NCBI GenBank assembly: GCA_951813065.1
Contig: CATOTH010000004.1
Location: 124,001 to 188,000, forward strand
Length of the DNA: 64,000 nt
Direction of reading: 5' to 3'
From: an uncultured Bryobacterales bacterium
GTDB lineage: Bacteria; Acidobacteriota; Terriglobia; Bryobacterales; UBA6623
The notes below the pieces were generated by a model. That model made no database searches. It was not told where the DNA came from and saw nothing but the letters and a program-made list of their open reading frames with translations. Shown one piece after another: positions 1-64,000 of the stretch (within the stretch, counting starts at the first letter, position 1; every line of letters starts with the position of its first letter). Made by a program: the position numbers and the translations under genes.

Positions 1-2
1 GC

Positions 3-1736
3 GGGCGCGTAGACGCCGCTACCGAGCACGGCGTCCAAGCCAATCGCGGGGGGTTCGAGTTCGGCGTGGTCGACTCCAGCGACGAGCCGCCTCCCGGATT
101 CGCCGTTTCCGGCGACTTCGACGCGGACGGCAGGCCGGATCTGCTCGCGGCCGGCCCCGGAGGTGCCATTCGGTTCGCCGCCAATCGCACTGAGACCGCG
201 AATCGAGGCGTGACTGTCCGGCTCGTAGGCGTCAAGAGCCCAGCGATCGCCGCGGGTTCACGGGTCGAGCTGAAGGCCGGATTCCGCTATGCGAAGCATG
301 TTTACCTCGGCACGCCGTTGCATTTCGGTCTGGGCCCGGCGGAGAGCTTCGACACGATTCGAGTGACTTGGCCGAACGGCTTGATCCAGAACGAACTGGC
401 GGAAGAGCCCGTGGCAGAAGTCAGGATCACGGAGGCTCCGAGGCTGTCCGGTTCGTGTCCCATGGTGTTCACGTGGAACGGGCATCGGTTCGAGTACATC
501 AGCGAGGTCCTGGGGGTCGCCCCGCTGGGAGCGAGCCTGGCGCGGGGTACCTATTTCCCGGTCGACCACACGGAGTTCGTCTCGATTCGAGGTGATCAGC
601 TGCGCGAACGCGACGGCCATTTGGACGTCAGATTGACTGAAGAACTCAGGGAAGTCGCCTACGTCGACAAGATCCGTCTGATCGCGGTCGATCACCCGGG
701 TGACATTCGGATCGTCACGAGTGAAAAGGCCAAGGGTCCGCCATTTCCCGACTTCAGGCTCTACGGTGTTGCCTCGGCCATCAAGCCGGTGGCTGCCACG
801 AACCATCACGGCGAGGACGTGCTCGCCAGGATTGTGTCCGGCGACCGCCGCTACGCGGAGTTCGAGCGCGACTATCAGAACCGTGCTGAGCGCCATTCGC
901 TCACGCTGGAGTTCCCACGGTTTGACTCCGATGATGCCGTGCTTTTTCTTGAGGGCTGGGTTGATTGGTCTTCGGCCAGCAGCATCGTTGCCGCTTCCCA
1001 AACGAAGAACTCAGCCCTGCAGCCTCCGTACCTCGAGGTTCTGGACAAGCACGGCGATTGGGTGACGGCTGTTGCCGATGTCGGTCTGCCCGGAGGCACT
1101 CTGCGCACAATCGCGGTCGACTTGCGCGGCGTGATCCCGTCCGGTTCGCGGGCGATGCGCCTCACGACGAACATGTGCGTGTATTGGGATTCGGCGTATA
1201 TCGGCCTCGGAACGACCGAGCCTGAAGCGCGCCTCACGCACCTGAGCCCGACGACGTCCCGCTTGCGATTCCGGGGCTTCTCACGCAACTACATCGCGGA
1301 CGGTCGCGCGCAGCCCGAGCGATTCGACTACCAAGAGGTTTCCTCGACGACCAACTGGAACCCGACGCCGGGGCGCTACACGCGGTTCGGCGATGTCAGG
1401 GAACTCCTCGACCGAGAAGACGACCGACTCGTCATCATGGGAGCCGGCGACGAAATCGAGTTGCGCTTTCCCTCCGGCGGACTCCCCCCGCTCGCCGCCG
1501 GCTGGACCCGGGACTACTTGCTCTTTGTTGATGGCTGGGCCAAGGAGAACGAGGCCAACACGGCATTCGGGGACTCGGTTACGCCGCTGCCGTTCCACTC
1601 CATGAGCGGGTATCCCTATGGCCCGGGGGAAACGTATCCCGATACGCCCGAGCACCGAGCCGATCTGGAGCGGTATCACACGCGTCGCGCGATGCGCCTG
1701 CTGAGACCGTTGGTGGCGCGGAGCGCGCCTCGATGA
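3..1736 (+). CDS. ASPIC/UnbV domain protein, 5' truncated by window edge
   Basis: The frame is open from the first bases with no stop upstream, so the gene starts outside the window; the GTG at 66 is only an internal codon. The first visible part (FDADGRPDLLAAG) is an FG-GAP/VCBS-type repeat end. It is followed by an ASPIC/UnbV domain (VRLVGVKSPAIAAGSRVELK through IRVTWPNG). About 400 further residues contain the phrases FTWNGHRFEYISEVLG and APLGASLARGTYFPVDH, which I associate with a C-terminal region seen in some such proteins but whose function I do not know. Probably exported and beta-propeller-like. The stop overlaps the next start (ATGA at 1733-1736), so it is translationally coupled to the cytochrome gene. 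Role in extracytoplasmic redox or binding is inference. Confidence 0.8.
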   Translation, partial: GRVDAATEHGVQANRGGFEFGVVDSSDEPPPGFAVSGDFDADGRPDLLAAGPGGAIRFAANRTETANRGVTVRLVGVKSPAIAAGSRVELKAGFRYAKHVYLGTPLHFGLGPAESFDTIRVTWPNGLIQNELAEEPVAEVRITEAPRLSGSCPMVFTWNGHRFEYISEVLGVAPLGASLARGTYFPVDHTEFVSIRGDQLRERDGHLDVRLTEELREVAYVDKIRLIAVDHPGDIRIVTSEKAKGPPFPDFRLYGVASAIKPVAATNHHGEDVLARIVSGDRRYAEFERDYQNRAERHSLTLEFPRFDSDDAVLFLEGWVDWSSASSIVAASQTKNSALQPPYLEVLDKHGDWVTAVADVGLPGGTLRTIAVDLRGVIPSGSRAMRLTTNMCVYWDSAYIGLGTTEPEARLTHLSPTTSRLRFRGFSRNYIADGRAQPERFDYQEVSSTTNWNPTPGRYTRFGDVRELLDREDDRLVIMGAGDEIELRFPSGGLPPLAAGWTRDYLLFVDGWAKENEANTAFGDSVTPLPFHSMSGYPYGPGETYPDTPEHRADLERYHTRRAMRLLRPLVARSAPR

Positions 1737-4534
1737 TGGCAGTTTCAGGCTCCGGTTCGGGCAAACTCGCCGAAGATGAGAAGACTCCGGCTGCCAACCG
1801 ATCCAGTTGGCTGTCACGGCTAGCGGGTGGGGCGTTCCTGTTCCTGCTCGTCAACTCGGGCTTGCTCTGGGCATTCCCGAGAGCCAGCCTCTTCTACGTT
1901 GCCAATGTGCTGCTGCACGTTCTGGCGGGCATCGCTTTGGCCGCGGGCATGTGGTTTTCCGCGAGCGACGCTTTCCGGCGGGTTCGTTCTGACCTGCGCG
2001 TGATGGTCGCTCTCTCAATCTGTGCCGTGCTCGGAGCCGTGCTCTGCGTGATCGGGGCGACAAGGCCCCACCTAATGATTGTTGCCCTGCACGGCGCCTG
2101 CGGTTTTGCCGGGGCGCTGATGCTGGCGTTCGCCTGGCGCGACCGCCGAGTGGCGACATGCCTGGCGCTGGCCTTGATGATGCCGGCCTATTCGGCCGTC
2201 CGAGATCGGTGGTTTCCATCAGAAACGCAGCGCATCGTGAACCCGGTCTCCGCGCCCCTGTCGATGGAGTACGAGGGAGGGGGCGTGGACAGTCCGTTCT
2301 TCCCGTCAGCTTCGCAAACCGTGACCGGCGGGAAGATCCCTTCCGATTTTTTTCTCGAATCGGCCGCCTGCGGAGAGTGTCACAAGGATGTCTACGAGCA
2401 ATGGCAATCCTCGATGCACAGATTCTCCTCGTTCAACAACCAGTTCTATCGCAAGTCGATCGAGTACATGCAGGAGACTGCCGGCGTGGAGGCGTCCAAG
2501 TGGTGCGCAGGCTGTCATGACCACGCCATGCTGTTCAACGGCATGTTCGAAGAGCCGGTGCAGGGCCAGCTGGATACTCCCGAGGCGCACGCTGGCCTCG
2601 CCTGTGTCTCGTGCCACTCGATCGTGCACGTTCCGGACACCATGGGAAACGGTGGATTTGTGATCGAATACCCGCCACTGCACCACCTCGCCTCGAATGA
2701 GGTGGGCTTGGTACGTGCGGTCCACAACTACGTCACCCGTACCGCGCCAGCCGCCCATCGCCGCGCGTTCCTGAAGCCCTTCATGCGCGAGGACGGTGCC
2801 GAGTTCTGCTCTTCGTGCCACAAGGTGCACCTGGATGTGCCCGTCAACAGCTACCGCTGGGTTCGCGGCTTCAATTCGTACGACAACTGGCAGGCTAGCG
2901 GAGTGTCGGGGCAGGGTGCCCGTTCCTTCTACTACCCGGAGCAACCTCAGGATTGCGCGGACTGTCACATGCCGCTGGTCCCCTCGAACGATCCGGGGAA
3001 CCGCGACGGCATGGTGCGGTCGCATCGATTCGCAACGGCCAACACCGCCGTCCCGTATGTCAACGAGGACACGAAGCAACTCGAGGCGGTCCAGCGGTTC
3101 CTGCAGGATGGCATTATTTCGGTGGACGTCTTCGCTGTTTCACGGGCGACCGAAGACAGCGCGGCACCGCAGATGCTGCGCCAGGGCGGTCAGATAGCCG
3201 CGGCGACCGGTTTCGCCGTGGGCGAGGAAGCCGTTGGGCGTCGTGGGCCGGTCCTGCTGCGGGATGTCGGAGACCTGGCGGCTCCGATCGACCGGTCCGG
3301 ACCGGTGGCAGAGCCTGGCGAAACGCTCCGCGTCGATGTTGTCGTCCGCACGCGCAAGGTGGGACATTTCTTCCCCAGCGGAACTGTGGACGCCTTCGAT
3401 GTCTGGGTGGAATTCGAGATCCTAGACGCGTCCGGCGAAAGAGTCTTCTGGAGCGGGCGCGTCGCCGATGGAGGCGCCGGCCCTGTTGATCCGGGCGCCC
3501 ATTTCTATCGGGCCCTGCAGGTTGACGGCCACGGCAATCCGATTGACAAGCGGAACGCATTCCACATGCGTGGCCTGGTCTACGCGCGCCTGATCCCGCC
3601 GGGGGCGGCCGACGTCGTGCGCTACCGCGTGCCGGTGCCGGATGACGCTTCCGGCCCGTTCACGTTGCGCGCCAAGGTGAACCACCGCAAGTTTTCGCAC
3701 TCCTACACCGCGTTCTCCTACGCGGGCCGGGCCGGGGCGGGAGAGTTTGGCAAGGACTTCGACGACCGCGAATTCTCGTTCGATGCGAAGAATATTCCGG
3801 CTAACGTGCCAGGACGCATCAAGGATCGCATCCCGGTCCTGCCAATCACCGAACTCGCCTCCGCGGAAGCCCAACTGCGCATCGGCGGCCGGTCCGAAGA
3901 ATGGGCGCCCAGCGTCGAGAAAGTGGACTGGGAACGCTGGAACGATTACGGTATCGGGCTCTTGCTGCAAGGCGACCTCAGGGGAGCCGAGCACGCCTTC
4001 AGCCGCGCCGCGGAGGCTGATCCGGACAATCCGGACGGCTGGGTGAACATGGCCCGGTCCATGGTCGAGGAAGGGCGGACGGCTGATGCGGAGCGCCACC
4101 TGGAAAAGGCTCTGGCGCTGTCGCCGGATTTGCCGCGAGCACTCTATTTCCGTGCGCTCGCGCGCCGCGCCGCGGGGGACTACGATCAGGCTCTCGACGA
4201 TCTCCGAACGGCTTCGCGCCAGTTTCCGCGCGACCGCGTCGTGCTCAACGAGATCGCGAACATCCTATTCTTGCAGCGTGAATATGAGCAGGCGATTGCA
4301 GTTCTCGACCGCGTCGCACGCATCGATCCGGAAGACTTGCAGATGCACTACACCAGGATGCGATGCTACCGAGGATTGGGGGATCTGGAGGCGGCCGAAC
4401 GCGAGGAGACGCTGTTCTTGCGGTATAAGGCTGATGAGTCGTCTCAGACTCGTACGGCTGAGTTGCGACGCTCCAGCCCCGAAGACAACAACGAACGCCA
4501 GCCAATTCACGAGCATGTATCAGTACCGCTTTAA
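1733..4534 (+). CDS. Membrane-anchored pentahaem cytochrome c with C-terminal TPRs
   Basis: A 933-residue protein. Residues about 30-155 contain four to five hydrophobic segments. A large domain then carries five CXXCH haem-binding motifs at about residues 213, 258, 291, 359 and 408 (CGECH, CAGCH, CVSCH, CSSCH, CADCH), which resembles the cytochrome c554/multihaem family. A beta-rich stretch follows (about 490-660), then TPRs from about 720 to 900 (WVNMARSMVEEGRTADAERH and later copies). The haems must lie on the outer side of the membrane for c-type maturation. The start ATG lies in the stop of the preceding ASPIC gene and the stop overlaps the next gene by 20 bp, so the three form one coupled operon. 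Substrate unknown; an extracytoplasmic electron-transfer role is the safest reading. Confidence 0.85.
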   Translation: MMAVSGSGSGKLAEDEKTPAANRSSWLSRLAGGAFLFLLVNSGLLWAFPRASLFYVANVLLHVLAGIALAAGMWFSASDAFRRVRSDLRVMVALSICAVLGAVLCVIGATRPHLMIVALHGACGFAGALMLAFAWRDRRVATCLALALMMPAYSAVRDRWFPSETQRIVNPVSAPLSMEYEGGGVDSPFFPSASQTVTGGKIPSDFFLESAACGECHKDVYEQWQSSMHRFSSFNNQFYRKSIEYMQETAGVEASKWCAGCHDHAMLFNGMFEEPVQGQLDTPEAHAGLACVSCHSIVHVPDTMGNGGFVIEYPPLHHLASNEVGLVRAVHNYVTRTAPAAHRRAFLKPFMREDGAEFCSSCHKVHLDVPVNSYRWVRGFNSYDNWQASGVSGQGARSFYYPEQPQDCADCHMPLVPSNDPGNRDGMVRSHRFATANTAVPYVNEDTKQLEAVQRFLQDGIISVDVFAVSRATEDSAAPQMLRQGGQIAAATGFAVGEEAVGRRGPVLLRDVGDLAAPIDRSGPVAEPGETLRVDVVVRTRKVGHFFPSGTVDAFDVWVEFEILDASGERVFWSGRVADGGAGPVDPGAHFYRALQVDGHGNPIDKRNAFHMRGLVYARLIPPGAADVVRYRVPVPDDASGPFTLRAKVNHRKFSHSYTAFSYAGRAGAGEFGKDFDDREFSFDAKNIPANVPGRIKDRIPVLPITELASAEAQLRIGGRSEEWAPSVEKVDWERWNDYGIGLLLQGDLRGAEHAFSRAAEADPDNPDGWVNMARSMVEEGRTADAERHLEKALALSPDLPRALYFRALARRAAGDYDQALDDLRTASRQFPRDRVVLNEIANILFLQREYEQAIAVLDRVARIDPEDLQMHYTRMRCYRGLGDLEAAEREETLFLRYKADESSQTRTAELRRSSPEDNNERQPIHEHVSVPL

Positions 4535-6206
4535 GCTCCTGATTCCACTGGCCCTTTGCGCCGGTGTCGCCTGCGGCCCTTCGGGCGAGGAAACGGACTC
4601 GGGTTCGCCAGAGCCGCCACGTGTCGCGGTTGTCTTCACAGACGTGACTTCCGAGGCGGGGATCGAGTTTGTCCACCACAACGGGCGATCGGGCCGGAAA
4701 TACCTCCCTGAGACGCTCGGTTCGGGTTGCGCGTTCCTTGACTACAACAACGACGGGCGCGCCGACATATTCCTGGTGAACTCGCGGCCGTGGACTGGCA
4801 ATGCCAGCGATGTGACGTCCAAGCTGTATCGCAACGAAGGCGGAGGGCGATTCTCCGACGTCACGGTGCAAGCGGGCTTGGCGATTCCGATGTACGGCTT
4901 GGGCGTTGCAGCCGCCGACTACGACAACGACGGTTTTCAGGACCTGTATGTCACGGTGCTGGACGGCGACCGGCTCTTCCGCAACCGCGGCGATGGCACC
5001 TTCGAGGACGTTACCGGAGAGGCGGGCATTGACAACGCGCGGTTCGGGACTAGCGCGGCATGGGTCGATTACGACCTTGACGGCCATCTCGACCTGTTCG
5101 TCGCGAACTACGTCAAGTGGACCATGGAGGGGGACTTGTGGTGCTCGATGGATGGATCCACGAAGACGTACTGCACGCCCGAGTCCTATTTCGGTCAACC
5201 GTCCGCCCTGTATCGGAATCGCGGCGACGGATCATTCCAAGAAGTTGGCGCCGCCGCCGGCGTCGCGGACCCGACGGCCAAGGCGCTCGGCATCGCCATC
5301 TTTGACTACGATTCCGACGGATTGCCCGACATCTTCCAAGCCAACGACACCCAGCCGAACAAGCTCTACAGGAACGAAGGTGACGGCACGTTCAGCGAGC
5401 ATGGAGTCTCGGCCGGGATCGCTTACGCCGAGGACGGAAAGGCCCGCGGGGCGATGGGCGTCGACGCGGCTGACTACGATCGCTCTGGACGACCGCACCT
5501 TCTGGTCGGGAACTTTGCCAACGAGATGCTGAACCTGTTCCACAACGAGGGCAACGGACTCTTCGTCGACGAGGCTCCGACGAGTGAGATCGGTCGCGAC
5601 AGCCTGCTGGCGCTGACGTTCGGAGCTTTCTTTTTCGACTACGATCTCGACGGCCACGTGGATATATTCTGCGCTAACGGACACCTCGACGAGGAAATCG
5701 AAGTTGTGCAGCCGGCGGTGAAGTTCGCACAGGAGCCGCAGTTGTTTCGCAACGACGGAAGGGGCCGGTTCGGGCTTGCGTCAGGCGAAGTCGGCGGCGA
5801 CTTCTCCGAGCCGTTGGTAGCCCGGGGGGCGGCCTACGCCGACTACGACGGTGACGGGGACTTGGACATCCTGATCACGACGAACGACGGGCCTGCCAAA
5901 CTGCTGCGCAACGATGGTGGCGACGCTAACAATTACTTGCGAGTGCGGCTCGAAGGGACACAATCGAACCGCAGCGGCCTCGGCACTAGACTCCAGCTGA
6001 CCACCGCGTCGGGAACCCAGATCCAGGTCGTCCGCGGGGGATCGAGCTACTGCTCGCAAAGCGAGACGGTGGCAACCTTCGGCCTAGGCCAGGATACCGA
6101 GGTCGACCGGCTGGAGATCCGCTGGCCAGGCGGGGCTGTCGAGGCGTTTCGCGGGCTCAAGGTCAATCGCGAGATCCGGCTCAGGGAAGGTCAGCCGCTC
6201 CGGTAG
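4515..6206 (+). CDS. CRTAC1-family FG-GAP/ASPIC-UnbV protein, probably exported
   Basis: A 563-residue protein starting at ATG 4515, where an N-terminal hydrophobic segment begins (YRFKLLIPLALCAGVACG). The cysteine there could be a lipobox, although the -3 glycine is atypical, so either a lipoprotein or a simple signal peptide is possible. The open frame extends upstream to 4086, but that part is a shadow of the cytochrome gene. The body holds at least six FG-GAP/VCBS repeats with calcium-loop-like DxDxDG stretches (DYNNDGRAD, DYDNDGFQD, DYDLDGHLD, DYDSDGLPD, DYDLDGHVD, DYDGDGDLD), which predict a beta-propeller. An ASPIC/UnbV domain closes the C-terminus. It overlaps the cytochrome gene by 20 bp, so the two products are probably made together. 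Confidence 0.85.
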   Translation: MYQYRFKLLIPLALCAGVACGPSGEETDSGSPEPPRVAVVFTDVTSEAGIEFVHHNGRSGRKYLPETLGSGCAFLDYNNDGRADIFLVNSRPWTGNASDVTSKLYRNEGGGRFSDVTVQAGLAIPMYGLGVAAADYDNDGFQDLYVTVLDGDRLFRNRGDGTFEDVTGEAGIDNARFGTSAAWVDYDLDGHLDLFVANYVKWTMEGDLWCSMDGSTKTYCTPESYFGQPSALYRNRGDGSFQEVGAAAGVADPTAKALGIAIFDYDSDGLPDIFQANDTQPNKLYRNEGDGTFSEHGVSAGIAYAEDGKARGAMGVDAADYDRSGRPHLLVGNFANEMLNLFHNEGNGLFVDEAPTSEIGRDSLLALTFGAFFFDYDLDGHVDIFCANGHLDEEIEVVQPAVKFAQEPQLFRNDGRGRFGLASGEVGGDFSEPLVARGAAYADYDGDGDLDILITTNDGPAKLLRNDGGDANNYLRVRLEGTQSNRSGLGTRLQLTTASGTQIQVVRGGSSYCSQSETVATFGLGQDTEVDRLEIRWPGGAVEAFRGLKVNREIRLREGQPLR

Positions 6207-6215
6207 CCTCCCCAG

Positions 6216-7418
<1,203 letters not shown>

Positions 7419-7471
7419 GAATAAGGGCGAGCCTCTCGGCAGATCGCCATTGTACATGCCGGGGTCTATCG

Positions 7472-7858
7472 CTACTCCCGCCAGCCGAACTTGCGGTTCT
7501 CCGCTGCTCTGACCTGTTTTTCGTCCATGCCAAGGTGGTGCGCGAGTTCGTGCCAAAGAGTCTCGTAGATCGCTTGTCGGAGGTCGCCTTCGGCGCATAG
7601 TTCCAGCGGCCGCTGGAAGATCGTGATGCGGTCAGGCAATGCCATCTGGTAGTACCATCCGCGTTTGTCTAGGGGCACTCCCTCGTACAGGCCCAGTAGC
7701 GTCCCTCCCGGCGGTACGTTCGCCGCATCCAGTTGCTCTTCGCTGGGCTCGTCCTCCACTACGATCACGAGATTGGCGAATTCCCTGCGTATGGACTCGG
7801 GGATGTTCTCCCAAGCCTCGTCAACCCATGCCTCGAAGAGGGTTCTGGAATACCGCAT
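7472..7858 (-). CDS. Zincin-like metallopeptidase family protein (PF06262 type)
   Basis: A 128-residue protein starting at ATG 7858 ([16 protein letters not shown]). It has the layout of the small zincin-like family: an N-terminal helix, a central strand with [35 protein letters not shown], and a zinc-binding HExxH near the C-terminus (HELAHHLG, with the extended third histidine or aspartate following in MDEKQ). The length fits the family. The physiological substrate is not known for most members. It lies 29 bp after the DUF6807 gene and 53 bp before the acyl-CoA dehydrogenase on the same strand, so cotranscription is likely but a functional link is not obvious. Confidence 0.85.
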
Positions 7859-7887
7859 CGAAATCCCCAAGAGCGCCGGCGCCAATC

Positions 7888-8865
7888 CTACCGACTGCCG
7901 GAGCCGCTCCATGCTTCGAATCGCGATTGCAGGTTCGCGTCCGCTGTCCGCCCGCTGTGGATGATGACGCGATAACGGAATCGGAGTTTGTCGCCCTTCG
8001 CCAACGAGATGCTCCCGTCGCGGCTCTCGTCGGCGTGGAAATCGTGCTCTCCGAACACATTGGCAGCGAACAGCCCGTATCCTCGAACGTGCCAGTAGCT
8101 GGGGTGCTTCGGATTGTCCGGATGGTCCAGAATTGCCACTCCCATCGGCTTGCCCGAGATGCTCCCGGAGTAGTCGACCCATGCGGAACGCTTGCCCCAC
8201 GCGTTCGCTTCGGTCATGCGCCCTTCCGCGTTCACGATCCTCCCGGTCCGGGGGATGCCTCTAGCGCGCAGGTGCTGCTCCTCGAGTTCGGTTGCCATCC
8301 GCACGGCGAACGTGCCTTCCTTGGTATCGCCAAACAGCACTGGATCGGCCTTCGCCATCAAGACGATGTCGAAGTCCACGATGTTGTCCCCGCCGTCCCG
8401 CATGAAGGCCATCATGCGGCGCTCCGTCACCAGGAGGCCCCCCCCGGGGCCCTTCCAGTCAAAGCTGGCCTCAATCACCCCTTGATCCTCGTCGGACTGG
8501 ACCGTGTCGATTGCATTGAGTGAGATCGTGCCCTTGTTGCCGCGCGATCGCTGGCTGGTTTCGTTGGCCCAGAAATCGACTCCGTTGACGTCACCGTGGC
8601 TGAACCAGGCACCGCGATGATGCGGGTGGTCCTGCTGCTCGCCTGCGATTTGCTCCATCGGATAGCCCCGAGTGACGACGGTGCCGTCCGCAGTCCGCAA
8701 TGGGTGCAGGTACGGCTTGGTCGCGTCGCTGCCGAAGTAAAACGTGGTGAACGGCTGGCCGTCGATCGACACGGCGATCCGGTCGCCGTCGCGCTCCAAC
8801 AGGACATCGGCGCCAAGCACAGCCGGCAGGACCGCCAGAAACCAGAGGAGCAGGGTCCGAATCAT
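7888..8865 (-). CDS. DUF6807 (PmoA-like) exported protein
   Basis: A 325-residue protein starting at ATG 8865, where a clear signal peptide begins (MIRTLLLWFLAVLPAVLGA). The mature part matches the DUF6807 family, once misnamed 'methane oxygenase PmoA': FTTFYFGSDATKPYLHPL, QDHPHHRGAWFSHGDVNGVDFW, FRVRMATELEE-like and WVDYSGSISGKPMGVAILDHP. The family is common in Bacteroidetes, Planctomycetes and Acidobacteria, usually near carbohydrate-use genes, and is not a methane monooxygenase subunit. Biochemical function is unknown. It is the first gene of a minus-strand group. A GACAAT hexamer sits six bases before the start, compatible with a leaderless or very short leader. Confidence 0.8.
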   Translation of the reverse strand: MIRTLLLWFLAVLPAVLGADVLLERDGDRIAVSIDGQPFTTFYFGSDATKPYLHPLRTADGTVVTRGYPMEQIAGEQQDHPHHRGAWFSHGDVNGVDFWANETSQRSRGNKGTISLNAIDTVQSDEDQGVIEASFDWKGPGGGLLVTERRMMAFMRDGGDNIVDFDIVLMAKADPVLFGDTKEGTFAVRMATELEEQHLRARGIPRTGRIVNAEGRMTEANAWGKRSAWVDYSGSISGKPMGVAILDHPDNPKHPSYWHVRGYGLFAANVFGEHDFHADESRDGSISLAKGDKLRFRYRVIIHSGRTADANLQSRFEAWSGSGSR

Positions 8866-9314
8866 CGCTCCATTGTCGAACATGCCGCAAGGAGATAGCG
8901 CCGAACGCGTGTCGCCCGCCCGGAGTGCAGACGCGAAACGCCACAGCCTCTTGATCCCGAGTCCGATCTCGTCGACACCGGGAACATCGCCTTGGCATCG
9001 ACCCGAATGCCGCAGAACCCCCGAGAGGCGCTTCGCCGACGCCCGGTCGGGGCCTGCACATGGCTCTTCGCGGCAACAGCATCGTCCCAGCAGGGGATGC
9101 GGCCCTGGCGTCGAAGCACCTGGCAACCGGCTTCGCCTCGTTTTGGCGTGGGGCAACTCGAGCCCCCCACCCCGTCATCTCGCCGGTCGCATGTTTCCGT
9201 CGAAGCCTGTTCAACTCGGCATGCCGGCGCTGCGAACCACATTGCCCACACCTTGACACGGTGAGGAAAAACGCTTTACATTGGGAATGTCGATTCCTCC
9301 GCAGGGCACATCGG
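8866..9314. other. Divergent intergenic region, 449 bp
   Basis: This lies between the divergently transcribed DUF6807 and HU-like genes. Several open frames exist on both strands, but none encodes a recognisable domain and their composition looks like GC-rich non-coding sequence. The only supported element is the promoter before the HU-like gene near the right end. Confidence 0.5.
9253..9282 (+). promoter_or_regulatory. Sigma-70-like promoter of the HU-like gene
   Basis: A perfect TTGACA at 9253-9258, an 18-bp spacer, and TACATT at 9277-9282 (4 of 6 matches to TATAAT). The HU-like start is at 9315, giving a leader of about 25 nt. Confidence 0.6.
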
Positions 9315-9581
9315 ATGATCAAGCAAGACCTTGTAAGCCGCGTGATCAATCGCTCTGGTCTCAGTCGCTCTCAGTCAAAGACAGTGGTCGAGACGATCCT
9401 GGGAACAATGAGGTCCGCCCTGGAACGGGGAGAACGGATTGAGCTTCGTGGATTCGGAGTGTTCGAAGTGCGCCCGCGCAAGATCGGCATTGGCCGCAAT
9501 CCCAGAACCGGGGAGGTGGTTCAGATCCCGAGCGGAAACACGGTTCGCTTCAAGCCCGGCAAGTTGTTGCGGTCCATTTAA
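9315..9581 (+). CDS. HU/IHF-family nucleoid DNA-bending protein
   Basis: An 88-residue protein starting at ATG 9315 (MIKQDLVSRV). It has the whole family layout: an N-terminal dimerisation helix pair (LSRSQSKTVVETILGTMRSALERGERIELRGFG), then the beta arm VFEVRPRKIGIGRNPRTGE with the DNA-intercalating proline in GRNP, and the closing VRFKPGKLLR. It should bind and bend DNA as a homo- or heterodimer in the nucleoid. The open frame extends upstream to 9060, but that part lies beyond the promoter and is not family sequence. HU versus IHF alpha/beta cannot be settled from one sequence. Confidence 0.93.
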   Translation: MIKQDLVSRVINRSGLSRSQSKTVVETILGTMRSALERGERIELRGFGVFEVRPRKIGIGRNPRTGEVVQIPSGNTVRFKPGKLLRSI

Positions 9582-9949
9582 AGGGAACTGCACCCGGCCG
9601 GAATGGTTTGCTGGCCGCTGACGGGAATTCGTGCCTTGAGTGGCGACACGTCGCTGGTTCCGTCTCCCGCGTGGCCCGCACCCCAGTCGATCATCGTGGG
9701 CTGCTGTCAACTGGCAAGGCGCGGGCTTGTCTCGATACGCGTGGCAATGGCGTTGACCACTTCCCGATGAACTGTTAGAGTCCGATCCATGCTGGCCCGG
9801 AAAGGACCTGCGCCCGAAGGCGCGTGCAATGGTGAGGGACGCGTCGAATCGATCAGTTTCCCGTCCTGGGGAGGTGGCGGACAGCGGTGTTGCGGTCGAC
9901 CCCGAAGTGCGGGAGCTAAGCCATCGACAGACCCACAGAGACCTTCGAA
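9582..9949. other. Intergenic region, 368 bp, with a possible promoter
   Basis: No recognisable gene. TTGACC at 9753-9758 and TAGAGT at 9776-9781 with 17 bp between them could drive the downstream reductase with a leader of about 160 nt. A short GC hairpin (GCGCC near 9811 with GGCGC near 9819) lies within that leader. I see no riboswitch I can name. Confidence 0.35.
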
Positions 9950-10477
9950 ATGAGAAAGATCTGCTACAACTGCGCCGTAAGCCTGGATGGATACATCGCC
10001 GGAACGGGCGGCGAGTTCGACTGGATCACTATGGATCCCGAAATCGATTTCCAGGCGATTTCTGCGCGATTCGATACCTACCTGCTAGGCAGACGAACCT
10101 TCGAGGTGACCGGCGGGCAGGGGCTGCCTGCGTCGTCAGGCGTCCGCACGTTCGTGTTTTCGCGAACGCTGCGCCAATGTGACTACAGCAACGTCACGAT
10201 TGTCGGTGACAACTGGAAAGAGGTGATTCAGTCGCTTCGCAAGGAATCGGGTAAGGATATCTGGTTATTCGGCGGAGGGTCCCTCTTTCGCTCACTCGCC
10301 CAGGAAGGACTCGTTGACACGGTGGAAGTCGCGATCATTCCGATACTTCTCGGTGGAGGGGTGCCTCTGGTCGCCGAGCCCGCTTCTCGCATTGCATTGG
10401 CGCTGACGGAACACAGGATTTTCGAGCGGACGGGCACGGTCAGTCTGGTATACGAGGTCAAAGACTCCCGCCATTGA
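9950..10477 (+). CDS. RibD C-terminal/dihydrofolate-reductase-like domain protein
   Basis: A 175-residue single-domain protein of the bacterial DHFR-like/RibD C-terminal superfamily, which binds NAD(P)H. Signatures: MRKICYNCAVSLDGYIAG at the N-terminus, EFDWITMDPEIDF, TYLLGRRTFEV, the cofactor loop IWLFGGGSLFRSLAQ, and VAIIPILLGGGVPLVAEP. Members include riboflavin-pathway reductases and many proteins of unknown substrate, often called YyaP/YwjB-like. The length fits the stand-alone form. There is no clear Shine-Dalgarno sequence before ATG 9950. It stands alone between the HU-like gene and the TonB receptor. Confidence 0.85.
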   Translation: MRKICYNCAVSLDGYIAGTGGEFDWITMDPEIDFQAISARFDTYLLGRRTFEVTGGQGLPASSGVRTFVFSRTLRQCDYSNVTIVGDNWKEVIQSLRKESGKDIWLFGGGSLFRSLAQEGLVDTVEVAIIPILLGGGVPLVAEPASRIALALTEHRIFERTGTVSLVYEVKDSRH

Positions 10478-10647
10478 TGGATCCCCGGCAACCATGGGCA
10501 CTTGAACCGGCTTCGGCAATAGCCTCGTCGCTGTGCTTCGAGCAGGCCGGAGCCCACATTCCCGTTGTCCACCGTGTAGTGGGAGGCAAGCCGCCGGTTC
10601 GCGTCGCCCTCCAGAGCGAGGAGCGGATGGTCCCGAGTCCTACTTAG

Positions 10648-10676
10648 TTGCACGCAGGAAGTCAATTAGGTATTAT
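10648..10676 (+). promoter_or_regulatory. Promoter of the first TonB-dependent receptor
   Basis: TTGCAC at 10648-10653 and TATTAT at 10671-10676 (5 of 6 matches to TATAAT) with a 17-bp spacer. The -10 element overlaps the first half-site TTAGGTAT (10666-10673) of a repeat family that continues downstream. Confidence 0.5.
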
Positions 10677-10705
10677 AGGAATTAGATTTAGGCATACCTA
10701 AATCT
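10666..10705. promoter_or_regulatory. Palindromic operator-like site (TTAGG/CCTAA half-sites)
   Basis: A perfect 9-bp inverted repeat AGATTTAGG (10684-10692) and CCTAAATCT (10697-10705) is separated by CATA. A further half-site TTAGGTAT at 10666-10673 is the exact reverse complement of ATACCTAA at 10694-10701. The site covers the -10 element and transcript start and ends 10 bp before ATG 10716. TTAGG...CCTAA resembles boxes of DtxR/IdeR/MntR-type metal regulators; this assignment is inference. Confidence 0.55.
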
Positions 10706-10715
10706 GGATTCCGAG

Positions 10716-13118
10716 ATGCTGCGAAAACCCGCCTTGCTGCCGCTGGCGCTTCTGGTTGCCTGGAATCCCGCGCGCGCCCAGTCATCTGCGGCGCTGGAAG
10801 GTGTCGTCGTCGATTCTCAGCGTGCTGCTGTGGCCGAAGCCGCGGTCCGGCTGACTCATGCTCTGTCCGGGTTCCAACGCGAAACCCAAACCGACGGGAG
10901 AGGACAATTCTCGTTTGCGAACCTCCCGTTCCAGGCGTATGCCTTGCGGGTGGAGCGGGAAGGGTTCCGGCCCGTGTCTCGATCCACCGACCTCAGATCG
11001 AGCCTCACAGCCCCACTTGAGATTGTCCTAGAGATCAGTGCCAAATTTGAATCGCTGGTGGTGACCGCCAATGAGCGGCTCGACCTTATCGATACCGAAG
11101 CCACCGGAACGAGAGCGCAGCTGAGCCAGCGAGTCATCGAGAAACTGCCGGTTGCGCCGGGAGCACGCGGACTTGAGGCAGTCTTGCTCGGCTTTCCGGG
11201 ATTTGCCGCAAACGCGAACGGCTCAATCCATCCCCGCGGGGCGCACAACCAGATGACCTACGTGATCGACGGCATGCCGATCAGCGACCAATTCTCCGGG
11301 CAGTTCGCCACCTCGATCGATCCGGGCCTGGTGCAGAGCTTGGAGCTGTTCACGGGCAACGTGCCTCCGCAGTACGGTTCCAAGGTGTCCGGGGTGGCCA
11401 ACATCACAACGCGGTCGGGGTTCGACGGGGGCGGGCGGACATTCGGCCAGATCGAGCTGGGTGGTGGCGGGTTCGACACCTTCACACAGGCGGCACAAGC
11501 CGGGGGCGCGCGTGGAAGACTCGCCTGGTTTGGCTCGTTCTCGAATATCAAGAGCAATCGCTTCCTGGATCCTCCCTCATTTGACAACCTGCACAATGGC
11601 GGCAATGCCCGGCGCGCGTCGTTCCGGGCGGACTGGCAACGATCCGATCGGGAGATGTTTCGCTTCAGCGCGATGGCCGGTCAGTCGTCGTTTCAACTCG
11701 CAAACTTGCGCAGCCAACACGCGCATGGGCAGGCCCAGCGCCGCTTGCTTGACGATCGATCGTTCGGGCTGGGATACGTGCGCGCGCTGTCGCCATTCGT
11801 TACCTTCGATTCGACCACCTCCTACCGCGACACGGCCGCGCGGCTTCTGCCGAGTCCGGGCGACACGCCCGTGACCGCACAGCTGACCCGCACGCTGGCA
11901 ACCTTGGTGACCCTCAACCGCCTCGCTTGGCAGCGGGGAGCCCATGCGGTCCAGGTTGGTATCGACGGCCAGCACTTTCCTGTCCGGGAGGAATTCGTGT
12001 TCGGCCTGACCGATCCGAGGTTGAACGATCCCGCGCGGCCCAATTTCAATCCGAACCTCGTGCCGTTCGACCTGTCTCGGGGCGGGGCGCGATTTAGCTT
12101 CAGTGAACGCGGCTCCGGGCAGCTTTTCACCGTGTTTCTCCGGGATCGCGTGAATTGGCGTCGGTTCGTGGTTGATCTCGGAGTCAGGTACGACCGGTAC
12201 TCGATGTTGGTGCGTGCCGCGCAGTGGCAGCCGAGGATCGGTTTCGCGTACCACATCAAGTCCAGCGGCACCGTGATTCGGGCTTCCTACAACCGCAACT
12301 TCCAGACTCCGCCCAACGAAAACCTCTTGCTCGCGAGTTCGCCGGAATCGGCTCTGCTAGCCCCGCCGGATGTTCGGCGCACCCTGAACGGTGGAGTGAT
12401 CCCGATCGAGCCCCAGCGGCAGAACGTGTACGAGGCAGGCCTCCAGCAGGACTTGGCCGGCCACGCCTCGTTGGACGTGGCTTTCTATCACAAGAACTCC
12501 GCGAATCCCCAGGACAACGACAACTTCTTGAACACAGGGATCATCTTCCCGACATCGCTGGCGTTTTCCCGCGTGAACGGATTCGAGACCCGGCTGGTCG
12601 TGCCAATGGCTCGACGGGTCTCGGGCTCCTTCAGCCTCACGCATTTCAGGGCCATCGTGACGCCACCATTCACGGGCGGGCTCTTTCTGGGATCCGCAGC
12701 ACTGGACTCGCTGACTGCGGGGCCGTTCGTCATCGACCACGATCAGGCCCTTGGGGTGACCGGCAGCCTGATCTACAGACCCGCGAAGCGGTGGTGGTCA
12801 AGCTGGCAGGTTCGCTACGATAGCGGCTTGGTTTCGAACCCCTCCGATCCAGTGGAGGTTGCCGCGGACCCCGATTACTTTGACCAGCTCCCATACGTCG
12901 ATTTGCAGGCGGACCCTCCACGGATCCGCCCGCGCACGATCATCGACGCCTCGATCGGATACGAGCACTACCACGGAGATCGGCGGGCATGGGAGATCGC
13001 GTTCCAGATCTCGAATCTCACGAATCGAAGGGGGCTCTATAGTTTCCAGTCCGTGTTTGTCGGCACGAGGGTTGTCCAGCCCTTGACGGCCAGCGTCAAG
13101 CTACGGTTCTTTTGGTGA
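10716..13118 (+). CDS. TonB-dependent receptor, Oar-like, with carboxypeptidase-regulatory N-domain
   Basis: An 800-residue outer-membrane receptor. The signal peptide is MLRKPALLPLALLVAWNPARA with cleavage before QSS. Residues about 25-110 form a carboxypeptidase-regulatory-like (CarboxypepD_reg) domain (ALEGVVVDSQRAAVAEAAV). A plug domain follows (GARGLEAVLLGFPGF, MTYVIDGMPISDQFSG), then a 22-strand-type beta-barrel ending in KLRFFW with a terminal aromatic residue. It would import a ligand across the outer membrane using TonB-ExbBD energy. The ligand is unknown. The palindromic site at the promoter suggests metal-dependent control. No partner genes flank it, and the length is in the normal TonB receptor range, shorter than the second receptor in the window. 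Confidence 0.88.
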   Translation: MLRKPALLPLALLVAWNPARAQSSAALEGVVVDSQRAAVAEAAVRLTHALSGFQRETQTDGRGQFSFANLPFQAYALRVEREGFRPVSRSTDLRSSLTAPLEIVLEISAKFESLVVTANERLDLIDTEATGTRAQLSQRVIEKLPVAPGARGLEAVLLGFPGFAANANGSIHPRGAHNQMTYVIDGMPISDQFSGQFATSIDPGLVQSLELFTGNVPPQYGSKVSGVANITTRSGFDGGGRTFGQIELGGGGFDTFTQAAQAGGARGRLAWFGSFSNIKSNRFLDPPSFDNLHNGGNARRASFRADWQRSDREMFRFSAMAGQSSFQLANLRSQHAHGQAQRRLLDDRSFGLGYVRALSPFVTFDSTTSYRDTAARLLPSPGDTPVTAQLTRTLATLVTLNRLAWQRGAHAVQVGIDGQHFPVREEFVFGLTDPRLNDPARPNFNPNLVPFDLSRGGARFSFSERGSGQLFTVFLRDRVNWRRFVVDLGVRYDRYSMLVRAAQWQPRIGFAYHIKSSGTVIRASYNRNFQTPPNENLLLASSPESALLAPPDVRRTLNGGVIPIEPQRQNVYEAGLQQDLAGHASLDVAFYHKNSANPQDNDNFLNTGIIFPTSLAFSRVNGFETRLVVPMARRVSGSFSLTHFRAIVTPPFTGGLFLGSAALDSLTAGPFVIDHDQALGVTGSLIYRPAKRWWSSWQVRYDSGLVSNPSDPVEVAADPDYFDQLPYVDLQADPPRIRPRTIIDASIGYEHYHGDRRAWEIAFQISNLTNRRGLYSFQSVFVGTRVVQPLTASVKLRFFW

Positions 13119-13234
13119 TCTCGCTGCCTTCCGTACCATGGGCGAAACGTTTGTGTCGAGGTCGGGGCTCGGCCCAGGCCATTGAGTCCGGCACAGTTCA
13201 AGCAACTTCGCGCTGCAGGGGACCGCACTACTAG

Positions 13235-14317
13235 ATGCCAGACCACAGCGATCGATTGGCTCGCTTGCGCAGGCGCCTGCGTGGCCGGTCGATGTATGTC
13301 TCGGCGCTCCCGAATATCCGCTACCTAACCGGCTTCACCGGCAGCGCCGGCCATCTATTGGTCGCGCCAGACGAGACCACGCTATTCACCGACGGCCGCT
13401 ACCGGTTGCAGGCGAGCGAGCAAACCCAGGGGATCGACGTCGAGATAGCAAGCGGGGATTCCAGACCTGCCTTGGCGAAACGAGTGGTCGCTCTACGCTT
13501 GCGGCGCCTGTCTTTCGAGGCCAACCGCCTGGACTATGACACCTACGCGTTCCTTGACGGCAGCTTGCCGATTTGCCGGCTCGACCCCTTGCGATCGGTA
13601 GTTGAGACGATGCGAATGCGGAAGAGCCCAGCCGAGATCGAAGCGATCCGCAGTTCGGTGGAATTGAACTCCAAGGCGTTCGAAGATGTCTGCGCGCGAA
13701 TCGGACCGGGGTGGACTGAGTCCCTCGTCGCCGCGGAACTGGAGTTCGCGATGCGCAGGCTGGGCGCGGAGGGGGCGGCCTTTCCGACGATCGTCGCGAG
13801 CGGGACGCACGGTGCCCTGCCACACGCCGAGCCGCGCGCTCGACAGCTGCGGGAGAAGTCTCTGGTCGTTGTCGACCAGGGTGCTATACTTGACGGCTAT
13901 TGCAGTGACATGACCCGGATGATCGCTCTCGGCCATCCGGACGAAACGCAGACGAAGCTGTTCCACGCCGTCCTGGAAGCCCAAGTTGCCGCGATTGATG
14001 CGATCTGTCCAGGCGTGGAGTGTCGCACGGTCGACAATCGGGCACGGCAGGTGTTGAGAATGACGACTGTTGAAGGCATACGGCTCGATACCAAGTTCTC
14101 CCATTCGACGGGCCACGGAGTCGGGCTCGAAATCCACGAGGGGCCGCGCGTAGCTCCGAGACAGCGCCGCCGGCTCGAGACCGGCATGGTCGTCACGGTC
14201 GAGCCCGGTGTGTATCTCGAGGGTTTGGCGGGTGCACGGATTGAGGACGTGGTCGTTGTCACCGAGACTGGCTGTGAGGTGCTGACCAGAACTTCGCGCG
14301 AGCTCCGCGTGCTGTAA
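13235..14317 (+). CDS. pepP: M24B metallopeptidase, Xaa-Pro aminopeptidase/dipeptidase family
   Basis: A 360-residue cytosolic peptidase that should release N-terminal residues preceding proline using two metal ions. The N-terminal creatinase-like domain has [20 protein letters not shown] and [12 protein letters not shown]. The pita-bread catalytic domain has the five metal ligands: two aspartates in [18 protein letters not shown], the histidine of [12 protein letters not shown], and glutamates in [10 protein letters not shown] and ARIEDVVVV. It precedes accB by 19 bp; the order pepP/pepQ-(efp)-accB-accC is common in bacteria, here without efp. PepP versus PepQ (dipeptidase) cannot be separated with certainty; the symbol is tentative. 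Confidence 0.88.
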
Positions 14318-14336
14318 GGACCAGGAAGATAGATTC

Positions 14337-14810
<474 letters not shown>

Positions 14811-14823
14811 GGCTCCGCCGGGC

Positions 14824-16164
14824 ATGTTCGAAAAGGTTCTTGTCGCGAACCGCGGGGAGATCGCCCTGCGAGTGATCGCGGCTTGCCGCGATTTGGGGGT
14901 CAGAACGGTTGCGGTCTATTCGACCGCAGACCGAGACTCGCTGCATGTTGCTCACGCCGACGAGGCGATCTGTATCGGCAAGGCGAAGAGTTCCGCCAGT
15001 TACTTGAACGTTCCTGCCATCATCAGCGCGGCGGACATCGCCGATGTCGATGCCATTCATCCGGGCTACGGTTTCCTCGCCGAGGATCCGAGCTTCGCGG
15101 AAATCTGCAGGGACTGCGGGATCCGGTTCATCGGCCCCAGCCCGGAAGCGATTCGGTTGATGGGCGACAAGGCCCAGGCCCGCAAGGCGGCCAAGGATGC
15201 GGGCATCCCGGTCTTGCCGGGCGCTGACGAGCCGTTGCGAACCGCCGGCGATGCCCGGCAATGGGCAGCCGAGACAGGCTTCCCAGTGATTCTCAAAGCA
15301 TCGCGCGGCGGGGGCGGTCGAGGAATGCGCATCGTGCGCACCCCAAAGGACCTGGAAGCGGGATTTGATCAGGCCCGTTCGGAAGCGGCGGCGGCATTCG
15401 GCAGCGGCGAAGTGTACCTGGAAAAATTTGTGGACCGCCCCCGGCACATCGAGTTCCAGGTGCTCGGCGACGATCTGGGCAATGTCATCTCCCTGGGGGA
15501 ACGCGAGTGCTCGATCCAGCGGCGTCACCAGAAACTGCTCGAAGAGGCACCGGCGAACGGATTCAGCGCCAAGGCTCGGGAACAGATGGGCGGGATTCTC
15601 TCCAAGGCCCTCGGTGAGATCCGGTACTCGAACGCCGGGACGGTTGAGTTCCTGATGGACGAGGCAGGGCAGCTGCACTTCATCGAGTTGAACGCTCGGA
15701 TCCAGGTCGAGCATCCGGTGACTGAGGCGGTCTCGGGCGTCGACTTGGTAAGGAGCCAGATACGGTTAGCCGCCGGGGAGCCGCTGAGTGAGGTTCTACC
15801 GGGTCCTCCGGGAGTGAGCGGACACGCGATTGAATGTCGAGTGAACGCGGAGGACCCGGTGACATTCCGGCCTTCCGCCGGTCGAATCGAGAGGTATGCG
15901 GCGCCTGGTGGACTGGGTATCCGCGTCGACAGCGCCGCGTACTCGGGAGGGAGCGTCCTGCCCCACTACGATTCTTTGGTGGCCAAGGTCACCGCCCACG
16001 GAGCGAACCGCGAGGAAGCGATCCAGCGCATGAGGCGGGCGTTGTCGATGTACGTGCTGGATGGGATCAAGACATCGATACCGCTGCATCAGAGGATCCT
16101 TGATGAGCCTGCGTTCGTCGAAGGACGGTATGACACAAAGTTCATCGAGGAACTCGGACTCTAG
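14824..16164 (+). CDS. accC: Biotin carboxylase subunit of acetyl-CoA carboxylase
   Basis: A 446-residue ATP-grasp enzyme that carboxylates biotin on AccB using bicarbonate and ATP. The N-terminus MFEKVLVANRGEIALRVI is diagnostic. The ATP-binding glycine-rich loop is KASRGGGGRGMRIV, followed by HIEFQVLGD, GERECSIQRRHQKLLEEAP, and the catalytic/biotin region LNARIQVEHPVTEAVSGVDLV. The length matches E. coli AccC (449). It is translated from the same operon as accB. The carboxyltransferase genes accA and accD are not in the window. Confidence 0.97.
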   Translation: MFEKVLVANRGEIALRVIAACRDLGVRTVAVYSTADRDSLHVAHADEAICIGKAKSSASYLNVPAIISAADIADVDAIHPGYGFLAEDPSFAEICRDCGIRFIGPSPEAIRLMGDKAQARKAAKDAGIPVLPGADEPLRTAGDARQWAAETGFPVILKASRGGGGRGMRIVRTPKDLEAGFDQARSEAAAAFGSGEVYLEKFVDRPRHIEFQVLGDDLGNVISLGERECSIQRRHQKLLEEAPANGFSAKAREQMGGILSKALGEIRYSNAGTVEFLMDEAGQLHFIELNARIQVEHPVTEAVSGVDLVRSQIRLAAGEPLSEVLPGPPGVSGHAIECRVNAEDPVTFRPSAGRIERYAAPGGLGIRVDSAAYSGGSVLPHYDSLVAKVTAHGANREEAIQRMRRALSMYVLDGIKTSIPLHQRILDEPAFVEGRYDTKFIEELGL

Positions 16165-16230
16165 CTTGGCCGGCAATGCCTCTGCCCGCGTGCCGGGCCG
16201 CGAAGACAGCTTGCCGCTCGTTGCCTGAGG

Positions 16231-16968
16231 TCATCGAACCGACCAGCAGTTCACGGTGTCCGCACCGCCCTGGACGGCTAGAGCCCCGACCAATCCTGGT
16301 TCCGGCTCGAGGTGATGCATGCTGCACTGTGCGTCCGGCCTCTGGTCACTGGAAATCACAGCGGGTTCCTGGCCCGGTGAGAACGCCACCTCGACCGACT
16401 TGAGACCCTTCGAGATCCCTTGGCCGATCATCTTCAAGTAAGCCTCCTTGCGAGTCCAGCACGCGAAGAACGCATCGAGTCGGTGGGCGGCAGGGATCCG
16501 TGCCAGGGCGCGAACTTCCCCCTGCGAGAAGAACCGCCGCGCCAGGCCTTCAAGATCTTCCAGTCTTCGCGGCGTCTCCAGGTCAATGCCTACTGGTGTC
16601 CTGGCAACTGCGATTAGCACCCGATCCCGTGAGTGCGACAGGTTGAAATGCAGAGGCGCGCTTGCGGGCCTTCCGGCCATCGATGGCTTACCGCTGGATC
16701 CGTAGGAAAACTCGATTTCCTGCGGCTCGTCGCCGAGATACGCCGATAGCAGCAATCTCAGCATGATTCGGGAGGCCATGAAGCGGCGGCGGGGTGCCGC
16801 GGCCATTGCGGTCGCGCGGGCGGACTCGTCACGGGAGAGCGGCGACGCCTCCGGGCTGACTGGATCCCGGACGAGGTCCAGCGAAGCGAGCCACACATCC
16901 ACTGTGCGTTCCGGAAGCGCAGCTTCGCCCGGTCGCGGAATCGGTCGCGCGGAATAGCCGGACCCCAT
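16231..16968 (-). CDS. 4'-phosphopantetheinyl transferase superfamily (Sfp-like)
   Basis: A 245-residue protein starting at ATG 16968 (MGSGYSARPIPRPGEAALPE). It transfers the phosphopantetheine arm of CoA to carrier-protein serines. Seen motifs: RRRFMASRIMLRLLLSAYLG (Sfp-type N-half), FSYGSSGKPSM, FNLSHSRDRVLIAVA, GIDLE with the Mg-binding Asp/Glu, and WTRKEAYLKMIGQGI. This is the two-domain Sfp/Gsp type rather than AcpS. An extra 26 upstream residues are open but look non-coding. A TATCGT hexamer seven bases before ATG hints at a leaderless start. No polyketide or peptide synthetase gene is in the window, so its target is unknown. Confidence 0.85.
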   Translation of the reverse strand: MGSGYSARPIPRPGEAALPERTVDVWLASLDLVRDPVSPEASPLSRDESARATAMAAAPRRRFMASRIMLRLLLSAYLGDEPQEIEFSYGSSGKPSMAGRPASAPLHFNLSHSRDRVLIAVARTPVGIDLETPRRLEDLEGLARRFFSQGEVRALARIPAAHRLDAFFACWTRKEAYLKMIGQGISKGLKSVEVAFSPGQEPAVISSDQRPDAQCSMHHLEPEPGLVGALAVQGGADTVNCWSVR

Positions 16969-17166
16969 AGCTAGGACGATACAACACGGCCCGGAAGATC
17001 TCCTGCCCGTTCCGGCGTGCCGAGCCAGCCCCGCGCTCTTGGGCACCAGCAGGCGACGGCCATGATTCCACGAACTCGCGTCAGTCCGCCCCGCCGGAAG
17101 GGTTCCGCCGAAATTCCGTGAATCGTCGGCAGCGTCGAGATCAACCCGCCGCCGGGGCCCGGAGAG

Positions 17167-18231
17167 CTATTCCGGGCGCTCGACAGGCAGTGCGCTTGGC
17201 TTCTTGACGTCCACTGATCCGACGGACTCATGGTCCTCCCCAAGTGCCCTTGTTGCAATCTCCGAGCCGGGTGCCACATTCCTGACCGACCGCACGTGCA
17301 AGTCGCGTTGCGGGAAGGGAATCTCGACGCCCTCGCGCTTCAGGGCGGCGAAGATCTCGAAGTACAGCTGGCTGGCGATGACCCGCGGGGTGGACACTTG
17401 ATTGGCCGTCCAGATCCGCAGGTCGAAATCCAGCGAGCTCTGGCCAAAGCCGGTGAAGATCACGTCCGGCTCCGGTTCTTCCAGGACATCGGGGTGGCCC
17501 CGGCCAACCACCATCAGGATGTCCCGGACATGTTCGGGGTTGCTGGCGTACGAAACCCCCAGCGGCACGTTGATCCGGACAATCCGGTCGTTTAGCGTCA
17601 GGTTCGTCACCTGTTGCTCGATGAATTCTGAATTGGGCACGATCATCACCACGTTGTCGTTCGTGCGGACCCATGTCGCCCGGGACCCGATCGTGACGAT
17701 GTTCCCCTGAAGGTTTCCCACTTGCACCCGGTCACCGACCTTGACGGGTTGCTCAAAGAGCAGGATTAACCCGGAGGCGAAGTTCTTGGCGATGGTCTGG
17801 AAGCCCAGACCGAGGCCGATACCGAGAGCGCCGCTGAAGACGGCGATGCTGCCCACATCCACCCCGATCGCATGCACGCCGGTGAGTGCACCGAACGTGA
17901 ACAGCGAATAGCCGACGATGCGCTGCAGGGCGAACTTGCGTCCCTCTTCGAGGTGCGTCCGGTCCAGGAATCGGACCCGGAAAATCCTGCTTGCCAGCTT
18001 GGTCGCGAACCAAAGGATGACGACCAGCAACACTCCCTTGATCACCATCTGCAGGGTGTCACCGTAGCTCTCGGTAGACAGGAACGGACTGTTCCAGAGG
18101 CCCATCAGAGAGTTCGAGAGGAATGTCAGGAGCGGCACATTCGGCGGCTCAGCCATCAGTAGCACGACCGCGATGGCTCCGACGCACCCGACGAGTGCCA
18201 GCCACTTCCACAACGCACGTAAGCGATTCAT
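17167..18231 (-). CDS. MscS-family mechanosensitive ion channel
   Basis: A 354-residue inner-membrane channel. The hydrophobic segments lie near residues 8-28, 64-82 and 105-130. TM3 has the glycine/alanine pattern of MscS pores (FSGALGIGLGLGFQTIAKNFASGLILLFEQPVKVGDRV). The cytoplasmic beta domain has WVRTNDNVVMIVPNSEFI. It should open on membrane tension during hypo-osmotic shock. The start ATG 18231 has no obvious Shine-Dalgarno. The gene is separated from the phosphopantetheinyl transferase by about 200 bp on the same strand. Confidence 0.9.
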   Translation of the reverse strand: MNRLRALWKWLALVGCVGAIAVVLLMAEPPNVPLLTFLSNSLMGLWNSPFLSTESYGDTLQMVIKGVLLVVILWFATKLASRIFRVRFLDRTHLEEGRKFALQRIVGYSLFTFGALTGVHAIGVDVGSIAVFSGALGIGLGLGFQTIAKNFASGLILLFEQPVKVGDRVQVGNLQGNIVTIGSRATWVRTNDNVVMIVPNSEFIEQQVTNLTLNDRIVRINVPLGVSYASNPEHVRDILMVVGRGHPDVLEEPEPDVIFTGFGQSSLDFDLRIWTANQVSTPRVIASQLYFEIFAALKREGVEIPFPQRDLHVRSVRNVAPGSEIATRALGEDHESVGSVDVKKPSALPVERPE

Positions 18232-18468
18232 CGGCGCGAGTTTTCCGATTCAGGATAGTTGATCGCGGTGGGCCCGTCGAAAGAATGCGTGGTAACCTCT
18301 TTCCGCTCCGGCGGCGTAGCCGCGCCCTTGCTGCTGTTTCCGTTTGACCGATGCTCCGCATTGCCGTCACCGATCCAGCAGGGTAGGCTCTGGCTCTAGA
18401 CCAACGCTTCCGGAGGAATCGTTGAACCAACCACACAGAATCACCAACTTGTTGCGGCAAAGGACCAA

Positions 18469-18773
18469 TGTCCGGATTGGGCAATTCTTGAGTGTCCGCT
18501 TCTGATCGGGAGCCGCGGAGGGATTGTGCCCAGCAGGGACATCACGTTGAGCATCCAGAAAGCCGACCGTTTGGTGATCGTCGGAGCCGTGGTGCAGAAG
18601 CGCATGAAGCAGCGCGAAGTGGCCGCGGAAATCGCAGACGGGACGGCGGCGACTGCGTGGCGAGTAGCCAGTCCGGCATCCACCCCGTTGGCGGTGCATC
18701 CGGAGCCAAGAGGGGGCCCGGCTCCGGTTGCCACCCAAGAACCGGATATTTGATGATTGCCGGAAACCGGACA
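18469..18773. mobile_element. Decayed IS / MITE-like element with imperfect terminal inverted repeats
   Basis: The left end begins TGTCCGG at 18469; the right end finishes CCGGACA at 18773. Reading the right end inward on the minus strand, the two ends agree over about 40 bp: TGTCCGG, then GCAAT, then a second TGTCCG/TATCCG-type repeat and TTCT. The interior encodes a short helix-rich start that looks like the N-terminus of an IS transposase (see next entry). At 305 bp the element is far too short for an active IS, so it is an internally deleted remnant or a MITE. No clear target-site duplication is visible. Confidence 0.6.
18526..18753 (+). pseudogene. Transposase N-terminal remnant (ISNCY-like, truncated)
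   Basis: The frame reads ITLSIQKADRLVIVGAVV then QKRMKQREVAAEI. This matches the usual beginning of a family of IS transposases, in which a short beta/helix stretch is followed by a helix-turn-helix of the form 'RMKQREAAE.LGLS.RQVRRL'. Here the similarity breaks after VAAEI and runs into low-complexity sequence (ADGTAATAWRV) that reaches the right terminal repeat. The catalytic part is absent. The family name is from memory of the motif, not from a search. Confidence 0.5.
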
Positions 18774-18815
18774 CTTAAGCCTTGACCAGCATTGAACGCG
18801 CATGTCGCAACTTGC

Positions 18816-18821
18816 TAGATT
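18816..18821 (+). promoter_or_regulatory. -10 box of sulfatase gene, six bases before ATG
   Basis: TAGATT at 18816-18821 is followed by six bases and ATG 18828. TTGAAC at 18792-18797 is 18 bp upstream and could be the -35. The spacing implies a leaderless or nearly leaderless transcript. Confidence 0.45.
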
Positions 18822-18827
18822 CTATTC

Positions 18828-20276
18828 ATGTCTCGCGCAGTCAAGGCGTTGTCCACGGCTATTGGCGTACTGATGCTAGCCACCTCCGCCTGGCCTTCGC
18901 CTGCCCAGTCCCCGGACGCCAAGCGGCCCAACATCATCTTCCTGCTCCTGGACGACATGGGCTATGCGGACATCGGAGCCTACGGAAACACATACCATCG
19001 CACCCCGACCATCGATCGGCTCGCGGCAGAGGGCATCCGCTTCACCAATGCGTATGCCGCCGCCCCGAATTGCTCGCCGACCCGGGGAAGCATCCTGACT
19101 GGCCGCTGGCCAGCCCGCACGGGCGTTACCCAATACCTGCCCGGCAATGTCCTGCCCTACGCCAGGATGTTGCAGCCCGAACTGCCGGTCGGGCTGCCGC
19201 TCGACGAGAAGATCCTTCCCGAGCCTCTGGCCAAGGCGGGGTATTCGACCGCCTGCGTCGGCAAGTGGCACCTGGGCGGGGGAGACTACCTTCCCGACCG
19301 GCGAGGATTTGGCGAGAGCTTCGGGTTGGGGCATCTTGGCCCCCGGACGATGTTTGCCCCGTTCCGGATTCCAGTGCCTGGCGCGACGGATGGGGATTAC
19401 CTCACCGACCTACTCACAGACGCCGCCGAACGGTTCATCGAGCGGAACCGGGACACCCCGTTCTTCCTGTACATGTCCTACTACTCGGTTCACGCGCCGA
19501 TCCAGGCGAAGCCCGAGCTGATCGACTCCTATGCTGGCCGCAACGATCCGAGCGGACGAAATTACGCCGTCTATGCCGCGATGGTCGAGGGAGTGGACCG
19601 CTCGGTCCAGCGCCTGATGGCCAAGCTGGAACACCTCGGACTTGACGAAAACACAGCAGTTTTCTTCTTCTCTGACAACGGCGGCGTGCCGCAGCGGGCC
19701 TTCAACGGCGGTTTTCGATCCGGCAAGGGATACATCTGGGAGGGAGGCATCCGGGAGCCGTTGATCGTACGCTGGCCGGAATCCATCCGACCCGGATCAG
19801 TCGAAGATACACCTGTGACCAGCGTCGACTTCTATCCCACGATTCTCGAAATGGCGGGTGCCGCGGACGTTTCCGGCCACACGAGCGACGGGGTCAGCCT
19901 GCTTCCCTTGCTCGAAGGGTCGGGAGCCATAGATCGGCCGGCGCTGTTCTGGCACTACCCCCACTATTCCAATGCCGGATCGGCCCCGATGGGCGCGATT
20001 CGAAAGGGCCCCTGGAAGCTGATCGAGTTCTTCGAGGACTCGCACGTCGAGATCTACAACCTCGAGACCGATCCTGCCGAGTCATCCGACTTGGCGAAGA
20101 CCGACCCTCGACGGGCTCGGTTGATGCACGAGGAATTGGCCGCCTGGAGAGATTCCGTCGGCGCTCGGCTGGCGGTCCCGAACCCGGAATTCGATCCGGC
20201 CAGGGCGAGACAAAGGCGCGCTCTGCAATACAAGACCGAGTGGGATCCAACCGACCCCGTGCAATCGGGTCGCTGA
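18828..20276 (+). CDS. Sulfatase (arylsulfatase family S1), exported
   Basis: A 482-residue sulfatase that should hydrolyse sulfate esters in the periplasm or outside the cell. The signal peptide is MSRAVKALSTAIGVLMLATSAWPSPAQ. The metal site begins with NIIFLLLDDMGYADIG. The active-site motif is CSPTRGSILTG at about residue 82, a canonical CxPxR in which the cysteine must be converted to formylglycine. FSDNGGVPQRAFNGGFRSGKG, YIWEGGIREPLIV and WHYPHYSN are also typical. The dedicated formylglycine-generating enzyme lies 2.4 kb downstream. The substrate (aryl, glycan or other) cannot be read from sequence alone. Confidence 0.93.
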   Translation: MSRAVKALSTAIGVLMLATSAWPSPAQSPDAKRPNIIFLLLDDMGYADIGAYGNTYHRTPTIDRLAAEGIRFTNAYAAAPNCSPTRGSILTGRWPARTGVTQYLPGNVLPYARMLQPELPVGLPLDEKILPEPLAKAGYSTACVGKWHLGGGDYLPDRRGFGESFGLGHLGPRTMFAPFRIPVPGATDGDYLTDLLTDAAERFIERNRDTPFFLYMSYYSVHAPIQAKPELIDSYAGRNDPSGRNYAVYAAMVEGVDRSVQRLMAKLEHLGLDENTAVFFFSDNGGVPQRAFNGGFRSGKGYIWEGGIREPLIVRWPESIRPGSVEDTPVTSVDFYPTILEMAGAADVSGHTSDGVSLLPLLEGSGAIDRPALFWHYPHYSNAGSAPMGAIRKGPWKLIEFFEDSHVEIYNLETDPAESSDLAKTDPRRARLMHEELAAWRDSVGARLAVPNPEFDPARARQRRALQYKTEWDPTDPVQSGR

Positions 20277-20333
20277 GAGGCGCCATGTTCGGGGGCTCCG
20301 TGAGGTTGGGAGCGACCCTGCCCGACCTTCCGT

Positions 20334-20369
20334 GCCGGGTTCGGCGTGGTCCGATTCCCGGAACCCGGC
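20334..20369. terminator. Possible bidirectional stem-loop between convergent genes
   Basis: GCCGGGTTC at 20334-20342 and GAACCCGGC at 20361-20369 form a perfect 9-bp stem with an 18-nt loop between the convergent sulfatase and dienelactone hydrolase genes. There is no T-tract on either side, so a terminator role is only suggested by position. Confidence 0.3.
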
Positions 20370-20380
20370 CGTGGCCGGCG

Positions 20381-21106
20381 CTATTCGCCGCCCAGTGATT
20401 CCTCGAGGAAGTCGCGCATGGCGCGCCACGACCGACTGTCGGCCTTGGCGTCATAGACGGTGCCCATGTCGTGGTCATTGGCATCAGGATTGGTGAAGGC
20501 GTGCATTGCGTTGCCGTAGGCATGGATCTGCCAGTCCGCTCCGCCTTGAGTCAACTCGCTTGCTATCGCCTCGACTTCCGGCGGCTTTGCCATAGGGTCG
20601 TTCCATCCATGCAGCACCAGGACATTTGCCTGGATTCGCGGCTGTTCGAGGTTGTCCGGGCGGCCGAGAAGGCCATGAAAGCTGACCCCTGCGCGAAGCG
20701 CGGCACCGGTGCGGGCCAGATCAAGCACGCACATTCCACCGAAGCAATAGCCGATCGCGGCCGTGCGAGATTCGTCTACGCTATCGAGACCCTTGAGCGC
20801 GTCAAGAGCCAAGTTCATCCGGCGCTGCATTGTGGCGCGGTCCTCCACAAGCGGGGTCATCAGCTTCAAGTTCTCTTCCGGGCCGCTACCGATCACACCG
20901 TCTCCGTACATGTCGACCGCAAGCGCGACATAACCAAGCCCGGCCAGTTGAACCGCCTTTTGCAGTTCGAATTCCCCACAGCCAGCCCAGGTGTGGGCTA
21001 CCAGCACTCCAGGGCGGGCCTCCGCGATGGATGGATCCCAAGCCATCTGCCCGCGGAGCGTTGTGTCGCCATCGCTGTATTCGAATGCACGCGTCTCAAT
21101 TGCCAT
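20381..21106 (-). CDS. Dienelactone hydrolase family protein
   Basis: A 241-residue alpha/beta hydrolase. The start at ATG 21106 is chosen because an AGGAAAGG ribosome binding site precedes it by six bases. The nucleophile is cysteine in GYCFGGMCVLDLA, the acid lies in LHGWNDPMAKPPEV, and the histidine in YGNAMHAFTNPDAN; this Cys-Asp-His triad is the dienelactone hydrolase signature. PGVLVAHTWAGCGEFELQ gives the oxyanion region and AVDMYGDG follows. The family cleaves dienelactones in chloroaromatic degradation, but most genomic copies have other, unknown ester or lactone substrates. Confidence 0.9.
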   Translation of the reverse strand: MAIETRAFEYSDGDTTLRGQMAWDPSIAEARPGVLVAHTWAGCGEFELQKAVQLAGLGYVALAVDMYGDGVIGSGPEENLKLMTPLVEDRATMQRRMNLALDALKGLDSVDESRTAAIGYCFGGMCVLDLARTGAALRAGVSFHGLLGRPDNLEQPRIQANVLVLHGWNDPMAKPPEVEAIASELTQGGADWQIHAYGNAMHAFTNPDANDHDMGTVYDAKADSRSWRAMRDFLEESLGGE

Positions 21107-21664
21107 CGATTGCCTTTCCTGAGTTTCCGGCCCGGAGATTTGAGCGCGGACCTCGATTCCCATTATCCGTACGCGATAGGAGCCAGGCAACCGTGAGTCC
21201 ATCGCGGGGCAAATCTACGGCCTCGTCCCCAACGGCGGTGATCGAATCCCGCAGGTGGCGCGGGTCGCGCTCGGGACCGCCCACCACCGGCCACCTCGTT
21301 GAACCTGCCTGAATTGCCTCGCATGAGTCGGCCCCAATGGCGACCCCGTACGCAACCGTTTGCGCTTGGCCGGTTGCCCGACCGTGAGAACCTTGCAGTC
21401 ACTGATGCCCTTGTTTGCCACCCTGCATCCTTTCGTTACGCCGAGACCACGGAGACGGACAGGGCGGCATTCCGACCAGATTGGAAAGCGCCTGCACGCA
21501 ATCTGGCCGGCTCGTGCCTCGCGCCGGCATGGGGCCTGGCGCGCAGCGATGTAAGCCCCTTGTTCCGTATGGGCAACGGATAGGGGTGCATCCCGGGTAG
21601 CCCATTCCACCGGCCGCGACTGGCCCGTCTCTTGCGCTTCGGGCATCGCGCTAGAATGACCGGG
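21107..21664. other. Intergenic region, 558 bp, no gene recognised
   Basis: Between the divergent dienelactone hydrolase and peptidylprolyl isomerase genes. Short frames are open on both strands, but none has a recognisable domain, ribosome binding site and sensible composition together. I see no RNA gene or terminator. The TAGAAT box of the isomerase gene lies at the right end. Confidence 0.5.
21652..21657 (+). promoter_or_regulatory. TAGAAT -10 box, seven bases before ATG (leaderless start)
   Basis: CTAGAAT then seven bases and ATG 21665. The surrounding sequence is almost identical in layout to the one before the second sulfatase (46609). No good -35 is visible at 17 bp. Confidence 0.5.
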
Positions 21665-22558
21665 ATGCCGCTAGTCGTCAACGGGGAAACGGTTGAGGAC
21701 GTTGTCCTGAGTCGCGAGGCAGAAGCGATGCGCCAGCGCTTCGAACAGCTGACCGAGGAGCAGCGGCAACAGCCACAGTTCAGGCCGGGCGAGCTGGAAA
21801 AGACGGCGGTAGAATGGGCACGCGAAAATGTGATCGAGCAGGTGCTCCTGCGGCAAGCGGCGCTCACGGATGCCAGGCCGCTGGATCCCGATGCGGTCGA
21901 GACGAGCTTTCGCGAGATCATCGAGCGCCACGGAGGGGACCAGAAATTCGTGGAATCGGGCATTGACCCGGATCGGCTCCGGGCCGACATCCAGGCGCGT
22001 CTCAAGGTGGACCGATTGATCGCGGAGGTGACATCCAAGGCGAAGTCTCCCAAGCAGAAGGAGTTGGCGGACTTCTACCGTCGCAACAAGAGCCGCTTTC
22101 GCACTGAGGAGATGGTGCGCGCAGCCCACATCGTCAAACATGTCGAAAAGGGTGTCACGCAACAGCAGGCTCGAGACGCGGCTGAGTCGCTGTACGCGAA
22201 GCTCCAAGCCGGATCCAGCTTCGAAGAGATTGCCGACAGCCAGTCGGATTGCCCCGGCAACGGCGGCGATCTGGGATATTTCGGCCGGGGCAAGATGGTC
22301 ACGGAGTTCGAGAACGTGGTCTTTGATCTGGACGTCGGAAGAACAAGCGGGGTCTTCCAGACGGTGTTCGGCTTTCACATCGCGAAGGTGCTCGACCGCA
22401 AGCCTGCCGGCTTTCGGCCGTTCAGCGCCGTCAAGAGCGATCTTGAGAAAGAGATCATGGATGAGCGGCGGACGAAGCTGCTCGAGGCCTATGTCGATCG
22501 GCTGCGGGAGTCGGCGAAGATCGAGGTTCCTCAACCGGACGATCGCTCGGAAGCTTGA
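21665..22558 (+). CDS. Parvulin-type peptidylprolyl isomerase
   Basis: A 297-residue protein with a SurA/PrsA-like layout: an N-terminal helical chaperone part (VVNGETVEDVVLSREAEAM, ENVIEQVLLRQAAL) and a rotamase domain at about residues 145-245 (RAAHIVKHVEKGVTQQQARD, FEEIADSQSDCPGNGGDLGYFGRGKMVTEFENVVF, VFQTVFGFHIAKV). It should isomerise prolyl bonds and assist folding. No signal peptide is visible, so it may act in the cytoplasm, or the true start may be elsewhere. ATG 21665 is chosen because of the TAGAAT box seven bases upstream; ATG 21656 overlaps that box. Confidence 0.88.
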   Translation: MPLVVNGETVEDVVLSREAEAMRQRFEQLTEEQRQQPQFRPGELEKTAVEWARENVIEQVLLRQAALTDARPLDPDAVETSFREIIERHGGDQKFVESGIDPDRLRADIQARLKVDRLIAEVTSKAKSPKQKELADFYRRNKSRFRTEEMVRAAHIVKHVEKGVTQQQARDAAESLYAKLQAGSSFEEIADSQSDCPGNGGDLGYFGRGKMVTEFENVVFDLDVGRTSGVFQTVFGFHIAKVLDRKPAGFRPFSAVKSDLEKEIMDERRTKLLEAYVDRLRESAKIEVPQPDDRSEA

Positions 22559-22724
22559 CAACCCGATCTCTCGATGCGCCGGTTCAACCGGTTTGGACCG
22601 GGTCCCGCTGGACCGAATCGATCCGATTCTTCCGCTCACGGGAGCCGCTCCCTCGTCGCGGGCTGAAGCAAGGGATGCCGGGCACGGCTGAGTCCGGGCG
22701 GGCGTGATAGAATCGCCCAAGCCG

Positions 22725-23762
22725 GTGCCGGAACAGTGCGACAACCTGGGTGCCAGCGCCACCTTCGCGGCGGATCCCAAGATCAGCCAGCCGTTGCGGA
22801 TCCAGGGGCCTCATCCTTGCTGTGTCCCTAGCGTCGCGAGAGCGCGAAACCTAGCCGAATCCGAGAGCCTTTCCCTCCGGCGGCCGATTGCCAAGGGCGG
22901 CTCCACCACGGGAATGCAGAACGTCGGAGGCGGCCGCTTTCTCATGGGAACGGAAACCGATTTGGGATTCCCGGCGGACGGAGAGGGCCCAGTGCGGGAA
23001 GTCCTCCTTGATCCCTTCTATGCGGACATCACGCCCGTGACTGTTGAGTCCTTCGGCGAGTTCGTCAAAGCCGTTGGCTACAAGACCGAGGCGGAGCGCT
23101 TCGGTTGGTCTTTCGTTTTCCACAAGCAGTTGCCGGAGGATCGATACGCGTCGCTTGTCGACGACACCGTCGCCGGCCACGAATGGTGGTGCAAGGTCCG
23201 TGGCGCGGATTGGCTACATCCCGAGGGGCCTGATTCGAACGTCCGAGATCGCCTCGACCACCCCGTGACGCAGGTTTCCTACGCCGATGCGCTCGCCTAC
23301 TGCCAATGGTCGCGCAAGCGCCTCCCCACCGAGGCCGAATGGGAGTTTGCCGCTCGAGGTGGCTTGGAACAGGCTACCTATCCCTGGGGCCAGGAACTTG
23401 AGCCAGGCGGTCGGCATCTGTGCAACATTTGGCAAGGGCGTTTCCCCGATGTCGATACCGGCGAGGACGGCTATCGCGGGACCTGCCCCGTCGACGCCTT
23501 TCCCCCGAACGGACTCGAGCTATACTCCGTCACCGGCAACGTCTGGGAATGGTGCCATGACTGGTTCCATCCGACGTACCACGTCACTGCCACGAAGACC
23601 AATCCGGCTGGCCCGCCCAGCGGGAGCGCCCGTGTGATGCGGGGCGGTTCGTTCCTTTGCCATGCTTCGTACTGCAATCGGTACCGTGTCGCCGCCCGGA
23701 CATCGAATACGCCCGACAGCGCGACAGGCAATCTGGGCTTCCGCTGCGCCATGGATGTGTGA
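22725..23762 (+). CDS. Formylglycine-generating enzyme (sulfatase-modifying factor)
   Basis: About 345 residues. It oxidises the active-site cysteine of type I sulfatases to formylglycine using oxygen and copper. The diagnostic C-terminal segment GGSFLCHASYCNRYRVAAR is present, with both redox cysteines, and is followed by SNTPDSATGNLGFRCAMDV. Also seen: VGGGRFLMGTETD, VTQVSYADALAYCQW, RLPTEAEWEFAARGG and VTGNVWEWCHDWF. This separates a true FGE from generic FGE-fold proteins. The start is uncertain: a TAGAAT box at 22708-22713 argues against GTG 22704 and favours GTG 22725 or ATG 22914. It is coupled by an ATGA overlap to the next cytochrome gene. Confidence 0.9.
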   Translation: MPEQCDNLGASATFAADPKISQPLRIQGPHPCCVPSVARARNLAESESLSLRRPIAKGGSTTGMQNVGGGRFLMGTETDLGFPADGEGPVREVLLDPFYADITPVTVESFGEFVKAVGYKTEAERFGWSFVFHKQLPEDRYASLVDDTVAGHEWWCKVRGADWLHPEGPDSNVRDRLDHPVTQVSYADALAYCQWSRKRLPTEAEWEFAARGGLEQATYPWGQELEPGGRHLCNIWQGRFPDVDTGEDGYRGTCPVDAFPPNGLELYSVTGNVWEWCHDWFHPTYHVTATKTNPAGPPSGSARVMRGGSFLCHASYCNRYRVAARTSNTPDSATGNLGFRCAMDV

Positions 23763-24322
23763 TGCTCCCGCGACTGATGCCAACTAGGCGGTACCTCTCT
23801 CGTGGCGCAATCCGCCGCATCGGGTTGCTTACCTTCGTTCTTGCGCCGTGGTCCATGTCCCAAACGGCCGAGCCGCCGCCGGAGGCTCACTCAGACCCCG
23901 TTCCGGTCGAGCAGCCGCTACCGTATAGTCACAAGACTCACGTGGCATTGGGCTTGCAATGTCGTGACTGCCACCAGATTGCCGATCCGGGCTTTGCCGC
24001 GGGGTATCCCGCCGAAACGACCTGCATGGCCTGCCACACGGCCATCAAGACCGACAGCCCACACATTCAATTGCTGGCGAAACTGAACTCTGAAGGCCAG
24101 CCTGTTCCATGGAATCGGGTCTATCGCGTGCCCGATTTCGTGTGGTTCTCCCACGCTTCCCACGTGGACGATGCCTCGGTCGACTGCGAAGTGTGCCATG
24201 GTCCGGTGGCTCAACGAGACGCCCTTTTCCAGGAAAAGCCGACCACAATGGCCGCTTGCATGGACTGCCACGCCCGCAATAGCGCCCCGAATGACTGCGA
24301 TCTGTGCCATGATCCGGGATAG
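23762..24322 (+). CDS. Small periplasmic pentahaem cytochrome c (c3/c7-like)
   Basis: A 186-residue protein with five CXXCH motifs at about residues 67, 88, 142, 166 and 179 (CRDCH, CMACH, CEVCH, CMDCH, CDLCH). Histidines in PYSHKTH and FSHASH before the first and third motifs are likely distal ligands. The N-terminus (RRIGLLTFVLAPWSMSQ) is a signal peptide, so it is periplasmic. It resembles class III/c7 cytochromes found in Acidobacteria and Deltaproteobacteria. Its ATG 23762 lies within the FGE stop codon, so translation is coupled, an unusual partnership. Electron donor and acceptor are unknown. Confidence 0.87.
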   Translation: MLPRLMPTRRYLSRGAIRRIGLLTFVLAPWSMSQTAEPPPEAHSDPVPVEQPLPYSHKTHVALGLQCRDCHQIADPGFAAGYPAETTCMACHTAIKTDSPHIQLLAKLNSEGQPVPWNRVYRVPDFVWFSHASHVDDASVDCEVCHGPVAQRDALFQEKPTTMAACMDCHARNSAPNDCDLCHDPG

Positions 24323-24380
24323 GGCATGAAGTTGTGGTTCGGCGGGCCCGGTCCGCGGCCACACCCTCTCCGGGTGTAAG

Positions 24381-25586
24381 ATGCGGCTCTCACTGCTGGG
24401 CTCCACCGGATCGATCGGGCGCGGCACACTCCAGGTCGTCCGAGAAATCGAGACGCCAGTTACCGTTGTTGCGCTCGCGGCCGGGCGGGACGTGGACGAG
24501 CTGGTCCGCCAAGCCCTGGAATTCCGGCCCGAGCTCATCTCGGTAGCCGACGCGCACGCGCTGGGGCGCCTGCGCAGCGCACTGAGCGGTATCAGCGGCT
24601 ACGCACCGCGTTGCGTTTGCGGTCCCGATGGCATCCTTGCCGCCGCTGTCGATGTCGACTTCGATGTCCTGGTGTCCGCTGCCGTCGGTGTCGTTGGCCT
24701 GGATGCGACCTATAGGGCGGTGAAGGCCGGATGTCGCGTGGCTCTTGCCAATAAAGAGGTTCTTGTGGCGGGAGGAGAGCCGGTGATGGCGGCAGCGCGC
24801 TCCTCCGGCGCCGACCTGCTGCCAGTCGATAGCGAGCACAATGCCGTCCACCAGTGCCTGCGGGCGGGCCGCCGGGACGAAGTCGAGCGCGTCATCCTGA
24901 CGGCTTCGGGCGGCCCATTTCGAACGATTCCCCGAGAGGATCTGGCGGCGGTTACGCCCGAGCGGGCGTTGCGCCATCCGACCTGGAAGATGGGCCGCCG
25001 GATCACCATTGATTCCGCCACGATGATGAACAAGGGCTTCGAGGTGATCGAGGCCTGCCGGCTGTTCGACTTGCAGCCTGAAGCCGTCGAGGTCGTCGTC
25101 CACCCGCAATCCATCGTCCATGCGATGGTCGAGTACCGTGACGGCTCCCTGATCGCGCAGCTGAGCCCGCCTGACATGAAGCTGCCCATTCGCTATGCGC
25201 TGGCCTATCCCGCTCGCGAGGCGAGTCCCCGGGAACGCATGGATTGGTCGCGTGTGCCAGAATTGAACTTTGAGCCACCGGATTTGGCAAAGTTTCCGCT
25301 CTTGGCTCTGGCCTACGAAGCCCTTCGCGTCGGTGGCTTGGCGGGCTGCTTGTTGAACGCGGGTGACGAAGTCGCGGTGGAGGCTTTTCTGGGTGGGCGG
25401 ATTCCATTCCTCGGCATAGCGGAAATCGTCGAAGCGACGTTGGCCCGCAACTCGTCGCGTGACCCTTCGTCAATAGCCGGAGTTCTGGAGTGTGACCGCG
25501 AGGCCCGGGCGTACGCCTTGGATCTCGCGAACCGAATGGCGAACACCCGTGCAGTTCACTCCCATGCCGCCGCCGGCAAGCGCTGA
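24381..25586 (+). CDS. dxr: 1-deoxy-D-xylulose 5-phosphate reductoisomerase
   Basis: A 401-residue enzyme that converts DXP to MEP with NADPH, the committed step of the non-mevalonate isoprenoid pathway. The NADPH loop is LLGSTGSIGRGTLQVV at the N-terminus. Metal and substrate residues lie in LLPVDSEHNAVHQCL, LTASGGPFR and TWKMGRRITIDSATMMNKGFEVIEA, followed by VVVHPQSIVHAMVEY. Length and order match E. coli Dxr (398). A 6-bp hairpin (ACACCC/GGGTGT, 24361-24377) sits just before the ATG. rseP follows after 15 bp. Confidence 0.97.
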   Translation: MRLSLLGSTGSIGRGTLQVVREIETPVTVVALAAGRDVDELVRQALEFRPELISVADAHALGRLRSALSGISGYAPRCVCGPDGILAAAVDVDFDVLVSAAVGVVGLDATYRAVKAGCRVALANKEVLVAGGEPVMAAARSSGADLLPVDSEHNAVHQCLRAGRRDEVERVILTASGGPFRTIPREDLAAVTPERALRHPTWKMGRRITIDSATMMNKGFEVIEACRLFDLQPEAVEVVVHPQSIVHAMVEYRDGSLIAQLSPPDMKLPIRYALAYPAREASPRERMDWSRVPELNFEPPDLAKFPLLALAYEALRVGGLAGCLLNAGDEVAVEAFLGGRIPFLGIAEIVEATLARNSSRDPSSIAGVLECDREARAYALDLANRMANTRAVHSHAAAGKR

Positions 25587-25601
25587 ATCCGGGCAAAACC
25601 G

Positions 25602-26906
25602 ATGGTCAACTTCATTGTCGTTCTCAGCGTCCTTGTCCTGTTTCACGAACTAGGGCACTACGTCGCTGCGCGCTATTTCGGCGTCACGGTCGAATCCTTC
25701 TCGATTGGGTTCGGGCCGCGCATTCTTGGGATCAGGAAGAACGGCACAGATTTCAAGGTTTGCCTGTTGCCGTTCGGCGGCTACGTCAAGATGGCTGGCA
25801 GCACGATGGTTGGCCCTCCGACTGGTGATCCCGGCGAGCTGACCTCCAAGCCCCGCTGGCAGCGCTTGGTTATCGCCTCGATGGGACCGATTTTCAATTT
25901 CATCCTCGCGGTGGGATTGCTTGCCGGGCTTTACATGTACAGCTTCGAGCAGCCTGTGTTTCTCGACGAAGAGGCCCGGCTCGGGTATGTCCGGCCTGGC
26001 TCGCCCGCCGCTACGGCCGGTCTGCAACCTGGCGACGTCATCCGTTCGTTGGACGCCGCGTCGACGGCGACCTGGAAGGATCTCACGTTGAATGCGGCGA
26101 TTGCGGCCCGGCGTGAGGTTGAAGTTGTCTACGACCGCAACGGGGTCCTGAAGAAGACCCGAATCCTGATCGAAGGGGATGACCAGATGCGGGAACCGGT
26201 GGACACGGGCTGGAGCCCGGCTCACCGCGTCAGACTGGGTTCCACAGTTGCCGGATCACCCGCAGCCCAAGCCGGATTGCGCTCAGGCGACATGCTCGCC
26301 AGCGTGGACGGTGTCGAGGTCGTTGCTGTGGAGCAGTTCATCCAGATGGTTGCCGGATCAGAGGGACGACGGCTCGAGATTTCCATTGACCGGGACGGTG
26401 AAAGGAAGATGTTTTCCGCTCGCGCAAACCTTGACGAGGCGAGCGGCAACTGGCGCTTGGGGGTGATGCTCGGGCCGCAATACGAATCGGTCAACGAACC
26501 GCTTGCCGCGGGGCAGGCCCTGGAACGCTCGATGAACGACAACTACGGCTACGCGGGGCTGATCCTCCAGACGTTGAAGAACTTGTTCCTCGGAAATCTC
26601 TCTCTCAAGACCCTGGAGGGTCCGGTCGGGATATACCGGCACACCCAGGACGCCGCCGCCTACGGTTTGGGGTCTCTGATCCAGCTCATGGCGCTGATCA
26701 GTGTCAATCTCGGCATCATTAACCTCATGCCCATTCCGGTTCTCGACGGCGGCCACATCGTCCTGCTGACAGTGGAATCCCTGCTGCAGCGCGACGTCAG
26801 CGAGGCCATGCGAAATCGAATCACCCAAGCGGGGATGGTGTTCATTCTGCTTCTGTTCGGAATGGTGATGTACAACGACGTAATGCGTCAGATCTTCTCC
26901 CCGTAG
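25602..26906 (+). CDS. rseP: Site-2 (RIP) membrane metalloprotease RseP
   Basis: A 434-residue inner-membrane zinc protease that performs intramembrane cleavage, in E. coli of anti-sigma factor RseA. The zinc motif HELGH is within the first TM segment at about residues 15-19, and the third ligand region is INLMPIPVLDGGHIVLL near 370. Two PDZ domains lie between (GYVRPGSPAATAGLQPGDVI and STVAGSPAAQAGLRSGDML). Four TM segments are expected. It follows dxr by 15 bp. The usual neighbours bamA, uppS and cdsA are not present. Confidence 0.95.
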   Translation: MVNFIVVLSVLVLFHELGHYVAARYFGVTVESFSIGFGPRILGIRKNGTDFKVCLLPFGGYVKMAGSTMVGPPTGDPGELTSKPRWQRLVIASMGPIFNFILAVGLLAGLYMYSFEQPVFLDEEARLGYVRPGSPAATAGLQPGDVIRSLDAASTATWKDLTLNAAIAARREVEVVYDRNGVLKKTRILIEGDDQMREPVDTGWSPAHRVRLGSTVAGSPAAQAGLRSGDMLASVDGVEVVAVEQFIQMVAGSEGRRLEISIDRDGERKMFSARANLDEASGNWRLGVMLGPQYESVNEPLAAGQALERSMNDNYGYAGLILQTLKNLFLGNLSLKTLEGPVGIYRHTQDAAAYGLGSLIQLMALISVNLGIINLMPIPVLDGGHIVLLTVESLLQRDVSEAMRNRITQAGMVFILLLFGMVMYNDVMRQIFSP

Positions 26907-26989
26907 GCCTGCGCCGCTGACGCTGCTCCTGAAGGGGTGGAATTCGGCACGCCCGGCATGCCAGAATGGGAGCATTGGGAAGCAAGACC

Positions 26990-27517
26990 ATGAAAAGCAG
27001 TTGGAAAAGCAAGCCGTTGCATCTTTGGATGTTCACCGCGGTCTTCGTGCTTTGCGCCTGGCCCGGCCAAGCCGCCGCGCAAACAAAGGTTGCCGTCATC
27101 AGCTTCCAGAATGCATTGCTTGAGACGGCCGACATGAAAAAGCAGTCCGCCGAACTCGAAGCCAAGTACAAGGACCGCCAGGATGAGCTCACCGAACTGT
27201 CCGCGGAGCTGCAGGAAATCCAGGCGCAGCTGGCAACCGCGGCCGGGGCCGGGGCCCAGGAGTTGCAGATCGAGGGGCAGCGCAAGCAGCGTACCGCCCA
27301 GCGCTTGACCGAGGACCTGCAGTCGGATGTGGAATTCGACCGCCAAAACATCCTCAACGGCGCGAGTGTTCGGATGCGGGATGTGATCCAGGATTTGCGC
27401 ACGGAGCGCGGATTGGACCTGATCATCGACGGCGGGAGCATTCTCGCGGCCAGCGCGTTGATCGACCTCACGGCCGATGCCACGCGCGCTTACGACGAGA
27501 AGCACCCCGCGAACTGA
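26990..27517 (+). CDS. OmpH/Skp-family periplasmic chaperone
   Basis: A 175-residue protein starting at ATG 26990. The signal peptide is KPLHLWMFTAVFVLCAWPGQAAAQ. The mature protein starts TKVAVISFQNALLETADMKK, the Skp strand, followed by a long coiled coil (about residues 45-120, SAELEAKYKDRQDELTELSA) and closes with DLIIDGGSILAASALIDLTADA, the second half of the trimerisation core. Skp holds unfolded outer-membrane proteins in the periplasm. It normally follows bamA; here it follows rseP directly. No ribosome binding site stronger than GGGAAGC is visible. Confidence 0.87.
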   Translation: MKSSWKSKPLHLWMFTAVFVLCAWPGQAAAQTKVAVISFQNALLETADMKKQSAELEAKYKDRQDELTELSAELQEIQAQLATAAGAGAQELQIEGQRKQRTAQRLTEDLQSDVEFDRQNILNGASVRMRDVIQDLRTERGLDLIIDGGSILAASALIDLTADATRAYDEKHPAN

Positions 27518-27536
27518 CCGCGGCCCAGACCCGGCC

Positions 27537-27956
27537 ATGGATTTCCTCGGAGGCTATGGCACCAAGGGGGTGCTTGCCGAGCGCATTGTCAAGATTGTTC
27601 TCGTCAGCGTTGCCGTGACGGCTATGCTCGGGGCACTCTACTACGTATTCTTCCGCAACTGGCGCGAGGAGCGGTACGCGAAACGATTCTTCGAGCAGAT
27701 CCGGGCCGAGCAGTACGAAGAGGCATACAGGTTGTGGGGGTGCTCCGCCGAGGAGCCCTGCCGCTACTACCCGTATGACGAGTTTCTCGAGGATTGGGGG
27801 CCGGACGCTCCGTACGGCAAGTTGAACGACTACTCTCTCGGGCGGTCCTACACCCAGCCGAACGGGGTGATCCTGCGGTACTCGATCAACGGCGAGGAAG
27901 GCGATCCGCTGTGGATCGAGCTCGCGCCTCCGAAGATCAACTTCGCACCGAACTAG
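27537..27956 (+). CDS. Conserved-looking single-pass membrane protein, function unknown
   Basis: A 139-residue protein starting at ATG 27537, 19 bp after the Skp gene. One TM helix at about residues 18-39 (IVKIVLVSVAVTAMLGALYYVFF) is followed by a soluble domain beginning RNWREERYAKRFFEQIRAEQYEEAYRLWG. Two cysteines in WGCSAEEPCRYYPY could form a disulfide, which suggests the domain is outside the cytoplasm. The rest is beta-rich (VILRYSINGEEGDPLWIEL). I do not recognise the family; the fold could be NTF2/DUF4878-like (helices then sheet), but that is a guess. Coding status rests on position, codon composition and the plausible protein. Confidence 0.65.
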   Translation: MDFLGGYGTKGVLAERIVKIVLVSVAVTAMLGALYYVFFRNWREERYAKRFFEQIRAEQYEEAYRLWGCSAEEPCRYYPYDEFLEDWGPDAPYGKLNDYSLGRSYTQPNGVILRYSINGEEGDPLWIELAPPKINFAPN

Positions 27957-27978
27957 CCCGGCGCGGCGCGCGGTTCCT

Positions 27979-28737
27979 TCAGACGCTGTTGACGAGTTCC
28001 CGCCACAGGGCTCTGTAGAACCGCAGGTAACGGTCTGGCTCGCAGCTCTGCGCGGTTTCGGCTAGCGTGTAGCGGCTGTAGTCGATCGACTTCAGCAGCC
28101 GGAACAGCTCGCGGTGCGGATAGTCGGGCAGGTCCCGGATATGCACGTTCCGGATGAAGCTCTTGAGGAGGTCGAACGCCTCCTTGATCGACCCGTCGCG
28201 GATATCTGTCGGATTCGAATTCCAGCAGATCCCGACCGACGGGTGGCCGCATCCGTCCATGATCGCCCGCATGACCTCCGGCTGTTGGGTGTCGCGACCG
28301 TGGACCTCGACCCAGATCTCGATGCCGAAGCGCTCCGCGTGGTCGCCACACGCCCGCAATGCCTCGGCGATCCGCTGCACCGTGACCTCTCGAGGCACAT
28401 CCGGGGGCAGGCCGTTCGGGCGAACCTTGACACCCCAGCAGCCCAGGTCATGCGCGAGTTCGACGAATCGGCCAGTTTCCTCGACGTTTGCCCGCCGGAC
28501 GGTCTCGTCCGGGGAATGGAATTCGCACGCCGACCCCAGGCTTAGCAGTCGCACCCGGCTTTCTTCGAATCGCTGCCGAACGCGCTCGACGTCCACCGGA
28601 GCCATGCCGGGCTCGACTCCGTGCCGATGCGTGCTACGGAGCTCGACGGCCTCAAACCTGGCTGCCTCGAGCTTCTCGATGATCGTGTCGATGTCCCACT
28701 CTCGACCGACGTTGTAGGTGACGAGTCCCAATCTCAT
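27979..28737 (-). CDS. Sugar phosphate isomerase/epimerase-like TIM barrel
   Basis: A 252-residue protein of the xylose isomerase-like TIM-barrel superfamily (AP_endonuc_2). Seen: MRLGLVTYNVGREWDIDTIIEKLEA, FEAVELRSTHRHGVEP, WGVKVRPNGLPPD, IEIWVEVHGRDTQQPEVM, VGICWNSNPTDI and FIRNVHIRDLP. The metal-binding Glu, Asp and His residues of this fold are plausible at VELR, EVHG, and HIRD. Members isomerise or epimerise sugars and inositols; substrate cannot be assigned. A GAGAGG ribosome binding site precedes ATG 28737. It stands alone, convergent with the dxr operon. Confidence 0.85.
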   Translation of the reverse strand: MRLGLVTYNVGREWDIDTIIEKLEAARFEAVELRSTHRHGVEPGMAPVDVERVRQRFEESRVRLLSLGSACEFHSPDETVRRANVEETGRFVELAHDLGCWGVKVRPNGLPPDVPREVTVQRIAEALRACGDHAERFGIEIWVEVHGRDTQQPEVMRAIMDGCGHPSVGICWNSNPTDIRDGSIKEAFDLLKSFIRNVHIRDLPDYPHRELFRLLKSIDYSRYTLAETAQSCEPDRYLRFYRALWRELVNSV

Positions 28738-28996
28738 TGCTGTGCCTCTCTTTCCCGCTCCGGCATCGTCGACCCGACCGTGCCCGCTCCATTGTTGCAG
28801 ACAGGATCTCGAATTCCCCCGCCAAACGGGCCTGTTCGTGGACCACGGGCCTTCTTCGAACGCTGTTGATCGCGTTGTCCGAGCCTTATCGCACTCGATT
28901 CGCGCGCCTCAAGGCACTATCTGTTGTTGATCACAAGAAACTTCATACAAAATATTGTGAACCGCCTAGTTTTCTTCGGGCAATTTGAATTTCTTC

Positions 28997-29026
28997 TTGA
29001 CAGGGCCGTGGTCGGGGTTCGACAAT
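28997..29026 (+). promoter_or_regulatory. Promoter of the dcw cluster
   Basis: A perfect TTGACA at 28997-29002, an 18-bp spacer and GACAAT at 29021-29026. The MraZ box begins four bases downstream, so the repressor would sit on the transcription start. Confidence 0.65.
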
Positions 29027-29029
29027 GTG

Positions 29030-29083
29030 GTGGTCAGATGTGGACAGAAATGTTGCAAAGTGATCAAAAGTGGTCAAAATGGC
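29030..29083 (+). promoter_or_regulatory. MraZ box: 10-bp-phased GTGG repeats
   Basis: Five consecutive 10-bp units: GTGGTCAGAT (29030), GTGGACAGAA (29040), a degenerate ATGTTGCAAA (29050), GTGATCAAAA (29060) and GTGGTCAAAA (29070), then TGGC (29080). MraZ is known to bind GTGG-type direct repeats with the same 10-bp pitch upstream of its own operon, so this is almost certainly the autoregulatory site. Confidence 0.75.
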
Positions 29084-29118
29084 TTTGCCAGGGCTCACGT
29101 TTGTCGCATTGCTAGGAA

Positions 29119-29589
29119 ATGCAGGCGATGTTCCGCGGAGTCCAGACAGGAAACGTCGACGACAAGGGTCGTTTGAAACTGCCTGCGTCGGTGAAACGCC
29201 GGCTCAAGGATCTCTACAGCCAGTTGGACATTTTTGTAACCAGCCTGGACGGCGAGACGGTGAAAGTGTTCCCTATCAGGGAATGGGAACTGGTCGAAGA
29301 CCGGCTCGCTGACAAGTCGAAGAGCTCTGACCAAGCCCAGACCGGCGCCGTAAAGAACAGGATTCTGTTCCAGGCGAACCGCTTCGGAGCCGAGGAGACC
29401 CTGGACGGCCAGGGGAGGCTGCTTGTGCCCTCGGCGCTGCGGGAGTCCGCGGACATGAAGGGCGCGGTCAAGATCCAATGGCAATCCAATCACATGCTCG
29501 TGATGAGCGAGGCCCGCTACAACGACGCCGCCGAGCAGAACATGCTGACCGCTGATGACTTGGCCCACGCTGCGGATTTGGGGTTGTGA
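29119..29589 (+). CDS. mraZ: Transcriptional regulator MraZ
   Basis: A 156-residue protein with two AbrB-like SpoVT domains, first gene of the dcw cluster. The first repeat is FRGVQTGNVDDKGRLKLPASVKRRL; the second is ANRFGAEETLDGQGRLLVPSALRE. Each contains the DxKGR/DxQGR DNA-contact turn. MraZ forms a ring and represses the division operon through GTGG repeats, and such repeats lie just upstream at 29030-29083. The start could be ATG 29119 or ATG 29128. Its TGA overlaps the rsmH ATG at 29589. Confidence 0.95.
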   Translation: MQAMFRGVQTGNVDDKGRLKLPASVKRRLKDLYSQLDIFVTSLDGETVKVFPIREWELVEDRLADKSKSSDQAQTGAVKNRILFQANRFGAEETLDGQGRLLVPSALRESADMKGAVKIQWQSNHMLVMSEARYNDAAEQNMLTADDLAHAADLGL

Positions 29590-30494
29590 TGAGTTCCGCC
29601 CAGCAGCACTTTCCGGTAATGGCGGACGAGATGGAGCAGTATCTGCTCGCGCCCGAGAGCCAGCGACCCGAAGGCGCCTATTGCGACTGCACAGCGGGTT
29701 CGGGCGGTTATGCCCACAGGATCCTCAGCCGCGTGGCCCGCCGCACGCTGGTTCTAATCGACCGGGACCGGGCGGCCCTGGACCGCTGTCGGCGCCGTTT
29801 CACTGGATTCGGCGACCGTGTGCGGTACTTCCACGGCGGCTTTTCACGGATCGGAGACGCCGTGAGCGGATCGGGGCCACTAGCTGGGATTGTCGCGGAT
29901 CTCGGACTGTCGCTTAAGCAGATCAACGATCCCGGGCGGGGGTTCAGCCTACGGTTGGACGGGCCCCTGGACATGCGCTTCGACTCGACCCAGGCATCGC
30001 GTGCCGAAGACTTCGTCAACCGCGGAAGCGAATCCGAGCTGGCGGACCTGCTGTATCGGCTTGCCGACGAGCACCATAGCCGGCGCATCGCGCGGGCGAT
30101 CGTGAGAGCCCGGCCCATCCGGAACACGCTGCACCTGGCTGAGACGGTCTCGGCCGCCGTTCCACGGCGTCAGCGAAGCCGAATCCATCCCGCCACCAAG
30201 ACCTTCCAGGCCCTCAGGATGGCGGTCAACGACGAGCCGGGCGAACTGGCCAGGCTGCTGGATGCTGCTCCGCGCCTGCTCGCGCCAGGCGGGCGCTTCG
30301 TGGTGGTTAGTTTCCACAGCGGTGAGGACCGCATGGTGAAGCACTCCTTCCGAAGCCAGGCCGGAACTGGAGTCTACAGGCTCATGACCCGCCGGGTGGT
30401 ACGCCCCTCGGCAACAGAGGTGGACCTGAACCCGCCCAGCCGGAGCGCCCGCTTGCGGGCGGTCTGCCGGACTCGGCAGGAGTTCACCCAATGA
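29589..30494 (+). CDS. rsmH: 16S rRNA (cytosine-1402-N4)-methyltransferase
   Basis: About 301 residues. It uses SAM to methylate N4 of C1402 in 16S rRNA. Motifs: HFPVMADEM near the N-terminus, the SAM loop DCTAGSGGYAHRIL, GIVADLGLSLKQINDPGRGFS, LDMRFD, RIHPATKTFQALRMAVNDE and VVVSFHSGEDRMVKHSFR. Residue DLGLS replaces the commoner DLGVSS/DLGLSS. ATG 29589 lies in the mraZ stop (ATGA), giving translational coupling. Confidence 0.95.
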   Translation: MSSAQQHFPVMADEMEQYLLAPESQRPEGAYCDCTAGSGGYAHRILSRVARRTLVLIDRDRAALDRCRRRFTGFGDRVRYFHGGFSRIGDAVSGSGPLAGIVADLGLSLKQINDPGRGFSLRLDGPLDMRFDSTQASRAEDFVNRGSESELADLLYRLADEHHSRRIARAIVRARPIRNTLHLAETVSAAVPRRQRSRIHPATKTFQALRMAVNDEPGELARLLDAAPRLLAPGGRFVVVSFHSGEDRMVKHSFRSQAGTGVYRLMTRRVVRPSATEVDLNPPSRSARLRAVCRTRQEFTQ

Positions 30495-30509
30495 TAAGGA
30501 TCGGTACAC

Positions 30510-31049
30510 ATGGAGAAGGAAAATAGACCGAACGCGCCGCTGCCGGAACCGGGCCAGTACGGCTGGAGCAAATCCTCCTTGCCCCAGCAAGTGCTGCGCA
30601 ACAGGCCGAGCGGCGGCGCCATTCCACGGCACCCTCCATCGACGCGAGCCGCGTCGATGGAGGGTGCCGTGCTGTACCAGAAGAGAATCGACAACAGTGG
30701 CGTCCGCTACAGGCACGACCCGCGCGACCGGGACGCCATGCGAAGGCAGATCAGCTGGGGGCTGTTTGTCGTGTTTCTGCTTGTCGTGTGGTTCGCGCCG
30801 CGCCTCTGGGTGCGGCACTTGGGATATCGAGAAGCTCAGCTGACGGAGTCGATCGCGCAGCTGGCCTTGGTCCGTGACCAGTTGAAGGTCGAGCGAGGCC
30901 GGCTCCAGGACCGCCGGCTGATTGCGGCGCGGGCGGAAACGGAAGGGCTCCAGGAGACCGACGAGGGCAGCTACACGTGGTTCGCCCCTCGCCCGGTCGA
31001 TTCAGGCTCGAAAACCGCCGTCGCGCTGCTGATTGACAGAAAGGAGTAG
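30510..31049 (+). CDS. ftsL: FtsL-like cell division protein
   Basis: A 179-residue bitopic protein. A cytoplasmic N-terminal tail of about 80 residues precedes one TM helix (ISWGLFVVFLLVVWFAPRLWV, about 82-102) and a short coiled coil (YREAQLTESIAQLALVRDQL). This topology, and its place between rsmH and ftsI, identify it as the FtsL that forms a complex with FtsQ/FtsB and activates FtsWI. AAGGA at 30496-30500 supports ATG 30510. The tail is longer than usual and contains a perfect 22-bp inverted repeat (30625-30671); ATG 30657, inside its right arm, is an alternative start giving 130 residues. Sequence identity to known FtsL is low, as is normal for this family. Confidence 0.75.
   Translation: MEKENRPNAPLPEPGQYGWSKSSLPQQVLRNRPSGGAIPRHPPSTRAASMEGAVLYQKRIDNSGVRYRHDPRDRDAMRRQISWGLFVVFLLVVWFAPRLWVRHLGYREAQLTESIAQLALVRDQLKVERGRLQDRRLIAARAETEGLQETDEGSYTWFAPRPVDSGSKTAVALLIDRKE
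30625..30671. repeat. Perfect 22-bp inverted repeat with 3-nt loop inside ftsL
   Basis: The left arm 30625-30646 starts CACGGCACCC and ends ATCGACGCG; the right arm 30650-30671 starts CGCGTCGAT and ends GGGTGCCGTG; the loop is AGC. All 22 pairs match. The stem ends at 30671 because the flanking bases 30624 and 30672 (C and C) do not pair. There is no T-tract. It encodes RHPPSTRAASMEGAV in the FtsL tail, and its right arm contains an in-frame ATG. Confidence 0.95.
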
Positions 31050-31128
31050 GGAAGCGTTACCGCCCAGACGGTGACCCGGATCCTGGACCGATCAGGAGGA
31101 GCGGAGTCATAGGTCAGCGATTGCGCGC

Positions 31129-33369
31129 GTGTCTCTCATGAGCAAGACCGGGCGAAGGAAGCAACGATCCGCGCGCGCGCACGAGAGGGCCTTGCCCAGG
31201 AACAGCCTGAGCAAGCATGGTCGCGTTCGTATCCGCGCGGTCGTGCTCGGCGCGATTTTCTGGGGCTTGCTCGTGGTCTCGCGCTTGCTGCAGCTGCAGG
31301 TTCTTCAGGCCGACGACTTGTCCGAGAAGGCGGTCCGGCAGCAGCAGGCCACGGTCGACATTCCCGCCCGGCGCGGCGCCATCCTTGACCGTCACGGCCG
31401 GGAACTCGCCTTGAGTACCCCGGCCGAATCGATCGGTATTTTCTCCGACGAGGTCGTTGACCCCAAGGCCTTGGCCGCGACGCTCTCGGAAGCGTTGAAC
31501 ATGCCTCAATCCGTGCTGGATGAGCGGATGACACGGGGCGGATTCCAGTGGCTCAAGCGGTTTGCGACGCTTGCCGACGAGGAGCGCGTGCGTGCCCTGG
31601 ACCTCGAAACCCTGCACTTCGAGAAGGAGAGCAAGCGCTTCTACCCGTACGGCACGGTAGCCGCGCACGTGCTCGGCACCGTCGGCATCGACCACCAGGG
31701 CCAAGCGGGCCTGGAGCAGCGTTTCGATTCCGAGCTGCAAGGTGACCACGGCCAGGGCCTGTTGCAGTACGACGCCCGGCAGCGGCGCTATGGCCGCCAG
31801 GTGATTGCGCCGGCCGTCGCCGGCAGCGACCTGGTCCTGGACCTCGATCTCGACCTGCAGTCACTCGCTGACATGGAGCTTGCCAATGCGGTCGAAAAGA
31901 CGCAATCGCGGGCCGGCACCATCGTGCTCATGAAGCCGGACAGCGGCGAGGTTGTGGCCATGTCGAGCTGGCCGTGGTTCGACCCGAACAATCTCACGCG
32001 CAGCGAGCAGGATCTGGAGAACCTGCGCAACTTTGCGGTCAGCTACATGATCGAGCCAGGCTCGACCTTCAAGGTCCTCACTGCCGCCGCTGCACTCGAA
32101 GAGGGCCTGGTCACGACGGCCGACGTCCTGGATTGCGAATTGGGGGGCATCTGGATCGGGAGCCGCCGGATTCGCGACCACAATCCGTTCGGCTTGCTCA
32201 CGATGCCGGAGGTGCTCATGAAATCGAGCAACGTCGGCATCATCAAGATCGGCAGCCGCCTGGGCGAGCAGCGGCTGCACTCGTACATCAAGCGGTTCGG
32301 GTTCGGCGCCGCAACGGGCGTCGGTCTCCCAGGCGAGGTAGCCGGCTTGGTCCGTCCGCCGCACCAATGGAGCGCGTCGTCGTTCGCGTCCCTCTCGATG
32401 GGACAGGAAATCGGGGTGACGGCTCTCCAGATGGCGCGACTGTTTGCCGTCGTCGCCAATGGCGGAACGCTGGTCAGCCCGCGGATCGTGCGTGCTTTGC
32501 GCCCGAACGGGGGAAGCGAGATTGAGTTCGAGGCCAAGCCGGGAGTGAGAGTGCTCAGCCCCGATACCGCGGCCACGATGCAGGCCATCCTCGAACAGGT
32601 CGTCGAATCCGGGACCGGCCGCTTCGCCCAGATCCAGGGATATCGCGTGGCCGGGAAGACCGGCACCGCGCAGATGATCAACACGGTGTCGCGGTCCTAT
32701 GTGGACGGTGCGTACCTGGCCAGCTTCTGCGGGTTTGCACCCGTCAACGACCCGGCCCTCGTGGGGGTCGTCATGTTGTACGACCCTCGCGGGGAGTTCT
32801 ACTACGGCGGCCGCATCGCGGCGCCGGTGTTCTCGTCCGTCATGCGCCAGGCGCTTCGGCAACTCGACCTGCCGCCATCGAAGGGTCTCCCGCAGTATCC
32901 GCCGGCTGTGCCGACGGATTTCCCGGATCGCATGCTGGCGGACTTTGTCGAGGGCTCTGCCGCCGTGCCCGTCGGCCAGCAGTTGCTGGCGGCTGTCGCC
33001 GACGGGCCGGCGTCCACGCCCCTCCAGACGGAAAGCGAAATGGCTTCGCCGCAGGAGGCCGCTCACCCTGATGGGAGCGGAGGCCGTGGGCAGTTGGCGC
33101 GCGAGGCGCCGGACCCGCCGGCCGAAACCGTGCCCGAGATGCTGCCGGTGGTGGTTCCGGACCTGCTCGGCCTGACCATGCGTGAAGCGTTCTCGCTTGC
33201 CACCAGTCTCGGCATCAAGGTCGCTCCCAATGGCAGCGGAGTGGCGTACAAACAGTCTCCCGAGCCCAACGAGGTCTTGGCGCAGGACCAAGTCTTGCAA
33301 CTCTATTTCGGGCTAGCCCCGGTCGCCCCGTCCGCAACCGAACCTGGCGCGAAGGCAGATGGCGGATGA
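31129..33369 (+). CDS. ftsI: Septal peptidoglycan transpeptidase FtsI/PBP3 with C-terminal PASTA domain
   Basis: A 746-residue class B penicillin-binding protein. One TM helix lies at about residues 36-55 (RAVVLGAIFWGLLVVSRLLQ). The dimerisation domain starts IPARRGAILDRHGRELA. The transpeptidase domain has the serine motif STFK (EPGSTFKVLTA), SSN (LMKSSNVGIIK) and KTG (VAGKTGTAQM). A Pro/Ala-rich linker leads to a PASTA domain (VVVPDLLGLTMREAFSLAT, VLQLYF), which FtsI of E. coli lacks. It cross-links septal peptidoglycan together with FtsW. Start is GTG 31129 or ATG 31138; the strong AGGAGGAG at 31094 lies too far upstream to decide. Its TGA overlaps the murE ATG. Confidence 0.95.
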   Translation: MSLMSKTGRRKQRSARAHERALPRNSLSKHGRVRIRAVVLGAIFWGLLVVSRLLQLQVLQADDLSEKAVRQQQATVDIPARRGAILDRHGRELALSTPAESIGIFSDEVVDPKALAATLSEALNMPQSVLDERMTRGGFQWLKRFATLADEERVRALDLETLHFEKESKRFYPYGTVAAHVLGTVGIDHQGQAGLEQRFDSELQGDHGQGLLQYDARQRRYGRQVIAPAVAGSDLVLDLDLDLQSLADMELANAVEKTQSRAGTIVLMKPDSGEVVAMSSWPWFDPNNLTRSEQDLENLRNFAVSYMIEPGSTFKVLTAAAALEEGLVTTADVLDCELGGIWIGSRRIRDHNPFGLLTMPEVLMKSSNVGIIKIGSRLGEQRLHSYIKRFGFGAATGVGLPGEVAGLVRPPHQWSASSFASLSMGQEIGVTALQMARLFAVVANGGTLVSPRIVRALRPNGGSEIEFEAKPGVRVLSPDTAATMQAILEQVVESGTGRFAQIQGYRVAGKTGTAQMINTVSRSYVDGAYLASFCGFAPVNDPALVGVVMLYDPRGEFYYGGRIAAPVFSSVMRQALRQLDLPPSKGLPQYPPAVPTDFPDRMLADFVEGSAAVPVGQQLLAAVADGPASTPLQTESEMASPQEAAHPDGSGGRGQLAREAPDPPAETVPEMLPVVVPDLLGLTMREAFSLATSLGIKVAPNGSGVAYKQSPEPNEVLAQDQVLQLYFGLAPVAPSATEPGAKADGG

Positions 33370-34847
33370 GGCTCGAAAAGATGCTAGAGGGATTCGCAGC
33401 GGAAGCCGTGCCGCCGATCGAGGTGACGGGACTGCAGTACGACTCCCGGAAGGCGGGACCGGGAGAGGCGTTCTTCGCCTTTCCCGGCGAGCGCGTCGAC
33501 GGGCACGCATTCGTGCCCAACGCACTGGCGGCGGGCGCGGCGGCCATCGTGAGCGAGCGCCTGGCGCCGGATGGAATGGAATCGCGCTGGGCTCGCGTCG
33601 GGCACGGGCGGCGAGCCCTGGCTCACGCCGCCCTGCGCTTCTACGGCCGTCCGGACCGCACACTGAGCGTCACGGCGGTAACCGGCACGAACGGAAAGAC
33701 CACCACCGTGCATCTCATTGACTCGCTGTTGCGTTCGGCGGGCAAAACGACTGCCCTCCTCGGCACGATCGAGCACCGCGTCGGGCCCTTCACCGAGAAA
33801 TCCATCAACACAACGCCGGAGTCGCTCGACATCGTCCGGTTCCTCGCGCGCCTTCGTGACCTCGGCGGCACCCACGCCACGATGGAAGCTTCGTCCCACG
33901 CGCTGGAACTCGAACGGATTCGCGGCCTTGAATTCCACACTGCGGTCTTCACGAACCTGACCCCGGACCACCTCGATTTCCACGGCGACATGGAATCCTA
34001 TGCGGCGTCCAAGCGCCGCCTGTTCGAGGGAGCCGGCGCCAAGCCTCCGCGCTTTGCAGTCGCGAATGCCGACACCGAGGCCGGTAGGAGCCTCCTGCGG
34101 ATCGGAAAGTCGGAAGCGGTCTCGTATGGCCTTTCTGTCGATGCCGATGTGAGGGCCCGGCAGGTGCGGTCCGGCTCGACCGGGTTGCGCTTCGAGGTGG
34201 ACACGCCTGCGGGTCCGATTTGTGCCGAGGCACCCCTTGTCGGGGACTTCAACGTCCAAAACCTGCTGGCGGCTATCGCCGCCGTCCAGTGCCACGGCAT
34301 GTCGGTTTCCCAGATCGAGGTGGGTCTCCGCGAGGTCGAGTCCGTGCCAGGCCGGTTCGAAGTGATCGACGAGGGCCAGCCATTCTTGGTGATCGTCGAC
34401 TACGCTCACACCGCGGACGCGCTGGAGCGGCTGATCGAAGCGGCAAGGGCGATTGCGAACCGCAGCCACCCTCCGGGCCGGGTCCTGGTGCTGTTCGGCT
34501 GCGGCGGGGACCGCGATCGGACCAAGCGTGCGCCAATGGGCCGCATCGCCGGTCGACTGAGCGATTTCGCATTGCTCACGTCGGACAATCCGCGCGGCGA
34601 AGATCCCCTCCAGATTATTCGCGAGGTTGCCAATGGCCTGGAAGGCGGCGCCGCGCATTGGACCCTGGAGCCGGATCGACGGGCCGCTATCGGAGCCGTC
34701 TTGGCCGAGGCCCGCAGGAACGATGTCGTGCTCGTTGCCGGCAAGGGTCACGAGACGACGCAGGTGATTGCAGACGGGCGTGTGGAATTTGACGACCGGG
34801 TTGCAGCGCGTTCCGCGTTGCACCAGATGGGGTATGCGAACCAGTGA
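33366..34847 (+). CDS. murE: UDP-MurNAc-tripeptide ligase (meso-diaminopimelate type)
   Basis: A 493-residue Mur ligase that adds the third stem-peptide residue. The ATP loop is VTGTNGKTTTVHLID; YAHTADALERLIEAA and LFGCGGDRDRTKRAPMG are typical. The specificity motif is DNPR (LLTSDNPRGEDPLQII), which indicates meso-diaminopimelate rather than lysine. It starts at ATG 33366 within the ftsI stop and ends overlapping the murF GTG by four bases. Confidence 0.97.
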   Translation: MRLEKMLEGFAAEAVPPIEVTGLQYDSRKAGPGEAFFAFPGERVDGHAFVPNALAAGAAAIVSERLAPDGMESRWARVGHGRRALAHAALRFYGRPDRTLSVTAVTGTNGKTTTVHLIDSLLRSAGKTTALLGTIEHRVGPFTEKSINTTPESLDIVRFLARLRDLGGTHATMEASSHALELERIRGLEFHTAVFTNLTPDHLDFHGDMESYAASKRRLFEGAGAKPPRFAVANADTEAGRSLLRIGKSEAVSYGLSVDADVRARQVRSGSTGLRFEVDTPAGPICAEAPLVGDFNVQNLLAAIAAVQCHGMSVSQIEVGLREVESVPGRFEVIDEGQPFLVIVDYAHTADALERLIEAARAIANRSHPPGRVLVLFGCGGDRDRTKRAPMGRIAGRLSDFALLTSDNPRGEDPLQIIREVANGLEGGAAHWTLEPDRRAAIGAVLAEARRNDVVLVAGKGHETTQVIADGRVEFDDRVAARSALHQMGYANQ

Positions 34848-36205
34848 TTGTGCAGCTGTCCCAGATTTGCCAATGGCTGGAACTGTCCCCGGGTAAAGCC
34901 GTGGGTGAGGCTTGCGGCTATTCCATAGACTCGCGCACGGTCCAGCCAGGAGAGCTGTTCTTTGCGATTCGCGGCCCAACGCATGACGGTCACGACTATG
35001 TCCTGGAAGCGTTTCGTCGTGGCGCGGTGGCTGCGGTGGTTCGGGCTGGCTTCGATGCCAAGGGTGCCGGGTGCCTGTTGCGAGTCGACGATCCTGCGGC
35101 GGCGCTGCGGGCCGTTGGGGCGCAGGCCAGGCGGGAGTGGGGCGGAACGGTGATTGCCGTCACCGGTAGCAGTGGCAAGACCACTACCAAGGACGCGATC
35201 GCGACACTGCTCGAAGATCTCGTGCCCGTCGCGAAGTCCGAGGGCAACCTCAACAACGAGTACGGGTTGCCCCTGTCGCTGCTGAGGGTTCCTTGCGAGG
35301 CGCGCGTGGCCGTTGTGGAGATCGGCATCAACCACGCGGGTGAGATGCGGCCGCTCGCCGAACTTGCGGCCCCCGACATCGCCGTAGTCACGAATGTCGG
35401 TTCGGCGCATCTGGGGAATTTCGCATCGGTCGACGAGATAGCGGGAGAGAAGCGTGGACTCGTCGAGGCCCTCCGGAAGGGTGGAACAGCCGTCCTGAAC
35501 GCCGATGACCGGCGCGTGAGCGAGTTCCGCGAGACGCACGACGGTCCCGCCTTGACATTCGGGATCGAGCGGCCTGCGGATGTTCGGGCCGTCGATGTCG
35601 TGGAACTGGGAGCCAAAGGCGTCCGTTTCAGCGTCTCCGGGCAGAGCATGACCACCTTGATGCCCGGTCGCCACAACGTCTACAACATCCTCGCGGCAGT
35701 TGCCGCGGTCAAGCCGCTCGGATTCAGTTCCGGCCGCCTGGGTGCCGCGGTCGGTCGGTTGCGACCCTCCGCGATGCGCGGCATCGTCCACCAACGCGGG
35801 GGGGTCACGTTGATCGACGACTGCTATAACGCGAATCCACCGGCGATGGCGGCGATGCTGGATGTCTTGCGCCGGACGCCAGGCGCGCGGCGCATCGCCG
35901 TGCTGGGCGAGATGCGCGAACTGGGCGCGGCCTCGCGCGATCTGCATCGCCAGGTCGGCAGGGCCGTTGCGGACGCAGGGATCAACCACTTGATCGCTGT
36001 GTGCGGCGATGCGGCGGAAATCGCGCGTTCCGCGGGTGGGGTTTCCGAGTTCTGCGAAAGTCCCCGCGACGCCGCGAGAGTCTTGGCCGGAATGGTCAAG
36101 CCGGGTGACGTCGTGCTCCTCAAGGCCTCGCGCGGGGTCGGGCTCGAGGAAGCCCGGGACGGGCTGCTCAAGGCACTTGGGCAACCAGAAAGGACTGCAG
36201 TGTAG
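34844..36205 (+). CDS. murF: UDP-MurNAc-tripeptide:D-Ala-D-Ala ligase
   Basis: A 453-residue Mur ligase that attaches D-Ala-D-Ala to the UDP-MurNAc-tripeptide. GTG 34844 is in the murE stop (GTGA). N-terminal SIDSRTVQPGELFFAIRG, ATP loop VTGSSGKTTTKDAIATLL, GNLNNEYGLPLSLLR, EIGINHAGEMRPLAELAAPD and LIDDCYNANPPAMAAMLD are all MurF signatures. No ddl gene, which supplies its D-Ala-D-Ala substrate, is found in the cluster. Confidence 0.97.
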   Translation: MIVQLSQICQWLELSPGKAVGEACGYSIDSRTVQPGELFFAIRGPTHDGHDYVLEAFRRGAVAAVVRAGFDAKGAGCLLRVDDPAAALRAVGAQARREWGGTVIAVTGSSGKTTTKDAIATLLEDLVPVAKSEGNLNNEYGLPLSLLRVPCEARVAVVEIGINHAGEMRPLAELAAPDIAVVTNVGSAHLGNFASVDEIAGEKRGLVEALRKGGTAVLNADDRRVSEFRETHDGPALTFGIERPADVRAVDVVELGAKGVRFSVSGQSMTTLMPGRHNVYNILAAVAAVKPLGFSSGRLGAAVGRLRPSAMRGIVHQRGGVTLIDDCYNANPPAMAAMLDVLRRTPGARRIAVLGEMRELGAASRDLHRQVGRAVADAGINHLIAVCGDAAEIARSAGGVSEFCESPRDAARVLAGMVKPGDVVLLKASRGVGLEEARDGLLKALGQPERTAV

Positions 36206-36210
36206 CCGCC

Positions 36211-37344
36211 ATGCTGTACCAGTTCCTCTTCGAGCATCTGTACCCGTTTCTTAGCCCCCTGCGGGTGGTTGGCTATATCACCGTTCGCTCCGCGCTGGCT
36301 ACCCTGACTGCGCTCGCGATCGGACTGATCCTCGGACCGTGGCTCATCCGCAAGCTCCAGCAAGCCCAGATTGGGCAGTACATCCGCGAGGAAGGACCGC
36401 AATCACATCAGGCCAAGGCCGGCACGCCGACCATGGGTGGGCTGCTGATCTGCTTTGCGGCGATCGCGCCCACGCTGCTGTGGGCGGACTTGGCCAACCC
36501 CTACATATGGACTGCCTTGCTGGCTATGGCGGGTTTCGGCGCTGTCGGCTTTATCGATGACTACAGCAAGATTTCCAACAAGCGAAACCTCGGCCTGCGC
36601 ACGTGGACAAAGTTCGCCATGCAAGGTGGCATGACGCTGGTGATTTGCTACCTGCTCTTCGTCCTGAACAACCGCGGGCACTACGCGATGGAAATCACCC
36701 TGCCGTTCTTCAAGGACGTCCGGCCGGACCCGGTGATTCACGCGCTCACGGTGCATCCGCTGACCCTCCCGTTCGCATACATCCTGTTTTTCGGATTCAT
36801 TTTCTTGGTTCTGGTGGGTTCGACCAACGCGGTGAACCTCACCGACGGACTGGACGGGCTGGCGATAGGGCTGGCGATCATTTGCGTGGGTGCGCTCACA
36901 GTGCTGGTCTACATCTCGGGACACAGCGAGTTGTCCAGCTATCTCGACATACCCAGCGTCCCGCTCGCCGGGGAACTGACGATCTTCTGCGCCTCGATCG
37001 TCGGTGCGAGCCTCGCGTTTCTCTGGTACAACGCACATCCGGCGCAAATCTTCATGGGAGACGTCGGCTCTCTCAGCCTTGGCGGAGCGATCGGCACGGT
37101 GGCCGTGCTCGCGAAGCAGGAGATTGTCCTGCTCTTCATCGGAGGCATCTTCGTGATCGAGACCCTGTCCGTCATTGGGCAGGTTGCCAGCTTCAAGCTG
37201 ACCGGCAAGCGGATCCTCCGCATGTCCCCCTTGCACCATCATTTCGAGCAGATCGGCTGGCCTGAATCGAAGGTGATCGTCCGTTTCTGGATCGCCGGAT
37301 TTGTCTGGGCGCTCCTGGCTATCAGCACGTTGAAACTGCGATGA
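36211..37344 (+). CDS. mraY: Phospho-MurNAc-pentapeptide translocase
   Basis: A 377-residue membrane enzyme with about ten TM helices. It transfers phospho-MurNAc-pentapeptide to undecaprenyl phosphate, forming lipid I. Motifs: HQAKAGTPTMGGLLI, VGFIDDYSKI with the catalytic aspartates, TNAVNLTDGLDGLAIG, FMGDVGSLSLGGAIGTVA and MSPLHHHFEQIGWPESKVIVRFW. It follows murF by 5 bp and its stop overlaps the murD ATG. Confidence 0.98.
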   Translation: MLYQFLFEHLYPFLSPLRVVGYITVRSALATLTALAIGLILGPWLIRKLQQAQIGQYIREEGPQSHQAKAGTPTMGGLLICFAAIAPTLLWADLANPYIWTALLAMAGFGAVGFIDDYSKISNKRNLGLRTWTKFAMQGGMTLVICYLLFVLNNRGHYAMEITLPFFKDVRPDPVIHALTVHPLTLPFAYILFFGFIFLVLVGSTNAVNLTDGLDGLAIGLAIICVGALTVLVYISGHSELSSYLDIPSVPLAGELTIFCASIVGASLAFLWYNAHPAQIFMGDVGSLSLGGAIGTVAVLAKQEIVLLFIGGIFVIETLSVIGQVASFKLTGKRILRMSPLHHHFEQIGWPESKVIVRFWIAGFVWALLAISTLKLR

Positions 37345-38678
37345 AGTTGGAAGGCAAACGCGCGCTCGTCATCGGCCTCGGCAAGTCCGGGCTCGCCGCC
37401 GTGCGATTTCTGGTCGCGAGGGGCGCGATCGTTGCGGCCGCCGACCTGCGGGCCCGCGCCGAGTTGTTCAGGGCAGTGGAGGCGCTTGCGAAGCTGCCAG
37501 TTAGCCTGCACTTCGGCGCGCATCCGGACAGCCTGCTCCTGGAACAGGACCTCATCGTGCCTTCTCCAGGGGTGCCCTGGAGTCTTCCCGGTCTCGCCCT
37601 TGCCCGTCGCAGCGGAGTGAGCGTGTGTGGGGAACTGGAGATCGCTGCGGCCTCGTTGCAGGGCCGCGTGATCGGCGTCACCGGCACTAATGGCAAGACC
37701 ACGACGGCATCGCTTATCTGGCATGTCTTGCGGCACGCGGGCGTTCCCGGCGCTCTTGCAGGCAACATCGGCACTCCCGTCCTCGATGTTGTCGACGACT
37801 CGCGTCCCGACCATTGGCACGTGCTGGAACTGTCGAGTTTCCAGCTGGAAGCGAGCCGATCGTTCCGCTGCCACATCGCCGCTGTCCTGAATGTGACGCC
37901 GGACCACTTGGATCGCCATGCTGGGTTTGCCGCGTATGCTGCCGCGAAGGCGCGGATCTTGCGGAACCAGACACCGTCGGACGCTGCCGTGCTCAACGCG
38001 AATGATGCCCTGTGCGTCGCCATGGAGCCGCTGGCGCGGGGCAGGGTGGTCCGGTTTGGAGTGGATTGCCGCGACGGATTATCCGCTTGCGCGCAACACG
38101 GCCGGATCCGCTTCGAGGGCAGGGACGTTGTCGGAACCGACCTGCAAATCAAGGGCGCGCACAATCTCGAGAACGCCCTGGCAGCCGTCGCTGCCTGCGC
38201 TCTCGCCGGTGCCGACCTGGCTGCCATCGCGGAAGCTCTGCAAACGTTCCGCCCCGTGTCGCACCGGCTCGAACTCATCGCCAACGTTCGGGGCGTGGCC
38301 TACTACAACGATTCCAAGGCTACCAACGTGGCAGCTGCCGTGCGGGCCTGCCGGTCGTTTCCGTCCGGGCTATGGGCGATTGTCGGAGGTCGTGACAAGG
38401 GTTCGGATTTCGGTCCGCTGGCGGCGGTGCTGCGGGGCAGGGCGAAGGCCGCGCTTCTCATCGGGGAAGCCGCGCCATTGATCCGGCAGGAACTAGACGG
38501 CTGCGTGGAGACTGTCGAGGCGGGAACGCTCAAGGAGGCGCTGGAGTTCGCCGCCGGACGGGTAGAACGCGGTGACACGGTCTTGCTTGCTCCGGCCTGC
38601 GCCAGCTTCGATCAGTTCGAAGACTACATCGCGCGCGGCGAGGCGTTCCGTCGACTCGTCGGGGAGTTGGAGGGATGA
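37341..38678 (+). CDS. murD: UDP-MurNAc-L-Ala:D-Glu ligase
   Basis: A 445-residue Mur ligase that adds D-glutamate. The N-terminus KRALVIGLGKSGLAAVRFL is the Rossmann-like UDP-binding part; the ATP loop is VTGTNGKTTTASLIWH; GNIGTPVLDVV, ELSSFQLEASRSF, NVTPDHLDRHAGFAAYAAAK and YYNDSKATNVAAAVRA follow. ATG 37341 lies in the mraY stop. The gene ends one base before the ftsW start. Confidence 0.97.
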   Translation: MKLEGKRALVIGLGKSGLAAVRFLVARGAIVAAADLRARAELFRAVEALAKLPVSLHFGAHPDSLLLEQDLIVPSPGVPWSLPGLALARRSGVSVCGELEIAAASLQGRVIGVTGTNGKTTTASLIWHVLRHAGVPGALAGNIGTPVLDVVDDSRPDHWHVLELSSFQLEASRSFRCHIAAVLNVTPDHLDRHAGFAAYAAAKARILRNQTPSDAAVLNANDALCVAMEPLARGRVVRFGVDCRDGLSACAQHGRIRFEGRDVVGTDLQIKGAHNLENALAAVAACALAGADLAAIAEALQTFRPVSHRLELIANVRGVAYYNDSKATNVAAAVRACRSFPSGLWAIVGGRDKGSDFGPLAAVLRGRAKAALLIGEAAPLIRQELDGCVETVEAGTLKEALEFAAGRVERGDTVLLAPACASFDQFEDYIARGEAFRRLVGELEG

Positions 38679-38679
38679 G

Positions 38680-39756
38680 ATGCCGTTGATGCTCTGCTGC
38701 GACAGGATCTTGGTGTGGATCATTCTCTCCCTCACCCTTTTCGGGCTACTGATGGTGTATAGCACGAGCGCGGTCGCTCCCCAATCGAGCTCGCTCTACA
38801 TCGCCAAGCAGCTGGTGGCGGCCGTGATCGGTTTTGCGGCGATGTACGGATTGATGTTCTTCGACTACCGCTGCCTTCGAAACCCGAGAGTTGTGTACGC
38901 CGTGCTGGCCGCGTGCGTCTGCCTGCTCCTGATTGCGATGGCCCTCGGCACAGGAGCCAACACTCGGCGATTCCTACGTTTGGGCCTGCTATCGCTGCAG
39001 CCATCGGAGTTGGCCAAGCCGGCAGTCATCCTCTTCCTGGCGTACTTCCTCGAGCGCAATCGTGACCGAATGGACCGCCTTGCGTCCCTCGTCACGCCCG
39101 CGATCGTGGTCGGAATCTTCGCCGCACTGATCTTGGTAGGCAAGGACTTTGGAACGACGTTCTGCCTGGTGGTTATCGCCATGGCGATGCTGTTCATCGC
39201 CGGAGTGCCGATCTTCTATTTTGCCTTGGGCACCGTGCCAGCGATCCCGGTGTTCTACTTCGCTGTGTGGCAGGTCGAGTACCGCCGCGAAAGGATTCTC
39301 GCATTCCTCAACCCGGAAGCGGATCCGCTGGGAAGTGGCTTTCAGGTCCTGCAGTCCCAGATCGCCGTCGGGTCAGGGGGGTTATTCGGGAAGGGCTGGA
39401 TGGTCGGCAAGCAAAAGATGCTATTCCTGCCCGAGGCCCACACTGACTTCATCTATGCCACGGTGGGCGAGGAACTCGGACTGATCGGGACGTTGCTGCT
39501 GGTCATCGCGTTCTGCCTGTTCCTGTGGCGGGGACTGCGCGCGGCGCTCGGTGCCCCAGACCTGTTCGGCGCGTACCTGGCGAGTGGCATCACCGCCATG
39601 ATCGTCAGTCAGGCGATGCTCAACATGGGCGTTGCCCTCGGATTGCTGCCTACCAAGGGCATGCCCCTACCCTTCATCAGCTATGGCGGTTCCTCGCTGA
39701 TCACAGTCCTGGCCTCCTCGGGAGTGCTGCTAAACGTGAGCCGATTCGGACGATGA
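38680..39756 (+). CDS. ftsW: Septal peptidoglycan glycosyltransferase FtsW (SEDS family)
   Basis: A 358-residue membrane protein starting at ATG 38680 (MPLMLCCDRILVWIILSLTL). About ten TM helices. SEDS motifs: GANTRRFLRLGLLSLQPSELAKPAVI, LVGKDFGTTFCLVVIA, PEAHTDFIYATVGEELGLIG and LPTKGMPLPFISYGGSSLI. It polymerises glycan strands at the septum with FtsI. The frame upstream of 38680 is a shadow of murD. Its TGA overlaps ATG 39753 of murG. Confidence 0.96.
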   Translation: MPLMLCCDRILVWIILSLTLFGLLMVYSTSAVAPQSSSLYIAKQLVAAVIGFAAMYGLMFFDYRCLRNPRVVYAVLAACVCLLLIAMALGTGANTRRFLRLGLLSLQPSELAKPAVILFLAYFLERNRDRMDRLASLVTPAIVVGIFAALILVGKDFGTTFCLVVIAMAMLFIAGVPIFYFALGTVPAIPVFYFAVWQVEYRRERILAFLNPEADPLGSGFQVLQSQIAVGSGGLFGKGWMVGKQKMLFLPEAHTDFIYATVGEELGLIGTLLLVIAFCLFLWRGLRAALGAPDLFGAYLASGITAMIVSQAMLNMGVALGLLPTKGMPLPFISYGGSSLITVLASSGVLLNVSRFGR

Positions 39757-40862
39757 CTGGAGAAGCCATGCCAATCAAGCGCGTCATCATCGCCGCAGGT
39801 GGAACTGGCGGGCACGTGATTCCCGCGCTCGAGGTAGCTGGCGTGCTGCGGGCCCGGGGCTGGGAATGCGCCTTCGTCGGAACGCCGAAAGGCTTTGAGA
39901 ATCGTCTGGTGCCGCAGGCGGGATTCGAACTCTACCATGTGCCGATCGGGTCCCTGAATCGGGTCTCGATGCGGCGCAGGCTGGAAACATTGCTGTACGC
40001 CCCGTGCGCGTTGGCGGTCATGCTCGCGCTCGTGCGCCGGTTACAGCCGCTGGCGGCACTCAGCCTCGGGGGGTACTCGTCGGGCCCGCTGGTCGTGGCT
40101 AGCGCACTGCTCGACTTGCCCTTGGTCGTGATGGAACCGAACGCCCGAGCTGGCCTGGCGAATCGTCTGGCGGCCCCGGCAGCACGCCTGGCGCTCTTGA
40201 GTCACGGTCAAGCTGCGTCGTACTTCCGGTCGGGTACGTGCTTCCTGACGGGCATGCCGGTGCGTGGCGAGTTTTTCCGGACTGCGCCCAGGCCCAAAGG
40301 GTCACCGTTTACCGTTCTGATTCTCGGCGGCAGCCAGGGGGCTGCCCGGTTGAACCGCGCGGCCGTGGATGCTGCCCGAACATGGCAGGCCCAAAGTGCC
40401 AGGCCACCGCGCCTTGTGCACCAAACCGGCGAGCGCGACCACGCGACGGTTGCTGCGGCATACGCCGAGATCGGCATCGAGGTGGAGACCGCCGTGTTTT
40501 TTGATGACATGCCGGAGCGATTCGCCCAGGCGGACTTGGTGATCTGCCGCGCCGGTGCCTCTGTGATAGCCGAATTGTGCGCCGCCTGCAAGCCCTGCGT
40601 GCTGGTTCCGCTTCCGCACGCTGCTGACGATCACCAGCGTGCGAACGGTGCGGCCTTGGCGAAGGCCGGCGGGGCCGTGTTGGTGGAGGACACCGAATGG
40701 ACGGGACAGCGGATGGTCAGTGAAATTGCCTCGCTGCAGGCGAACTCCGGACGTCTGGACGCCATGGCGAAGGCGCTCGCGCCGCTGGCGCGCGGGCAGG
40801 CGGCCCGGGATGCCGCCGACGCCGTGGTCGCCGCGGCCAGGGCGGCGGGAAGGATTCAGTAG
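39753..40862 (+). CDS. murG: UDP-GlcNAc:lipid I N-acetylglucosaminyltransferase
   Basis: A 369-residue peripheral membrane glycosyltransferase that makes lipid II. IIAAGGTGGHVIPALEVAGVLRARG is the N-terminal G-loop; YSSGPLVVASALLDLPLVVMEPNARAGLANRLAA, LILGGSQGAARLNRA and CRAGASVIAELCAACKPCVLVPLPHAADDHQ follow. Two starts are possible: ATG 39753, coupled to the ftsW stop (ATGA), or ATG 39768, which has GGAGA just upstream. The second gives the family-like MPIKRVIIAAGG. Confidence 0.96.
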   Translation: MTGEAMPIKRVIIAAGGTGGHVIPALEVAGVLRARGWECAFVGTPKGFENRLVPQAGFELYHVPIGSLNRVSMRRRLETLLYAPCALAVMLALVRRLQPLAALSLGGYSSGPLVVASALLDLPLVVMEPNARAGLANRLAAPAARLALLSHGQAASYFRSGTCFLTGMPVRGEFFRTAPRPKGSPFTVLILGGSQGAARLNRAAVDAARTWQAQSARPPRLVHQTGERDHATVAAAYAEIGIEVETAVFFDDMPERFAQADLVICRAGASVIAELCAACKPCVLVPLPHAADDHQRANGAALAKAGGAVLVEDTEWTGQRMVSEIASLQANSGRLDAMAKALAPLARGQAARDAADAVVAAARAAGRIQ

Positions 40863-40864
40863 CG

Positions 40865-42331
40865 ATGCTCTTCAGCCAGGGTGCGTTCCGCAAGCGGCGG
40901 CTCCACTTTATCGGAATCGGTGGGATTGGCATGAGCGGAATTGCCGAGATCCTGTTGAACCTCGGGTACACCGTGACCGGTTCCGACCTCCGGGGCTCCC
41001 CCGTGATTGAGCGGCTGCTCGACTTGGGCGCGAGTGTGCATATCGGGCACGCGAAAGAGCATCTTGGCGACCCGGAAGCGGTCGTCGCCAGCTCAGCGAT
41101 TCCTGCGGACAATCCGGAACTGGCTGAGGCCCGGAAACGCAAGCTGCCTGTGATTTCGCGCGGCGAACTGCTCGCGGAACTGATGCGGGTCAAGTACGGA
41201 GTGGCCGTTGCGGGCAGTCACGGCAAGACCTCGACGGCCTCCCTGTGCGCAGCCGTCCTCGGAGCCGGTGCCAAGGATCCCACGGTGGTGATTGGTGGAC
41301 GCGTCGCAACGATGGGCTCGAACGCGCGGCTGGGCAAGAGCGACTATCTGCTCGTCGAGGCGGACGAGTCGGACGGCTCGTTCCTGGCACTGGATCCGAT
41401 CATCGGGGTCGTCACCAACATCGATCGCGAGCACATGGATCATTACGGTTCGATCGAGCGCCTGATGCAGGCCTTCGAAGACTTCGCCAATAACGTGCCT
41501 TTCTACGGCGCAGCGATCGTTTGCGCCGACGACCCGCTCGCGAAACGCCTGACTGACCGGGTCCGGCGGCGCTGCCTCACCTACGGCCTTCACGCCGTCT
41601 CTCCGGACGCCGATGTCGTTGCCGACGACGTCCAACTCGGCCGTGGCATGGCGACCTTCAGGCTCCGGCGCGGCAGCAAGGATCTCGGGAGCTTCCACGT
41701 TCAGGGAGTGGGCCTGCACACCGTCCGCAACGCCATGGCCGCGATTCTCGTTGGCCTGGAGCTGGAAGTTCCTCTCGAGCTCATCCGGAGCGGGCTGGCG
41801 GACTTCGATGGTGTTGACCGGCGCTTCCAGCAGCGCGGCACGGAGGGCGGCGTGACGGTCATCGACGACTACGGCCACCACCCCACTGAAATCCGCACGA
41901 CGCTGGCGGCGGCGGCCTCGTGCGGCTATCGCACAGTCAACGTGATCTTCCAGCCCCACCGATACAGCCGCACCAAGGACTTGGAGGAAGAGTTTGCGGG
42001 GTGCTTCGCTGACTGCGACCGTCTCTGGGTCGTGGACATCTATTCGGCGGGCGAGGACCCTCTGCCCGGGGTCTGCAGTCCTGGCCTTGTGGACAGGATC
42101 CGCCATGCGGGGCACGCCTGCGCGACGTACTGCAGTTCGATGCAAGACGCCGTCGAGCAGGCGTTGGACCAAACGGCGGCGGGCGATGTCCTGATCACGT
42201 TCGGCGCGGGCAATATCTGGATGGCGGGCGAGGAGTTCCTCAAGCGAGCGCGAACCCGGGGTGAGGACTCGGCGGGCTCGTGCGCGGGAGTCGGTGCGCC
42301 GGCGTCACCGAAGGAGGCAAGACAGCTTTGA
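40865..42331 (+). CDS. murC: UDP-MurNAc:L-alanine ligase
   Basis: A 488-residue Mur ligase adding the first stem-peptide residue. IGIGGIGMSGIAEILLNLGYTV is the N-terminal signature; AGSHGKTSTASLCAAVL the ATP loop; LVEADESDGSFL, IDREHMDHYGS and VIDDYGHHPTEIRTTLAAA are diagnostic. The last 20 or so residues beyond KRARTRGED are a non-conserved tail that overlaps the ftsQ ribosome binding site. MurB, which often follows murC, is absent. Confidence 0.97.
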   Translation: MLFSQGAFRKRRLHFIGIGGIGMSGIAEILLNLGYTVTGSDLRGSPVIERLLDLGASVHIGHAKEHLGDPEAVVASSAIPADNPELAEARKRKLPVISRGELLAELMRVKYGVAVAGSHGKTSTASLCAAVLGAGAKDPTVVIGGRVATMGSNARLGKSDYLLVEADESDGSFLALDPIIGVVTNIDREHMDHYGSIERLMQAFEDFANNVPFYGAAIVCADDPLAKRLTDRVRRRCLTYGLHAVSPDADVVADDVQLGRGMATFRLRRGSKDLGSFHVQGVGLHTVRNAMAAILVGLELEVPLELIRSGLADFDGVDRRFQQRGTEGGVTVIDDYGHHPTEIRTTLAAAASCGYRTVNVIFQPHRYSRTKDLEEEFAGCFADCDRLWVVDIYSAGEDPLPGVCSPGLVDRIRHAGHACATYCSSMQDAVEQALDQTAAGDVLITFGAGNIWMAGEEFLKRARTRGEDSAGSCAGVGAPASPKEARQL

Positions 42332-43194
42332 GAGTCACTGAAGGAAGCATCACGCGGGTTGACGATTCGGCCGCCTACCTGCGTGTCCCGCGGCCCCTGA
42401 AGGCCGTCAGCCGATGGAAGCCGAGCGAGATGTTCAAGCGCCGTGCCATCCGACTCTCCGGTTGGGCCGTGCTGCTGTGCTCGGGACACTGGATTCTGTA
42501 CTCCGTCCTGCTGCAGACCGCCCCGTTCCGGGTCGACCTTCAGCAGGCAAGCTGGCAGGTGGACGGCCTGTCCGTGGTTCGCGACGACGAGGTCAAAGCG
42601 CTGTTCGAACAGGATTTCGGCCGGAGCATGGTGGCTGTCGATGTGTCCGAGCGGCTGGAGCAGGTGCGCGGGATTCCGTGGGTCCGCGGCGCTCGCGTCG
42701 GCAGGGTCTGGCCGAACAAGATTGCGGTGTCCGTCGAGGAGCGCGTCCCGGTTGCGTTCCTTCGGACGGGCGAAGCCGATGGCATTCGGATGATTGACGA
42801 AGAGGGGGTCATCCTGGAACCGCGTGCCGCGGGCGACGGGACGCTTCCCGTTCTGACCGGCATCGACTCGGACATGCCCTTCGACGAGCGGCGCAAGCGA
42901 ATGCATCTCTTCGAGAGGGTTCTGGAGGTCTTTGGCGGGGCGGATCGAGGACTTGGTCAGGCCGTCTCTGAAATCGATGTGTCGGACGAGGCCAATGCCG
43001 TGGTGCTGGCCAAGTACCAAGACCGGATGGTCAGGCTTCAGATGGGAGACCGGCATTTGGATCATCGCCTGGAGGTGTTCCTGAACTACATCGAAGCCTG
43101 GCAAGCGGAGTTCGGACCGGTTGAATCAGTCGATCTTCGATTCGAGAAACAAGTGGCGGTGCAGCCTGTAACGGGCCGAAAGGAGAATGGATGA
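42328..43194 (+). CDS. ftsQ: Cell division protein FtsQ
   Basis: A 288-residue bitopic division protein. The chosen start is TTG 42328, overlapping the murC stop (TTGA) and preceded by AAGGAGG at 42311-42317 with a 10-bp spacing. One TM helix at about residues 41-60 (LSGWAVLLCSGHWILYSVLL). A POTRA domain follows (VDGLSVVRDDEVKALFEQ, IPWVRGARVGRVWPNKIAVSVEERVPVAFL), then the beta domain (LPVLTGIDSDM). FtsQ bridges the early and late divisome through FtsL/FtsB. Its TGA overlaps the ftsA ATG. Confidence 0.9.
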   Translation: MRVTEGSITRVDDSAAYLRVPRPLKAVSRWKPSEMFKRRAIRLSGWAVLLCSGHWILYSVLLQTAPFRVDLQQASWQVDGLSVVRDDEVKALFEQDFGRSMVAVDVSERLEQVRGIPWVRGARVGRVWPNKIAVSVEERVPVAFLRTGEADGIRMIDEEGVILEPRAAGDGTLPVLTGIDSDMPFDERRKRMHLFERVLEVFGGADRGLGQAVSEIDVSDEANAVVLAKYQDRMVRLQMGDRHLDHRLEVFLNYIEAWQAEFGPVESVDLRFEKQVAVQPVTGRKENG

Positions 43195-44420
43195 CAGATA
43201 AGAGCAACACGTTTGTGGGCCTGGATCTAGACGGCGCGCGGATGCGCTGCCTGGTAGCCGCACAGGATGGCGGGCGTCTTCGATACCTCGGTGCCGGGAC
43301 TACCCCTCCTGCCCGATGGGATGAAATCGACGCGCGAGAACCGCAATTGACTGCCAAGACCGTTCTGGAAACGGTCTGCAACGCGGAGGAGGACAGTGGC
43401 CTGACGATTTATTCCGCGGTTGTGGGTGTCGGCGGAGCCCATGTCAGGAGCAACCTCGTCAAGACCGCAGTTCCCGTGCCGCAGAGCCGCCGCGTGGTCG
43501 AGGTCACCGATGTCGCCAACGCCCTAAAGAAAGCATCCGGAGCGTTGCTGGGTCCGGAATCCACCGCCCTTCAGCTCGTTCCGCTGGAATTCGTCGCAGG
43601 CTCAGGGCAGCCCGTGCTGAACCCAATCGGGCAGTCCGCCCGCCAGTTGGAGGCGAGAGTGAGGGTGATCTCCACGCGGACCGAGGAGCACGAGAGTGCC
43701 AAGCGACTGGTGAACGAAGCGAGCCTCTGCGTGGAGGAAACCGTCCTGGGTGGCTTCGCCGCCGCTTACGAGACCTTGACGGACGTGGACCATGGCAACG
43801 GCGCCGTCCATCTCGGAATCGGGAAGACCGCCAGCAGCCTGGTCGCGTTTTCAGACGGACGGTTACGGCTTGCGTGCGGGTTTCCCGTTGGAAGTGACGA
43901 CGTGGTCCACGACGTTGCCCGGGCGTTTGCCACGACGCCCGGGGTTGCGGCTTCGCTGATCTCGGACTACGGCCGGGCAGTGCACACATCCGTGAGGACG
44001 CGTTCCTACGTGATCGTGCCGACCACTGGACCGCTATACGAGCGTGAGTTCGGCAGGCCGTGGCCCTGCAGCATGCTCGACAAGCTTATCGCGCTCCGCA
44101 TCGAGGAGTGCATCGTGATGGCTCGGGACGAGCTCCGGCGGGCCGGTCTCACCAACGGGGAGGTTCGCTCCCTGATCATTTCGGGAGACTTGGCGGCACT
44201 GCCCGGCATCACGGACATGGCGCAGTCAATCACAGGGCTCAGGTCCCGCATCGGAGCACCGTCGCATCTCGCCGGTCTGCCGGATGAGTTGCGGAATCCC
44301 GAATGGGCCTGTGCCGCAGGCTTGGTGCGCTATGCGCACCGCCTCGCAGAACGTCCCAGGGACGCCAGCGAGACCAAACCAGCATTCGAACAGACCAGAC
44401 ACCAGGAGAAAGCAGCATGA
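43191..44420 (+). CDS. ftsA: Cell division protein FtsA
   Basis: A 409-residue actin-like ATPase that anchors FtsZ to the membrane. FVGLDLDGARMRCLVA is the phosphate-1 region; the SHS2-type insertion (YSAVVGVGGAHVRSN) and GNGAVHLGIGKTASSLVAFSDGRL (phosphate-2), then LIISGDLAALPGI (adenosine) follow. The last residues do not form an obvious amphipathic membrane-targeting helix, unlike E. coli FtsA. IGKTASS replaces the usual IGGGTTD-type motif, so nucleotide binding may be altered. ATG 43191 lies in the ftsQ stop and its stop overlaps the ftsZ ATG. Confidence 0.93.
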   Translation: MTDKSNTFVGLDLDGARMRCLVAAQDGGRLRYLGAGTTPPARWDEIDAREPQLTAKTVLETVCNAEEDSGLTIYSAVVGVGGAHVRSNLVKTAVPVPQSRRVVEVTDVANALKKASGALLGPESTALQLVPLEFVAGSGQPVLNPIGQSARQLEARVRVISTRTEEHESAKRLVNEASLCVEETVLGGFAAAYETLTDVDHGNGAVHLGIGKTASSLVAFSDGRLRLACGFPVGSDDVVHDVARAFATTPGVAASLISDYGRAVHTSVRTRSYVIVPTTGPLYEREFGRPWPCSMLDKLIALRIEECIVMARDELRRAGLTNGEVRSLIISGDLAALPGITDMAQSITGLRSRIGAPSHLAGLPDELRNPEWACAAGLVRYAHRLAERPRDASETKPAFEQTRHQEKAA

Positions 44421-45748
44421 CTGAGAAGAAGCACACCAACGGCGAGTCGGATCAAATCGATCTTTCCGCCATGAAGTTCACAATTGAGGAGGTGCCGAAA
44501 GGTCGCGTCGCCATCAAGGTGATCGGCATCGGCGGTTGTGGTGGAAACATCGTCAATCACATGATCGAGAAAGGCATCGAAGGCGCCGAGTTTGCCTGTC
44601 TCAACACCGATGAGCAGGCGCTCAACAGCTGCCGTGCCCCGACCAAGTTGCTGATTGGCAGCCGCGTCACCCAAGGTTATGGCACCGGATCCAACCCCGA
44701 AGTCGGTCGAGAGGCGGCCCTTGAGAACACCGAGGAGGTCACCGAGTTGCTGGAGGGCACGGACCTGGCCTTCCTGGCTGTCGGCCTCGGTGGCGGGACG
44801 GGGACCGGAGCGACACCAGTCATTGCCCAATTGGCGAAGCAGATGGGCGCCCTTACGGTGGCTGCGGTGGTCAAGCCCTTCGCCTTCGAGGGCAAGCATC
44901 GCAATGGTGTTGCAGACGAAGGAGTCGAAACCCTCTTGAGCCAGGCTGATACCGCGATTGTCATTCCGAATGAGCAGCTCTTGGAGCAAGCGGAAGTGGG
45001 GAGCGGATTCTTTGATGGATTCGGGATGGCCGTCGAGCGTGTGCGGGAAGCTGTGCAAGGCATCAACGACATCATCCTGAAACCCGGAATCATGAACGCC
45101 GACTTCGCGGACATCCGTGTAGTCCTGCAGGACGCCGGGCTTGCGGCGATCGGTTCCGCGGAGCGCTCCGGCCGCGATGCCGCGATGCAGGCTGCCCGTG
45201 ACGCGATCAGCAGTCCCACGATGAAGAACGAGGGTCTCCGGTTTGCCCGCAAGGTGCTCGTCAACATCACCGGCTCGGCGCAATTCGGCATCCATGATGC
45301 TAGCGAGGCCTTCCAGCTGATCCAGCGTGAGGTTGCATCGGATGCCAACCTGATCATCGGCACAGTGCAAGATGATTCGATGGCTGAATCCGTGCGTGTA
45401 ATGGTGCTTGCCTCCGGCTTCGCCAGCGAGACCTTCCGCCTGGAATCGCCAGCGGACGTTCCGGAGTCCCGTCAGGAAATCAGCGCCGGCGAGGCTTCTT
45501 GGGATTCCGAACCCACTGTCGAGGTCGGTGACCCGGGTCTGGAGGAACTGCAGCCCGTGGTAGAACCCCTTGTCCAGTCGGCGGCTAACGACAACCAAGC
45601 GGCCGCGCCTGCACTGGATGACCGCATGCCGAATGGCAGGCCGCTGGACTTCATGCCTCCGCCGAAAATCCAGGATCAGGACTCGGACTACGACGAAGGC
45701 GAGTCCCAGAAGCCCGCCTTCTTCCGTCGTCGCTCGATCTTCCGATAG
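44417..45748 (+). CDS. ftsZ: Cell division GTPase FtsZ
   Basis: A 443-residue tubulin homologue that forms the division ring. Start is ATG 44417 within the ftsA stop. IKVIGIGGCGGNIVNHMI, NTDEQAL, the GTP loop GGGTGTG at about 125-131, and the T7 catalytic loop (MNADFADIRVVL, with NADFAD for the usual NVDFAD) are present. The following segment (LAAIGSAERSGRDAAMQAA) differs from the usual GxAxxGxGxAxGExRA. A variable acidic/Pro-rich linker ends in the basic tail PAFFRRRSIFR, the likely FtsA-binding tail. It is the last gene of the dcw cluster. Confidence 0.96.
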   Translation: MTEKKHTNGESDQIDLSAMKFTIEEVPKGRVAIKVIGIGGCGGNIVNHMIEKGIEGAEFACLNTDEQALNSCRAPTKLLIGSRVTQGYGTGSNPEVGREAALENTEEVTELLEGTDLAFLAVGLGGGTGTGATPVIAQLAKQMGALTVAAVVKPFAFEGKHRNGVADEGVETLLSQADTAIVIPNEQLLEQAEVGSGFFDGFGMAVERVREAVQGINDIILKPGIMNADFADIRVVLQDAGLAAIGSAERSGRDAAMQAARDAISSPTMKNEGLRFARKVLVNITGSAQFGIHDASEAFQLIQREVASDANLIIGTVQDDSMAESVRVMVLASGFASETFRLESPADVPESRQEISAGEASWDSEPTVEVGDPGLEELQPVVEPLVQSAANDNQAAAPALDDRMPNGRPLDFMPPPKIQDQDSDYDEGESQKPAFFRRRSIFR

Positions 45749-45788
45749 CTCGGTCGTGGGCGCTGAGTCGAACCGCCCGCCCGGGTGG

Positions 45789-45794
45789 TATAAC
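45789..45794 (+). promoter_or_regulatory. -10 box of the NIPSNAP gene, six bases before ATG
   Basis: TATAAC at 45789-45794 (5 of 6 matches) is followed by six bases and ATG 45801. The spacing predicts a leaderless transcript separate from the dcw operon. The -35 region is weak. Confidence 0.5.
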
Positions 45795-45800
45795 TGAGCG

Positions 45801-46580
45801 ATGGACAGGCGCAATTTCATGGCAACTTCTTCTATTGCAGGCTTGGCGGCAGGTTCGGCGGCAGCCGCCCAAGCCGGCGCTGGCGAGAATCAAGTCTATG
45901 AGCTGCGCTGTTACCGCCTGCGCAACTCCAAGGCCGGCCAGTTCGGCCGGCTGACCGGTTTCATGGAGTCCGCGCACCTGTCCATGTCGAAGCGACTGGG
46001 CATCGTGCAAGGCTACTTTCGCGTGACGCTTGGCGAGTTTACCCCGCGCGTGTATACCCTGTCGGCCTATGACTCCCTGGCGGACATGGGCGCGAAGATG
46101 GAGGCCAAGCGAGCCGACAAGGCTTGGGTCAAGGCTGCCACCGAGTTCGGTATGCACGACGACGCGCCGTACGATCGCGTGGAGAGCTGGCTGCTGCGCG
46201 CGTTTGACGGCATGAAGACGATCGAGGTGCCCGAAGAGCCCGCCAAGCGAGTGTTCGACCTCCGGATCTACGAACAGGAAACCTTCCGCGACACCCAGGA
46301 AAAGATGCGCATGTTCAACGAGGAAGAGATCCAGATCTTCCGCGACTGCGGCATCAACCCGGTGTTCTTCGGGGAGACGATCGTGGGTTCCCATATGCCG
46401 AGCCTCATCTACATGTCGCACTACGATGACATGAATGCGCGCGCGAAGGCATGGTCGACGTTCAGCAGAAGCGAAGACTGGAACCGGATCAAGAACCACC
46501 CGGGCTGGAGCAATGCGGACATAGTCTCTACTGTCTCGAACATCCATTTGGCCGGCCTGCCGTTCTCCCCGATCCGCTAG
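45801..46580 (+). CDS. NIPSNAP-family protein with Tat signal
   Basis: A 259-residue protein. The N-terminus MDRRNFMATSSIAGLAAGSAAAAQA is a twin-arginine (RRNF) signal, so it is exported folded. Two ferredoxin-like NIPSNAP repeats follow: VYELRCYRLRNSKAGQFGRL at the start and VFDLRIYEQETFRDTQEKM in the second half. NIPSNAP proteins have no settled biochemical role; exported copies are abundant in Acidobacteria and Planctomycetes near sulfatases and sugar-use genes. The next gene, a sulfatase, follows after 41 bp. Confidence 0.88.
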   Translation: MDRRNFMATSSIAGLAAGSAAAAQAGAGENQVYELRCYRLRNSKAGQFGRLTGFMESAHLSMSKRLGIVQGYFRVTLGEFTPRVYTLSAYDSLADMGAKMEAKRADKAWVKAATEFGMHDDAPYDRVESWLLRAFDGMKTIEVPEEPAKRVFDLRIYEQETFRDTQEKMRMFNEEEIQIFRDCGINPVFFGETIVGSHMPSLIYMSHYDDMNARAKAWSTFSRSEDWNRIKNHPGWSNADIVSTVSNIHLAGLPFSPIR

Positions 46581-46608
46581 CCGCGGGGGCGCCGTCGCGC
46601 ACACGGGC

Positions 46609-46614
46609 TAGAAT
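46609..46614 (+). promoter_or_regulatory. TAGAAT -10 box, seven bases before ATG (leaderless start)
   Basis: CTAGAAT then seven bases and ATG 46622, nearly the same layout as before the parvulin gene (21652). It decides in favour of ATG 46622 over ATG 46613. Confidence 0.5.
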
Positions 46615-46621
46615 GGGCGCG

Positions 46622-48400
46622 ATGCGACGGCGTAGCTTTCTCCAAATCGGTTCCGCGCTTCCGGGCTTGGCTGCGGCTGCGGCCTGCTCCTCCCGGCAGG
46701 AAAGGCTGAACATCCTCTGGATCTTCGCCGAGGATTTCTCGCCTGACCTGGGCTGCTACGGCAACGAACTCGTCCAGACGCCGAATCTGGACCGCCTGGC
46801 AGCCGAAGGTGTTCGGTACACCCAGTGCGTCTGCACGGCGCCGGTATGCTCGACGGCCCGCTCCGCACTGATGACCGGGATGTTCCAGACCTCGATTGGC
46901 GCCCACAACCATCGGAGCCATCGGGTGGTTCCGTACGAACTGCCCGAAGGGGTGTTTACCGTCACTGACATGTTCCGCCACGCGGGCTACCACACATCGA
47001 ACTGCCGCAAACCCGCCCCGGGGCTCGAGGTTAAGGGCAAGACGGATTTCAATTTCCACACGGAAAAGCCCTTCGACGGGGCGGACTGGAACGAGCGTCC
47101 CGCAGGCGCGCCGTTCTATTCCCAGGTGAACTTCGGGGAGACACATCGACAGTTCCGGCGGTTCGAGGACGCGCCGGTGGATCCTGAGACGATTCCACTC
47201 GCACCCTATTACCCGGACCATCCGGTCGTGCGGGAGGACATCGCGCTCTACCTGGACGCGGCCCAGCACCTCGATGTCAAGGTCGGCAAGGTGATTCAAC
47301 GACTCAGGGACGAGGGCCTCTACGACCGTACAGCCGTTTTCTTCTTCGGCGACCACGGGCAGGCCCTGCACCGGGGCAAGCAATTCCTCTACGAGCAGGG
47401 AATCGTTGTGCCATTGATCATTCGGATCCCGGAAGCCTTCCAGCCCGCCGGATTTGAGCCTGGGACGGTGGACGACCGCTTGCTCCAGCACATCGACATC
47501 ACAGCGACATCACTTGATCTGGCTGGAATCGAACCACCTCCGGGCATGCAAGGTCAAGTGTTCCTGGGGGAGCAAGCTGCCCCTGAACGCGAGTATGCCT
47601 ATTCCGCGCGGGATCGCTGCGACGAGACCGTTGACAGGATCCGCAGCATTCGTGACAAGCGATGGAAACTGATCCGCAACTTCATGCCCGAGCGGCCGTA
47701 CTCCCAGAGGAACCACTACAAGGACACGAGCTATCCGGCGCTCCAGGTGATGCGGCAATTGCACGCCAAAGGCGAGTTGGAGGGAGCGGCCGCGCAGTGG
47801 ATGGCACCGCGCAGGCCGGAGCTCGAGTTCTACGACCTCGAGTCCGATCCTCACGAGGTCGAGAATCTCGCCGGGAGGCCCGAACATGCCGAGAAACTCT
47901 CGCTGCTCCGGGAAAAGCTCGATGCGTGGATCGAGGAATCGAACGACCACGGTCGCGAGGCCGAGGATCCGCTGCCTGCCGAGTACGCGCTACGGACCAT
48001 GGTCGACGGCTGGTACACAAACAACGGAATGTTAAGCAAGGCGGACGGCTTGCTGCGCATGGATTGGTCGCGGCAAGGTCGCCGGCCCCGTGATGTGGTC
48101 GTGCCGATTGTTGGGGCCGGTGGCCAGCTACGGCTTGTCCTTGAAATCCGCAGTGCTCGGGCGCAGGGGTTGGAGGTGCGCTGGGGTACTCCACTGAACA
48201 TGCGCGCTGCCGGGCTTGCGCAGGTCGAATTGCAGCCGGGAGATGGCTGGCAGAACGTCTCGGCGGACATCGACTGCGAGGGATGGCTCACGCAGTTCTC
48301 GCTTCGGTTCAGTGCTGACGCCGGCCTTGTGGAGTGTCGCAAGTGCACGCTGATGCGCAGGGACGGCTCAAGTACGGTCGGGGAGTGGACGTTTGCCTGA
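46622..48400 (+). CDS. Sulfatase-family protein with atypical active-site motif, Tat-exported
   Basis: A 592-residue sulfatase-fold protein. The N-terminus MRRRSFLQIGSALPGLAAAA is a Tat-like signal followed by a cysteine (AAACSS) that could be lipidated. Metal-site start ILWIFAEDFSPDLGCYGNE and GDHGQALHRGKQFLYEQG are present. The active-site segment is APVCSTARSALMTG: cysteine at about 76 and arginine at 80, but threonine where CxPxR or CxAxR is expected. The C-terminal 110 residues beyond the sulfatase fold are beta-rich (LVLEIRSARAQGLEVRWG), resembling a carbohydrate-binding or lectin-like module. Whether it is a sulfatase or a phosphohydrolase-like relative is open. Confidence 0.87.
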   Translation: MRRRSFLQIGSALPGLAAAAACSSRQERLNILWIFAEDFSPDLGCYGNELVQTPNLDRLAAEGVRYTQCVCTAPVCSTARSALMTGMFQTSIGAHNHRSHRVVPYELPEGVFTVTDMFRHAGYHTSNCRKPAPGLEVKGKTDFNFHTEKPFDGADWNERPAGAPFYSQVNFGETHRQFRRFEDAPVDPETIPLAPYYPDHPVVREDIALYLDAAQHLDVKVGKVIQRLRDEGLYDRTAVFFFGDHGQALHRGKQFLYEQGIVVPLIIRIPEAFQPAGFEPGTVDDRLLQHIDITATSLDLAGIEPPPGMQGQVFLGEQAAPEREYAYSARDRCDETVDRIRSIRDKRWKLIRNFMPERPYSQRNHYKDTSYPALQVMRQLHAKGELEGAAAQWMAPRRPELEFYDLESDPHEVENLAGRPEHAEKLSLLREKLDAWIEESNDHGREAEDPLPAEYALRTMVDGWYTNNGMLSKADGLLRMDWSRQGRRPRDVVVPIVGAGGQLRLVLEIRSARAQGLEVRWGTPLNMRAAGLAQVELQPGDGWQNVSADIDCEGWLTQFSLRFSADAGLVECRKCTLMRRDGSSTVGEWTFA

Positions 48401-48543
48401 TCTTGGAGGCGAGCGTCCGATGCCGGTCCGGTTCAGGCCTGCTCCCGGTAACTATTGAGGGTAGCGACCAACCTATCGCCATCAGCGAACATACCCTGGA
48501 TTCCCGGTTCGACTGCGAGCGGCGCCTGCCCTGCGCCGAACAC

Positions 48544-48573
48544 AAGGAAAAGGGCCGCGCCGAAGCGCGGCCC
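48544..48573 (-). terminator. Intrinsic terminator of the second TonB receptor
   Basis: Reading the minus strand, GGGCCGCGC and GCGCGGCCC form a perfect 9-bp stem closed by a TTCG tetraloop and followed by TTTTCCTT. It begins 27 bp after the receptor stop codon. Confidence 0.85.
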
Positions 48574-48600
48574 CTGGTGATTGAAGCGATCGCCGGATGT

Positions 48601-51600
48601 CTACCAGCCGAGTCGCAGTCCGATGCGGAAGAACCGCTCGTCAATGCCCTCTCGTCCAGTGTTCCGGATTCGGTTCAGGATCATGAAGCTGCCGGAGTTG
48701 ACGTTTCTGCTGTTCGGGCGCTCGAAGTGCGGCGTGTTGGTCATGTTGAAGCCTTCTGCGCGGAACTGCAGTTCCATTTTCTCGGTGATCTGGAACTTGC
48801 GGAAGACGCCCATATCGAGATTGAACAGTCCGGGTCCGCGCACGCTGTTCGGTCCACAGGTGCCGAAACGGAGCCCGCTCGGCTGTGCGAACGCGCCTGG
48901 ATCGATCCAGACCTGGTTGGCTCCAGCCTTGACATAGTTCGGTTCTCCCAGGCAGTCGGCGATCTGGCTGGACCCGGATGCATTTAGGTCTCCATTGTCG
49001 GCCTGCACACTGAACGGCGTACCCGTGTAGGCGCTCAACAGCCCGTTGAGTTGCCAGCCGCCCAGAATCGTTCCGAGTGGGCTGCCCGCGAGGAACCGCT
49101 TGCCCCGGCCGAACGGCGTCTCATAAATGGCGGTCATCTGGAAGTTCTGGCGGATGTCCTGGTTCAGGTCCCCGTAAGTACGGTCGTAGTAGCTCGGGAT
49201 CCGGAAGAACGCCGGTCCGTCGCCCGAATCCTCATCCGTGTAGCCACGCCCGTGAGCCCAGGTATATGCCAGGTTCATCTGGAAGCCGTTGGCGAATCGG
49301 CGCTGCAGCTTGGTTTGCAATGAGTCGTACTTTGCCGTCCCCAGGCTACCGAAGAGTTGGGTGGTGGTTGTCCGGCCGTAGCGCTTGAACAATTGCCGTC
49401 CGGCACTGCCCTCCCCGATTTCGCCCCAGTTCTGGTCGAGTCCTGCCAGCTGGTTGACGGAGCGTGTGGCGACGTAGCCTGCTGTCGCGATCCAATCACC
49501 GAAGCGACGCTCAAGCGTGAAGTTCCACGACTGGATATAACCGCGCGTGAGATTCTCCGTGTCCATGGTACGCACGACTGTGTTGAGCGGCAGGTCGAGC
49601 ACGCCGTCTCCGAGCGAGGGCTCGTTGATCACGTCCAGGCCCTGGCGCAGCGTGGTGGCGTATCCGTAGCTGTCCGGGGCCACTGGACCATCTTTCGCCA
49701 TGATTGGGAAGTTCGTGCGCAGCGGCCTCGCCCAGTTGAACGGGTCCACCGTAATGCCGTACCCCACTCGGAGAACTGTGTTCTCGTCCATGCGGTATGC
49801 GAACCCCACGCGAGGGACGACGTTGTTCTTGCCGATGTCGATCCCGCAGTCGGTTGGAATGGCACCGACGCCGCAGGCCCAGATCTTGTTGTTGTCGAAG
49901 TCAAAGCGTTCCAGTCCGCGGGTGGCGCGAGTCGGGAACGGGTAGATCTCGTAACGCACTCCGTAGCTGAGCGTCAGCCTTGGCGTAACGTTCCAGCGGT
50001 CGCGGGCATAGAAGCTCAGCAACTTGGTGCGGGTGAAATAGCCATTCTCGTCGAACTGCCAGATCTTGCCCGCGCTGAGTGGGAGGCCGAGCAGCCAGGA
50101 TGCCTGCGAGTTGAAGTCGTTGGCGCTCGGGCCGCCACGCAACCTGGTCGTGTTCCGCCGGAAGCGGAACTCGCCCGAGGCGGCGCCAGTGCCCCCCGAG
50201 AACTCCGGCTGGTTGTGGTCCAGGTCCTGCAGGTAGATGTCTGTGCCGAATCGGATGTTGTGGGTGCCCTTGGTCCAGTTTGCGTTGAACACGAACTGGT
50301 TCTGCGGGTCGGAGCGGTAGTACGGCTGGAAGCTGTTCGACATGCCAAGCCCTTCGAAATCATCGATTCGCAGGCGAGGCCAGCCTCCGTCAATGAAGCG
50401 GTCCGACTGCAGCCCGGGGATGCCCAGAACGCTCCAGCCGAGATTCTCCTCCAGGCGCTGCTGCTCGACGTTGGTGTCCACCAGCGTGTAGCCGTAGTAC
50501 CCGTCTATCAGGAACGTGGGGGTCACCACGTGTGTCAGCGAGATGGTTCCGGAATAGGTGTTTCCAAACCCCGTCCCCGGGTTCGAGTTAGTCGGGTGCA
50601 GCCGGTTGCCGCCGAACTGACCCAGGGTCTGGCCGTTCGCCATGCGGTAGTCCAGCAGGCTGAATCGGATGAAGCCGGTGGTGCTGTCCGTCAGGTTGAA
50701 GTTTGTCTTGGCATCGATGGTGTCCCGGAAGAACGTGGTGGACCCGTCGGCCTTGTAGTTCTGGTCGAGGCCCAGGGAGCCCACGCCTGCTTGGTTCGGA
50801 CTGGGGAATGCGGAATCGTGAATCATGGCGGCGACGCCAGAATCGATTCGCGTACGCGGAATCACGTTGTCCGGGAATGGAGACCGGTCCGTCGCGTAGT
50901 CGTCGTGGAATTGGTCCTGGACACCGGTCAGCGGGTCGTAAACGATGCTTGGGTTCGCGACCACTCCTGTGCCGCGCAGGTCGCCGAAGCGCATCGCCTG
51001 GGTCGGCATGGTGATGAAACGCTGAGCGTATCGCGACTCGTAGGTCCCCTCGTAGCTGACGAAGTAGAACCACTTGTTCCTCTTGATCGGGCCGCCGATC
51101 GTTCCGCCGAACTGGTTGTTGATCAGCTTCGGCTTGGCCGACTCCCGGTCACTGAAGAACGGGTATGCCTTCAAGTGCTGGTCCATGTGGTACTCGAAGG
51201 CCGATCCGTGGACGTCGTTGCCACCGGACTTGATCTGCAGGTTGATCGCCGCGCCGCCCGCCAATCCCTGCTCGGCGTCGAACGAATTGGTGACAACGTT
51301 GACCGTCTCGATCGACTCCAGCGCGGGGTTGTAGCCCGTCATGTGAGGTACCCAGATGTTGGTCGAGGAGGCGCCGTCAATACGGGTGTTGTTGTTCGAG
51401 CGGCTCGTGCCGTTCACCGAAAACCGCACGGCGCGCGTTGGATTCGTCGGCACCGAGTGCGCGTTCTGCGGGGGCGAGAAGCCGGGCAGGGTCACGAACA
51501 GCATCTGGTAGTTCCGTCCCAGCGGGACCGGCACGTTGCGCAGCGTGGTCTCGGTGACTTCCTGCCGAACCTCGGCGCGGTCTGTCTGCAGCGTCGCGGC

Positions 51601-51993
51601 CGAGGCCTCGACCGTGACTGTCTCGGTGATCTGTCCGATCTCGAGGCTTGCGTCGACGCGGGTGCTATTGTTCTGCGAAACCACCACTCCTGTCGTGACC
51701 GACGCCTGGAAGCCGTCGGACCGGATGGTGACCGAGTAGGTTCCGGTGTTGACCGTCGGGAAGGTGTAGTTGCCCGCCGCACCAGTCGTTGTCTCACGCA
51801 CCTGGCCGGTCGCTTCGTTCATGATGGACACCTCCGCGCCGACAATGGCGGCGTCGGTGCTGTCCGTCACGAGTCCATCGATACCGCCTTGGATCAGCTG
51901 AGCCAGGGCGGTTGGCGACATCAAGGCGCACAGGGTCAGCAAGCCGATGGCATGCAGTAAACCCCTCTTGCACCAGCGAGAAGTTGGTTGCAT
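48601..51993 (-). CDS. Oar-like TonB-dependent outer-membrane receptor (large)
   Basis: An 1130-residue receptor starting at ATG 51993, preceded by a strong AGGAGG. Signal peptide: RGLLHAIGLLTLCALMSPTALAQ. Residues about 30-115 are a carboxypeptidase-regulatory-like domain (IDGLVTDSTDAAIVGAEV); a plug follows (VPVPLGRNYQMLFVTLPGF, TRIDGASSTNIWVPHMTGYN, INLQIKSGGNDVHGSAFEY); the rest is beta-barrel (VGFAYRMDENTVLRVGYG, ending FRIGLRLGW with a terminal aromatic). Length and domains are those of acidobacterial Oar-like proteins, which are encoded in many copies in this phylum. The ligand is unknown. It has its own promoter and terminator, so it is monocistronic. Confidence 0.9.
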   Translation of the reverse strand: MQPTSRWCKRGLLHAIGLLTLCALMSPTALAQLIQGGIDGLVTDSTDAAIVGAEVSIMNEATGQVRETTTGAAGNYTFPTVNTGTYSVTIRSDGFQASVTTGVVVSQNNSTRVDASLEIGQITETVTVEASAATLQTDRAEVRQEVTETTLRNVPVPLGRNYQMLFVTLPGFSPPQNAHSVPTNPTRAVRFSVNGTSRSNNNTRIDGASSTNIWVPHMTGYNPALESIETVNVVTNSFDAEQGLAGGAAINLQIKSGGNDVHGSAFEYHMDQHLKAYPFFSDRESAKPKLINNQFGGTIGGPIKRNKWFYFVSYEGTYESRYAQRFITMPTQAMRFGDLRGTGVVANPSIVYDPLTGVQDQFHDDYATDRSPFPDNVIPRTRIDSGVAAMIHDSAFPSPNQAGVGSLGLDQNYKADGSTTFFRDTIDAKTNFNLTDSTTGFIRFSLLDYRMANGQTLGQFGGNRLHPTNSNPGTGFGNTYSGTISLTHVVTPTFLIDGYYGYTLVDTNVEQQRLEENLGWSVLGIPGLQSDRFIDGGWPRLRIDDFEGLGMSNSFQPYYRSDPQNQFVFNANWTKGTHNIRFGTDIYLQDLDHNQPEFSGGTGAASGEFRFRRNTTRLRGGPSANDFNSQASWLLGLPLSAGKIWQFDENGYFTRTKLLSFYARDRWNVTPRLTLSYGVRYEIYPFPTRATRGLERFDFDNNKIWACGVGAIPTDCGIDIGKNNVVPRVGFAYRMDENTVLRVGYGITVDPFNWARPLRTNFPIMAKDGPVAPDSYGYATTLRQGLDVINEPSLGDGVLDLPLNTVVRTMDTENLTRGYIQSWNFTLERRFGDWIATAGYVATRSVNQLAGLDQNWGEIGEGSAGRQLFKRYGRTTTTQLFGSLGTAKYDSLQTKLQRRFANGFQMNLAYTWAHGRGYTDEDSGDGPAFFRIPSYYDRTYGDLNQDIRQNFQMTAIYETPFGRGKRFLAGSPLGTILGGWQLNGLLSAYTGTPFSVQADNGDLNASGSSQIADCLGEPNYVKAGANQVWIDPGAFAQPSGLRFGTCGPNSVRGPGLFNLDMGVFRKFQITEKMELQFRAEGFNMTNTPHFERPNSRNVNSGSFMILNRIRNTGREGIDERFFRIGLRLGW

Positions 51994-52087
51994 TGAAATC
52001 CTCCTAGTTAGATTTCGAAGGCTCTTTCGGACCGCAGACGGACCCCTCTTGCCCACAATCGAGTCCTAGCCTTGTAATGATGATGTA

Positions 52088-52115
52088 ATCGTACCACGCA
52101 TGCGCGAAGTGTCAA
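52088..52115 (-). promoter_or_regulatory. Promoter of the second TonB receptor
   Basis: On the minus strand TTGACA (52115-52110), a 16-bp spacer and TACGAT (52093-52088). An AT-rich tract lies just upstream of the -35 and could act as an UP element. The leader would be about 90 nt. Confidence 0.6.
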
Positions 52116-52207
52116 GGAATTACAAAATTACCTGATTCGCAAGGTTCTCGCGACGGAAGGCTATCTCTATCCTTAGGGGAACCGCGACAAGCGCCGTATG
52201 GTGTTAA

Positions 52208-53623
52208 TCAGGGCCCAGAGCTGAGCGCTTCAAGCGATTTCAGCGCCTGGTCAATCCGACTGATCAACTGCTGACGATTATAGCGTGATGCTTCCTCGCG
52301 TGCAAGGCGGAAATGCCCAATCGCTGCGTCACGTTCGCCAGCGACCAGTTCGGCACCCGCTAGGGAAAACAGGAACTCCGGCCTGCGGTCAGATTCCTCC
52401 TTGATCGCTTCCCTGAGCGACCGCAGGGCCTCGGGCACGTTTCGCCGGCGCATCCACAACATGCCCAGCTTGTAGTGCGAGAGACCGTGATCAGGGCGGT
52501 TCTTGAGCGCCCGTTGGTACAGGGTCATGGCTTCGTCGAAGCGTCTCTCTTCCTCAAGCATCTGTCCCATGTTGTGGTTCGCTGATGCATGGTCGGGGTT
52601 CACCTCCAGCGCCTTCCCAAAGGCCTGCTTGGCCTCGGCCGTCTTGCCCGTCGAATAGGCGATCACGCCGTAGTTGTAGTGCAGTTCCGCGCTGTCCGCG
52701 CCCGCCTCCAGGCCGAGTCTGTACTGTTTTTCGGCCTGGTCTGCCTGCGCATTCGATCCGTACAGGATCACGAGGTTGATCCGGGCCTGCAGCAGTGACG
52801 GGTCTTCGTCAGCTGCCTTGAGATGCAATCGGACCGCCTCGTCGTGCCGACCCGCCTCCATGGCCTCGACACCCTGCTGGAGGTATTCTGTCGCGCTGGT
52901 TCGCAGCGAGTGCACGGCAGCAGCCAGCGGGTCGCCCTCTGGCGGTTCCTCGCCACGGTATCGCTCAAACAGATCAAGGTGCGTCCGGGAATCTGCTTCC
53001 AAGCCCTCGTCACGGTATAGCAGGGCCAGAGCATAGTGAGCCGCGCCGAATGTCGGTGCCGTCTCAACCGCCCGCAGCAGGTGCTCGAGAGCCTCACCGG
53101 CTTGATCCGCCGCGGCTGCGGCTCGGCCGAGCCCGTAGTGGATGCGGGGGTCTTCGGGCCCGGCCAGCAGAGCCTTCCGAAAGATCCCGAGGCTCTCTTG
53201 CACCTTGCCGGTCTCGAAGAGCGCGCCGGCCAGGCGCTGTTGCGCCCAGACCGATCCGGGATCCATTTCGAGGCAGCGCCGGAACCTGCTCTCTGCTTCG
53301 GCATGTTGTCCCAGCGCGGAGAGCGAGACGCCCAGGTAATACTCCCACCGAAACTCGCCGGCATCGACCAGCGCGGCACGTTTGAAGAACTCGACCGCGA
53401 GCCCGTGCTGGCCATAGGCTTGCAGCAACATGCCAGCCTTGCCGGACAGCGTCGGGTCGGACGGACTGGATCGCAGGGAGGACATCACCGGACCAAGCTG
53501 GTCTTCCAGTGCCGGGCCCAGCACCGCCAGGTCGAGCAGCGGCAGAGGCCCCGGGTCGGGCGCCGGTGCCGAGCAGGCTGCCAGCACGCAGACCCACACG
53601 CCAAGATGCCAGCGCACTCGCAC
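52208..53623 (-). CDS. TPR-repeat lipoprotein
   Basis: A 471-residue protein beginning at GTG 53623. The N-terminus has a lipoprotein signal ([16 protein letters not shown], lipobox LAAC). The remainder is at least nine tetratricopeptide repeats, for example [15 protein letters not shown]-like, [60 protein letters not shown] and [20 protein letters not shown]. TPRs mediate protein-protein contacts; partners unknown. It should be anchored in the inner or outer membrane. A TAGAAT box lies six bases before the start. It is next to, but separately transcribed from, the receptor gene. Confidence 0.87.
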
Positions 53624-53629
53624 AGGGCC

Positions 53630-53635
53630 ATTCTA
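53630..53635 (-). promoter_or_regulatory. TAGAAT -10 box, six bases before GTG (leaderless start)
   Basis: On the minus strand TAGAAT, six bases, then GTG 53623 of the TPR lipoprotein gene. This is the third case of TAGAAT at the same distance from a start in this window. Confidence 0.5.
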
Positions 53636-53722
53636 ATGCGCGTTCGAATTGACCCCGGCTCGGCTTCGCGCTACCATGAATTTCGGGGAGGGGTGTACCC
53701 GCTCCCGGATCCCTATCCGGCC

Positions 53723-54157
53723 ATGTCGACCAATACCTTTGTTCCGAAAGCATCGGAGATCCGCAATGACTGGTATGTCATGGACGCGGAGGGGAAAACG
53801 CTCGGGCGCTTGGCGACGGCCGCCGCCACCTTGCTCCGAGGCAAGCACAAGCCCGATTTCACTCCGTTCCTCAAGACCGGCGATTTCGTCATCGTGGTCA
53901 ATGCGGAGAAGGTTTGCCTCACCGGCAAGAAGGAAACCGACAAGCTGTACCACCGGCACACGGGCTACCCGGGAGGCCTGAAGACCGAGACCGCCCGGGA
54001 TGTTCGCGCGAAGCATCCGGAGCGGCTCGTGCAGCGGGCAGTCGCGGGCATGCTCCCGAAGAACAAGCTCGGGCGCCAATTGAAAACTCGACTGAAGGTC
54101 TACATTGGTGCGGATCATCCGCATCAGGCCCAGCAGCCGAAGGTGTGGCCGCTCTGA
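53723..54157 (+). CDS. rplM: 50S ribosomal protein L13
   Basis: A 144-residue ribosomal protein starting at ATG 53723. [66 protein letters not shown] and [16 protein letters not shown] are L13 signatures. It is followed after 25 bp by rpsI, the universal rplM-rpsI pair. No strong ribosome binding site is visible, and any autoregulatory L13 leader would lie in the 53636-53722 region, where I see no clear structure. Confidence 0.97.
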
Positions 54158-54182
54158 GGGGTCGCACGAGAAGGGAATCGTC

Positions 54183-54581
54183 TTGGCAACGAATCAAGTT
54201 CAGTATTTGGGCACAGGCAGGCGTAAGACGGCTGTCGCCCGGGTGTTCTTGCGTCCCGGGTCCGGCAAGATCCAGATCAACGATCAGAGCCCCGACCAGT
54301 ACTTCCCCACAGAGTCGCTCAAATCCAAGGTCCGCCAGCCGTTGCTCGCGAGCGAGACCGACGGCAAGTTCGACGCGCTGGTCCTGGTCCATGGCGGCGG
54401 CAAGTCCGGCCAGGCCGACGCGGTCCGCCTCGGGATCGCACGCGCCCTCCAGAAGTACAATCTCGAGCTCCGCCCCTTGCTCAAGAAGGGCGGCTACTTG
54501 ACGCGCGACCCGCGCAAGCACGAGCGCAAGAAATACGGGAAGCCGGGTGCTCGCAAGAGATTCCAATACTCGAAGCGCTAG
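54183..54581 (+). CDS. rpsI: 30S ribosomal protein S9
   Basis: A 132-residue ribosomal protein. TTG 54183 is the start, supported by GAAGGGAA upstream and by the family-like N-terminus ATNQVQYLGTGRRKTAVARVFLRPG. GGGKSGQADAVRLGIARAL and the C-terminal RDPRKHERKKYGKPGARKRFQYSKR, whose last residues contact P-site tRNA, are diagnostic. The frame upstream of 54183 overlaps rplM and is not used. Confidence 0.96.
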   Translation: MATNQVQYLGTGRRKTAVARVFLRPGSGKIQINDQSPDQYFPTESLKSKVRQPLLASETDGKFDALVLVHGGGKSGQADAVRLGIARALQKYNLELRPLLKKGGYLTRDPRKHERKKYGKPGARKRFQYSKR

Positions 54582-54652
54582 CCGGAGTCCACGGCCAGTT
54601 TCATCGCGGCCGGTATCCAAATCCTGCTTGGACGGATCCGGTTGCTCGGGGT

Positions 54653-54667
54653 GGCTTCGCCGAAGCC
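54653..54667 (+). other. Short palindrome in the rpsB leader
   Basis: GGCTTCG and CGAAGCC (54653-54667) form a compact stem-loop 35 bp before the rpsB start. It could be part of an S2 autoregulatory leader or nothing; there is no T-tract. Confidence 0.25.
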
Positions 54668-54702
54668 GCTGCTAACAAGCGCACAGCCAGAACGGAGGTA
54701 TC

Positions 54703-55482
54703 GTGTCGCAAATCACAATGAAGGAGTTGCTCGAATCGGGCGTTCATTTCGGGCACCAGACCAAGCACTGGAATCCGAAGATGAAGGAATTCATCTTCGG
54801 CGAACGCAATCGCATTCACATCATTGACCTGCAGAAGACGCTCAAGCATTTCAAGCACGCCTTGGAGTTTATCGAGGAGCAGGCCAGCCAGGGCAAGACG
54901 ATCCTCTTTGTCGGCACCAAGCGCCAAGCTCAAGAGGCGATTGCCGAGGAGGCCAAGCGTTGCGAGATGTTCTACATCAACCATCGCTGGCTCGGCGGCC
55001 TACTGACGAACTGGGTCACCGTGCAGAAATCCCTGGACCGCTACAAGGAATTGGAGCGCCTTGCCGGGGAGGAGGGCTACGAGGGCCGCAGCAAGAAGGA
55101 GATCTCGCGCCTCGAGCGCGAGCGCAAGGCGCTGGACGCGAACATCGCCGGGATCAAGGACATGCCGGGCGTTCCGGACATGGTCTTCGTCATCGACACG
55201 CGCAAGGAGGAAATCGCCGTTCACGAGGCCCGGAAGCTCAACATTCCGGTCATCGCGGTGGTGGACACCAATAGTGATCCTGACGAGGTCGACTATGTCA
55301 TTCCGGGCAACGACGACGCGCTGCGGTCCATTTGGCTGTATACCAAGAAGGTGTCGGAGGCCGTCTTGGCCGGCCGTGCCTTGATCCCGCCGCCGGGGTC
55401 AGAGACCGAAGAGGGATCCGAAGTCGAGGAAGCATCCGAGGCGGGCGACGCTGAGGCGGTGGCCGAGACGCCGCAAGCTTGA
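54703..55482 (+). CDS. rpsB: 30S ribosomal protein S2
   Basis: A 259-residue ribosomal protein. Start is GTG 54703 with a strong GGAGGT at 54694-54699. [53 protein letters not shown] and [24 protein letters not shown] are diagnostic. An acidic C-terminal tail ([19 protein letters not shown]) is an extension beyond the core. tsf follows, the usual rpsB-tsf-pyrH-frr order. Confidence 0.98.
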
Positions 55483-55539
55483 TCGTCAGCGGGCCGAGGG
55501 AGTTGGAATTGCAGGGAGTTCTTGAAGCAGAGGTGTGCA

Positions 55540-56142
55540 ATGGCAGACATCAGCGCTAAACAGGTGAAGGAACTGCGCGACAAGAGTGGCGTGGGCTTCA
55601 TGGAGTGTAAGCGGGCATTGGTCGAGACGAACGGCGACATGGCAGCCGCCGAGATCGCCCTGCGCAAGCGGGGCGTCGCGATTGCCCAGAAAAAGAGCAG
55701 CCGCGCCGCGAACGAAGGCGTCATCGGCAGCTACATCCACGCAGGATCCAAGCTCGGCGTGCTGGTTGAAGTGAACTGCGAGTCCGATTTCGTCGCTCGT
55801 ACCGACGATTTCCAGAAGCTGGTCAAGGATGTCGCGATGCAAATCGCCGCGGCCGATCCCCAGTACATCACCAGGGCCGCCGTTCCCGCCGATGTCGTTG
55901 AGAAAGAGCGCCAGATCCAGCGCGACCGCGCGTTGCAGGAAGGCAAGCCGGAGCGCGTCCTGGACAAGATCGTTGACGGCCGGATGGGCAAGTTCTACGA
56001 GGAAATCGTCCTCCTTGATCAGCCCTTCGTAAAGGAGCCCTCGACGACCGTGGGGGACATGATTCAGGCCGCGATCGCACGGCTTGGCGAGAACATGACA
56101 GTGAGGCGGTTTCAGCGATTCAAGGTCGGCGAGGAGTCGTAG
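55540..56142 (+). CDS. tsf: Elongation factor Ts
   Basis: A 200-residue guanine-nucleotide exchange factor for EF-Tu, starting at ATG 55540 with AGAGGTG upstream. The N-terminal UBA-like domain is VKELRDKSGVGFMECKRALVETNGDM; the core has GVIGSYIHAGSKLGVLVEVNCESDFVARTDDF and ends LLDQPFVKEPSTTVGDMIQ, RFQRFKVGE. It is the short form with a single core domain, shorter than E. coli Ts (283), as in Thermus. Confidence 0.97.
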   Translation: MADISAKQVKELRDKSGVGFMECKRALVETNGDMAAAEIALRKRGVAIAQKKSSRAANEGVIGSYIHAGSKLGVLVEVNCESDFVARTDDFQKLVKDVAMQIAAADPQYITRAAVPADVVEKERQIQRDRALQEGKPERVLDKIVDGRMGKFYEEIVLLDQPFVKEPSTTVGDMIQAAIARLGENMTVRRFQRFKVGEES

Positions 56143-56257
56143 CCGGGATTCTGGCCGGATCCTTCGGAGGGACCGCCGCCTGTCTCCCGCTCCCTGTGGC
56201 TCTGTCTCGGCCACGCTTGGCCAGCGGCGCTCGGGATATGATGGAGCGATTCCGGGC

Positions 56258-56965
56258 ATGCAAACACAGCGGCGTATCGTCTTCAAGCTTTCCGGCGAGA
56301 TGCTTGCCGCTCCCGAGGGGACCGGCATTGACCTCGGGAAGCTGGCGTGGATCGCCGACGAGATCAAGTCCGCCCATGAAACCGGGTGCCAGGTCGCCTT
56401 CGTAGTGGGTGCAGGCAATTTCGTCCGGGGTTCCCAACTGGCTGAGAGCGGAGTTGGGCGGGCAACGGCGGACTATATGGGCATGCTCGGGACGGTGATC
56501 AACGCGCTTGCCCTCGGCGATTCGCTTGCAAGGCGGGGCGTTTCCGTGCGGGTGATGAGCGCCATCTCGATGGAGCCGGCGGCAGAGTCCTATGAACGAG
56601 CGGCGGCGGTCGCTGCCTTGGAGCGGGGCGAGGTTGTGGTGTTTGCCGCTGGCACGGGCAATCCGTATTTCACGACGGACACAGCGGCCTCCCTGCGAGC
56701 GGTCGAAGTGGACGCGGACCTGCTCGCGAAGGCGACCAAGGTTGACGGGGTTTTCGACAAGGACCCGGAGGTCCATCCCGACGCCAAAGTCTACAAGAGC
56801 GTGTCTTACGATCAGGTCTTGGCGGAACGGCTCGGCGTGATGGACGCGACTGCCGTGGCGATGTGCAGGGATCACCAGTTGCCCGTGCTGGTATTCCGGC
56901 TGGGCGCCGATGGAGGTCTGGAGCGAGTGGCGGCGGGCGAGGCTCCCGGGACGCTCATGGCGTAG
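56258..56965 (+). CDS. pyrH: UMP kinase
   Basis: A 235-residue hexameric kinase forming UDP from UMP. RRIVFKLSGEMLAAPEG, FVVGAGNFVRGSQLAESGVGRATADYMGMLGTVINALAL, VFAAGTGNPYFTTDTAASLRAVEV and ATKVDGVFDKDPEVHPDAK are diagnostic. It lies in the rpsB-tsf-pyrH-frr block, 115 bp after tsf. TATGAT at 56237-56242 could be its own -10 with a short leader. Confidence 0.97.
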   Translation: MQTQRRIVFKLSGEMLAAPEGTGIDLGKLAWIADEIKSAHETGCQVAFVVGAGNFVRGSQLAESGVGRATADYMGMLGTVINALALGDSLARRGVSVRVMSAISMEPAAESYERAAAVAALERGEVVVFAAGTGNPYFTTDTAASLRAVEVDADLLAKATKVDGVFDKDPEVHPDAKVYKSVSYDQVLAERLGVMDATAVAMCRDHQLPVLVFRLGADGGLERVAAGEAPGTLMA

Positions 56966-56991
56966 GCTGTTTCTTAGGGAGTTCGATCCAC

Positions 56992-57573
56992 ATGACGCAC
57001 ATTCACGGCGAAACGGTCGATGAAGTTAAAGCCGAGGCGCAAGTTCGGATGGGGAAGGCCGTCGCCGACCTGAGTCGTTCGATGGCGACAATCCGAACCG
57101 GCCGCGCCTCGATCGCCCTGCTTGATCCGATCAAGGTCGACTATTACGGCACTCCCACGCCTCTGAGCCAGATGGCGACGTTGTCAACGCCCAATTCCAC
57201 CTCGTTGGCGATCCAGCCGTGGGATGTGTCGCAGATCGTGGCGATCGAGAAGGCGATTCGTGCTTCGGATCTCGGAATCAACCCGACCAACGACGGCAAG
57301 ATTGTCCGCCTAACAATCCCGGCACTGACCCAGGAGCGTCGCAAGGAACTCGTGAGGCTGCTGCACAAGGTGGTCGAGCAGCATCGCGTCGGCGTGCGCA
57401 ATATCCGTCGCGATGCGAATGAAGCCATCAAGCGTCTGGAGAAAGCCAAGGCAATCTCCGAAGACGAACACCGGCGCGGGCACGACGAAATGCAGAAGAT
57501 CACTGATGCCTGTATTCGGGAAATCAACGAAGCCGGGGAAGTCAAGGAAAAGGAAATCCTCGAGATCGGGTAG
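56992..57573 (+). CDS. frr: Ribosome recycling factor
   Basis: A 193-residue protein that splits post-termination ribosomes with EF-G. Start is ATG 56992 with AGGGAG upstream. MGKAVADLSRSMATIRTGRASIALLDPIKVDYYGTPTPLSQMA and IRASDLGINPTNDGKIVRLTIPALTQERRKELVR (here split for brevity) and RNIRRDANEAIKRLEK are diagnostic. The genes that often follow, uppS and cdsA, are replaced here by thiE. Confidence 0.97.
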   Translation: MTHIHGETVDEVKAEAQVRMGKAVADLSRSMATIRTGRASIALLDPIKVDYYGTPTPLSQMATLSTPNSTSLAIQPWDVSQIVAIEKAIRASDLGINPTNDGKIVRLTIPALTQERRKELVRLLHKVVEQHRVGVRNIRRDANEAIKRLEKAKAISEDEHRRGHDEMQKITDACIREINEAGEVKEKEILEIG

Positions 57574-57617
57574 ATGGCCGGGCAGTGCGTCCCAGCCAAT
57601 CAGCAGGGCGCGTAGCG

Positions 57618-58277
57618 ATGAAGGGTATCCCCGATAGCTCGCCGTCCGGCGTGAACCGGATTCTCGCCGATTTTCCGCGCCTCTACCCGATCATCGACAC
57701 CGCGTATCTCGAATCAGCTGGCATCAGCGTGCAACGCATGGCAGCGGCGATTGCCGCAGCGGACGGAGTCCGCATCGCCCAATACCGGCACAAGGGGTCA
57801 TTCACCCGCGCTCGATACGAGGAGGCGCAGGCCGTTGCGTCGATCCTCCGCGGTCGGCAAGTCTGCTTCGTGATGAACGACCGTGCTGATATTGCCATGG
57901 CTCTCGAGGCGGACGGCCTCCACGTGGGGCAAACGGATCTCCCACCCAGCGTTGTCCGAGAGCTGGTTGGCGACGGGATGCTCCTGGGATACTCGACCCA
58001 CAACCGCGACCAGTTGACGGACGTCGAATGCCAATGGGCCGACTACCTGGCGATCGGTCCGGCCTTCGGCACTGCCAGCAAGCCGGACCCCGACCCCACT
58101 GTAGGCTTGGAAGGGATTGCCGCGGCGAGGGCCTTGGTTGCCAAGCCGCTCGTCGCCATCGGCGGAATCACGCTGGGAAACGCAGTTGGCGCGTTCGAGG
58201 CAGGCGCCGACAGTGTCGCGATGATCTCCGGGGTCTCGCCTTCGAACCTTCCCATGTGGGTCGACTTGGCGAGCTAA
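57618..58277 (+). CDS. thiE: Thiamine-phosphate synthase
   Basis: A 219-residue TIM-barrel enzyme that joins HMP-pyrophosphate with the thiazole phosphate to form thiamine phosphate. Start ATG 57618. RLYPIIDTAYLE, QYRHKGSFTRARYEEAQ, CFVMNDRADIAMALEADGLHVGQTDL, LLGYSTHNRDQL, WADYLAIGPAFGTASKPDPDPTVGL and LVAIGGITLGNAVGAFEAGADSVAMISG are family motifs; GYSTHN replaces the more usual GxSxH. No TPP riboswitch and no other thi gene is visible. Confidence 0.93.
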   Translation: MKGIPDSSPSGVNRILADFPRLYPIIDTAYLESAGISVQRMAAAIAAADGVRIAQYRHKGSFTRARYEEAQAVASILRGRQVCFVMNDRADIAMALEADGLHVGQTDLPPSVVRELVGDGMLLGYSTHNRDQLTDVECQWADYLAIGPAFGTASKPDPDPTVGLEGIAAARALVAKPLVAIGGITLGNAVGAFEAGADSVAMISGVSPSNLPMWVDLAS

Positions 58278-58412
58278 CTTCCCAGCGCCGGGCCATGCAG
58301 GGGATGGGCTGTAGCCCCAGGGCCTGCGCCACGATTCGGAATCGGACCCGAAGGCAGGCAGTAAGATGGGAAGTTCGTCCGGGAGGCACGCAGCCGGCCC
58401 GGAGAGCGTTAC

Positions 58413-61061
58413 ATGTCGGGTGGCGAAATTCGAGAGCAGTTCCTGAGCTTCTTCGAGTCGAAAGGGCATCGAAGAGTTCCCAGTTCCTCTCTGGTTCCCG
58501 CCCGCGACCCGACCTTGCTATTTGCCAACGCGGGGATGAACCAGTTCAAGGACACGTTCCTCGGCACCGAGGAACGCGGCTACTTGCGAGCGACCTCTTC
58601 CCAGAAGTGCGTCCGGGCGGGTGGCAAGCACAACGATCTCGAGAATGTCGGCCGCACGAGGCGGCACCACACGTTCTTCGAGATGCTCGGCAACTTCTCC
58701 TTCGGGGACTATTTCAAGGAAGACGCGATCCGCTTCGCCTGGGAGCTGATCACCGAGGTCTACGGGCTTCCCAAGGACCGCCTGTTGGTCACTGTGTTTC
58801 GTGACGACGACGATGCGGCGCGGCTATGGACAAGCGTGGCTGGCGTACCTCCCGATCGCGTCTTTCGCTGCGACGAGAAGGACAACTTCTGGCAGATGGG
58901 CGACACGGGCCCCTGCGGCCCGTGCTCGGAGATCTTCTTTGACTATGGGCCGGAAGGGCTCGAACCAGACGAGGCTGACGACCCGTTCCCGGCCGATGTC
59001 TCGCGCTATGTCGAGATTTGGAATCTCGTCTTCATGCAGTTCGATCGGGATGCGGACGGCAACCTGCATCCGCTTCCGAAGCCTTCTATCGACACCGGCA
59101 TGGGACTCGAGCGCACGGCTGCCGTGCTGCAAGGGAAGCTCTCGAATTTCGACACCGACCTGTTCCTGCCGATCATCGAGCGCGCCGGAGGGATGCTGGA
59201 CATCGAGTACGGCGCGCGGAAGGAGACCGACACGGTCCTGCGGATCGTCGCCGATCACAGCCGCGCAGCCACGTTTCTGGTGCACGACAACGTCATGCCC
59301 GCCAACGAGGGCAGGGGATACGTCCTTCGGAAGATCATCCGTCGCGCGTTGCGCCATGCCCGCCTGGCCGGCTTCGAAGGCCTGTTCTTCCACGACTTGG
59401 TTGGATTCGTCGCAGACCGCATGGGCGGTGCCTATCCGGAGCTGCAGGACTCGGTCGGCCGGGTCGCGCGGATCGTCAAGGACGAGGAGCAGCGCTATGA
59501 GCGCAGCTTCGCCCTCGCGGAACGCGAATTCGAGGCGGCCCTCGAGCGGGTCGAGAACGGCACACTGCCAGGTTCGTCCGTATTTCGTTTGTACGACACG
59601 TTCGGACTGTCGCTTGACGAGCAGCAGGAAATGGCCGGCGAGCGCGGATTGGCACTTGACCTGGCGGGCTTCGATCGTGAAATGGAACGCCAGCGCTCAC
59701 GGGCGCGTTCGAGTTGGAAGGGCGGCGCTCGGGCTGGTTCGGAGGCAGACCCGGCATTGACCGAGATCAGCAACCAAGGCGGCACGGAGTTCGTGGGGTA
59801 TGACCGGACACGAGACAGCGACTTGAAGGTGATCGCCCTGATTCAGGATGGCAAGTCTGTTCGTGAAGTCTCTGCCGGCGAGCGGGCGGAGATCGTGCTC
59901 GACCACACTCCGTTCTACGCGGAATCGGGCGGTCAGGTAGGTGACCGCGGAGCGTTGCTGCGAGGATCGGCGGAAGTCGCCCGCGTCCTTGACGTGCAGG
60001 CCCCGATTCGCGGGATCGCCGTTCATAGCGCCGAGTTCTCGCAAGCTGTCGCTGTGGGCGACAGCTTGCAGGGAGAGGTGGATGCGGCCTTGCGTGATGC
60101 GTCGAGGCGCAACCACACCGCCACGCACTTGCTTCATGCCGCCTTGCGTAAGGTGCTGGGCACACATGTCAAGCAGGCTGGCAGTGTTGTTGCGCCGGAC
60201 CGGTTGCGGTTCGACGTGACGCACTACGCCGCGATCGAACCCGGCCAGCTAGAGGAAGTCGAAACCCTCGTGAACGAGCACGTCTTGGTCGACACCCCGG
60301 TGCTGACGGAGATCAGGGACCTCGATGAAGCCGTGCGGGGCGGAGCGATGGCTCTGTTTGGAGAGAAGTACCTTGATCGGGTCAGGGTTGTCAGCGTCGG
60401 TGACTTCAGCACGGAACTCTGCGGGGGCACCCATGTGGCCCGGACAGGCGAGATCGGCGTCTTCAAGATCGTGGCCGAGACCAGCATTGCTGCGGGCGTT
60501 CGCCGGCTCGAGGCCCTGACAGGTTTCGGCGCCCTGCGCCAGTACCGCACAGCATCGCAGGAGGTTCAGCGCGCCGCGCTCATGCTCAAGGTACGCGAGC
60601 GCGGTCTTGTCGCGGCCGTGGAGAAGCTCCTTGCCGAGCGTCGCAAGCAGGAGAAGGAAATCGACGCCCTCAAGTCCAAGCTGGCCCGTTCGGGCGTCGC
60701 CGATCTGGCCGCGCGGGCGCGGGAGATCGACGGTATGCGGGTGTTGGCGGCCAGATTGGACGATGCGGATCGCGGCCAGTTGCGTTCGCTTGCCGACGCA
60801 CTGCGCCAGAAGCTCGGTTCGGGGCTTGTCGTGCTGGGCACCGTCACGGAAGGGCGCGTTGCGCTGGTCGCGGCTGCAACCAAGGATGTGGCTGGCAAGA
60901 AGGTGCATGCGGGGCAGGTGATCCGTTCCGTTGCGCAGTCAGTTGGTGGCAGCGGCGGCGGACGTCCGGACATGGCCGAGGCGGGCGGCAAGAACCCGGA
61001 CGCGCTTGGCGACGCGTTGGAGAGCGTCTACAGCCTTGTGAGCAAAGGCGGCACCGGGTAG
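58413..61061 (+). CDS. alaS: Alanyl-tRNA synthetase
   Basis: An 882-residue class II aminoacyl-tRNA synthetase. IREQFLSFFESKGHRRVPSSSLVP and DPTLLFANAGMNQFKD start the catalytic domain; QKCVRAGGKHNDLENVGRT and HTFFEMLGNFSFGDYFKEDAI follow. The editing domain has RRNHTATHLLHAALR and CGGTHVARTGEIG zinc-site residues. The C-Ala domain ends SVGGSGGGRPDMAEAGGKN. Length matches E. coli (876). No T-box leader is visible. Confidence 0.98.
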   Translation: MSGGEIREQFLSFFESKGHRRVPSSSLVPARDPTLLFANAGMNQFKDTFLGTEERGYLRATSSQKCVRAGGKHNDLENVGRTRRHHTFFEMLGNFSFGDYFKEDAIRFAWELITEVYGLPKDRLLVTVFRDDDDAARLWTSVAGVPPDRVFRCDEKDNFWQMGDTGPCGPCSEIFFDYGPEGLEPDEADDPFPADVSRYVEIWNLVFMQFDRDADGNLHPLPKPSIDTGMGLERTAAVLQGKLSNFDTDLFLPIIERAGGMLDIEYGARKETDTVLRIVADHSRAATFLVHDNVMPANEGRGYVLRKIIRRALRHARLAGFEGLFFHDLVGFVADRMGGAYPELQDSVGRVARIVKDEEQRYERSFALAEREFEAALERVENGTLPGSSVFRLYDTFGLSLDEQQEMAGERGLALDLAGFDREMERQRSRARSSWKGGARAGSEADPALTEISNQGGTEFVGYDRTRDSDLKVIALIQDGKSVREVSAGERAEIVLDHTPFYAESGGQVGDRGALLRGSAEVARVLDVQAPIRGIAVHSAEFSQAVAVGDSLQGEVDAALRDASRRNHTATHLLHAALRKVLGTHVKQAGSVVAPDRLRFDVTHYAAIEPGQLEEVETLVNEHVLVDTPVLTEIRDLDEAVRGGAMALFGEKYLDRVRVVSVGDFSTELCGGTHVARTGEIGVFKIVAETSIAAGVRRLEALTGFGALRQYRTASQEVQRAALMLKVRERGLVAAVEKLLAERRKQEKEIDALKSKLARSGVADLAARAREIDGMRVLAARLDDADRGQLRSLADALRQKLGSGLVVLGTVTEGRVALVAAATKDVAGKKVHAGQVIRSVAQSVGGSGGGRPDMAEAGGKNPDALGDALESVYSLVSKGGTG

Positions 61062-61082
61062 ACCGCGGCAGTCTTCGCAGAC

Positions 61083-61793
61083 CTACCTACGTCGTGGGCG
61101 GCTCGGCCTCATTTCAACCCGGCTCGCCAAGTTCCGAGTTGGTGTCTTGATCAGGTGCATCGCTGTTGAAGCGACTGCGGCCGGGTCCAGCTTCCAGTCG
61201 GCATTCTCGGTCCCGGAACTGAATTCGGTCTGCACGCTCCCCGGCATGATCGTGCTGACCCGGATGTTGTCGTGCCGCAGGTCGAGCATCACCGCCTCGG
61301 TGAAGCCGGCAAGGCCAAACTTGGAGGCGTTGTACGCCGCGCCCGTGGCGAACGGATGCTTGCCAGCCAAGCTGCCGATGTTCAGGATGAAACCGCCACC
61401 GCGCCGCTTCATGCGCGGAACGGCCAACCGTGAGAAGTAGAAAGGCCCGCTCAGATTGGTTTGGATGACATCGTCCCAGTCTTGCGGGCTCAATTCGTCC
61501 ATCGGCGCGAATCGGCCGATGCCGGCGTTATTCACCAGGATGTCCACGCCGGATAGCTCGCGGTCGACAAAGCCGAAGAATCTCTCGGCTTCGTTCCACC
61601 GGCCAACGTCGCAGCGCTGTCCGACAATGCGGCCTAGACCCTGCAGGTCGGCTAGGGCCGACTGTACGGACCCCTCGCTGCGTCCGCAAATCGCGACTTC
61701 GGCACCCTCTGACAGCAGCGCCTCAGCAATGGCTCGACCGATGCCGCGGCTGCCCCCGGTGACGATCGCAGACTTCCCACCTAGGTCGATCAT
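61083..61793 (-). CDS. Short-chain dehydrogenase/reductase
   Basis: A 236-residue SDR starting at ATG 61793 (MIDLGGKSAIVTGGSRGIG) or, 51 bases upstream, at ATG 61844. The NAD(P) loop is TGGSRGIG, NNAG is in VDILVNNAGIGRFAPMD, the catalytic serine is in ILNIGSLAGK, and YxxxK is YNASK. The closing segment ends in RPSRPRRR. Such SDRs reduce 3-oxoacyl-ACP or other ketones; the substrate is not assigned. It is divergently transcribed from the GAF-like gene. Confidence 0.88.
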   Translation of the reverse strand: MIDLGGKSAIVTGGSRGIGRAIAEALLSEGAEVAICGRSEGSVQSALADLQGLGRIVGQRCDVGRWNEAERFFGFVDRELSGVDILVNNAGIGRFAPMDELSPQDWDDVIQTNLSGPFYFSRLAVPRMKRRGGGFILNIGSLAGKHPFATGAAYNASKFGLAGFTEAVMLDLRHDNIRVSTIMPGSVQTEFSSGTENADWKLDPAAVASTAMHLIKTPTRNLASRVEMRPSRPRRR

Positions 61794-61864
61794 GGCATTC
61801 GAGACGGTGCCCACGGGCACGGTCCGAAGGCCTCGCCGTGCCATGCCGAGAGGGTCGTCTTCGA

Positions 61865-61870
61865 TACAAT
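61865..61870 (+). promoter_or_regulatory. -10 box of GAF-like gene, overlapping a divergent -10
   Basis: TACAAT at 61865-61870 is followed by eight bases and GTG 61879. On the opposite strand the same bases read TATTGT, a possible -10 for the divergent SDR gene (ATG 61844), so the two genes may share a back-to-back promoter. Confidence 0.45.
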
Positions 61871-61878
61871 AACATTGC

Positions 61879-62547
61879 GTGACCTGTGCCGATCCCAATC
61901 ACTTCCCGGACGAGAATCAGTTGCGCTCGGTGGGTGATCGGATCGAGTCCCTGTGCCAAGATCACGCCTCTAGCTTGGGTGCCGAAATTACCCGCATTGC
62001 GGACGCCGAACTAGCGCGTGTAACGGAGGAGCTCGCAGCCGAGGGAGAGGCGCGATTGGACGGGCTGGCCGCTGCGATTCGGAAGATTCGCGAGGCTGCG
62101 GAGCCGGTTGGCGTACTCACTGAGCTCGTCGAAGCCGCGCCGCTATTTTGCAATCGCGCCGCGCTATTGCTCCATCGAGAAGGACGCGTGGTCGGCTTCC
62201 GTGCTGCCGGGCCGGGCGAACACCCCGATGTCGATAGCATGAAGGATCTGTCCCTGGAGTGCTCTGCGGCACCCGCAATCGCCCACGCGGTCCAGAGCCG
62301 CGACACCGTGATCACCCAGAGCCCTCCCGACAACCTGTCTGCCGAAGTGGCGCAGCGATTCGGATACGCCGACGAGCAGGAGGTCCGCGTGCATCCCGTT
62401 GTCCTGCGGAACACGGTCGTGGCGGTGCTGCTTGTCGATGGTGAGCCTGTCCGGGGGGCCGCGATCGAGGCGATGACTCTTGCGGCCGAAGCGTGGATCG
62501 AAGCATTGGGTTCGCGTACGGTACGAAAGGGCGAGGAGCATGACTAG
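61879..62547 (+). CDS. GAF-like domain protein, function unknown
   Basis: A 222-residue cytosolic protein starting at GTG 61879. A helical/coiled-coil N-terminal third (IESLCQDHASSLGAEITRIAD) is followed by a segment that looks GAF-like: VLTELVEAAPLFCNRAALLLHREGRVVGFRAAG and VLRNTVVAVLLVDGEPV. A function cannot be named; similar acidobacterial proteins carry a GAF domain plus a short helix tail. It overlaps the downstream lytic transglycosylase gene by eight bases, so the two are likely coupled. Confidence 0.65.
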   Translation: MTCADPNHFPDENQLRSVGDRIESLCQDHASSLGAEITRIADAELARVTEELAAEGEARLDGLAAAIRKIREAAEPVGVLTELVEAAPLFCNRAALLLHREGRVVGFRAAGPGEHPDVDSMKDLSLECSAAPAIAHAVQSRDTVITQSPPDNLSAEVAQRFGYADEQEVRVHPVVLRNTVVAVLLVDGEPVRGAAIEAMTLAAEAWIEALGSRTVRKGEEHD

Positions 62548-64000
62548 CGCGGATGTTTCCGCGCCAGCTCGCGCACGACGGCTGTGGGCCGGTGTCATTG
62601 GAGTGGGAACTGCCTGCTTGGGCTGGTTCGTGCTGGCCGCAACCGCGTTGGCATCCACCCCGGCGGCGGCGGTCGAAATCTCCTCCGAGCTCAAGGAACT
62701 CAGTCGGCGGATCGCCGCGAACCGCTCCGCGGCGAACTTCGAATCGCTTCAGGTGTTCGCCAACCGGGCGTCCGGCACAGAGAAGGCGTTTGCGCGATAT
62801 GCCATCGGGATGGCGCGGTACGAAGAGAAGGACTATGCGGAAGCCGAGAAAGTGCTGTCGGAGGTGATTGGCAGTCTCGGTCTTCTGGACCACTATGCCG
62901 CCTACTACCGTGTGCGCTGTATTGTGCTCTCGGAGGACTTCGAGAGGGCGCTGGGTCCGCTGGAGAGGTTCGGCAGTCAGCATCCGGACAGCCGCTTCCG
63001 TCCCGCAGTGGAACGTCTGCGAGTTGAGAGCCTGCTTCGATTGCGGGAATGGGACCGCGTACGCCCGCTCGTCGCTCAGGAGCGGAGTCCCTTGGACGAA
63101 CCCGTGCGCCTGTACCTGGCTGGCCGGGTGGAGCACCTCGAAGGGAATCTCAAGGCAGCCGTCAGTCTGTATCGCCAAGCGTACTACCGATTTCCGTTGA
63201 GCGATCAAGCGGATGCATCCGAGGCCCAGCTTGACCGCTTGCGCAGTCGTATGGGCAAGGCATACCCGCTAGCGCCGGCGCCCTGGCGTTTGGAGCGGGC
63301 CCAGAAACTGCATGTCGCTCGTAGCTTCGAGAGAGCGTCTGCCGAGTTTGCCCGGGCGTTGGCCGCTGGGCTGCAGGGTGCCGAGCGCGAGCTGGCAGTT
63401 GTGCGCAAGGCAGCGTCCGACTATTCGCATCGCAGGACATCGTCGGCCTACAGCTCCCTGGCCAAGTTGCGCCCCAGGGACCCCGAACTGGGTGCCGAAA
63501 GGCTGTACTGGCTAACAGCCCTGGAGCGCCGCTTGGGTCTGGTTGGACCCATGTTGTCCAGTGTCGAGAAGCTGTCCAAGCAGCATGCCGCCTCGCCGTG
63601 GTATGAGGAGGCGCTCCTTTCGGTCGGGAACTACTACTACCTGAAGGACGATCGGAGGGAGTATCCACGGTGGTTCCGGCGCCTGGCCCAAGCGTTTCCC
63701 ACGGGAAAGCATGCGCCTTACGCTCATTGGAAGGTCTGTTGGCGCGAGTGGCTGGATGACGGGCGTGACCGCGGACGGTTGTTCGTCGAGCATCTCAGGC
63801 GCTTCCCCGCCGCGCCCACTGCGGCAGGGGCTCTCTACTGGCTGGGTCGGCTTCGCGAGGAAGAGGGCCGCCCGCTTGAAGCGCAATCTTACTATCGGGC
63901 TGTCACGGATGCGTTTCCTCACTATTACTACGGAGTGCTCGCAGGCAAGCGGCTTGCCGGAAATGCCGTTGCGGCACCCCAAGAGATCGTCAACCGCTTG
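62540..64000 (+). CDS. Lytic murein transglycosylase (Slt-like), 3' truncated by window end
   Basis: The frame from ATG 62540 (GAGGAG ribosome binding site) is open for 487 codons to the end of the window. An N-terminal TM/signal segment (LWAGVIGVGTACLGWFVLAATAL) precedes a long alpha-superhelix of TPR-like repeats (LDHYAAYYRVRCIVLSEDFE, VRLYLAGRVEHLEGNLKAAV, FPHYYYGVLAGKRLAGNAV). The phrase YYYGVLAGKRLA is typical of the doughnut U-domain of Slt70-type enzymes just before the catalytic SLT domain, which must lie beyond the window. It would cleave peptidoglycan to 1,6-anhydro-muropeptides in the periplasm. It overlaps the GAF-like gene by eight bases. Confidence 0.8.
   Translation, partial: MTSADVSAPARARRLWAGVIGVGTACLGWFVLAATALASTPAAAVEISSELKELSRRIAANRSAANFESLQVFANRASGTEKAFARYAIGMARYEEKDYAEAEKVLSEVIGSLGLLDHYAAYYRVRCIVLSEDFERALGPLERFGSQHPDSRFRPAVERLRVESLLRLREWDRVRPLVAQERSPLDEPVRLYLAGRVEHLEGNLKAAVSLYRQAYYRFPLSDQADASEAQLDRLRSRMGKAYPLAPAPWRLERAQKLHVARSFERASAEFARALAAGLQGAERELAVVRKAASDYSHRRTSSAYSSLAKLRPRDPELGAERLYWLTALERRLGLVGPMLSSVEKLSKQHAASPWYEEALLSVGNYYYLKDDRREYPRWFRRLAQAFPTGKHAPYAHWKVCWREWLDDGRDRGRLFVEHLRRFPAAPTAAGALYWLGRLREEEGRPLEAQSYYRAVTDAFPHYYYGVLAGKRLAGNAVAAPQEIVNRL

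Follow-up and report, generated by a model that had tools for sequence, protein, structure and literature searches.

A perfect 22-bp palindrome of probable template-switch origin beside a conserved covarying helix in the ftsL coding region of a Bryobacterales bacterium

The window, i.e., the whole stretch of DNA analysed here, comprises 64,000 nt of contig CATOTH010000004.1 from an uncultured Bryobacterales bacterium and contains the gene order mraZ-rsmH-ftsL-ftsI-murE-murF, in which murE and murF are presumed identities taken from the translations. The name ftsL is positional and was given on the basis of this gene order and a DivIC match below threshold. The comparison set consisted of 11 genus members with ftsL (Acidobacteriota, Bryobacterales), namely the present genome and 10 congeners. 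They formed three deep clades in the tree. DNA identity over the locus was 62-65% between clades, and 67-69% within the clade of three members to which the present genome belongs. In the alignment, an N-terminal MEK with PNAPLP or KKAPP was found in nine of the 11 FtsL sequences; G007 and G002 are the two without it, and their ftsL may start at another ATG further in. The features discussed below are listed in Table 1.

Table 1. Features of the ftsL locus, in positions of the window
Feature	Position	Strand	Evidence
ftsL coding sequence, 179 aa, start ATG30510	30510-31049	+	N-terminus MEK..PNAPLP conserved in nearest congeners
P1 helix, 5' arm GCGCCGCUGCCGG, from nucleotide +25 of the coding sequence	30534-30546	+	Fold and covariation
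P2, variable region enclosed by the P1 arms; sequence of inner hairpins differs by lineage	30547-30605	+	
P1 helix, 3' arm CCGAGCGGCGGCGC with a bulge at A30609; codons 33-37, its end 5 nt short of the palindrome	30606-30619	+	Fold and covariation
Palindrome, left arm; derived inverted copy of the right arm, replaces variable linker, codons 39-46	30625-30646	+	Alignment
Palindrome, loop AGC	30647-30649	+	
Palindrome, right arm; ancestral conserved codons for (A)SMEGAV, with internal Met codon 50 (30657-30659)	30650-30671	+	Alignment

Two minor observations were made around the gene start. On the minus strand, an open frame of 289 aa runs antisense to rsmH and ftsL (window positions 29949-30818); it is probably a by-product of high GC, because stops occur in the translated antisense frames of several relatives. 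In congener G003 (locus L009, about 1450-1540), GAGAGAGGATCGGTTAGCAATGGAGAAGGTACTA is tandemly duplicated and includes the ribosome-binding region and the start of ftsL.

A preliminary description of this DNA had reported a perfect 22-bp hairpin with a 3-nt loop at 30625-30671, placing it N-terminal to the membrane segment of FtsL. Both the structure and its location were confirmed: the palindrome covers codons 39-54, and its two 22-nt arms are 100% complementary. It is far beyond chance. At the search settings used, it was the only inverted repeat with separated arms in the window, and when 1.6 Mb sampled from the same genome was scanned for perfect stems of at least 12 bp with loops of at most 60 nt, it was the longest perfect inverted repeat, followed by stems of 18 and 17 bp. 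Among the stems of 15-18 bp in this sample, none lay clearly within a recognisable conserved gene, and in congener G008 the perfect inverted repeats reached no more than 14 bp over 0.8 Mb. Folding of 30490-30720 as RNA gave a z-score of -7.3, and the palindrome folded as a DNA strand gave -8.0. Against codon shuffles that preserved the protein, the z-score of the palindrome segment was -4.65, and none of 200 shuffles reached the native fold. No second copy within 3 mismatches was found elsewhere in the genome searched. An intrinsic terminator was ruled out, since neither strand of the palindrome shows a terminator-like site with a T-run tail.

Comparison with the congeners revealed a different history for the two arms. 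The right arm encodes the FtsL motif (S)MEGAV(LY), which is conserved in the 11-genome alignment, and at the DNA level ATGGAGGGCGCCGTG of G008 is identical to it at 14 of 15 positions. The left arm is situated in a hypervariable linker that differs in every lineage and has no counterpart in the congeners; only in the present genome, among the 11, is this linker the reverse complement of the right arm. When the relatives were folded, the hairpin was found in none of the 10 congeners, and the codon-shuffle z-score of the corresponding segment was near 0 in most of them. From the conserved GA/GI dipeptide in the P1 3' arm to Met50, the linker measures 12 codons here and 11-14 in the relatives. 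A replication-slippage insertion had been among the origins listed in the preliminary description; an origin of the slippage type agrees with these data, but because the length of the linker is unchanged the event was a replacement and not an insertion. The nearest relative shares only 68% DNA identity over the locus, and the linker sequence that preceded the event is therefore beyond reconstruction.

The functional proposals made for the hairpin fared less well, and the earlier reading is only partly supported overall. The in-frame ATG at 30657 does lie in the right arm, as codon 50 of the frame opened at 30510, but it is an internal Met/Ile codon rather than a start. The idea that the hairpin hides or selects a start is unsupported, because the protein upstream is conserved, including the start at 30510 (MEK in 9/11). 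A protein-binding cruciform likewise found no support, as the relatives keep the protein sequence of the right arm without the pairing, which is the pattern that the preliminary description itself had named as speaking against it. For the same reason, a role for the palindrome as such appears unlikely.

Template-switch mutation has been documented in quasipalindromes of Escherichia coli (PMC7202029) and in coding genes of yeast (PMC8604942). In these cases, one arm is overwritten by the inverted sequence of its partner, which gives a perfect palindrome, and the change can also take place in coding DNA with several adjacent codons altered. The ftsL locus carries the same footprint: one arm is homologous to the relatives, the other is its reverse complement laid over unrelated sequence, and the change is absent from the sister lineages. 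It differs in that the arm is 22 nt long and in that the event is deduced between species, not seen in strains, with the pre-event sequence lacking. The footprint suggests that the replicating polymerase switched template over a short range and copied the conserved SMEGAV codons in inverted orientation over the adjacent unconstrained linker. One mutational step could thus have produced the perfect 22-bp hairpin with frame, length and spacing kept, and fork stalling at a hairpin of the P1 type could have made the switch more likely. The palindrome is most likely a lineage-specific tolerated mutation, which is retained because nearly any in-frame residues are acceptable in the linker (here PRHPPSTR). 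Although ordinary in kind, it illustrates clearly how, in nature, an essential bacterial gene can carry a hairpin with one arm that is a reverse copy of conserved codons, the way in which template switching is thought to create long perfect stems. Perfect inverted repeats in functional protein-coding genes are also known from mitochondria of Nematomorpha (PMC6649704); however, these repeats are many, reach 284 bp and encode conserved protein in both arms, whereas ftsL has a single 22-bp repeat with one conserved arm.

Just upstream of the palindrome there is a second, previously unnoticed structure, the P1 helix, which the preliminary description had overlooked. In the present genome, P1 has 13 bp with one bulge, begins 24 nt downstream of the start codon's A and spans codons 9-37. 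Over the genus, its 12-13 bp close a region of 60-75 nt with lineage-specific inner hairpins, and it is kept in all 11 members over three deep lineages, a count equivalent to about three to five independent lineages. Scored as a homologous helix of 12 pairs in the gap-poor alignment A2 of the 11 genomes, P1 was paired in 95.2% of cells, compared with 35-66% when the arms were slid against each other. Double compensatory changes (e.g., G-C/A-U, C-G/U-A and G-C/C-G) were present in six of the 12 pairs, and none of 500 shuffles reached the covariation score. These compensatory changes alter the amino acids on both sides, Leu/Pro together with Ser/Gly. For example, within one shallow clade, G003 and G005 are set apart from G001 by a double change from C-G to U-A, which turns Pro into Leu and Gly into Ser and falls on a branch of 0.02 substitutions per site. 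One-sided changes occurred independently three times, each time giving G-U on the sense strand, which in this small sample favours P1 acting as sense-strand RNA. A 15-nt deletion beside the 3' arm in G004 was placed inside the arm by the aligner; the full complementary arm is still present there.

The 3.7-kb locus alignment and the codon-aligned sequences of 16 genes around ftsL (17.5 kb) were searched exhaustively for 10-bp helices. In both, P1 was the only helix with at least 90% pairing and at least three covarying pairs, all three such registers being P1 itself. At a pairing cut-off of 80%, other helices also reached four covarying pairs, and the case for P1 therefore rests on pairing and covariation jointly. 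In windowed z-scores, the 5' part of ftsL was the most structured stretch in most congeners, and codons 1-40 folded better than protein-preserving shuffles in nine of the 11 genomes (z from -1.5 to -4.3). In G007 and G002, the energy of P1 was unexceptional (z near 0), although most of its pairs were intact. In these two species (loci L006 and L007, respectively), the likely ftsL ATG, which follows an AAGGAG motif, is found directly beside or within the P1 5' arm, unlike in the other species. The P1-P2 element was single-copy, with no further copies in the genomes searched, and the structure had no Rfam match at threshold. The matches below threshold included Scr3202 and MIR5534; both were weak, below gathering, and were rejected as expected from a near-perfect hairpin.

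Taken together, the palindrome is probably a tolerated product of template switching, and P1 is an older, genus-wide helix that probably acts as sense RNA. The alternative that best withstands the data, still rather unlikely, is that P1 has no selected RNA function and is a by-product of protein constraint on the APL and SGA motifs or of recurrent homogenisation by template switching. The arms do encode the only short conserved motifs of the linker, and covariation need not mean selection, because helices can also stay paired through template switching (PMC8794818). On the other hand, protein constraint does not predict compensatory pairs that exchange amino acids on both sides, and no second helix of this kind turned up in 17.5 kb. 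Template switching was reported as a source of RNA hairpins (PMC8794818), in which, as proposed for ftsL, a perfect stem arises in one event and compensatory changes maintain it; that study covers microRNA and rRNA genes, whereas ftsL is a bacterial protein-coding gene.

It is less probable again, and we consider it improbable, that the palindrome itself is a selected functional element in ftsL, such as an RNase III site, a ribosome pause or a protein-binding cruciform. A perfect duplex of 22 bp is long enough for RNase III, the pairing is very stable as RNA and as DNA, and the conserved P1 adjoins it 5 nt upstream. Moreover, in Corynebacterium glutamicum RNase III is on record as cutting within the coding region of a dcw gene, mraZ, as cited in PMC7761207 (its reference 71, Maeda et al. 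2016). However, the palindrome is absent from all 10 congeners, one of its arms consists of plain conserved codons, and a single mutation explains its perfection without selection. An artefact of assembly or sequencing, or a fold-back chimera, is very improbable: short-range inverted duplications are a known class of artefact, but here the frame is kept, the linker length is unchanged, the site is single with normal gene on both flanks, and nothing comparable stood out among the hairpins of the 1.6 Mb scanned. Insertion of a mobile palindromic element (REP, MITE or the in-frame Rickettsia type) covering the palindrome or the P1 region is hardly credible. The inverted repeats do lie within an in-frame, variable protein segment, but both the palindrome and P1-P2 are single-copy in the genomes searched instead of dispersed, and the linker is no longer than in the relatives.

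The conservation and covariation of P1 point to a sense-strand RNA structure in the ftsL mRNA, which would most likely act in cis on ftsL expression. P1, from +25 onwards, lies outside the footprint that an initiating ribosome usually covers, and simple occlusion of the start is therefore unlikely in most species. P1 may instead slow early elongation or mark a site of mRNA processing between rsmH and ftsL, and it might also serve as a binding site after initiation. FtsO lies within ftsI of E. coli. Information at the RNA level in the division and cell-wall cluster is exemplified by FtsO (PMC7815308), which is likewise an ORF-internal RNA of a dcw gene, and by the dcw-leader sRNA UpsM (PMC5089854); P1 differs from both in its place in the 5' part of ftsL, in being specific to the genus and in being known from sequence, not as a transcript or sRNA. 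A further-reaching proposal, which is possible though we lean against it, would be that the 5' coding region of ftsL in this genus carries a selected structured RNA (P1-P2, in the present species extended by the palindrome) that sets the level of a limiting division protein or cuts the dcw transcript; RNA pairing and template switching, and not protein function, would then drive how the linker evolves. If it is functional, P1 would place control at the RNA level within the coding sequence of a division gene, and a seemingly free protein linker would be constrained by base pairing. The conserved helix is a more interesting result than the neighbouring palindrome.

P1 was not found at the same place of ftsL in other genera. 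Two strong structural outliers were inspected there, and neither is P1. In L186 (G086, another genus of the order, with ftsL on the minus strand), repeat-like hairpins flank ftsL at about 1350-1440 and 1900-1990 of the reverse complement, with z-scores of -7.8 and -6.4, and are apparently intergenic. In L020 (G012, another genus of the family), a stem of 11-12 bp in ftsL at about 1400-1520 is formed by CCGGGACAACC with GGTTGTCCCGG; it lies between the variable linker and the conserved RAGLSRR codons and could possibly be another template-switch copy.
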